Source: Acidobacteriota bacterium
GTDB taxonomy: Bacteria > Acidobacteriota > Terriglobia > 20CM-2-55-15
NCBI GenBank assembly: GCA_003222815.1
Contig: QHXC01000165.1
Span: forward strand, 1-34,208
DNA length: 34,208 bases
Reading direction: 5' to 3'
Shown: one piece after another, positions 1-34,208 of the stretch
Numbering within the stretch: the first letter of the stretch is position 1
Layout: each line of letters starts with the position of its first letter
Program-made: the position numbers and the translations under genes
The notes under the pieces: model-generated
Told to the model about the DNA's origin: nothing
Seen by the model: only the letters and a program-made list of their open reading frames with translations
Database searches by the model: none

Positions 1-918
1 TACCTCAACGATACCCTCATCGACGGTACCGATCAGAAGACTGTCCGTCGTCGCAAGTAGTGTCTGGCTGAAAACGCCGTCCGCAACATGGCGGACGAAT
101 TTTCCGTTGCGAAACTCGGCAGCACCGACCGATGTCCCCACAAACACTCGGTCCTCTGAAGCGGCTATCGAGAGCACGCGGTTGTCGGGCAAGCCGTTCT
201 GGTCATGGAATTCTTCCGCAGTGCCGCCTTGCCAGTGAATGACACCTCGATCTCGGGTACCAATCCACAGATCGCCTTCGCTGCCGGCAAGCGCCGTAAC
301 CGGAATGTTTCGAAGGTTCGCGTGAAACGGAGCTATTGCGGCGCCATCGTAGGCGACGACGCCGCCCTCCGAAAAGCCCATCAGGAGAATGCCGGTGGGT
401 AGTATTAATAAGGATGTAACAGTCCCGTACCCTTTGTTCGCCTGGACTTGAATTTGTGAAAACCGCACGCCGTCGAATACCAGAATTCCCGCTGTTGACG
501 TTGCGATCCAGAGCTTGGGTTCCGCATCGCCGGCCACGGTTCCAACAGCCATGGTAACGGGAGGTGATGGGGGCAGATCCCGTCCCACAAGATAAGTCGC
601 ACGCAGATTGCCGGCCAAGTCGTACGCCCAGAGTCCCCCTGCACCACAGATGTAGAGCAGATCGTGGAATAATTGCCCATCGCGGAAGTCTGGAGGCGAC
701 GGAAGGAAATCCACAAGGGCAGGTTTTGAGTCGGAGATCGGACGGATTTGAAATGGGATCGCCGACTCCGAAACGTCAAGCCGAGCTTCTTCAACAGCTC
801 GCTTTGCCCGGACGATCCAGACCATACCAAGAGCCATCAGAAATACCAAACCCACCAGAACCGTCCACCGTAGCTTTGCTCGCACGATCGACCTCTTGTG
901 CAAATCGGATGCCGTCAT
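1..918 (-). CDS. Membrane-anchored two-component-type beta-propeller protein (partial, C-terminus off left edge)
   Basis: This gene is missing from the ORF track because it has no stop in the window; I read it by hand on the minus strand as 306 uninterrupted codons. It starts at ATG 916-918, overlapping the TGA of the upstream SpoIID-like gene as ATGA, so the two are probably translationally coupled. After a short N-terminus there is one membrane segment (about residues 17-34, WTVLVGLVFLMALGMVWIV), then a linker, then repeated propeller blades with phrases such as LWIATSTAGILVFDG, DLWIGTRDRGVIHW and NGLPDNRVLSIAAS. The last is typical of the Reg_prop repeat found in sensor domains of hybrid histidine kinases. 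It is therefore likely an inner-membrane protein with an extracytoplasmic propeller. Whether a kinase or output domain follows cannot be seen. Partner or ligand is unknown. Confidence 0.8.
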   Translation of the reverse strand, partial: MTASDLHKRSIVRAKLRWTVLVGLVFLMALGMVWIVRAKRAVEEARLDVSESAIPFQIRPISDSKPALVDFLPSPPDFRDGQLFHDLLYICGAGGLWAYDLAGNLRATYLVGRDLPPSPPVTMAVGTVAGDAEPKLWIATSTAGILVFDGVRFSQIQVQANKGYGTVTSLLILPTGILLMGFSEGGVVAYDGAAIAPFHANLRNIPVTALAGSEGDLWIGTRDRGVIHWQGGTAEEFHDQNGLPDNRVLSIAASEDRVFVGTSVGAAEFRNGKFVRHVADGVFSQTLLATTDSLLIGTVDEGIVEV

Positions 919-1943
919 CTTAACGGAGAGATGCGGGTGTTCGGATAATAGTACGCGAGGATTTCCCTGTACGTGTAACCTTGTTCGCCCATGGCCGCTG
1001 CGCCATCCTGGCACAAGCCGATTCCGTGACCCGCGCCATACCCCTCAAAAAGGAATCGGTCCCCCGATCGACGGACTTCATAAAGATCGCTGCGGACCTT
1101 ATTCCAACCTAAGGTCCTTCCAATGGCGAGTCGAAAATTTTCTGCATCGACAACGCGCATTTCCCTGCCGCTGATCCGAAGACGCTGCGCTCGCCCGGAA
1201 CTGGTTCGCTCGATGATCTCGATTCCGGAGACGTCACTCCCACCAAGAGCCAATTTCAGATCGGAACCCGTGAGTTCAGCGGACCACTGCATCCGTCCAC
1301 GCGAAACACAAAACCCGTCCTGTAATTGTCTGAAGTAGAGCGCCTGGGGTTCGGGGATCCCGCCACAGTTTTGATGGTAATAAGCCGGTATCGGCTGTTC
1401 GTCGTATCGAATCACTTCATTGCGGGTATCGTTGACCGCCTTGCGAAGGTGATCGTTCACGGCACTGATGCGAAAATCCTGGCAATGCGTTGTGTCGCAG
1501 AAGTCGAAACCTTCTGCTTTATGGCGGTTCAGGAAATGCACCGCGTAAGTTCGGCTCGCTACGGCAATCGCCTTCAGTGACTCATCCGATCGAAAATTCG
1601 AGGATTCGCCGGCAAGGACGGCGGCGACGTAGTCTTCCAACGGGATTTCCGTCACGATCCGGAGCGTGCCGTTGCTTGCGGTCACTTCGATTGGGTATGG
1701 TAAACGAACGGGTTTATGGCTCGCCCGCTGAATCGTGACCGGACCGGCACTCCGAAACGTTGGGGCAGCTTTACGCGCATCGATGACAACCGTCTGTCCG
1801 TCGCCGGTCGTCAGTCGGATTTCTGAAGGTTGTTCGATGGAAAACAGGCGCACACGCACTGGGGCCGGCTGAGCCACCTGTGGCGAGTGAATGTAGAACC
1901 ATCCCGCAAGGAAGAGAATGCCTGCTGGGAAAATGCGCGTCAT
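915..1943 (-). CDS. SpoIID/LytB domain protein (probable peptidoglycan lytic enzyme)
   Basis: A 342-residue protein with an N-terminal hydrophobic segment (residues about 4-17), so exported or membrane anchored. The SpoIID core is clear: IPLEDYVAAVLAGESS (about 100-115; the family catalytic Glu lies in the PLEDYV...GE stretch), LKAIAVASRTYAVH, HCQDF, AYYHQNCGG and the C-terminal GYGAGHGIGLCQDGAAAMGEQGYTYREIL. In Bacillus the SpoIID protein is a lytic transglycosylase acting on stem-peptide-free glycan; members are common in non-sporulating bacteria, where they act in septal or envelope remodelling. Its start overlaps the stop of the upstream transpeptidase gene by ATGA, and its own stop overlaps the propeller start. 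The context suggests a dedicated cell-wall module rather than sporulation; that role is inferred. Confidence 0.88.
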   Translation of the reverse strand: MTRIFPAGILFLAGWFYIHSPQVAQPAPVRVRLFSIEQPSEIRLTTGDGQTVVIDARKAAPTFRSAGPVTIQRASHKPVRLPYPIEVTASNGTLRIVTEIPLEDYVAAVLAGESSNFRSDESLKAIAVASRTYAVHFLNRHKAEGFDFCDTTHCQDFRISAVNDHLRKAVNDTRNEVIRYDEQPIPAYYHQNCGGIPEPQALYFRQLQDGFCVSRGRMQWSAELTGSDLKLALGGSDVSGIEIIERTSSGRAQRLRISGREMRVVDAENFRLAIGRTLGWNKVRSDLYEVRRSGDRFLFEGYGAGHGIGLCQDGAAAMGEQGYTYREILAYYYPNTRISPLR

Positions 1944-2821
1944 TGACCGGCCTTTGACATCGCGTGACCGTCGAATATCCGGCCGGCAATCGGTGCGGCG
2001 TCAGTTCCGCCCGTACCCCGCTCGAGAAATACCACGACGACAATTTCCGGGCGTTCCGCCGGTGCGAATCCGGCAAACCAAGCATGTCCGCCGGATGTGC
2101 CCGTCTTTCCTGCGACCTGGACGTGCCTAGAGGCCGCGAGTTGTCCGGTTCCCATATTTACCGAGGCCTGGAGTCCTTCGGAGACGAGCTGGAGAGCTGG
2201 CGTGACCGATCCCGGATCCCGCAAACGTCGAGCGAGCGTGCGATAAGCTTCGGCCAACGCGAGCGGAGTGACCGCAACACTGTCTTCACCGATGCTCATG
2301 AGCTGCATCGCCTCCTTTGACGTTGGCTGCTGAACGATCCCCGGGATTTCGGTCTGCCACTTCCCCGTCAGTGAATTGAATCCGGCATGCGAAAACGCAC
2401 GGTACAACGCGTCCATCGGGAGACGTTCAGACATAACGGTGAAGAAATGGTTGCACGAGTATGCCAGAGCCATTACCGGGTCCAACGGCCCCGGCATCGT
2501 CGCGTGGGAACAGTCCAGGTTGTGTTCTCCGATTCGCACGGTCTTCGGACAAACGAGCGCAGTCCTTTCCGTCACCAGTCCAGCTTCCCACAGCGCGATC
2601 AGCGTGAACGGTTTCATCGTCGAGCCCGGCGAGGCAACGCGCCGAGCCGCAACATCCATGCGATACGAGGCGAGCACTTGACCCGTTTCGACGTCGAGAG
2701 CAACAGCCGTGCCCTGACTCTCGTTCATGGCATCCTTTACCGCACGTAGCAGCCGTTCGTTCGTTGTGGCAGACGGTGAAGCAAGGATCCAGGAGAGAAA
2801 CAAGACATAGATCGCAAACAC
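1940..2821 (-). CDS. Penicillin-binding transpeptidase domain protein
   Basis: A 293-residue serine transpeptidase. All three penicilloyl-serine-transferase motifs are visible in order: SxxK as SPGSTMKPF (about 67-75), SxN as YSCNHFF (about 119-125) and KTG as VAGKTGTSGG (about 233-242). The N-terminus (FAIYVLFLSWILAS) is a signal peptide or anchor. The protein is short, with no N-terminal pedestal or glycosyltransferase domain, so it resembles the stand-alone transpeptidase domain of class B PBPs (FtsI/PBP2-like C-terminal halves). The start is GTG; an in-frame TAA lies just upstream, and a GGGAG about 22 nt away is too far to be a good SD, so the start is uncertain by a few codons. It is first of a three-gene overlapping operon with the SpoIID and propeller genes. 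Confidence 0.85.
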   Translation of the reverse strand: MFAIYVLFLSWILASPSATTNERLLRAVKDAMNESQGTAVALDVETGQVLASYRMDVAARRVASPGSTMKPFTLIALWEAGLVTERTALVCPKTVRIGEHNLDCSHATMPGPLDPVMALAYSCNHFFTVMSERLPMDALYRAFSHAGFNSLTGKWQTEIPGIVQQPTSKEAMQLMSIGEDSVAVTPLALAEAYRTLARRLRDPGSVTPALQLVSEGLQASVNMGTGQLAASRHVQVAGKTGTSGGHAWFAGFAPAERPEIVVVVFLERGTGGTDAAPIAGRIFDGHAMSKAGQ

Positions 2822-2994
2822 TGACGAACAATAGCGCAGGATTTAGCTCCCTGACAATGTTTTCTGGCATTCTACGCCCGATGCGTCGCTCGTTACATGG
2901 ATCTTGGCGGTTGCGTATTGGCGATTGCTGATTTTCTACGATACACAGTTTGACGAGGAGATCAAGTTTTCGAGGCGCAATCCGGCAAAGCAGA

Positions 2995-3444
2995 TCATCC
3001 GGAAGCCTTCGCCGGCAGGATCAGGCGGTCGAGGTCTTTGAAGCGGGCGAAGCCAGAATCGAAACTCACCAGCCGCATCCCAGCGGTCTTGGCGAATGCG
3101 GCCAGGTAGGCGTCCGACCAGAAATCCCGCTGAATCTTGGCGCCTTTGGTCAGCAGCTTCAAATTCGGCTCGATTCCTGCGGGCTCGTCGAGAAATTGCA
3201 CTACGCCGTTGGTCAGCAGTTGCTCGCATTCCACCCACGCAGCGGCCGGCTCAAATGTTAAGCGGCCCATGACCAGCCTGTTGCAGAGCAATCGCAGAAA
3301 TCCCAATTGGGTGATACGGCAGAACGTCGGGCGTTTCAAATCACCCCATGCCTTGAGCGCCGCCCTGTGATGCGGATGCCCCTCGACGGCGAACGCCAGC
3401 CAGACATTAACGTCCAAAAGATCGGCGATGGCGCTCAATGTCAT
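2995..3444 (-). CDS. vapC: PIN-domain toxin of a VapBC-type module
   Basis: A 149-residue PIN-domain protein. The N-terminal LLDVNVWLAFA (first conserved Asp), FWSDAYLAAFAKTAG (third acid) and LVSFDSGFARF (final acidic strand) are the standard PIN landmarks of the VapC ribonuclease family. The second motif reads RITQLGFLRLL, with Gln where many VapC proteins have Glu; I believe this occurs in the subfamily, but activity cannot be assured. VapC toxins cleave tRNA or rRNA and stop growth. The ORF overlaps the upstream antitoxin frame by 38 bp, giving the usual antitoxin-first, toxin-second order. An internal TTG at the LLDVN codons is an alternative start that would shorten the overlap. Confidence 0.85.
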   Translation of the reverse strand: MTLSAIADLLDVNVWLAFAVEGHPHHRAALKAWGDLKRPTFCRITQLGFLRLLCNRLVMGRLTFEPAAAWVECEQLLTNGVVQFLDEPAGIEPNLKLLTKGAKIQRDFWSDAYLAAFAKTAGMRLVSFDSGFARFKDLDRLILPAKASG

Positions 3445-3682
3445 CCTCCTCTTCGAGTTTGGCGATCGCCTGGTTGCTCATCTGCTTCAGCAAAGGTCCG
3501 CCTTTACCGCGCACCAGCGGAAAAGGACACGACTTGGCTTGGCCTTCCGCGTTCGTTTTCGGCTTCGCCAGATACGCACTTAAGGCAGAAGTCACGAAAT
3601 CCTTAAGCTTCACTCCTTCCATTGCCGCCCGAGCTTTCGCCTGCTTGAACAGCTGATCAGGGATTTCCAGTGTCGTTTTCAC
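3407..3682 (-). CDS. vapB: Ribbon-helix-helix-type antitoxin of the VapBC module
   Basis: A 91-residue protein starting at GTG (KTTLEIPDQLFKQAKARAA). The N-terminal beta strand followed by two helices (residues about 2-40) matches ribbon-helix-helix antitoxins, which bind their own promoter as dimers. The charged C-terminal tail (IAKLEEEDDIERHRRSF) would wrap and neutralise the PIN toxin. The toxin gene follows with a 38-bp overlap, so the two are cotranscribed. Autoregulation by the antitoxin-toxin complex is usual for the family; I did not find a clear operator palindrome upstream. Confidence 0.8.
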   Translation of the reverse strand: MKTTLEIPDQLFKQAKARAAMEGVKLKDFVTSALSAYLAKPKTNAEGQAKSCPFPLVRGKGGPLLKQMSNQAIAKLEEEDDIERHRRSFGR

Positions 3683-3791
3683 ATCGCCATTTTCCCATAT
3701 AACCAGTTTTCCAGCAAGCCGCGTTCCTGGGTTCCCGGAGTATTTCCTAAGCCTCGCTTATCTCCCCACCTGTCGTAGGAGGAATAGAAAA

Positions 3792-3823
3792 GGGGCCGAG
3801 ACTCTGTGAAGAGTTTCGGCCCC
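3792..3823 (-). terminator. Rho-independent terminator hairpin, minus-strand orientation
   Basis: A 14-bp stem (GGGGCCGAGACTCT / AGAGTTTCGGCCCC, one mismatch) closes a GTGA loop. Read on the minus strand it is followed by TTTTCTATTCC, a U-rich tail, so it probably stops minus-strand transcripts coming from the ankyrin gene before they reach the toxin-antitoxin pair. On the plus strand there is no T run. Confidence 0.7.
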
Positions 3824-3838
3824 AGCGTCACGCGCTTA

Positions 3839-4086
3839 GGGCTCGCGCAAAAATAACTTGGCGGAATGCAGGCTCAGGAGGATCTGACCTAATGTTCAAT
3901 TCCCAATGCTCAATTCTCATCCGAAAGGAGGAAGCGGCCGCATGTGTGCGAGCCTTGCATCGGTGGAACATTTGGCAATCCGACATCCACTTCGGATGAG
4001 AATTGAGCATTGGGAATTGAGCATTGGTCAGATCCCCGGTCGGATTCAGGGCAGCGGATTCTGCCAAGTTATTTTTGTGCTAGCCC
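3839..4086. repeat. Long fold-back (inverted-repeat) element
   Basis: Two imperfect inverted arms, about 3839-3923 and 3993-4086, surround a ~69-bp centre. Shared blocks include GCAAAAATAACTTGGC, GGATCTGACC, and a run of GCTCAATTC-type heptamer-like units ending in TCTCATCCG. The arms differ mainly by a short indel. No plausible protein is encoded; the ORF-track calls here (3828-4067, 3906-4097) are just the arms read in opposite directions. It resembles a non-autonomous palindromic or REP/MITE-like element placed between the ankyrin gene and its terminator. Confidence 0.7.
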
Positions 4087-4102
4087 GTCCGATGTAATTC
4101 TG

Positions 4103-5821
4103 CTACTTCGGATTCGGACTCTGATTCTGTCCCAGACCTCCGGTGATGCCCTCTACCTGGTGTCCGATTTGGATCGCTCTGAGCTTTGATATTTCTGCCG
4201 GCCGGGCGGCCATGGGATCGACGTCGCCACAAGTAAATCCTCTCAGGGTGCATTCTGAGGTAGTGTGTTTGATTCCCTTTTCCTTCATCAGCCGGCTCAT
4301 CAGGTCTACGGCTTCGTCCTTGTAGACGATCGAGTTGTTAGGGCGGAAGGTCCCTACACCGATCGCATAGTCGATTGGCATCAGCGGCTCGATGCTTCCA
4401 CCGAAGGAGCCATCATTTTTTTTACCCAAATCATGAGCACCCAAGTTAGCGCCCACGTCCACCAGGTACTGTATGATCTTGGGCACTCCGAACTCCCCAG
4501 CAGCCATCAGCACGGTAATACCGGCATCATCGGCCGCATTCACATCGGCTCCGAGTTCCACTAGAAGTTTGATGACTTCCAGCCTTTCGGCGTCAGATTT
4601 TCCCCTGCTATAACCATCGATCCACGCGTATCCTGCGGCTGCCATAAGCGCCGTCTCGTTGTCGCTGGACACGATGTTAGGATCAGCGCCGTAAGACAGC
4701 AGGAGTCGAACCAGTTCCAGATCGGCGGAAAATGCCGCGCGCGCCAGTGCTGTAGCGAACGCGGTCCGCGGTGTCAAATTAAGCGCGGATCTACGGGACG
4801 TTGGGATGTTACTGACGAATGCATTCGGATTCGCTCCGGCTGCCAGAAGTTTCTTGATCAGGGGAAGGGGATCCAGGGTCACCATCCACGGCATACCGGG
4901 GTTGAATTCCATATTGCGGCGATCCACCGCCCAGAACAGTGGCGTAAACCTTTCGGCGTCGGCATTATTCACGTTCGCTTTGCTGTCGATTAGAAACGAT
5001 GCGAGTTCGTAATTGCCATTGTAGACCGCCAGATCTAGCGGACCTTTCCCGTCGGCTGAGATCGCATTCACATCCGCTCCAGCAGCGACTAAAAGGCGCG
5101 CAGATTCCTGATCCCCCTGGCGTACCGCAAACATCAACGGTGTCAACCCGCCGTAATAATCTTTCTTTGGCTTTTCACCAGCCTCGGGATCACGTGGCGC
5201 ACTTGTTATCGCGGAATTTGAGGTCGAACCCCCGCGGCGGCTTTCCGACGGCACAATCTTCGAACGAGCATTGAGATTCGCGCCGTGATCGATGAGCATC
5301 TTCACAGCATCGGGATGGCTCTCGGAAGCGGCCCACATCAAGGCGGTCGTATCGCCCCAGGTTTCCTTCGCGTTGACCTGCGCTCCGTTGTCTAACAGCA
5401 CCTTGATCGCGTCGGGCTTGCCGGTGCGTGCCGCCATCATGAGCGCGGTATCTCCATATTTCGTCAGCGGGGCATTCGGGTCCGCTCCGGCCTTGACGAG
5501 TTTTTCGATCATGGCGGCATTCCCGTTAATGACGGCGAGTTGCAGCGGTGTGGCGCCCGCGCGCGTCGCGGCCGACACATTTGCGCCGGCGCGGATAAGC
5601 AGTTCCGCAGTTTCCAGGTCATCCAAACGCGCCGCCCAATGGAGCGCCGTGGTACCGTCGGTTTGCGGTACATTTACATCTGCTTTTTTCTGCAGCAAGG
5701 AACGCACAACCACCTTATTTCCCTTCATGACCGCGTCTGCTACATCGCTAACGGCCGCGCCGAGACTGGCGACCGACAGCAACACGAACACGCAGCACGC
5801 GACTACGCGTCTGATACACAT
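4103..5821 (-). CDS. Secreted ankyrin-repeat protein
   Basis: A 572-residue protein starting at the second ATG (CIRRVVACC...), because AAGGAG sits 7-8 nt upstream of it; the ORF-track start is seven codons earlier. Residues about 1-24 form a signal peptide. The rest is roughly eleven ankyrin repeats with the TPLxxAxxxGxxxxxxxLLxxGAxVNA pattern (for example TALHWAARLDDLETAELLIRAG, TALMMAARTGKPDAIKVLL). There are two longer inserts between repeats, one Ser/Gly-rich after ARSKIVPSE and one around FNPGMPWMVTLDPLP. Such proteins bind other proteins. The gene is divergent from the DUF1592/DUF1552 genes; ankyrin proteins are often neighbours of these families in Acidobacteriota, suggesting a shared periplasmic function, but the partner is not known. 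Confidence 0.88.
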   Translation of the reverse strand: MCIRRVVACCVFVLLSVASLGAAVSDVADAVMKGNKVVVRSLLQKKADVNVPQTDGTTALHWAARLDDLETAELLIRAGANVSAATRAGATPLQLAVINGNAAMIEKLVKAGADPNAPLTKYGDTALMMAARTGKPDAIKVLLDNGAQVNAKETWGDTTALMWAASESHPDAVKMLIDHGANLNARSKIVPSESRRGGSTSNSAITSAPRDPEAGEKPKKDYYGGLTPLMFAVRQGDQESARLLVAAGADVNAISADGKGPLDLAVYNGNYELASFLIDSKANVNNADAERFTPLFWAVDRRNMEFNPGMPWMVTLDPLPLIKKLLAAGANPNAFVSNIPTSRRSALNLTPRTAFATALARAAFSADLELVRLLLSYGADPNIVSSDNETALMAAAGYAWIDGYSRGKSDAERLEVIKLLVELGADVNAADDAGITVLMAAGEFGVPKIIQYLVDVGANLGAHDLGKKNDGSFGGSIEPLMPIDYAIGVGTFRPNNSIVYKDEAVDLMSRLMKEKGIKHTTSECTLRGFTCGDVDPMAARPAEISKLRAIQIGHQVEGITGGLGQNQSPNPK

Positions 5822-6077
5822 GTGTTGGCTCCTTAGGCTCATTCGCTCCGAACGCTTTAGACTTTGAAAGTGATTTCTACCATTCTGCCTTAGTGATTGA
5901 CAATAAAAATCTTAGGAGAAACCCGGAGCCTCGAACGTCGCGGCAAGGGACGCTAAAAATGGCTTGCAATGCCCAGACGTTCATTAGATAGTTACACACA
6001 AAATATCTTCCCCAAGGCGTTTTTGGATGGCCGTTTTTGCAAACGCCTTCATGACCATCTGAAATGGAGCTATCGTG

Positions 6078-8567
6078 ATGAAAAACAGGCTATTGGTAGG
6101 TTGCATGGCAATCCTGTCTGCGGTTCTCGGTTATGGGCAGGCGGCCGGGCCGCAGCGGCAATCTCCAGGAACTGCCCCAGTGTCGGCCACGAGCGGAGCG
6201 AGTGCAAGCCCGATAGGGCGCAGCAATCAAGCCACGAGCGGAGCGAGTGCAAGCCCGACAGGGCGCAGCAATCTAACAACGGCGGAACGCGCGCTTCTCG
6301 ACCAGTACTGCGTGACGTGCCACAACGATCGAACGAAAAGGGCCAATCTTTCGCTCGAAAAATTAGATCTCACAACGGTGGGTGATAATCCGCAATTTTG
6401 GGAGAAAGTGGTGCGTAAACTTCGCGGTGGCGTGATGCCCCCACCGGGCATGCGACGGCCGGATTGGGCCGCTTACACCGAGCTCACGGAGTTTCTGGAA
6501 GCGGAAATCGATCGCAAAGCGAAGGTAAATCCCGGAACCAAAGTACTCCATCGTCTGAACCGCACCGAATACTCTAATGTCGTCCGCGACCTCCTGGATC
6601 TCGAGATCGATGCCGCGACACTTCTGCCCCCAGACGATTCGAGCAGAGGCTTTGACAATATTGCCGGATCGTTAACGATATCTTCGACACTGCTGGAATC
6701 CTATGCGGCGGCGGCGGGGAAGATCGCCCGAATGGCGGTTGGCTATTGGAAGACGCCGACGGAATCGACCTATATTGCACCGAGCGATACCTCACAGGAA
6801 TGGCATATCGATGGTCTCCCTTTTGGCACTCGCGGCGGAATGGTCGTCAGTCATGTCTTTCCGGCCGATGGCGAGTACAAGTTTTTGGTCAAGGAATTCG
6901 TTCTCGGTCCCTATATTGGAGACGAGCAAATCGAGATCAGCATTGATGGCGAGAGAGTGCACCTCTTCGAATGGAATGATCTCAAAGGGGGGAACCCTGG
7001 AGCAGACGGGGACACCGGGGGCGGTCTGGAGGTCACTGTTCCAGTGAAAGCCGGCACGCATCGAGTGGGAGCCACCTTCGTGGCCACCAACTACCGGCCC
7101 AGCCTCGATCCCGCCAAGCACTATGCTCGAAGCACGCTGGAAAATAGCAGGATCGCGGGCTTCACCAACTATCCCGAGGTCGGTCTTTTGAAGATTCAAG
7201 GACCGTTCACCGCCCAACGTCCCGAAGACTCGCGCAGCATTCGTAAGGTTTTTACGTGCCGGCCCTCGAGCGCCAGTCAAGACGAGACCTGCGCCAGGGA
7301 AATCGTTTCGACGTTAGCGCGGCGCGCTTATCGGCGTCCGACAACGGCGGAGGATCTTGAGGGGTTGATGGGCTTTTACCAGGAGGGCCGCCGTAGCGGC
7401 ACTTTTGAGGACGGCATCGAGCTAGCGCTTCGGCGAATCTTAGCGAGCCCCCAATTTCTGGTGCGTCTCGAAAATGAACCGGCCAATGTGGCGGTAGGTC
7501 AAACTTATCGCATTAGCGACCTGGAATTGGCTTCTCGTTTGTCGTTTTTCCTGTGGAGCAGCATCCCGGACGACGAACTGATAAACCTGGCCAGCCAGAG
7601 GAGACTTAGCAATCCCACGGTGCTCGATCAACAGGTGCGGCGCATGCTCGCCGATCCCCGATCCGAGGCCCTGGTGAAAAACTTCGCCGCCCAATGGCTG
7701 TACTTGCGGAATTTGCGGGCGGCGGCTCCGATCCAAACAAGCTATCCCGACTGGGACGACACGCTGCGGCAGAGTTTCCGGCGTGAGACGGAACTGCTGT
7801 TTGAAAGCGTTATGCGCGAGGACCGGAACGTCGTGAATTTCTTGACCGCAGACTATACGTTCCTCAATGAACGGCTCGCGAAGCACTATGGCATTCCCAA
7901 TGTTTATGGATCCCAATTCCGCCGGGTCCCGCTCGGACCGGAACTGGACTACCGTCGAGGATTGCTGGGTCAGGGGAGCATCCTGGCGATAACCTCTGTT
8001 CCCGATAGAACTTCACCGGTCAAGCGAGGCGTGTGGGTGCTTGAAAACATCCTCGGTACCGCCGCTCCGGAACCTCCACCGAATGTTCCGGCCCTGGAGC
8101 AGACCGAGAATCCTGATCCCACAAAAGTTCTGACATTGCGCGATAAGCAAACGCTACACCGGAAAAATGAGCCTTGTGCCAGTTGCCACAAAATCTTTGA
8201 CCCGATCGGCTTTGCGCTCGAAAATTTTTCCGCCGACGCAAAGTGGCGCGACAAGGATGGAGGCGATGCGGGAACTACCATCGATGCATCCGGCCAACTC
8301 TTTGACGGCGCCACGATCAATGGGCCCGCCGGCTTGAGACAGGCGCTTCTGCGGTATTCCCCCCAATTTGTCCGTATGGTGACTGAGAAGCTGATGACCT
8401 ACGGCTTGGGCCGGGGGGTCGAATACTCCGATATGCCCGTGATCCGCTCGATCGTGCGGGATGCGGGCGGAAAGAACAACCGGTTCTCGGCCATTGTGTT
8501 GGGAGTCGTCAAAAGCGCTCCATTCCAGATGAGGATGAAAGTGGAAGAAAGTGCTGCGAATCAGTAG
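6078..8567 (+). CDS. DUF1592-family c-type cytochrome (DUF1587/1595/1592/1588/1585)
   Basis: An 829-residue secreted cytochrome-like protein. After a signal peptide (about 1-20) and a low-complexity linker comes a haem motif CVTCH (about 78-82). Then follow the planctomycete/acidobacterial domain series: DUF1587 (VLHRLNRTEYSNVVRDLLDL), a beta-rich carbohydrate-binding-like module (about 220-340), DUF1595 (ILASPQFLVRLENEP), DUF1592 (LASRLSFFLWSSIPDDELI), DUF1588 (RGLLGQGSILAITS and a second haem motif CASCHKIFDPIGF) and DUF1585 (LRQALLRYSPQFVRMVTEKL). I chose ATG 6078; the ORF track begins one codon earlier at GTG. The family is nearly always followed by DUF1552, as here; its reaction is not known, but two CxxCH sites imply periplasmic electron transfer. 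The linker carries a 45-nt tandem repeat. Confidence 0.92.
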   Translation: MKNRLLVGCMAILSAVLGYGQAAGPQRQSPGTAPVSATSGASASPIGRSNQATSGASASPTGRSNLTTAERALLDQYCVTCHNDRTKRANLSLEKLDLTTVGDNPQFWEKVVRKLRGGVMPPPGMRRPDWAAYTELTEFLEAEIDRKAKVNPGTKVLHRLNRTEYSNVVRDLLDLEIDAATLLPPDDSSRGFDNIAGSLTISSTLLESYAAAAGKIARMAVGYWKTPTESTYIAPSDTSQEWHIDGLPFGTRGGMVVSHVFPADGEYKFLVKEFVLGPYIGDEQIEISIDGERVHLFEWNDLKGGNPGADGDTGGGLEVTVPVKAGTHRVGATFVATNYRPSLDPAKHYARSTLENSRIAGFTNYPEVGLLKIQGPFTAQRPEDSRSIRKVFTCRPSSASQDETCAREIVSTLARRAYRRPTTAEDLEGLMGFYQEGRRSGTFEDGIELALRRILASPQFLVRLENEPANVAVGQTYRISDLELASRLSFFLWSSIPDDELINLASQRRLSNPTVLDQQVRRMLADPRSEALVKNFAAQWLYLRNLRAAAPIQTSYPDWDDTLRQSFRRETELLFESVMREDRNVVNFLTADYTFLNERLAKHYGIPNVYGSQFRRVPLGPELDYRRGLLGQGSILAITSVPDRTSPVKRGVWVLENILGTAAPEPPPNVPALEQTENPDPTKVLTLRDKQTLHRKNEPCASCHKIFDPIGFALENFSADAKWRDKDGGDAGTTIDASGQLFDGATINGPAGLRQALLRYSPQFVRMVTEKLMTYGLGRGVEYSDMPVIRSIVRDAGGKNNRFSAIVLGVVKSAPFQMRMKVEESAANQ
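6186..6275 (+). repeat. 45-nt tandem repeat inside the DUF1592 coding region
   Basis: Two adjacent 45-nt units (6186-6230, 6231-6275) differ at only two bases by eye and encode two 15-residue units, ATSGASASPIGRSNQ and ATSGASASPTGRSNL. In other frames the unit gives HERSECKPDRAQQ-like text, which I associate with intergenic dispersed repeats. It lies between the signal peptide and the first haem domain and keeps the frame, so it looks like an inserted repeat tolerated as a linker. Confidence 0.8.
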
Positions 8568-8640
8568 CCAAAAATAATTAGTCGTTATTCAGAAACAGGC
8601 ATTACGATTGGACAATGCATCCGGTGAATGAGGGGGTCAG

Positions 8641-9984
8641 ATGATGTTTATCACAAAGAAACATATTCCTCGCCGTACGTTTCTGCGCGGCTGTGGCGTA
8701 ACACTAGGCTTGCCGTTTCTCGAGTCGATGCTGCCTGCACAAACGCCTCTGCGCCAGACGGCAGCAAGCTCCGTGAGACGCTTTGTAGGCATATGGCACC
8801 CGCATGGTGCGGCGCCGGGGTATTGGAGTCCTCTGCAGGAAGGTTCCAACTTCGAATTTTCGTTCATCACGAAACCATTGGAGCCATTCCGCGATCGCGT
8901 GGTGCTCATCACCGGACTTGACGCTACGGCGTCATTCCCCACGCTGGATGAACCCGGCGGTGACCACGCTCGTGGCGCGGCCTTATTGTCCGGCGCCCGC
9001 CCACGAAGGGACTCGGTGAGTCCTTATTTGGGTGTCACGATCGATCAACTGATCGCGAACAAGCACGGCAAAGACAACTTATTGTCATCCATTCAACTCG
9101 GAATTGAGGATCCCGGTAACAATACCGGCAACTGTAACTGGGGTTACAGCTGCTCTTACTCGAACTCTATCTCGTGGCCTACACCCACGACGCCGCTTCC
9201 AACAGAAGTCAATCCGCGGATGGCCTTCGAGCGCTTGTTCGGCAACGGTGCTAGCGCGGAGGAGCGGCTTGCTGACCGAAAGCGGAACGGTAGCATCCTC
9301 GATTCGGTAACCCATGAGCTTTCTCTTTTGAAGAAAGGCATCGGTGCGGGCGATCGGACCAAACTCGACAACTATCTTGAGAACATTCGTGAGATCGAGC
9401 GGCGGATCCAAAATGTGAGCAGCAAACCCGTGTCTGAACAGTCTCTCGAGGTCCCATTTGGCATACCGGCAGACAACGATCTCCATTTTAAGATAATGTA
9501 CGACTTGATAGCGGTGGCTTTCCAGGCCGATATCACCCGCGTCGCTACACTGATGTTAGGCCGCGACCTCACCTCCACCAACTTCCCGGCATGCGGCTTT
9601 AATGGACCGTGGCATGGAACGTCTCACCACGGCGACATTCCGGCGAATAAGGCCAACTATGCCAAGATAAACCGGTATCACGTACAGAACCTGGCGTACT
9701 TCTGCGAAAAGTTGCGCAATATTCCCGATGGCGACGGCAACGTTCTGGATCACGTGCTGATCTACAAGGGAACCAACATGGGTAATTCGCATCGGCACGC
9801 GCATGAGAAAATTCCGGTTGAACTCGTCGGTGGAATCGATGGTACTTTCAAGGGGAACCGTCACATTGTGTTCCCGGACAATACGCAGAGGGCGTCCAAC
9901 ATGTTATTGAGCATCCTCGATCTGTACGACATTCACCGGGACAGTATCGGGGACAGCACCGGACGTCTGCCTGGGTTAGCCTGA
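8641..9984 (+). CDS. DUF1552 family Tat-exported protein
   Basis: A 447-residue protein with a twin-arginine signal (PRRTFLRGCGVTLGLPFLESM, residues about 10-30), so probably exported folded. The remainder matches DUF1552: VGIWHPHGAAPGYWSP, VLITGLDA, GDHARGAALLSGARP, SVDQL-like TIDQLIANKHG, RMAFERLFG, YLENIREIERRIQ, CGFNGPWHGTSHHG and YKGTNMGNSHRHAHEKIPVELVGG. It starts at the first of two adjacent ATG codons, behind a GAGGGGG Shine-Dalgarno. It follows the DUF1592 cytochrome by 73 bp, the standard pairing. The conserved His-rich clusters (HHG, HRHAH) would suit metal binding, and the fold is thought to resemble sulfatase/phosphatase-like proteins; the reaction is unknown. Confidence 0.9.
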   Translation: MMFITKKHIPRRTFLRGCGVTLGLPFLESMLPAQTPLRQTAASSVRRFVGIWHPHGAAPGYWSPLQEGSNFEFSFITKPLEPFRDRVVLITGLDATASFPTLDEPGGDHARGAALLSGARPRRDSVSPYLGVTIDQLIANKHGKDNLLSSIQLGIEDPGNNTGNCNWGYSCSYSNSISWPTPTTPLPTEVNPRMAFERLFGNGASAEERLADRKRNGSILDSVTHELSLLKKGIGAGDRTKLDNYLENIREIERRIQNVSSKPVSEQSLEVPFGIPADNDLHFKIMYDLIAVAFQADITRVATLMLGRDLTSTNFPACGFNGPWHGTSHHGDIPANKANYAKINRYHVQNLAYFCEKLRNIPDGDGNVLDHVLIYKGTNMGNSHRHAHEKIPVELVGGIDGTFKGNRHIVFPDNTQRASNMLLSILDLYDIHRDSIGDSTGRLPGLA

Positions 9985-10009
9985 GATCTGCTGGCGAGGA
10001 GAATTTCCA

Positions 10010-10460
10010 ATGAGGTGGAGATTTGGAAAAGCTGCCATGTGGTTGGTCGTTGCAGTCATGGTGGCAAACTTGGCAGCACCGGCGGCCGCTCAACGAAGAA
10101 GACCAAATCGACCGGTAGTGGATCTGCCTCGCGGTCCGGTGAGGCCAGTCATACTCAGGAGTTGCACCGCATGCCACGGTATAGACGACTATGCTTACCA
10201 TGCCATGGACAGAGCCGGATGGCAGGCACTCATCGAGACAATGAAAGAAAAAGGAGCTGTTATTTCGGACGAAGACGAGACTTCTCCAAAACGCGTGTAC
10301 CACATGTCACACACTGGAACGAGTGGATGTCGCGAGGTTTACCCGAGAAAAGTGGCAAGCCATCGTGGTAGAAATGAAAAATAAGGGCGCTGAGCTTGCG
10401 GACGAGGATGTTGCCACTCTGGTCGAGTACTTTACCAGGACCCACGGTCCGACCAATTGA
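10010..10460 (+). pseudogene. Small c-type cytochrome with frameshift (two CxxCH motifs in different frames)
   Basis: Frame 1 (from ATG 10010, SD GGAG) gives a signal peptide ending in APAAAQ, then a first haem motif SCTACHG and TMKEKGAVISDEDE. After about 10281 the homologous reading moves to the next frame: LLQNACTTCHTLERVDVARFTREKWQAIV...LADEDVATLVEYFTRTHGPTN, ending at TGA 10458-10460. The two halves look like an internal duplication (CTACH...MKEKGAVISDEDE and CTTCH...MKNKGAELADEDV). One extra base between them would explain the break; it may be genuine or a sequencing error. Unbroken it would be a ~149-residue periplasmic two-haem cytochrome, the natural redox partner of the upstream DUF1592 protein. 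As written, translation ends at 10384 with 124 residues and one haem site. Confidence 0.8.
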
Positions 10461-10501
10461 ACCAGTTTTACGAAACCGAAGAGGTCGGCCGGTTCACTCA
10501 C

Positions 10502-10915
10502 CTAGAAATTCAGACGGCCACCGATCGTGAATCTGCGGCTCCCTTGCGCATCACTAAATCGCCCGAAGTTGGGCGAGTTCATGTTCAAATTGAGGAGGAA
10601 CGGGTTGTTCTGTGTGTCCCGATTCGTGTTATAGCCGAAATTGGGATGGTTCAACACGTTGACCGTATCGACTCGGATTTCAAACTCTTTGGTTTCCGAA
10701 ATCCTCACACGCTTGATCAGGTTCACGTCCAACCCTAGATGCCCCGGTCCCTCGATCCATCTCAGTCCCGACCTGTCCGGGAGCAGGATTCACGAGAAGA
10801 AGCCGGCCCTGGGAGTCCGCTATCGCCTTGTTGCTGAATTGAGTGTTGAGTCCGTTGAGTGACGTGACGCTGGCGACTGAAGGATCCGAGGGTTGCTGCA
10901 GGCCAGGGACTTGCT
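10502..10915 (-). pseudogene. C-terminal remnant of an Oar-like TonB-dependent receptor
   Basis: On the minus strand, 10502-10732 encodes DVNLIKRVRISETKEFEIRVDTVNVLNHPNFG...SPNFGRFSDAQGSRRFTIGGRLNF. This is the last beta strands of an acidobacterial carboxypeptidase-regulatory/TonB-dependent (Oar-like) outer-membrane receptor, ending in the usual terminal Phe. Upstream, in another frame (about 10780-10915), comes [33 protein letters not shown], which is the preceding part of the same family; the joining WIEGPGHLGLDVNL is readable one frame over, so there is at least one frameshift. The 5' side of the remnant runs directly into the truncated SAH hydrolase gene. It is a decayed tail, not a gene of its own. 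Confidence 0.75.
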
Positions 10916-12244
10916 CCCGTTCTCTTTCAGGTCCAGCTGAGCCAGCACCTGGTTGGTGAATGACGCCGACATCACAAAGCTCGGATGCCCCGTGGCACAG
11001 CCGAGGTTCAGCAGGCGGCCTTCGGCAAGGATCATCACGCTGTGGCCGTCGGGAAAACGCCATTCATCGTACTGCGGTTTGATGTTGATCCTTTCGATAC
11101 TCTTGACCTTCTTCAGTCCCGCCATGTCGATTTCATTGTCGAAGTGACCGATGTTGCCGACGATGGCCTTGTCCTTCATCTTCGCCATGTGCGCCGTCGT
11201 GATGACGTCCTTATTGCCCGTTGTCGTGATGAAGATGTCCGCGCTTTCAACGACGTCTTCCACAGTCTTCACCTCGAAACCTTCCATCGCCGCCTGCAGA
11301 GCGCAGATGGGATCGATCTCGGTCACAATCACACGGCAACCCTGGCCACGCAGCGCCTGCGCGCATCCTTTGCCGACTTCGCCGTAGCCAAGAACCACGG
11401 CGACCTTTCCGCCGAGCATCACGTCCGTCGCCCGCATCAAGCCATCGGGCAACGAGTGCCGACAGCCATAGATGTTGTCGAACTTGCTCTTCGTCACAGA
11501 GTCGTTGACGTTAATCGCGGGGAAGAGCAGTTTGCCCGCTTCTTCCATTTGATAGAGGCGATGCACACCGGTAGTCGTCTCTTCCGAAACACCGCGGATT
11601 TCTTTCGCGATTTTCGACCACACGCCCGGCCGCTCTTTGAGTTCTCGAGTGAATGTGCTCAGGATGACGCCCCACTCTTCGGGATCACTAGCCGGATTGA
11701 ATGCGGGGATCTTGCCGGCGGTTTCAAACTCCAGCACCTTGTGGACGAACAGCGTGGCGTCGCCACCGTCGTCAACGATTTGTGTCGGGCCCGAATTGTC
11801 CGGCCACCGGAGAGCTTCCGCCGTGCACCACCAGTACTCATCAAGGTTCTCGCCTTTCCAGGCGAACACTGGAATGCCACGAGGATACCCGGACGTGCCT
11901 CTGGTTTCGGGCCGGCCGACCACCACCGCGGCTGCCGCGTGATCCTGCGTGGAAAAGATGTTGCACGACACCCATCGCACATCGGCGCCGAGTTCAGTCA
12001 GCGTTTCAATGAGCACGGCCGTCTGGATAGTCATATGCAGGCTGCCCATGATCCGCATTCCAAAAAACGGCTTCTTCCCAGAGTAGTTAGCGCGAATCGC
12101 CATCAGACCTGGCATTTCCTGTTCGGCAAGCCGGATTTCCTTGCGGCCGAACTCCGCAAGAGACAGGTCTTTTACTTTGAAAGGCTCACGTCCTGCCTTT
12201 CGCGCTTCGTCAAAGGCGTGGGTACGTTCGATCGTAGCGGGCAT
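10820..12244 (-). CDS. ahcY: S-adenosylhomocysteine hydrolase, 3'-truncated
   Basis: AhcY reversibly splits S-adenosylhomocysteine into adenosine and homocysteine, using tightly bound NAD. The first ~443 residues are well preserved: [35 protein letters not shown], the ~40-residue bacterial insertion ([21 protein letters not shown]), [13 protein letters not shown] with the catalytic lysine, the Rossmann motif [27 protein letters not shown] and [25 protein letters not shown]. After LKENG (about 10917) homology stops and 31 unrelated residues follow, read from the neighbouring TonB-receptor remnant in the wrong frame. The missing ~50-60 residues include the C-terminal Lys/Tyr tail (KPDHYRY in the family) that completes the NAD site of the partner subunit, so the product is probably inactive. 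Start ATG has an AAAGGAG Shine-Dalgarno. Confidence 0.92.
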
Positions 12245-12613
12245 TTATAACTCCTTTGTATTTGAGATCAGTTTGTCGGGTAGCATTCCACGCGTCTCCT
12301 TCTCCGGTTTTTAGAGTTGGCGTATGTTAATCCTTCATCATTCTGAGATGTCAACTCTTTTCGCCCGTTTGTGGTGCCCTGATCGCAGTTGAGCCCCTGT
12401 AACCGCCAAGGGTACCTCACTACCACCAGCCCGCATGACGTCTTTTCGTAGAAACTTTCCGCGATTCCCGGACCCAGACCTTAATGAATGCGTCGTAGTT
12501 GACTGAATCGACAAGGGCTTTCAATACGGGAAGGATAACTGCATCCATTTCCCACAGCGATCCGGGGCTTCCAGGTCGCGGGGCAAGAAGCACCGCGACG
12601 AGATGAAGGCCAG
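12245..12613. other. Intergenic leader region between ahcY and the coiled-coil gene
   Basis: A 369-bp gap between divergent genes. The ahcY side holds a Shine-Dalgarno (AAAGGAG, 12250-12257) and a possible promoter; I looked for SAH- or SAM-type riboswitch folds in the leader and did not recognise one. The right half can be read on the minus strand as a short peptide ending VWVRESRKVSTKRRHAGWW, but it lacks a convincing start and overlaps the next gene, so I do not call it. Confidence 0.5.
12325..12354 (-). promoter_or_regulatory. Possible sigma-70-type promoter of ahcY
   Basis: On the minus strand TTGACA (12349-12354) is followed after 18 bp by TTAACA (12325-12330). The -35 box is perfect; the -10 box is mediocre. 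It would give a leader of about 75 nt before the ahcY start. Confidence 0.35.
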
Positions 12614-13597
12614 ATGGCTTGGATGGACGAATCACTTGAGCACATCCAATCCGATGTCCGACGCACACGACTTCAGGTTGAGCGTCACCTGAATGAATAT
12701 CAATCTCATGTGCGCCGAACAAAAGCATTATGGATGATAGCTATCCTGTTGGCTATGACTCTGCTGGGCTTGTCGTGGCTCGGTTACCCGTATCTCCAAG
12801 AGCACCGTGCTATGCTCGGCCAGTTGCCAACGATGCAGAATGTGCTCAAGGGGCTTGGCGAACGCGTGAATTCTGCAGAAGAAAGACTCGGCGCCCAGGC
12901 GACCGAGGAGACAAACCTGACGAACCGGATGGCCAAATTTGAACAGAGCGTGAGCTCGAATTTCCGAAGCGCACGAAATCAAGCACAGACGTTCGCTACT
13001 CAAGCGGGCTTGCGGATCAGAGATGAAATGAATCAAAGTCTGCGAGCTATCCAAAATCGTCTGACCGGCGTCGAGTCCACCCAACGCGAATCCGCTGAGC
13101 ATGTGGCTAAGCTGGAGGACGAGTTGGCCAACTTGCGCGGGGAGATGGCAAACATGCGAGAGCGGACAGCGCAACAAGTCAGCGCTGCGCAGCAACTCAA
13201 TGCAGCACAGCTACTCACAACAAGTGAGCTGTCCGGTCTTAAAGGTAGGTTGGAATCGAACACGAATAAGATCAACAACGTTGCGGACCATATCAGCCGG
13301 CAGCGTACCGATTTCGAAGTCACGAAAAATCGGACCGAGCAAGTCGTGCCCGGCGCCTATTTGACAATTCGGCAAACCGATGTCGAACAGCAAAATGTCG
13401 ACGGCTGGCTGCAGCTTGCCGCTGAGGGACGCATTCTGTGGATCCACGGACACGGCGCCCAGACACCAATAACCTTCGTCACTCAGCAGGAGCAGCGGGT
13501 ACACGAATTGGTATTCACACGGATAGGAAAGAACGGTGTCGCCGGCTATGTGCTCGTGCCGACGCCCGTAGCGAACGCATTTGTTACCAAAGAATAA
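12614..13597 (+). CDS. Single-pass membrane protein with long coiled coil, unknown function
   Basis: A 327-residue protein. Residues about 38-58 (LWMIAILLAMTLLGLSWLGYP) form one membrane segment behind a charged cytoplasmic N-terminus. Residues about 70-255 are heptad-rich and Gln/Glu/Ala-rich (LEDELANLRGEMANMRERTAQQ, LKGRLESNTNKINNVADHI), a long predicted coiled coil. The C-terminal ~70 residues (GAYLTIRQTDVEQQNVDGWLQLAAEGRILWIHGHG...) look like a small globular beta domain. I do not recognise the family. A spacer or scaffolding role in the envelope is possible but unproven. It starts behind GAAGG at 12605-12608; ATG 12623 is an alternative. A strong terminator follows at 13660. Confidence 0.75.
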   Translation: MAWMDESLEHIQSDVRRTRLQVERHLNEYQSHVRRTKALWMIAILLAMTLLGLSWLGYPYLQEHRAMLGQLPTMQNVLKGLGERVNSAEERLGAQATEETNLTNRMAKFEQSVSSNFRSARNQAQTFATQAGLRIRDEMNQSLRAIQNRLTGVESTQRESAEHVAKLEDELANLRGEMANMRERTAQQVSAAQQLNAAQLLTTSELSGLKGRLESNTNKINNVADHISRQRTDFEVTKNRTEQVVPGAYLTIRQTDVEQQNVDGWLQLAAEGRILWIHGHGAQTPITFVTQQEQRVHELVFTRIGKNGVAGYVLVPTPVANAFVTKE

Positions 13598-13659
13598 AAT
13601 TTGAAGAACCGCGCAATGTCGTCGCACATAGCAACTGAAGGAAAGAAGTAGTTTCTGCC

Positions 13660-13692
13660 GTACGTCCTCTCCATGTCCTGGAGAGGACGTAC
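13660..13692 (+). terminator. Rho-independent terminator after the coiled-coil gene
   Basis: A perfect 14-bp stem, GTACGTCCTCTCCA / TGGAGAGGACGTAC, encloses a 5-nt loop TGTCC and is followed by AATTTATT. It lies 62 bp past the stop of the coiled-coil gene and separates it from the next unit. Confidence 0.85.
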
Positions 13693-13776
13693 AATTTATT
13701 CCTCACCGAAAATCTGCTCACTGCCGTGCATTTAGAAACCCGGCGGAAACGCTGCCTCGCCGACGGATGCAGCGCT

Positions 13777-13782
13777 TATAAT
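13777..13782 (+). promoter_or_regulatory. Candidate -10 box upstream of the small membrane protein gene
   Basis: A perfect TATAAT lies 20 bp before the ATG at 13803; no good TTGACA-like -35 is seen 16-18 bp upstream. If used, the leader is only about a dozen nucleotides, and AAAGGA sits almost against the ATG, so translation could be near-leaderless. Confidence 0.4.
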
Positions 13783-13802
13783 GTCTGGGTTCAAATAAAG
13801 GA

Positions 13803-14249
13803 ATGCTTCAACGCGTCAAATTGGAAAGTCCACTGTGGGGCATCGCTCTTGCATTTTGCCTGACAGCAATGGTTGCCCGGTTGACGAGCTATGCCGCTCC
13901 CCGAGTGCATTGGGAGCCAGTCCCGGGATTACACATTCACCACTACGTATACGGTATTTTCATTCTGACTGTGGCCGGATATCTCGCCCTGTTAATCAAA
14001 GGTCCGCGAGCGACATTGGCGATCGCGCTGCTTTACGGCGTGGGAGTCGCTCTGACATTCGATGAGATTGGAATGTGGTGGAACCCTCGCATCGAGCGCG
14101 GAGCCCGATGGAGCTACAACGGACTTGCGATTCTCATCGCGGCCTTCGCGCTGTGGTGTCTGCTTCCCTTTCTGCTCCGCCGGAAAACACCAATTGCAAG
14201 GCGGACGGAATGCGCCCACGACGCGGTCACAGCCATCAACCGGGAGTGA
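13803..14249 (+). CDS. Small integral membrane protein with HIHHY motif, unknown function
   Basis: A 148-residue protein with about four membrane segments: roughly residues 10-30, 47-65, 68-86 and 104-124. Polar or ionisable residues sit at conserved-looking places near the membrane: HIHHYVYGIFI (about 44-54), FDEIGMWW (about 85-92) and the Trp/Arg-rich ERGARWSYNG loop. A His-His pair plus Asp-Glu would suit metal or proton binding, but this is only a guess. I do not recognise a named family. It has the candidate TATAAT box and is followed after 5 nt by the response regulator, so the two are probably cotranscribed. Confidence 0.75.
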   Translation: MLQRVKLESPLWGIALAFCLTAMVARLTSYAAPRVHWEPVPGLHIHHYVYGIFILTVAGYLALLIKGPRATLAIALLYGVGVALTFDEIGMWWNPRIERGARWSYNGLAILIAAFALWCLLPFLLRRKTPIARRTECAHDAVTAINRE

Positions 14250-14254
14250 GGGCC

Positions 14255-14755
14255 ATGCCTGAAATCACGATTCTCGTCGTGGACGACTTCGACGATGCGC
14301 GCGAATTAATCACGCTCATTTTTCAAGATGCCGGATATCGTGTCATGGGAGCGAGGAATGGCCGGGAGGCGGTCGAGCAGGTTTTGGCCGACCCGCCGGA
14401 TATCATTCTGATGGACATCTTCATGCCTGAATTCGACGGCATTGAAGCCACTCAAAAAATCAAAGCAAACCCCCGCTTTAGCCACATACCGGTGATTGCG
14501 TTTACGGCTAAAGGCCCTCTCTCGAATTCTCCGGCAGGTCTTTTTGCCGCGACTCTAACGAAACCATGTCCGCCTTCGGTACTTTTGGAAGCTGTCGCGA
14601 AATGGATGGAAGGTGCAAGATGGGTCAAGCTTGTGGTTAAATTGGCTAGAAGAAGCCAGCGTGCCTCATACCGAGGAGAGTGCCCACTCCCGGAACGCGG
14701 GCTAAAGCCCGCGTTTGCTTGGGCTTCGCGAAATTTGACCATTTTGTGCTACTAA
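14255..14755 (+). CDS. Single-domain response regulator (receiver domain)
   Basis: The ORF track starts at 14075, inside the previous gene; the correct start is ATG 14255 behind GAGGG, five bases after that gene's stop. Residues about 4-123 form a CheY-like receiver: the acidic pair in ILVVDDFDDA, the phospho-acceptor Asp in DIILMDIFMPEFDG, the switch Thr in VIAFTAK and the conserved Lys in TLTKPCPP. There is no DNA-binding or enzymatic output domain. Residues after ~125 (KLARRSQRASY...ASRNLTILCY) are poor in family character and read through a palindromic repeat at 14695-14714, so the natural stop may have been lost. No histidine kinase is nearby, so its kinase is elsewhere; the upstream small membrane protein may be a partner. 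Confidence 0.85.
   Translation: MPEITILVVDDFDDARELITLIFQDAGYRVMGARNGREAVEQVLADPPDIILMDIFMPEFDGIEATQKIKANPRFSHIPVIAFTAKGPLSNSPAGLFAATLTKPCPPSVLLEAVAKWMEGARWVKLVVKLARRSQRASYRGECPLPERGLKPAFAWASRNLTILCY
14695..14714. repeat. Short GC-rich palindrome (terminator-like), read through by the response regulator ORF
   Basis: ACGCGGGCTAAAGCCCGCGT is a perfect palindrome with 9-bp arms, followed on the plus strand by TTGCTTGGGC. The shared core CGGGCTAAAGCCCG type is a repeat I associate with acidobacterial intergenic DNA. It lies inside the 3' part of the response regulator ORF, suggesting that this tail is formerly non-coding. Confidence 0.55.
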
Positions 14756-14834
14756 TGGCGGGTTTCTTGGATTTTTGCGGAGATTTTTTTGCCGCGCTGT
14801 GAACATTCTGACCGCCAAGAGGACCGAGCGACCT

Positions 14835-15365
14835 ATGAGAGAAATCATTTCCTCCATCGAGGCCGAATATCGCCGTTACAAAATTCTCGGTGAAGGTGCG
14901 ATTCGACAAACGCGCGAAGACGAGTTGTCGAGGGCCGGGGACAATAATGGCAATTCGATAGCGGTTCTTGTGTGGCATATTTCGGGAAATCTGAAATCAC
15001 GATTCACGGATTTCCTGAATGCTGATGGCGAAAAACCGTGGCGTAACCGAGACGCAGAGTTCGAATCTCACCCAGGCGTGACGTCCACTCAACTGTTTGA
15101 AAGATGGAACGAGGGCTGGGTTGTCCTCTTTAGCGCGCTCCAATCGCTAAGCGACACCGATCTCTTGCGGACGGTCACCATTCGCGGAGTCCATTTTCAA
15201 GTTCATGAAGCGCTTCATCGATTGCTGGCGCACACCAGCTATCACGTCGGGCAGATCGTCTATCTGGCAAAATCGTTTCGCGGAAGCGAATGGAAGACCC
15301 TGAGTATTCCTCTCGGGAAGTCCGAGCAATACAACCGCGATCCCACGCTGGAAAAACTCAGCTGA
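14835..15365 (+). CDS. DinB-like / DUF1572 four-helix protein
   Basis: The ORF begins at 14775, but the likely start is the ATG at 14835 (REIISSIEAEYRRYKILGEGAI), giving 176 residues; the earlier 20 codons run over an Arg-rich stretch without family character. The sequence fits DUF1572 in the DinB/YfiT metal-binding superfamily: first His in NSIAVLVWHISGNLKSRF, then HRLLAHTSYHVGQIVYLAK with the two further histidines of the triad (HxxxH). Members bind a divalent metal and many are thiol-dependent transferases (bacillithiol or similar), but the substrate of this group is unknown. It is an ordinary stand-alone gene, convergent with the isomerase-like gene on the other strand. Confidence 0.85.
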   Translation: MREIISSIEAEYRRYKILGEGAIRQTREDELSRAGDNNGNSIAVLVWHISGNLKSRFTDFLNADGEKPWRNRDAEFESHPGVTSTQLFERWNEGWVVLFSALQSLSDTDLLRTVTIRGVHFQVHEALHRLLAHTSYHVGQIVYLAKSFRGSEWKTLSIPLGKSEQYNRDPTLEKLS

Positions 15366-15435
15366 CGGACGACTCAAGATCAATTTCACATATCGCAGGA
15401 ACACCAAGACACACGCTCAATGTCAACTGCGGAGG

Positions 15436-16317
15436 CTATACATCCAATATCTCGATTGCCTGTTCGATGCTCTTGATCGGGTCGTGGCCGGGGGATGGTC
15501 TGAATTCATGCGCGATATAGCCGGTAAAACCCAGCTCAGCGATGGTCTTTGCGACGTATCGGTAGTTGATCTCTTGCGTCTCGTCGAGTTCGTTGCGTCC
15601 GGGGACTCCGCCGGTGTGAAAGTGAGCGATCCACTGGAAGTTCTCTTTGATGTTTTGGCAGAGGTTTCCGTCCATGATCTGAACATGGTAAATGTCGAAG
15701 AGCACCTTCACTCGGGGTGAGTTGACCCGTTTACAAACCTCGACGCCCCAGGCCAGGTGGTCGCATATCTGATCCGGCCGGCCCAGCGTCTGATTGCTGT
15801 CATACTTGCTGTTCATAACTTCCATGCAGATGGTCACGCCTTTATCCTCGGCATGGCCCTTGATCCGATTCAAATACGCGGCGCAATGGTCAGCGCCCTC
15901 GGCATAGGACATGCCTCGCCGTTGCCCGCCGACCGTGATCATGTTCGGAACGCCATTAGCCGCGCACTGATCAATAGCTGCGCGCATCGACCTTTCGATT
16001 TGATCGTGAAGCTCTTTACGGATCAGTCCATCTTGAATCGTGACGCCGGTGGAGGGACCCATCGTCGGGATCAGGCCGTACTTTTTGAGGGTGGGCCAGT
16101 CCTGCGGACCAATGAGGTCAAAGCCCTTACAACCCAGGCGTGCGGCCACGCGACACATGTCGTCGAAAGACAGCGTGGTATTGGCGCCAAAATTGTTTCG
16201 CATGAGGGCCTGTTTGATGCGGCCCTGGCGCTGGATTACCGGTTGGTCTTGAACGGCAGCAACTACACCAGCCGCAGCAAATGTGTTTAGGAATTCTCTT
16301 CGTCGCATGGTCGGCAT
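15436..16317 (-). CDS. Tat-exported sugar isomerase/epimerase-like TIM barrel (hydroxypyruvate isomerase family)
   Basis: The ORF track starts at 16431, but the likely start is ATG 16317 (or 16308), right before the twin-arginine signal MRRREFLNTFAAAGVVAA, leaving ~293 residues. The rest is an AP-endonuclease-2-type TIM barrel of the xylose-isomerase-like superfamily, closest to hydroxypyruvate isomerase (Hyi) by motifs. Candidate metal ligands are seen as ICMEVMN (Glu), VLFDIYHVQ (Asp and His), AHFHTGG (His) and AHEFRP (Glu). Proteins of this group with Tat signals are common in Acidobacteriota and Planctomycetes, and the exact substrate is unknown. It is convergent with the DinB-like gene 70 bp away. 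The 5' region runs toward the nitrile hydratase cluster on the other strand. Confidence 0.85.
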   Translation of the reverse strand: MPTMRRREFLNTFAAAGVVAAVQDQPVIQRQGRIKQALMRNNFGANTTLSFDDMCRVAARLGCKGFDLIGPQDWPTLKKYGLIPTMGPSTGVTIQDGLIRKELHDQIERSMRAAIDQCAANGVPNMITVGGQRRGMSYAEGADHCAAYLNRIKGHAEDKGVTICMEVMNSKYDSNQTLGRPDQICDHLAWGVEVCKRVNSPRVKVLFDIYHVQIMDGNLCQNIKENFQWIAHFHTGGVPGRNELDETQEINYRYVAKTIAELGFTGYIAHEFRPSPGHDPIKSIEQAIEILDV

Positions 16318-16446
16318 TATATCGACACCCGGAATAGCCACATTCTTTTTTTTGGTGCTGTGAAATTCGAAAATTCGCAATTCGAAATCAAGTAGGGCCT
16401 GGTGTACACTTCCGCCACCCCAAAAAACCAAAACGAGGCAGCCACT

Positions 16447-16581
16447 ATGAAACGACTTGTATGTTACGTGACATCTTGGGTGGCTCTGTTTTTCTTTTCC
16501 GGGCGACTGCTTTGCGCCGAAGACGCAGCGCCGTTTGACTGTGATCGCCCTTCGTCGTTAAGATCATTCAACTATGAGTAA
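16447..16581 (+). CDS. Short ORF with signal peptide, upstream of nitrile hydratase alpha
   Basis: A 44-codon ORF not on the ORF track: KRLVCYVTSWVALFFFSGRLLCAEDA is a convincing signal peptide, with only ~18 residues after it (PFDCDRPSSLRSFNYE). A GAGG lies 8-9 nt upstream. Its TAA overlaps the ATG of the nitrile hydratase alpha gene by eight bases, and that gene has no Shine-Dalgarno of its own, so coupling is possible. It could be a small secreted peptide or, more likely, the 5' stump of a larger exported protein lost by deletion. Confidence 0.4.
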   Translation: MKRLVCYVTSWVALFFFSGRLLCAEDAAPFDCDRPSSLRSFNYE

Positions 16582-17181
16582 ATCCAAGAAAACTTCAGTT
16601 GGCCGACGTAAGTTTCTGGCAGGCGCGGCTGCAGGTGCAGCAGCGCTGGTTTCGAAACCGCAGGGAGGGAAAGTGCAGGAACCTCAAGATCACGATCACG
16701 ACCACCAGGTGGTTCCTTCGGATCTCACGCTGCGGACGAAGGCGCCCGAATCATTAAGAAGCGTTTGCTCGGCGACGCCAACGCAGCGATCCGAGAGGTA
16801 GGCTATGGCGGATCGCAGGGCGAACACATGGTTGTGGTCGAGAACGGTCCCAAGTTGCACAACATCGTGGTCTGCACGTTGTGCTCGTGTTATCCGTGGC
16901 CGGTGCTAGGTCTGCCGCCAGTCTGGTACAAGTCCGCACCTTATCGCTCGCGCGCGGTCATCGACCCGCGCGGAGTCTTGCGCGAATTCGGGCTTGAGTT
17001 GGCGGAGGATGTGGAGATACGCGTTTGGGACAGCACGGCCGAGGTGCGCTACCTCGTGCTGCCCGAACGCCCGGCAGGCACCGAGAAGATGAGTGAAGAG
17101 GAGCTTGCCGCGCTGGTCTCGCGCGATGCGATGGTCGGCGTCGCTAAGGTCACGGCCCCTCAGACGGGAGGTAAGGCATGA
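16574..17181 (+). pseudogene. nthA: Nitrile hydratase alpha subunit with Tat signal, internal deletion and frameshift
   Basis: Frame 1 (16574-16801) gives [25 protein letters not shown], a clear twin-arginine signal, then a His/Asp-rich [22 protein letters not shown], the usual N-terminal opening of nitrile hydratase alpha. Frame 2 (about 16759-17181) gives [22 protein letters not shown] and [18 protein letters not shown], the metal site; the VCTLCSC form with Thr is that of cobalt-type enzymes. By comparison with the family, about 40 residues between ALESL and KKRLL are missing, with a change of frame, so the full chain cannot be made. A TTG at 16765 could start a 138-residue fragment keeping the metal site. 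The enzyme hydrates nitriles to amides; thiocyanate hydrolase gamma is a related alternative. The TGA overlaps nthB. Confidence 0.82.
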
Positions 17182-17837
17182 ACGGTGTGCACGACATGGG
17201 CGGCATGCATGGTATGGGCCCAATTGAACACGAGAAGAACGAACCTGTCTTCCATGCACCGTGGGAGGCGCGGGCGTACGCGCTGAACCGAGCGATGGGA
17301 GCCTGGGGCAAGTGGAACATCGATGCCTCGCGGCACGCAAAAGAAGTCATCCCAGCGACCGAATATCTGCGCATGAGCTATTACGAAAAATGGATCACCG
17401 GGCTTGTAGAACTTATGGTCGAGCACGGCCTCGTCACACGTCAAGAGGTCGCGAGCGGCAAGCCGGCGACGGGTGCGCCCAAAGCTACGCCGGCGTTGAC
17501 GGCCGACGCGGTCGCACGAACGCTTGGAGTCGGTGCACCAACAAGCCGCGACGTGGCAGTTGCCCCGCGCTTCAAAGTGGGTCAGCATGTGCGCGCCCGC
17601 AACATCCACCCGGCGGGTCACACGCGCTTGCCTCGGTACGCGCGAGGCAAGCTGGGCACGATCGCTCGTGATCACGGCGTCTTCGTCTTTCCAGACACCA
17701 ACGCCCATTTTCTCGGTGAAAAGCCACAGCACGTTTACTCCGTACGCTTCGCGGCACGCGAATTGTGGGGTGAAAAGGCCGGGCGCCGCGATGCTGTCTA
17801 CATCGACCTGTGGGATGACCACCTTGAACAAGCCTGA
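17178..17837 (+). CDS. nthB: Nitrile hydratase beta subunit
   Basis: A 219-residue protein of the usual length. The N-terminus [21 protein letters not shown] is the beta-subunit hallmark, followed by [20 protein letters not shown] and [19 protein letters not shown], a hinge rich in Ala/Pro/Thr, and the SH3-like C-terminal barrel [26 protein letters not shown]...[14 protein letters not shown]...[11 protein letters not shown]. It forms the heterodimer with alpha and contributes arginines near the metal centre. It starts at ATG 17178, overlapping the alpha stop as ATGA. It has no export signal, so if the alpha subunit is sent through Tat the beta subunit would have to travel with it. It appears intact. 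Confidence 0.95.
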
Positions 17838-18192
17838 TCTAACCCCGGATGCCGAGCGCCTCCGAGAACTGCCGCGCCTTCCGCGCGAAGAGGGCGAGCC
17901 GGTTTTTGCGGAACCTTGGGAGGCCCAGGCGTTCGCGCTCGCCGTCAAGCTCTCCGAGCAAGGACATTTCACCTGGAAGGAGTGGGCGGCCGCTCTGGCT
18001 AGCGAACTCCAGGCTGCGGCCAGCCGCGGTGAACCCGACGACGGCTCGCATTATTATCAGCATTGGCTAGCGGCTCTCGAAGGTCTGGTTGCGGCCAAAG
18101 GATTGATGGATCCTGCAGCGCTCGCCGCACGCAAGGAGGAATGGGCGGAAGCGTATCGCCGTACGCCACACGGAAAACCCGTGGAGCTGTGA
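17815..18192 (+). CDS. Nitrile hydratase accessory (activator) protein
   Basis: The ORF track starts at 17524; the real start is ATG 17815 ([18 protein letters not shown]), overlapping the nthB end by 23 nt, giving 125 residues. REEGEPVFAEPWEAQAFALAVKL, HFTWKEWAAALASEL and YYQHWLAALEGLVAAKGLM match the nitrile hydratase accessory family, which resembles the beta-subunit N-terminus and delivers the metal (cobalt in this class) into alpha. The order alpha-beta-accessory is the common cobalt-type arrangement. It appears intact. That this chaperone normally works in the cytoplasm fits with Tat export of an already loaded enzyme. Confidence 0.9.
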   Translation: MTTLNKPDLTPDAERLRELPRLPREEGEPVFAEPWEAQAFALAVKLSEQGHFTWKEWAAALASELQAAASRGEPDDGSHYYQHWLAALEGLVAAKGLMDPAALAARKEEWAEAYRRTPHGKPVEL

Positions 18193-18318
18193 CCAGCGAA
18201 ACGGACGCCGGCAAGTAGGTCACAGTCTGGAAGAAGCAAGCAGACGGGAGTTGGAAAGTCATTCGTGGATACATTCAACTCCGATTTGCCGCCTGCACCG
18301 CCAACACGTGGCAAATAG
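18193..18318 (+). pseudogene. Fossil C-terminus of a DUF4440/SnoaL-like protein
   Basis: Read directly after the accessory gene, the frame gives TSETDAGK, a TAG, then VTVWKKQADGSWKVI, and after skipping one base VDTFNSDLPPAPPTRGK and a TAG at 18316-18318. This is the well-known C-terminal pattern of DUF4440 (NTF2-like) proteins, GxYVTVWKKQADGSWKVVxDxxNSD. A stop where Tyr is expected (TAC/TAT to TAG) and a one-base frameshift show decay. No 5' part of such a gene is visible, so most of it was deleted at the junction with the nitrile hydratase cluster. Confidence 0.65.
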
Positions 18319-18334
18319 TGAACCTGGAGCAATC

Positions 18335-19993
18335 ATGACGGGACGAAAGCATTTCGGATTTCTTGTCATGTTGATATCGGTAGCGACGCACACGTCTGTA
18401 TTTGCGCAAACTCCGTGTGCCGGGTCGCGCGATCTCAGGTTGATCAATGGCAGGATTCACACGATGGACAAGAAAGACTCCGTCGTGCCCGAAGTCACGA
18501 TTCAGGAAGGAATTTTCGCCGCCGTAGGCAAAGCCGCGAACTTAAGGCTTAACCCCTGCACTAAGGTCATTGACCTGAGTGGCCGAACTGTCGTCCCAGG
18601 GCTCGTCGATAACCACAATCATATCGTCCTGCTGGGCATGCGGCCGGGCCATGACGTCCGCCTGGAAACGGCCGCATCGATCGCAGAAGTACAGGCCATA
18701 CTCAAGGCGAAAGCGAAGACTGTACCGCCGGGAGCTTTTATCACGACGCTGGGCGACTGGAACATCAAGCAATTTGCCGAGAAGCGGTTGCCGACGCTAG
18801 CAGAGCTGGACGAGGCGCTGCCCAATCATCCCTACCTTATGAACGGCGGTGGTGGAACTGTGACGAACAGCCCCGGCAAAACATTTTTCGAGGGCAGGGG
18901 CATTGTCGTCAGTCCGGCAGGCGCTATTGCCAACGGCCCACCTTTCCTGGCAGCGCTAAACCTGTTGCGCGCAATCCAGACTTTTGAGGACATGAAGCGA
19001 GGAACGCTTGATGCGATGACCTATACCGCCAGCATGGGTCTGACGACAAACGTCGACATGGGGGCTTTCACAATTCCCGGCACGCCAGACATGCAAGATG
19101 CAGCCATCGCGGACAACGTGGAGAGCTTGAATCCGTGGACCATGTATGACGCGTTCATGGCCTTGCACCGGGAACGGAAGCTCACCACACGTCTGCGCAT
19201 TTTCTTTCTCACGCAGGACACACGCCCCGATGTTCCCATCCTGAAACAGCGGCTGCTCAACTCCTTCCCCAACTTCGGCGATGACATGCTGAAGACCGCA
19301 GGCATCGGCGAGTTTGCGGCGGCGTGGCGTTTCCAGGCAGGCAACACACCCACAAACTACGAGACAGCCTTGCAGCTCGTCGCGAAGCAGGGGTGGGCAT
19401 TTCAGCAACACACGTTGTCGCTGGCCGAGGACCAGTTCACGACGAGCACTTTCGAGAAGGTAAATGCGGTCACGCCGATTGCCGACTTGCGCTGGTCAAT
19501 TGGCCACGTGCCCCGCATAGACAGGCCGACGCTCGATCGGTTGAAGGCCATCGGCGCCGGTGTCGCGGTCCATGGATGGTTGTACCTGTCTGGCTCCCCC
19601 GGAAACGGCGGGCCGCCATTTCGAACAATTTTGGACAGCGGAATTCATGTGGGCGCCGGCTCGGATGCGGCTGCGGTGTCCGTGTTCGATCCGTGGCTGG
19701 AGATCTACTACATGGTCACAGGCAAAAACTCCGCGGGGGAACTGATTAACGACGGGCAACAGATACCGCGGATGGACGCCCTGCGCCTGTACACGGCGGC
19801 AAACGGCTGGTTTCTCCATGAGGAGGACAAGCTTGGAACGATCGAGCCAGGCAAGTTAGGTGACCTGGTCGTGCTCAGCGACGATTTTTTCGATCCAAGG
19901 AAAGTATCAGATGAGGCGATCAAGAAGCTGAAGTCCGTGCTCACTGTCGTCGACGGAAAAGTTGTGCACAACGAAATGACTCAGGGCCGGTAG
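18335..19993 (+). CDS. YtcJ-like exported amidohydrolase (amidohydrolase_3 family)
   Basis: The ORF track starts at 18251; I choose ATG 18335 because GGAG lies 5-6 nt upstream and a signal peptide follows (FLVMLISVATHTSVFAQ), giving 552 residues. Family features are: RLINGRIHTMD, the metal motif GLVDNHNHIVLLG (HxH), FQQHTLSLAED (His), SIGHVPRID (His), GAGSDAAAVSVFDPWLEIYYMV (Asp) and the C-terminal LGTIEPGKLGDLVVLSDDFF. The metal-dependent amidohydrolase_3/YtcJ family cleaves amide or ester bonds in poorly defined substrates. It sits downstream of nitrile hydratase genes, which make amides, so a nitrile-to-amide-to-acid route is conceivable but the intervening fossil makes cotranscription doubtful. 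It appears intact. Confidence 0.88.
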   Translation: MTGRKHFGFLVMLISVATHTSVFAQTPCAGSRDLRLINGRIHTMDKKDSVVPEVTIQEGIFAAVGKAANLRLNPCTKVIDLSGRTVVPGLVDNHNHIVLLGMRPGHDVRLETAASIAEVQAILKAKAKTVPPGAFITTLGDWNIKQFAEKRLPTLAELDEALPNHPYLMNGGGGTVTNSPGKTFFEGRGIVVSPAGAIANGPPFLAALNLLRAIQTFEDMKRGTLDAMTYTASMGLTTNVDMGAFTIPGTPDMQDAAIADNVESLNPWTMYDAFMALHRERKLTTRLRIFFLTQDTRPDVPILKQRLLNSFPNFGDDMLKTAGIGEFAAAWRFQAGNTPTNYETALQLVAKQGWAFQQHTLSLAEDQFTTSTFEKVNAVTPIADLRWSIGHVPRIDRPTLDRLKAIGAGVAVHGWLYLSGSPGNGGPPFRTILDSGIHVGAGSDAAAVSVFDPWLEIYYMVTGKNSAGELINDGQQIPRMDALRLYTAANGWFLHEEDKLGTIEPGKLGDLVVLSDDFFDPRKVSDEAIKKLKSVLTVVDGKVVHNEMTQGR

Positions 19994-20120
19994 AAAAGAT
20001 CGGGCACCTGTAGGTACCGGAAAACATAGTGTCTGGGGTCGAGCCTGGGCCGAGCCCTTGCGTGGTTGGTTATGATTGTGGTCCGATGCTTGCACGAGGA
20101 CTCGTGGGAGTAATTACACG

Positions 20121-20435
20121 GTGCTGAAAATCACACCAGTCCGAGAAGACGAAAAGTCCCTCAGGCTTCGGCTGTGCGGCCAGTTCACTAAGGAATATGT
20201 TGGGGAGCTGGAGCGCGCGCTCTTGCATGACAGCATCGAAACCCAGACCGTGGCGCTCGACCTTGCAAATGTGACCTTTGTAGACCGCGAAGCGATGGTC
20301 TTTCTCTGTTCAGCCAAGGCGAGGAATATTGCTATCGAGAATTGTCCTTCCTACGTGATCCGCTGGATCCAACAGGAGCGGCTCTGCGGCCCCTCCGCCG
20401 AGGATCCTCAACAGCCCGAGTCCTCCAAACCGTAA
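20121..20435 (+). CDS. Small STAS-like domain protein
   Basis: I start it at GTG 20121 behind GGGAG (spacing about 10 nt); the ORF-track start at 20076 would add 15 residues with no family character. The 104 residues begin LKITPVREDEKSLRLRLCGQFTKEY, then VGELERALLHDSIETQTVALDLANVTFVDREAMVFLCSAK, the alternating strand/helix pattern of STAS (anti-anti-sigma) domains, with the helix after VTFVDREA where the phosphorylatable Ser/Thr would normally lie. Here that place has Asp-Arg-Glu, so phosphorylation control may be absent. No partner anti-sigma kinase is nearby. The C-terminal tail is Pro/Ser-rich. Confidence 0.7.
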   Translation: MLKITPVREDEKSLRLRLCGQFTKEYVGELERALLHDSIETQTVALDLANVTFVDREAMVFLCSAKARNIAIENCPSYVIRWIQQERLCGPSAEDPQQPESSKP

Positions 20436-20463
20436 AGCTTTAGTCCTGAATTCTGAGTTCTGA

Positions 20464-20505
20464 GTTGTGAGTTCTGAGTAAAACTCACAACTCAAAACTC
20501 ACAAC
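20464..20505. repeat. AT-rich hairpin of GAGTT/AACTC repeats
   Basis: GTTGTGAGTTCTGAGT (20464-20479) pairs with ACTCAAAACTCACAAC (20490-20505), 15 of 16 positions, around a 10-nt loop; it extends leftward as further TTCTGAGTTCTGAG units. It lies 29 bp after the STAS gene stop and could act as a weak terminator or be an intergenic dispersed repeat. Confidence 0.6.
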
Positions 20506-20579
20506 GTTTGCTTCTGGTACACGTCTTGCACAGCGTTGCGGTGAACGCCGGAATAAGAAGACGGTACCGGAAGTGACGC

Positions 20580-20729
20580 ATGATTTACGAACTGATTCCC
20601 ATTCTGATTTTTCTCGGGTTGTGGTTGATCGCAGGTATCGCGCTGATTACGGATGCAAGTGTTCGCGCCTTTAGAAGCATTCAAGTGAGCCTGCGTGACC
20701 GGAGGAGGCAACCGTGCTCTATTTGCTGA
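20580..20729 (+). CDS. 49-residue single-span membrane protein
   Basis: Too short for the ORF track. ATG 20580 follows GGAAG by about 6 nt. The product IYELIPILIFLGLWLIAGIALIT... has one hydrophobic span (about residues 4-24) and a basic C-terminus (VSLRDRRRQ). Its last 16 bases overlap the next gene, whose strong GGAGGAGG Shine-Dalgarno lies inside this frame, so the two are likely coupled. Family not recognised. Confidence 0.55.
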   Translation: MIYELIPILIFLGLWLIAGIALITDASVRAFRSIQVSLRDRRRQPCSIC

Positions 20730-20938
20730 AAGTCTACGTCTTGGTGGCTGCGCCTGTTTTTGGTCTGTCCGGATTGATTATCGTTGGTTTGTTTTTCGTG
20801 ACGACGTCGCAATTTCGCGAACTTTTTCGCGACGCGGCCGGTCACCTCCGCTCATTCCGCGCAAGATTCAACGACTTAGTAATTGGCAAAGCCTTTGCTA
20901 TGCACTCGGCCGTCAGCAAAGGAGGTTTCAGACAATGA
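20714..20938 (+). CDS. 74-residue single-span membrane protein
   Basis: GTG start at 20714 with a near-ideal GGAGGAGG Shine-Dalgarno at 20700-20707. The product has one membrane span (about residues 4-28, LKVYVLVAAPVFGLSGLIIVGLF) and a basic amphipathic C-terminal half (FRELFRDAAGHLRSFRARF). Its TGA overlaps the ATG of the outer-membrane barrel gene as ATGA. The three overlapping genes probably form one operon. Function unknown; a membrane anchor or assembly helper for the barrel is only a guess. Confidence 0.6.
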   Translation: MLYLLKVYVLVAAPVFGLSGLIIVGLFFVTTSQFRELFRDAAGHLRSFRARFNDLVIGKAFAMHSAVSKGGFRQ

Positions 20939-21561
20939 ATAGATCAATCGTTTTGAAAAAGGAAATCGGCGGATTCTTGGCTGTCATTGCTGCATTGTTC
21001 GTTTTCACAACGACAGCAACGGCACAGGTGGAGCTTCCATCACAAATCAGTTTTCAAGGAACTGCTTTGGTGACGAAGGACACTACTGAAGGGACGACCT
21101 CTCACAGCGCTACGAAGTCCGGCGGCTTTCTCCTTGGATATTCCTACCAGTTCAATCGTTGGGCGGGTGTTGAAGGCAATTACGGCTACACGCGTAATAC
21201 CCAGAACTATATCGGACTGACCCGGTCATCACTAGAAGCGGACTTTCACGAAATCACAGGAGCGTTCGTGGCGCATTTCCCCTTGAATGTTTCGAAGGTC
21301 CGTCCCTACGCTTTGGCGGGCACCGGCGCCTTGGTGTGCGAGCCCACCGATAAATTCGTCGTCACCGGAGCCGGACGGCAAACCAAAGCCGCGTTCCTGT
21401 ACGGAGGCGGAGTGGACTTTGATGTTGCGCACAACTTCGGCGTGCGTGCAGAGTATCGCGGACTCGTATACAAGGTGCCGGACTTTACACTCGACAGCTT
21501 GAACCTCGATAAAGTGACCCACCTGGCACAACCTTCCGTCGGATTCTATTTCCGATTCTGA
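20935..21561 (+). CDS. Outer-membrane beta-barrel protein (OmpA/OmpW-like 8-strand type)
   Basis: ATG 20935 follows AAAGGAGG by 7 nt; the ORF-track start at 20695 lies inside other genes. The 208 residues carry a signal peptide ending TTTATAQ, then alternating strands: GGFLLGYSYQFNRWAGVEGNYGYTR, EITGAFVAHFPL, VRPYALAGTGAL, KAAFLYGGGVDFDVAHNFGVRAEYRGLVYK and a terminal QPSVGFYFRF, whose final Phe is the BAM assembly signal. This is an eight-strand barrel of the outer_membrane beta-barrel (OMP_b-brl) type, and the role is unknown. A GC-rich hairpin (CCCGCTGTCC/GGACGGCGGG) just past the stop may terminate the operon. Confidence 0.82.
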   Translation: MNRSIVLKKEIGGFLAVIAALFVFTTTATAQVELPSQISFQGTALVTKDTTEGTTSHSATKSGGFLLGYSYQFNRWAGVEGNYGYTRNTQNYIGLTRSSLEADFHEITGAFVAHFPLNVSKVRPYALAGTGALVCEPTDKFVVTGAGRQTKAAFLYGGGVDFDVAHNFGVRAEYRGLVYKVPDFTLDSLNLDKVTHLAQPSVGFYFRF

Positions 21562-21656
21562 TTACTCACCACACAAACCCCGCTGTCCTCGTTTTCACGG
21601 GGACGGCGGGCGGTCCGTGAAATGGCATTCCCCTCCTGGGCTCCTTGGTTCAGGAG

Positions 21657-21854
21657 GGCTTTGTACAAAAAGTCACTTGCTGGTTTCCGAACATCGCCGA
21701 TTCGCATTCGCCGATCGCCAATGTCTAACAGCCATGTGCAAGCAGCCAAAGCAATTGCCGAGGATATTGCACATCTTTGTTGCGTACCTGACGATTGGCG
21801 ATTGCAGATTTCAGATCTAGCTGCGTGGCCGTTGCCGACTTTTTGTGCAAAGCC
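21657..21854 (+). mobile_element. MITE-like element, copy A
   Basis: A 198-bp element with 18-bp terminal inverted repeats, GGCTTTGTACAAAAAGTC and GACTTTTTGTGCAAAGCC, one mismatch. TTCAGGAGG occurs directly repeated at both outer ends (21649-21657, 21856-21864), consistent with a target-site duplication of about 8-9 bp. It encodes no protein. The second copy (23692-23888) is its reverse complement with roughly ten differences by eye. The absence of a transposase is typical of a MITE mobilised in trans. Confidence 0.82.
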
Positions 21855-22003
21855 ATTCAGGAGGAATCCGCGGCTCGCGAGTCACTTCACGATTTCGCGA
21901 AGAATTTCGCGGTTCACTCATGCAATGTTCGAACAAACCGCCATTGCTCAGTTAGTTGCTTATGGCAACTGCGTTGCAGTTCAAGCCGCGACGGGAGGGC
22001 AAC

Positions 22004-22186
22004 ATGATTCGCATCAGAGTTCAATACGACGCACGCAATCGGACATTCAAGCTTGTCGATCAGGAATTCAGAACCATCCTCGAAGGCGATGCGATTTACG
22101 ACTTGGGCATACCGCTAACGCTTGAAGAATCCGACGAAGAGGATGACTTCACTGTAGTGAACAACATTCCGATTGCTCATGCATAA
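22004..22186 (+). CDS. Small acidic protein, 60 residues, unknown function
   Basis: The ORF track begins at 21956; ATG 22004 has the proper GGAGGG Shine-Dalgarno. The product is IRIRVQYDARNRTFKLVDQEFRTILEGDAIYDLGIPLTLEESDEEDDFTVVNNIPIAHA: a short beta-strand-rich start and a very acidic stretch (EESDEEDD). No export signal is visible. I do not recognise a family. It lies between MITE copy A and the RND operon and may be its own gene or belong to the operon; the next ORF starts 27 bp later. Confidence 0.65.
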   Translation: MIRIRVQYDARNRTFKLVDQEFRTILEGDAIYDLGIPLTLEESDEEDDFTVVNNIPIAHA

Positions 22187-22213
22187 CCCGACGGTACGAA
22201 AAGGAGGAAAGTT

Positions 22214-22354
22214 ATGTCCACCAATTCGGTTTCAATTTCATCTCACGGCCCGCAAGCCATCACTGTCATGAAGAACGCTTCGATGCTGGGAGCGGGACTC
22301 CTTATCGCTAGCTTTGGCTCCGGACCGTTAAGTTTGGAAAGGAATGTCCAGTGA
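22214..22354 (+). CDS. 46-residue microprotein coupled to the RND adaptor
   Basis: Too short for the ORF track. ATG 22214 follows a strong AAGGAGGAAA Shine-Dalgarno. The product STNSVSISSHGPQAITVMKNASMLGAGLLIASFGSGPLSLERNVQ has one hydrophobic patch (about residues 23-34). Its TGA (22352-22354) overlaps the GTG start of the adaptor (22351-22353), so ribosomes could pass straight on. It may be a leader peptide for translational coupling or a small membrane subunit. Confidence 0.55.
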   Translation: MSTNSVSISSHGPQAITVMKNASMLGAGLLIASFGSGPLSLERNVQ

Positions 22355-23661
22355 AGTCTTCAAATGCTTATTCACGGCTCCTCGCGACGCTGCTTATCAC
22401 AGCAGGCCTGACGCTAGCCGGTTGCAACACGCAAGCAAGCATCTCGAACGCGGCTTCATCTCCATCAGCAACGGAAGTCTCTGTGATCACCGTGAGTGCG
22501 GAAGACACGCCCATATACAACGAGTACGCGGCGCAGACTTTTGCTCGCGACATGGTCGAGGTGCGCGGCCGAGTGGATGGCTACATCGAGAAGCGTCTAT
22601 TCGAAACCGGTTCAGATGTGAAGGCCGGGCAGCCGCTGTACATCCTAGATCTCCGTCCTTATGAAGCCGAGGTAGAAAAGGCCCGGGGTGACTTGTCACA
22701 GAGTCACGCAAATCAAGAGTTCGCCGCCCGGCAGGTCGCCCTGCTTCAGGCCGAAGCGGACCTCGCACAAGCTCAAGCGAACCTTCTTAAAGCGCAGCAG
22801 GATGTGGATCGCCTGCGTCCGCTCGTGAAACAGGAGGCCGCACCGCTTCAGGACCTGGACAATGCTGTCGCTGCTCTGCAAGCGAACCAGGCCAACGTTC
22901 GTGCCAGGCAAGCCAGCGTGGAGCAAGCCCGGCTTTCAACCAAAGCTCAAATCGAAACGACAGCCGGTCAGGTGGAATCTCAGAAAGCGTCGCTTCGGTC
23001 CGCAGAGCTGAATCTAGAATACGCCACGATTCGCGCGCCGATCAGCGGGCGGATTGGCGACAGTCTCGTCCAGGCCGGCGGCCTCGTCACACGCGCTTCT
23101 GCCCAGCCGCTCACAACGATCGTTCCGCTCGATGTGATCTGGGTGCGGTTCAAGCTGAGCGAAGGTGAGTACTTCGATTATGAACGGAGGAAAGAGAAGG
23201 AGCCCAATCGAAGCATTCCCCTGGAATTGATCCTTGCCGACGGCAAACTCTATCCACATGTCGGGCGTATCCAAAACACGGTCAACCAGGTCGATTCCAA
23301 GACGGGAACCATAGAGATTCAAGCGACGTTCCCGAATCCCGAGCGAACGCTTCTCCCCGGCCAGTTCGGACAATTGCGGATGCGCGTCGAAGATCGCAAG
23401 GACGCGATTCTCGTTCCGCAGAGGGCCGTGCAGGAATTGCAGGGACTGCAGTCGGTGTTGACGGTCGGCCCGCAGAATAAAGTTCTGGCTCGCACCATCG
23501 TGACCGGCGAACGCGTGGGCGAGCGCTGGGTCGTGCTGAAGGGGCTGGCGGCTGGCGAGCGCGTCATCGTGGAAGGAATCCAGAAGGCGATGCCGGGAAC
23601 TGTGGTAGACCCAAAACCCTACGAAGCCGCCTCAGGATCGGAGACTTACGGTGTCCCATGA
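22351..23661 (+). CDS. RND efflux membrane-fusion (adaptor) lipoprotein, AcrA/MexA type
   Basis: A 436-residue adaptor starting at GTG. The lipobox LTLAGC puts the acylated Cys at residue 25, so it is an inner-membrane-anchored periplasmic lipoprotein. The order is beta-barrel start TPIYNEYAAQTFARDMVEVRGRVDGYIEKRLFE, lipoyl half GSDVKAGQPLYILDLRPYE, a long alpha hairpin (about 110-215; LLQAEADLAQAQANLLKAQQDVDRLRPLVKQEA), second lipoyl half YATIRAPISGRIGDSLVQAGGLV, then the beta-barrel and membrane-proximal domains ending at KAMPGTVVDPKP. It should join the inner-membrane pump to the outer-membrane factor. It appears intact. Pump and outer-membrane factor follow, separated by MITE copy B, which lies in the 280-bp gap. 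Confidence 0.93.
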   Translation: MKSSNAYSRLLATLLITAGLTLAGCNTQASISNAASSPSATEVSVITVSAEDTPIYNEYAAQTFARDMVEVRGRVDGYIEKRLFETGSDVKAGQPLYILDLRPYEAEVEKARGDLSQSHANQEFAARQVALLQAEADLAQAQANLLKAQQDVDRLRPLVKQEAAPLQDLDNAVAALQANQANVRARQASVEQARLSTKAQIETTAGQVESQKASLRSAELNLEYATIRAPISGRIGDSLVQAGGLVTRASAQPLTTIVPLDVIWVRFKLSEGEYFDYERRKEKEPNRSIPLELILADGKLYPHVGRIQNTVNQVDSKTGTIEIQATFPNPERTLLPGQFGQLRMRVEDRKDAILVPQRAVQELQGLQSVLTVGPQNKVLARTIVTGERVGERWVVLKGLAAGERVIVEGIQKAMPGTVVDPKPYEAASGSETYGVP

Positions 23662-23691
23662 ATCGCATGTGAATCGGACTGCTCTCCTGAC

Positions 23692-23888
23692 GGCTTTGCA
23701 CAAAAGTCGGGCACGGCCACGCAGCTAGATCTGAAATCTGCAATCGCCAATCGTCAGGTAAGCAACAAAGATATGCAATATCCTCAGCAATTGCTTTGGC
23801 TGATTGCACATGGCTGTTAGACATTGGCGATCGGCGAATGCGAATCGGCGATGTTCAGAAAGCAGCAAGTGACTTTTTGTGCAAAGCC
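23692..23888 (-). mobile_element. MITE-like element, copy B (inverted relative to copy A)
   Basis: A 197-bp element, reverse complement of copy A with roughly ten mismatches or indels by eye. It ends in GGCTTTGCACAAAAGTC and GACTTTTTGTGCAAAGCC; flanking CTCCTG appears on both sides as a candidate target duplication. It sits between the RND adaptor and pump genes. With copy A it brackets 22004-23661, which could be inverted by recombination between copies. Confidence 0.82.
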
Positions 23889-23908
23889 CCCTCCTGTTCC
23901 AGGAGGGG
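23888..23908. repeat. CCCCTCCTG hairpin in front of the RND pump gene
   Basis: CCCCTCCTG (23888-23896), loop TTC, CAGGAGGGG (23900-23908): a perfect 9-bp stem. Similar text recurs at 33968-33984 (CTCCTGTTCCAGGGGGG) and 21631-21658, so it is a small dispersed repeat and a possible terminator-like or mRNA-stability element. Confidence 0.55.
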
Positions 23909-23941
23909 ACTCAAGGTTATCGGTAGAAAGGACAGTGAGAT

Positions 23942-26900
23942 ATGGCCAGATTCTTCATTGATCGTCCGGTCTTCGCGATTGTGATCGCAATCGTGATTGT
24001 GATTTTGGGGGGCGTCGCCATCCCGAATCTACCGGTCGCCACATACCCCGAGCTCGTTCCTCCTGTCGTTCAGATTGTCGCGAACTACCGTGGTGGAAAC
24101 GCGCTCGATCTTGAAAGAACCGTCGCGCAACCGATCGAACAGCAGCTCACGGGACTGGACGGAATGCTCTACTTCTTTTCGCGGAGCTCGAATGACGGTG
24201 TGCTGACCATCGATGTAACTTATGAGCTTGGCACCGACATTGATCTTGCGACGGTCAAAACACAAAACAAAGTCAATGTCGCATTGCCGTCGCTGCCGCC
24301 CGAGGTTCAGCGCGTGGGCGTCACGGTGAAAAAAGTGTCGTCCGCATTCCTGCTGGCCATCGGTGTTTTCGCAAACGATGATCGATACGATTCCCTCTTC
24401 CTCAGTAATTACGCGACGATCAATCTCGTGGACAAGATCGGCAGCATTCCTGGTGTTGGCGACACGCGGCTCGCGGCCACACAAGACTACGGCATGCGAG
24501 TTTGGATCAACCCGGACAAGATGGCAAAGCTTGGGTTAACGGCCACCGACGTGAGCCGGGCAATCCAGTCGCAGAACCGCCAGAACCCCGCCGGCGCGCT
24601 TGGCCAGCCTCCTGCGCCGATGGGCACCGATTTCCAGTATCCGGTGACCGCATCGGGGCGGCTTCTGGAGCCCGCGCAGTTCTCCGACATCATTCTGCGA
24701 GCCGAACCCGATGGATCGCTGCTGCGACTTCGCGACATCGGCCGTGTGGAGCTTGGCGCGCAGGACTACAAATCTTTCAGCTGGCTCACGAAGAAGCCTG
24801 CCGCGGTGATCATCGTGTATCTCTCGCCAGGAGCGAATGCGGTAGACACGGCGAATCGCGTCATCACGTTCCTCGACGACGCGAAGAAGAATTTTCCGGC
24901 AGGCATCGAATACAAAGTCGGTTATGACGCGACCCGATTCGTCCGGGCGGCCATCACCGAAGTCGTTGAAACACTTTTCATCGCGGTGGCGCTAGTCATC
25001 ATCGTCGTCTTCCTGTTTCTCCAGAACTGGCGGGCGACGCTCATTCCGCTGCTGACTGTACCCGTTTCGATCATCGGTACGTTCGCTTTGTTTCCGCTGT
25101 TGGGCTTCTCCATCAACATGACCAGCATGTTCGGTCTCGTACTCGCCATCGGCATCGTGGTCGACGACGCAATCGTGGTTGTCGAGGCGGTACAGCACAA
25201 GATCGACCACGGAATGAGTCCTCGAGAAGCCACGATCCAGGCAATGCGCGAAGTGTCGGGACCCGTCGTCGCCATTGCGCTGATTCTGAGTGCCGTATTC
25301 ATTCCCGTGGCGTTCCTCGGGGGCATTAGCGGCCAAATCTACCGGCAGTTCGCGCTGACGATCGCTGTGTCTGTGTTGATATCCGCGTTCAGCGCCCTTT
25401 CGCTTAGCCCGGCGTTGAGCGTCATGCTGCTTCGGCCGGAAAAGACAACCAGGGGAAACCTCGGCCGCTTCTTCGGCTGGTTCAATCGAGCCTTCGATTG
25501 GTCGACTGGCCGCTATCTCGCTGGTGTTCGAACTTTCATCCGCAGGTCCGCGCTCGCGCTCGTTGCTCTGGGCGCGTTGTTCCTCACCGTGGGGGGCATG
25601 TTCAGAGTTGTCCCGGCCGGTTTCCTTCCAGATGAAGACCAGGGCGTGATCTTCGTTTTAGTGCGGCTGCCGGACGGTGCATCCCTTGAACGGAACGAAA
25701 AGGTCACGGCGGAAGTCGAGAACGTTCTTCTTTCGATACCTGGTGTCCAGGATACGACGACTCTCGGCGGGCTCGACATCACCACGCGGACCAACAGCTC
25801 GAATGTCTCAACAGTCATTGCGGTGTTGAAGCCGTGGGAAGAAAGAAAGTCAGAAGCCCTACAGTTCGGCAACATTCTGACCCAGGCGAATGCGCGCGCA
25901 AGCCGGGTCCAGGGCGCATTCGTCTTTGCTTTCGGATTGCCACCTATTCTGGGCCTTGGAACTTCAGGTGGGTTTGAGTTCATGGTCGAAGACCGCGCGG
26001 GTGTGGATGCCAACAAGCTTGCCGATGCAGCGCAGGCTCTGGTCAACGCTGGCCGGACGCAACCGGCGCTTGGTCCCGTCGCGAATACGTTCCGTGTGGC
26101 CGTGCCAAGTTATCGCGTCGACCTCGATAACGAGAAGGCGCAAACTCTCGGTATTCCCACAAGCGATGTCTACGACTCAATCCAGACTTTCCTGGGCGGC
26201 CTCTACATCAATGACTTCAACCGGTTCGGCCGAACCTGGAGAGTGATCATGCAGGCCGAACCGGAGTATCGCAAACATCCGGACGCGGTGAACCGGTTTC
26301 ACGTCCGCAATGGGAGTGGCGACATGGTGCCATTGAGCACACTGGTTACGATGAATCCAACCAGCGGCCCGGACGTGATCTACCGGTTCAACCGCTATCG
26401 CGCGGCCGAACTCATCGGGCAAACCAAACCGGGCTTCAGTTCCGGCCAGTCCGCGGCGGCAATGGAGGGGATCGCGCGCAAGAACCTGCCATCCGGATTT
26501 GGTTTCGAGTGGACCGGAACGGTTTTTCAGCAAAAGCTGTCGGAAGGCAAGGAGAGTTTCATCTTCGGGTTCGCCGCGATATTGGTCTTCCTGTTCCTGG
26601 CGGCTCAATACGAAAGTTGGGTCATTCCATTTGCCGTCGTTCTGGCGGTACCGCTGGGTGTGCTCGGTGCGCTCACAGGCGTACTCCTCCGCGCCTATGC
26701 GTACGACGTATATACACAGATTGGCATCGTGACGCTCATCGGCCTCGCCTCGAAGAACGCGATTTTGATTGTCGAGTACGCGAGACTGCGGCATGAAAGC
26801 GGCAGATCGATCGTGAAAGCGGCGCTCGCGGCCGCTCAACCGGCGCGCACTCGGGACAACCGTGTTTGCCGGAATGACCGCTGCCACGCTACTCGCCGTG

Positions 26901-27005
26901 TTGTTTGTACCAACGCTGTACGTCGTCACCCAAAAAGTCGCCGAACGCTTGAAGGCCGCGCCACAAGCGGCTCAGCCAGCGCCGGCGCCGGAGGTGGAAG
27001 GATGA
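23942..27005 (+). pseudogene. RND efflux pump (AcrB/MexB type) with TM11 deletion and frameshift
   Basis: Residues 1 to ~965 read like a normal hydrophobe/amphiphile RND pump: ARFFIDRPVFAIVIAIVIVI, PEVQRVGVTV, TM4 GLVLAIGIVVDDAIVVVEAV with the paired Asp of proton transfer, RVVPAGFLPDEDQGV and GLASKNAILIVEYAR with the relay Lys. At about 26838 the family run LRLRPILMT...GAGAAS (roughly 31 residues, TM11) is missing; the continuing RRALGTTVFAGMTAATLLAVLFVPTLYVVTQKVAERLK (TM12) is one frame over and stops at TGA 27003-27005. In the actual frame the ORF runs on 1186 codons to 27502, passing in frame into the outer-membrane factor. Substrate specificity cannot be told. A working pump is unlikely because TM11 and its threonine of the relay are lost. 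Confidence 0.9.
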
Positions 27006-28309
27006 AATACGCGCTAACCCTTTTCATTGCGACGGCAATTTCTATGTCCGGCTGTGTCATGGGACCGAACTACCAGCGTCCCAAGCTGGAGACGCCTCCT
27101 GTATTTCGCGGCGCTGAAGCACCAACAAGCGAAGTTTCGCTTGCCGAAACACGTTGGCCGGATCTCTTCAAAGATCCTATCCTGACTGATTTGATTTCCA
27201 CCGCGCTACAGCAGAACTACGACATGCGGATCGCAGCCGAACGCGTGCTTGAAGCGCGTGCACAGCTCGGCATCACGGGATCCGAGTTGCTCCCCACTGT
27301 TGATGTCAATGGCACGTTCGCAGCAAACCGGAATTCTCAGACCGGTTCGATTCGATTTCTGCCAAGGGGAGTCAGTACCGACGTGAGTTACACGCAGGCT
27401 GGCTTCCATCTTGGCTGGGAACTCGACGTCTGGGGAAGACTGAGACGATTGAAGGAATCGGCACGCGCCGAGTACCTTGCCAGCGAAGAGGCGCGGCGCT
27501 GAGTGACAACGACGTTGGTGGCCGACGTCACAACGGCATATTTGGCGCTGCGCGAATTCGACATGGAACTCGAGATTGCTCGAAAATTCCTGCGGTCCGC
27601 CACAGCGCAGATCGCCGCATCCGACCGCCTCATGGCACAGGAAGAAAATGCAGTGAGCGTTCTGCTCGGTAAGGCGCCCGCCGATGTTCCGCGCGGGAAA
27701 AGACTCGACGAGCTTGCTGCTCCCGCAGAAGTGCCGGCAGGTCTTCCGTCAAGTTTGCTCGCAAGGCGCCCCGACATTCGAGAGGCTGAGCAGAAGTTGA
27801 TCGCCGCGAATGCTCAGATTGGCGCCGCTCGGGCCCTGTACTTTCCCGAGATCTCACTGACGGGCTTCATGGGAGGCCAGAGCCGCGCTTTGACGGATTT
27901 GTTCACCGGCCCGGCCCGACAGTGGAACTTCAATCCATTCGTCAGCCTGCCCATCTTTAACGCCGGGCGCCTTCGGTCCAATGTGAAGCTGACGGAGTCG
28001 ATCCAACGCGAAGCGCTGGCCCAATACGAGAAGAGCGTTCAGACGTCATTTCGAGAGGTCTCGGATGCCCTGATCGCACATCGCAAAACCACCGAGCAAC
28101 TGGAACAGGAGCAGCTTCTCGTCAACGCACTACGCGAATCGAGCCGTCTTTCCCTTGTTCGGTATCAGGGAGGAATCGATAGCTACCTCCAGGTGCTCGA
28201 CGCAGAACGAAATTTGTTTCAGGGCGAACTCGTCGAAGCGCAACTTCAGCGTGATGTCCTGCTGTCCTTTGTTCAACTGTATCGCGCCCTTGGCGGGGGC
28301 TGGCAATGA
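27002..28309 (+). pseudogene. NodT/OprM-type outer-membrane factor lipoprotein with in-frame stop and internal deletion
   Basis: ATG 27002 overlaps the original stop of the pump (ATGA) behind GGAGG and GGAAGG. The N-terminus KYALTLFIATAISMSGCVMGPNYQRPKLETP has a lipobox (Cys18) and the GPNYxRP opening of the family. DPILTDLISTALQQNYDMRIAAERVLEARAQLG is OEP-type. After EEARR a TGA (27500-27502) interrupts the frame, where relatives read ARRGV; a single GGA-to-TGA change would explain it. The frame then continues from 27503 (TLVADVTTAYLALREFDMELEIA), but roughly 35-40 residues of the family (the segment before SAQI...QENAVSVLLG) are missing after KFLRS. The C-terminal half (RRPDIREAEQKLIAANAQIGAARALYFPEISLTG...) is good. 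TolC-like channel; product as read would be two fragments. Confidence 0.85.
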
Positions 28310-28539
28310 TGAAAGGATGCCCCCTTTTGGCAGTCCCTTACCTATCCGCTGTTTCCGGCGGGCGTCAGCCTTGGATGAGATCTTTCATTGGATTCGCCTG
28401 GCAATGACAATGACAACACGTCTTTTGACCTGAACACGCCGTGGAGACTAGAATGCCAGGCAACACCAATAAGAGTGAGATCTGGGTCTCCGTGTGAAGG
28501 AGGTACTGCAGGCTTAAGGCTTGAAGGAGGCGAATAGTG

Positions 28540-29769
28540 ATGAATCGCTGGCAAGTCGTAGCAGGCGGCGTATCAATGAATCTGGCGCTCGGTTCGCTCT
28601 ACGCGTGGAGCGTATTCGTGCTTCCGCTGGAGAAGGAGTTCGGCTGGACGCGGGCGCAGACCTCATGGGTGTTTACCATCGCCGTGTTGACGTTTGCGGC
28701 GACGTTCATTCTAGCCGGACGGATCCAGGACGCGCGGGGGCCGCGGATCTGCGCGCTTTTCGGGGCAGTCCTGGTCTCGGCGGGATTTTTTCTGGCCAGC
28801 TTCACGACTTCGCTTCTATTCCTCTATGTAATCTTCGGCGTCGTGGTCGGCGCCGGGAACGGGTTCGGTTACTCCACGCCGACGCCGGTCGCATCCAAAT
28901 GGTTTCCGGACAAGCGTGGGCTCGTCGTCGGCTTGATGGTTGGAGGGTATGGCGCGAGTTCGGCGATTCTCGGCCCGGTGGCGACGAACCTGATCGCATC
29001 CATGGGCTGGCGTCCGACGTTTCGTCTCCTGGGCGGGTTGTTTTTTGTCATGGGACTGATCGGCGCCTGGCTGCTGAAAAATCCGCCCGCAGGCTATCGG
29101 CCGGCAGGATGGAATCCTCAAGCTGCGGCGGCAACCCAGCGACGGGACTATTCGCCAGGCGAAATGCTCAGGACACTCCAGTTCTACTTCCTCTGGTTCG
29201 CCTATTGTCTAGGCGCAACAGCCGGCCTGATGACCATTAGCCAACTGGTGCCATTTGCGCGATCTGCCGGGCTTACTGCCGCCGCGGCGACCTTTGCCAT
29301 TACTGTCGGGGCCGTCGGCAACGCCGGAGGGCGGATTCTATCGGGATGGCTCTCGGATGCGTTGGGACGCTTGACGACGCTCCGCGTCATGGTGCTGGGC
29401 TCCGCGGTTGCGATGCCCGCCCTATTCATCTGGCGGGAGCAGGTGCTCTTGCTCTACGTCCTCGTCGCCGTCGTGTATTGGTGTTACGGAACCCAGTTGT
29501 CCGTGTTCGCGTCGACCACGGCCGATCTATATGGAACACGGAATCTCGGAATGAACTACGGGCTGCTCTTTACCGCATGGGGCGCGGCCGGCATTATCGG
29601 ACCTATTATCGCGGCGCGCGTGTTTGATGCCCTGGGCGACTATCGCTATGCCTTTTATGCCGCAAGCGCGTTGGCGCTGGTGGCGTTTGCCTCCTTGATA
29701 CTGGCTGGAACCACGCGCTCGACGGTCGCCGGCATTGAGGCGCAACCCGCTCGCGCGGCCAGGCACTAA
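28540..29769 (+). CDS. MFS transporter, oxalate/formate antiporter-like (OFA) family
   Basis: A 409-residue, twelve-span major facilitator. ATG 28540 (or the GTG just before it) follows AAGGAGG. NRWQVVAGGVSMNLALGSLYAWSVFVLPLEKEFGWTRAQTSWVF is the typical OFA opening with the Leu-Tyr-Ala-Trp-Ser-Val-Phe motif, followed by GPRICALFGAVLVSAGF and GFGYSTPTPVASKWFPDKRGLVVGLMVGGYG, then the second half with GRILSGWLSDALGR. The family moves small mono- or dicarboxylates such as oxalate, formate, lactate. It is convergent with malonyl-CoA decarboxylase, 27 bp apart, which would make malonate or a related dicarboxylate a fair guess for its substrate, though unproved. It appears intact. Confidence 0.88.
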   Translation: MNRWQVVAGGVSMNLALGSLYAWSVFVLPLEKEFGWTRAQTSWVFTIAVLTFAATFILAGRIQDARGPRICALFGAVLVSAGFFLASFTTSLLFLYVIFGVVVGAGNGFGYSTPTPVASKWFPDKRGLVVGLMVGGYGASSAILGPVATNLIASMGWRPTFRLLGGLFFVMGLIGAWLLKNPPAGYRPAGWNPQAAAATQRRDYSPGEMLRTLQFYFLWFAYCLGATAGLMTISQLVPFARSAGLTAAAATFAITVGAVGNAGGRILSGWLSDALGRLTTLRVMVLGSAVAMPALFIWREQVLLLYVLVAVVYWCYGTQLSVFASTTADLYGTRNLGMNYGLLFTAWGAAGIIGPIIAARVFDALGDYRYAFYAASALALVAFASLILAGTTRSTVAGIEAQPARAARH

Positions 29770-29795
29770 ATAGCCAGGGGCTGCGCCCAGCACCG

Positions 29796-31130
29796 TCAAG
29801 CGATGCGTGGGCGTTTCTTGACCAACTGCTCGATGGCCGAGGAATGAACGATTTCATTGTCGTTGACGTATACCTCGTGGTTGCGCGCGACGGCTTTGCG
29901 ATCGTAGAGATAGTTCACCAACAGACCCGCGGACTCGCGTAGTCCTTTCTCCGACCGATCGCCCAGCCAGTTGATCCGCTCCAGCCGGGCGCCATTCCGC
30001 AGATGGAACCGGGCCACAGCATCGCGCGGCTCATCGCCGCGCCTGGCGTTCAGGAGATAGTACGCACAGAGGTACATGAGCAGCGGCTTCAGTTGCTGTA
30101 CCTTCGAATCGCTTTCAACCCAGGAGTGATCGGTGAGGTGTGAAAGGCATGAGCGCTCGGACTCCGAAAACTTGATTGTGGACTGCGGCGCTGCCAGTTC
30201 CTCGTTCAACCACGCACGGAATCCCGGTACCGGCGAGAGCGTCGCGTAGTACTTGAGACTCGGGATCTCCTCCGCCAGACTGTCCGTGACTTGCTTGATC
30301 AGGAAATTGCCGAAGGACACGCCCGACAGTCCCGGCTGGCAGTTGTTGATGGAATAGAAGATGGCCGCGTCCGGTTTGAATTCGAAGTCCTGGTCCGGAA
30401 CCTTGGCTGAGAGCACTTTCTGGATCGAACTGGCCAATCCCGTGACAAGGGCAACCTCGACGTATATAAGCGGTTCGTCAGGTAGCGCTGGATGAAAGAA
30501 CGCGAAACAACGCCGGTCATCGGCAAGGCGCCGGCGCAGGTCATCCCATCCCCGAATTTGGTGTACCGACTCGTACTCAATGAGCTTTTCCAAAATCAAC
30601 GCAGGCGTCTTCCAACTGATGCGTTCGACCCGCAGGAAGCCTCGATTGAACCACGATCGTAAAAGGTGCACCACGTCACCGTCGATGGGCCTGAGATCAG
30701 CATGGTCAGCGAGCATGCCGAGAAGATCCTGGCGCATCGAGACAATGGAGGCTGTACCGTCTGGTCCCATGTTCAATAGACGAAACAACTCCAGCCGCGG
30801 GGATTCCACCGCGGCCTCGAGGGCCGCTAGCGTATTCGAGTTCGGCTCCCTCTGATAAGCGGCGATGGCCTGGTTGAGACGTTCGGTATCCGGCATGAAT
30901 TCCGTGAGCAGGCGTTTAAAAAACTTGAGCCGGCTCCCGCTTGAAAGGACCTTGTAGGTCGTCAGGATCTCATGGGCGAGGGAAATCGCCGAAGCCTCTC
31001 CTTTCAGATGAAGCAACCGCTTGCACATGGCCAAGACGTCTTCGTGGCGCCGGCCCGCTGTACGTTCAAAGATCTCCAGACCTCCCGCGGCAAGAGTCAG
31101 GATGATGTCTCTCCATGAACTCGTTTTCAT
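29796..31130 (-). CDS. Malonyl-CoA decarboxylase
   Basis: The ORF track starts at 31157; GAGGTGAGT directly before ATG 31130 suggests that start, giving 444 residues. The protein fits eukaryote-type malonyl-CoA decarboxylase (MLYCD family): an N-terminal helical domain (TERLNQAIAAYQREPN, ESPRLELFRLLNM), then the GNAT-like catalytic domain with FFHPALPDEPLIYVEVALV, DAAIFYSINNCQPGLSGVSFGNFLIKQV, YATLSPVPGF, the His/Ser region near VARFHLRNGARLERINWLGDRSEKGL and ESAGLLVNYLY. It turns malonyl-CoA into acetyl-CoA and CO2, controlling fatty-acid precursor levels or allowing growth on malonate. No malonyl-CoA synthetase lies in the window; the OFA-type transporter is the only neighbour that could fit. 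Confidence 0.93.
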   Translation of the reverse strand: MKTSSWRDIILTLAAGGLEIFERTAGRRHEDVLAMCKRLLHLKGEASAISLAHEILTTYKVLSSGSRLKFFKRLLTEFMPDTERLNQAIAAYQREPNSNTLAALEAAVESPRLELFRLLNMGPDGTASIVSMRQDLLGMLADHADLRPIDGDVVHLLRSWFNRGFLRVERISWKTPALILEKLIEYESVHQIRGWDDLRRRLADDRRCFAFFHPALPDEPLIYVEVALVTGLASSIQKVLSAKVPDQDFEFKPDAAIFYSINNCQPGLSGVSFGNFLIKQVTDSLAEEIPSLKYYATLSPVPGFRAWLNEELAAPQSTIKFSESERSCLSHLTDHSWVESDSKVQQLKPLLMYLCAYYLLNARRGDEPRDAVARFHLRNGARLERINWLGDRSEKGLRESAGLLVNYLYDRKAVARNHEVYVNDNEIVHSSAIEQLVKKRPRIA

Positions 31131-31412
31131 ACTCACCTCGGCCAGACTACCCGACAACTATAGGTCCCGGTAACGATACGGCCACAATCAAAAAATTATT
31201 CTGCTGGAACTTGGACGCAGGCATAAAGCCCGCGGCTACGAGCCCACCAGAACGCTTCGGCAACTTTGTTCCAGCGATCCGGGTGGGATAGAATCCAGTT
31301 TCACGGCCGCAAACCCCGGTTTAATATGTTCCCGAGCTTCGAACATGCTGAAAAATGGGACCGGCTGATGAAACAAAAGGTCAGCGGACCGGAATCGAAA
31401 ACGGGAGACAAC

Positions 31413-32735
31413 ATGACCACCATGACTCGTCGCGAACATATGAAAGGCCTGCTCGGTCTAGCGGCGTCGTTGAGCCTTCCTCAGCAAGCACGCACTGCGG
31501 AAGAAGCTCCGATTCCGCCGCAGGGCATTGGACGCCGCATCCGTCATCTGTCGTACAGCGATCTTGGCGGTCGTCCGGACAGCGTCCAGGTTATGCTCAA
31601 CCGCCGCCATGTTTATGTCGGCCACATGTTCAGTAACGGCGTGACGATCCTGGATGCCGCGGATCCGCGCCGGTTGAAGCCTGTCGGCTTTTTCACCGGC
31701 GGCGACTACACACGGACGCATCACCTCCAGGTTGCCGAAGATATGCTGCTTCTGGCTAATGGCGCGAACATTGTGGCGATGCAGTCCTACGACAACCTGC
31801 GCGGCTATTTCGAGAATGCGCTTGCCGACAGCATCACCAACCGTAAGAAATTCCGTTCGGGCCTGAGCATTCACGACATTTCCCGGCCTGCGGAGATGAA
31901 GGAGATTGCCTTTCTGGAAATGCAAGGCTTCGGCATCAACCGCCTGTGGTGGCCGGGGGGACGCTACGCCTTCGTTGCAGCGCATTTCGATGGCTTTACC
32001 GACCACATTCTCTGCATCGTCGACCTCAAGAACATCACGAAGCCCGAGATTGTGTCGCGTTGGTGGCTGCCCGGCATGAATCGGGCGGCCGGCGAGACGC
32101 CGACGCTGTCCACGGGCCGCCGCGCTGCTCTGCATCACATGCTCACGGCCGGCAATCGCGGCTACGGCGCCTGGCGCGATGGCGGGCTCACCGTTCACGA
32201 TATCAGTGACCCGACCAAGCCGACGCTGCTCTCCCACATCAACTGGTCTCCGCCTTTTCCCGGCGGTACCCACACGGCACTGCCCTTGCCCGGCCGCAGT
32301 CTGGCAGTCGTGGCCGATGAAGCGAACGCCGAGATGTGCGCCAAGGGCACGTTTTATACATTCGTCGTGGATATGCGCGCGCCGGAAAACCCGGTGCCGA
32401 TCTCGACTTTGCCCACCCCAAAGGAAAGGAACTTCTGCGCGCTCGGTACTTTCGGTCCGCACAACCTGCATGAGAATCGGCCAGGTAGCTTTCGCAGCGA
32501 GGAGACCGTCTTCGCGACCTACAACAATGCCGGCGTGCGTGTGTTCGATATCAAGGACGCCTTCGCGCCAAAGGAAATCGCCTACTGGGTACCACCGGCG
32601 CCGAAGAGGTTGATCGATCCGCGCCCTAACGTCGCGCTCGCAGCGAAGGCTGCCGACATCTACGTCACGACCGATGGACTCATGTATATCAGTGACTGGA
32701 ATGCCGGCTTAAACGTCCTGCAATACGAAGGGTGA
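31413..32735 (+). CDS. Tat-exported LVIVD-repeat beta-propeller protein
   Basis: The ORF track starts at 31266; ATG 31413 follows GGGAG by 7 nt and precedes a twin-arginine signal (TTMTRREHMKGLLGLAASLSLPQQ), giving 440 residues. The body is a propeller with LVIVD-type blades: HVYVGHMFSNGVTILDAADPRRLKPVGFF, GLSIHDISRPAEMKEIAFLEMQG, HILCIVDLKNITKPEIVSRWWLPG, GLTVHDISDPTKPTLLSHINW, AGVRVFDIKDAFAPKEIAYWVPP and YISDWNAGLNVLQY. LVIVD proteins are secreted and may bind partners or carbohydrates; function is unknown. It is followed by the LigJ-like amidohydrolase and an ABC substrate-binding protein in the same direction, so they may form one regulon. Confidence 0.85.
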   Translation: MTTMTRREHMKGLLGLAASLSLPQQARTAEEAPIPPQGIGRRIRHLSYSDLGGRPDSVQVMLNRRHVYVGHMFSNGVTILDAADPRRLKPVGFFTGGDYTRTHHLQVAEDMLLLANGANIVAMQSYDNLRGYFENALADSITNRKKFRSGLSIHDISRPAEMKEIAFLEMQGFGINRLWWPGGRYAFVAAHFDGFTDHILCIVDLKNITKPEIVSRWWLPGMNRAAGETPTLSTGRRAALHHMLTAGNRGYGAWRDGGLTVHDISDPTKPTLLSHINWSPPFPGGTHTALPLPGRSLAVVADEANAEMCAKGTFYTFVVDMRAPENPVPISTLPTPKERNFCALGTFGPHNLHENRPGSFRSEETVFATYNNAGVRVFDIKDAFAPKEIAYWVPPAPKRLIDPRPNVALAAKAADIYVTTDGLMYISDWNAGLNVLQYEG

Positions 32736-32792
32736 AGTCCTCGCGCCACGCTCAGAGTGTTGTATTAAGGTTGCTCACCTGGAGGGCGCAGC

Positions 32793-32846
32793 ATGACTAA
32801 ATTCATTATTTTCTCACCCTACAACAAAGAAATGTTTGTGTGGTAA
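32793..32846 (+). CDS. Possible 17-residue leader peptide upstream of the LigJ-like gene
   Basis: ATG 32793 follows GGAGGG and gives TKFIIFSPYNKEMFVW before TAA. The stop lies 21 bp before the next start, which has its own GGAGGAAAG. It may be a leader peptide or the stump of a lost gene; only the good Shine-Dalgarno argues for translation. Confidence 0.25.
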   Translation: MTKFIIFSPYNKEMFVW

Positions 32847-32867
32847 CGGCATAATACGGAGGAAAGA

Positions 32868-33869
32868 ATGGTAATCGATGCACACGCGCACGTCACGGCG
32901 CCCGACAGTTTATATGTATACAAAGCCGGGCTGCTTGCGCACCGTGGCGGCCACGGCCGGGGCAGCGTTGGTGCAACGGATCAGGACCTCATCGACGCGC
33001 TGAACAAGCCTGTTTTTGGAGGCTCATCTCACTTGCAACAACTGAAAGAGGCGGGAACCGACATGCAGATCATATCGCCCCGCCCGTACCAGATGATGCA
33101 CAGCGAGCACCCGAAGCTCGTAACCTGGTACATCGAAGAGACGAACAACATCATTGCGCAAGAGGTGAAGCTGTTCCCGAAGGTTTTCCGTGGTGTATGC
33201 GGATTGCCGCAGAGCCCGAGTGTGCCGATCAAGAATTGTCTTCCTTACCTCGAGCGTTGCGTTAAGGAACAGGGATTCGTTGGCTGTCTGCTCAATCCGG
33301 ATCCCGGTGAGTGCAGCGGCGTGGAAACGCCCGCGCTTGGTGAACGATACTGGTATCCCCTTTATGAGAAGCTCGTCGAGCTCGACATCCCCGGCCACAT
33401 CCACTCGGCGGGCTGCCGTTCGGAACGGCTGACCTACTCCCTTCATTTCATCAATGAAGAAAATATTGCCGTGGTTTCATTGCTGAATTCGAATGTGTTC
33501 TCGGATTTCCCGACACTCAAGATCCTTGTTTCCCATGGCGGCGGAGCGATTCCCTATCAGTTCGCCCGCTTTGAAGCCGCCGCCTTGCGGCGCGGAGGTC
33601 CGCGCTTCTCTGACAAGATGCGTCATCTGTATTACGACACCGTACTGTACTCGGCAGAGGCTCTTGCCCTGCTGTTCAAAACGGTAGGCCCCGATCGCTG
33701 TCTGTTCGGCACAGAAAGGCCAGGCGTCGGCACCGTCAAGGATCCCAAAACTGGAAAGTGGCTGGACGAAACGCGGCACATCATCGAAGGTTTCGAGTGG
33801 CTGAGCCCAGCCGAAAAGAAAATGATCTTTGAAGACAACGCGAAAAAAGTCTTCAAGCTCGACGGGTAA
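32868..33869 (+). CDS. Amidohydrolase-2 family protein, 4-oxalomesaconate hydratase (LigJ)-like
   Basis: A 333-residue TIM-barrel metalloenzyme with a good GGAGGAAAG Shine-Dalgarno. Metal ligands: VIDAHAHVT (HxH, residues 6 and 8), PGHIHSAG (His) and LVSHGGGAIPYQFARFE (His). The C-terminal YYDTVLYSAEALALLFKTVGPDRCLFGTERPGVGTVKDPKTG resembles LigJ-type 4-oxalomesaconate hydratases, which have Glu-Arg/Glu-Met-type text here rather than the Asp of decarboxylases. LigJ acts in protocatechuate 4,5-cleavage, adding water to 4-oxalomesaconate. An alternative is a related decarboxylase or uncharacterised amidohydrolase. No other lig genes are in view; the LVIVD gene is upstream and an uptake protein downstream. 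Confidence 0.82.
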   Translation: MVIDAHAHVTAPDSLYVYKAGLLAHRGGHGRGSVGATDQDLIDALNKPVFGGSSHLQQLKEAGTDMQIISPRPYQMMHSEHPKLVTWYIEETNNIIAQEVKLFPKVFRGVCGLPQSPSVPIKNCLPYLERCVKEQGFVGCLLNPDPGECSGVETPALGERYWYPLYEKLVELDIPGHIHSAGCRSERLTYSLHFINEENIAVVSLLNSNVFSDFPTLKILVSHGGGAIPYQFARFEAAALRRGGPRFSDKMRHLYYDTVLYSAEALALLFKTVGPDRCLFGTERPGVGTVKDPKTGKWLDETRHIIEGFEWLSPAEKKMIFEDNAKKVFKLDG

Positions 33870-33889
33870 TGGGGATAAAGGCGTCTTTT

Positions 33890-33925
33890 GGAAATTGGGG
33901 ACCTAGGGCTACGTCCCCAATTCCC
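33890..33925. repeat. Intergenic hairpin after the LigJ-like gene
   Basis: GGAAATTGGGGAC (33890-33902) pairs with GTCCCCAATTCCC (33913-33925), 12 of 13 positions, with a 10-nt loop. The outer bases CTTTTGGAAAT and ATTTCCGAAAG extend the symmetry. It may work as a terminator between this gene and the ABC protein, but there is no clear T tract, and such stems are also dispersed repeats. Confidence 0.55.
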
Positions 33926-33999
33926 ATTTCCGAAAGTCTCTTCGGGAATGACCACCTCGGCTGCGCCCTCCTGTTCCAGGGGGGAATAAGGAGCAAGTC

Positions 34000-34208
34000 A
34001 TGTTTAAGCGGATGAGCCTGACGTTGTTGTTTGTCGCGATTCTCTCTGTCGGCGCTTTGGCCCAGCAAGCACCACTCCAGAAGATTGCGATCAACTTCCC
34101 TACGCGAAGCGGGGCGTCATGGCCGATGTTTATGGCGAAAGAGGGAGGGTACTACCAGAAATACGGGCTCGATGTGAACCTGGTGTTTGGCGCCGGAACG
34201 ATTGGCGT
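34000..34208 (+). CDS. ABC transporter substrate-binding protein, NMT1/SsuA-like (partial, cut by right edge)
   Basis: The ORF track omits it because it runs off the window. ATG 34000 follows AAGGAG by 6 nt. The first 69 codons give a signal peptide (LTLLFVAILSVGALAQQ), then APLQKIAINFPTRSGASWPMFMAKEGGYYQKYGLDVNLVFGAG, the familiar opening of NMT1/THI5-like and NitT/TauT periplasmic binding proteins (xxxAKExGYYxKxGLDV). The family binds sulfonates, pyrimidine precursors, aromatic acids and other small ligands. The ligand here is unknown; proximity to the LigJ-like gene would suit an aromatic acid or its derivative. Confidence 0.8.
   Translation, partial: MFKRMSLTLLFVAILSVGALAQQAPLQKIAINFPTRSGASWPMFMAKEGGYYQKYGLDVNLVFGAGTIG

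Follow-up and report, generated by a model that had tools for sequence, protein, structure and literature searches.

An inverted pair of MITE copies around an RND adaptor gene in an uncultured acidobacterium, very probably two independent insertions of one dispersed family

The efflux locus and its pair of elements

A repeat search of the window, by which we mean the whole stretch of 34,208 nucleotides that was analysed, gave one inverted repeat pair, with arms of 188 nt at 21656-21843 and 23702-23889 that are 95% complementary. The pair consists of two MITE copies, E1 (21657-21854, plus strand, 198 bp, with terminal repeats (TIRs) at 21657-21674 and 21837-21854) and E2 (23692-23888, minus strand, 197 bp), one TIR of E2 being short by one base. 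The TIR is 18 bp long and reads GGCTTTGCACAAAAAGTC, as given in the original prediction, and follows the pattern GGCTTTG(T/C)ACAAAAAGTC. Alignment of E1 with E2 showed 95.4% identity and 10 differing columns, in agreement with the two elements of about 198 bp, opposite orientation and about ten differences that had been described. The 198-bp element has no coding capacity.

Three plus-strand features lie between the two elements: a 60-aa ORF without Pfam or NCBIfam match (22004-22186), a short ORF, and a complete RND periplasmic adaptor gene (22351-23661; TIGR01730). The pair thus does bracket the 60-residue ORF, microprotein and adaptor, as had been stated. E2 occupies the space between the adaptor stop at 23661 and the pump start at 23942. 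The RND permease frame that begins there (23942-27502, plus strand) lacks 89 nt near 26840 relative to the related locus L031 (region 26720-27020); this deletion shifts the frame, which runs into the outer-membrane frame as a chimera of 1186 aa and ends at an in-frame TGA (27500-27502). Downstream of the stop lies the C-terminal part of an outer membrane efflux protein (27503-28309, plus strand). At L031, where the adaptor is 79% identical to that of the window, the pump and outer-membrane gene form one frame of 1498 aa. The deletion and the stop may be real or may be assembly errors, and in either case the assembled operon is poor evidence for a working, regulated pump.

At four orthologous junctions (L031, L032, L033 and L075) the adaptor and pump genes are adjacent, without a MITE. 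E2 would have landed between these two genes, which are neighbours in the relatives, and E1 between an outer-membrane beta-barrel gene and the small ORF. Elsewhere in the window, a PIN-domain gene on the minus strand (2995-3682) is preceded by a VapB-like ORF that falls below the Pfam cut-off, and the two are a possible VapBC toxin-antitoxin pair.

A dispersed family and its hairpin targets

The window belongs to an Acidobacteria MAG of 5.67 Mb in 732 contigs, 88% complete. When E1 was used as a query against this genome, 44 matches were found on many contigs, about 24 of them spanning most of the element. A genomic search for the TIR pattern that allowed up to 2 mismatches gave 55 matches, and the reversed-pattern control gave 0. 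The original prediction had been made to depend on further copies of this TIR, and these are what both searches returned. Many of the copies lie near contig ends in this fragmented assembly. An Rfam search of the window matched no family, and a literature search did not find MITEs of this type in Acidobacteria.

E1 is flanked by a 9-bp target duplication, with a left copy GTTCAGGAG (21648-21656, plus strand) and a right copy ATTCAGGAG (21855-21863, plus strand) that agree in register at 8 of 9 positions. The stretch 21632-21656 is the left part of a REP-like hairpin target, the empty site of which reads CCTCCTGGGCTCCTTGGTTCAGGAG and then G across the junction. E2 is adjoined by the REP-like hairpin CCCCTCCTGTTCCAGGAGGGG (23889-23909), which includes an imperfect duplication of CTCTCCTGAC across the element; with a match at only 7 of 10 positions, this duplication is degenerate.

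The 9-bp length is recovered across the family. For 12 delimited elements in the window's own genome, mean flank identity at k=9 was 0.66, versus 0.31 for shuffled flanks, and it was not raised at k=7 or k=8. In the congener G003, 29 element candidates gave 0.74 versus 0.32 at k=9, with 14 perfect 9-mers. Examples of such duplications are CTCCCACCG (L004), CCTCAGGAG (L010) and GGTAAGGAG (L018). Hairpins of the form CCCCTCCT(2-14)AGGAGGGG number 92 in the genome, versus 0 in the reversed control, and a CCTCCT/AGGAGG-type motif is present at 12 of 35 delimited insertion sites in the two genomes, versus 5% of random sites (p ~7e-8). Several empty sites, once rebuilt, give an intact hairpin.

The flanking TTCAGGAGG and CTCCTG (CTCCTG/CAGGAG) repeats are therefore a 9-bp duplication within a preferred palindromic target. 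Their earlier reading as target duplications holds for E1, with its 8 of 9 matches in the 9-bp register, while the remainder of the likeness belongs to the shared hairpin target. Palindromic repeats in this lineage act as landing sites for MITEs. Being short, bounded by TIRs, free of a transposase, dispersed in multiple copies, flanked by duplications of fixed length and missing from an empty site in relatives, E1 and E2 are MITEs, as the original prediction had suggested. A second repeat family of about 160-240 bp was also observed in the same genome (at L057, L066, L062 and L041); a CCCCTCCT..AGGAGGGG hairpin stands at each of its ends, and its core is rich in GTGG/CCAC.

Readings of the inverted arrangement

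We consider it very probable that E1 and E2 were inserted independently of each other, as members of one dispersed, non-autonomous MITE family of 198 bp, and their pairing is most likely coincidental. The nearest near-complete copy to E2 is L004 (98.5% identity), and the nearest copies to E1 are L011, L015 and L002 (about 97%); both values exceed the identity between E1 and E2, a common level within the family, where 38% of pairs are at least as alike. Under a uniform-placement approximation, 24-44 copies would by chance give an inverted pair as close together as this one with P of about 0.1-0.3. A selected inversion switch is not needed to explain the pair.

The sole likely effect of E2 would be a long intercistronic RNA hairpin. 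As RNA, the E2 region has a predicted folding energy of -100.2 kcal/mol (z -3.3); for E1 together with its flanks the energy is -96.4 kcal/mol (z -5.4). E2 might in that case be a co-opted element whose hairpin in the adaptor-pump mRNA, cut by RNase III or attenuating, lowers pump relative to adaptor. Its location between the adaptor stop and the pump start and its strong fold are consistent with such a role, for which the Correia element at mtrCDE offers a precedent (PMC10969869). However, E2 shows no sign of selection and is absent from the orthologous operons, the operon itself appears decayed, and neither an intrinsic terminator nor, in a consensus scan for sigma-70 only, a sigma-70-like promoter was found in the E2 region. 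We thus regard co-option of this kind as unlikely. If E2 acts at all, it is more likely to do so as an intercistronic RNA hairpin than as an inversion switch, and a modest shift in the adaptor-to-pump mRNA ratio would be the most plausible consequence.

The original prediction went further, to a possible on/off switch of the efflux operon through homologous recombination of the two elements. In this reading, E1 and E2 would recombine to turn 21855-23691 around reversibly, parting the adaptor from the pump, and the operon would undergo on/off phase variation. Judged from the repeats, such an inversion would be possible in principle: with 95% identity over 197 bp and a spacing of 1.8 kb, the inverted repeats could serve as a recombination substrate, and E2 has the efflux adaptor on one side and the pump on the other. 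The longest run of identity between the repeats, however, is only 31 nt. Of the features of phase-variation switches, the bounding inverted repeats are present, whereas homogenised repeats are not, and no dedicated recombinase came to light nearby: a Pfam scan of the 27 longer ORFs of the window showed neither a recombinase nor a transposase. The closer relatives that each element has elsewhere in the genome, together with the ordinary identity between E1 and E2, mean that there is no sign of the gene conversion expected from repeated recombination. The duplications argue only partly against a past inversion, because CAGGAG is common to all four flanks of E1 and E2; the useful part is the E1 duplication, the two copies of which agree in register as the segment now lies. 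With independent copies that are not homogenised, this register, the chance expectation for a close pair, no recombinase among the scanned ORFs, and pump and outer-membrane genes that are broken as assembled, the proposed efflux switch is not borne out, and we find it highly improbable. For the efflux operon the main lesson is one of caution: where a genome contains dozens of copies of an element, two of them in opposite orientation about a gene do not alone make a switch.

Equally improbable is a repeat-induced misjoin of two MAG loci, an assembly artefact that the fragmented assembly and the many copies near contig ends could suggest, but which is at variance with the matching duplication on the E1 flanks and with the adaptor and pump around E2 keeping the order and orientation seen in four relatives.

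The driving transposase and comparison with known systems

At the level of the family, the question is which transposase moves these elements, and it holds somewhat more interest than the E1/E2 locus itself. The 18-bp terminal repeats would presumably serve in trans as the recognition sites of a DDE transposase with a 9-bp stagger between its cuts, and the elements favour small REP-like CCTCCT..AGGAGG hairpins. Such a trans-acting enzyme would be IS903-like in the end sequence and duplication length of its substrates.

The 198-bp body is confined to the window's own genome at useful similarity, and the same ends were found on other bodies. G003 has 188 TIR matches and a different body of 108 bp with perfect 9-bp duplications; its near-identical copies (L085-L101) and these duplications suggest that the 108-bp MITE was recently active. 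There are 51 TIR matches in G008, and in G458, from a distant family of the phylum, these ends are found on a body of 138 bp whose 9-bp duplications are perfect. A contig of a viral collection (L186, 6405-6721; IMG/VR 3300021082_000502) holds an element of 317 bp that has the ends GGCTTTGCACAAAAACTC and is flanked by the duplication GCCCCCAGG. We see an even chance that one putative type of transposase serves GGCTTTGCACAAA ends in distant Acidobacteria, where it would move short bodies that are unrelated between species (198, 108 and 138 bp) and favour REP-like hairpins, in genomes dominated by non-autonomous copies, with the driver rare or lost.

The original prediction had also pointed to an autonomous transposon with the same TIR, and none was found in the genomes examined. 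The IS903B protein as a query gave no match in 11 genomes of the host family and, in 200 genomes of the class, no element with both TIRs. A PF13737 search returned none, as it did in control genomes, and no DDE_Tnp_1 locus lay between such a TIR pair. Solitary TIRs, examined up to 3 kb in the window's own genome, G003, G008, G458 and G376, led to no element with both TIRs. Multicopy IS are lost from MAG assemblies.

Two candidate partners were considered and rejected. The first, a transposase beside a TIR in G003 (L202, G003:C16), belongs to another IS inserted inside a MITE; this element, with a DDE transposase of 538 aa, lies within one copy of the 108-bp MITE. The second, a TIR pair 863 bp in length in the viral contig L167, is not flanked by a duplication that matches.

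The ends of IS903, a member of the IS5 family, are 18 bp long and read GGCTTTGTTGAATAAATC, and its duplications measure 9 bp (PMC10569121); both features were confirmed in this analysis for IS903B in L106. The MITEs share with the IS903 group the 18-bp ends starting GGCTTTG, 13 of 18 TIR bases being equal, and the 9-bp duplications; unlike that group, they have no coding region, and no IS903-type transposase was found in the host family. As read from these sequences, the link to IS903 is one of resemblance, not of membership.

Preferential insertion in small palindromes is shared with IS elements described as targeting REP palindromes (Tobes and Pareja 2006, in the account cited in PMC3733652); in contrast to the targets of that account, those found here are CCCCTCCT..AGGAGGGG hairpins, which hold only about a third of the insertions. 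The Correia element of the Neisseria mtrCDE operon, which lies just downstream of the promoter and for which IHF and RNase III effects have been shown (PMC10969869), is likewise a MITE inside an RND efflux operon, whereas E2 separates the adaptor gene from the pump gene. Bacterial MITEs as reviewed, including Correia/NEMIS, ERIC, QMITE2 and Nezha (PMC10969869), are like the present elements in being short and non-coding, with TIRs, target duplications, many dispersed copies and strong transcript hairpins, and differ from them in TIR, in body and in host, here an Acidobacteria MAG. An uncultured lineage of Acidobacteria thus carries an abundant MITE system that reaches inside operons, and its 198-bp elements form a MITE family that is new but of a known kind.
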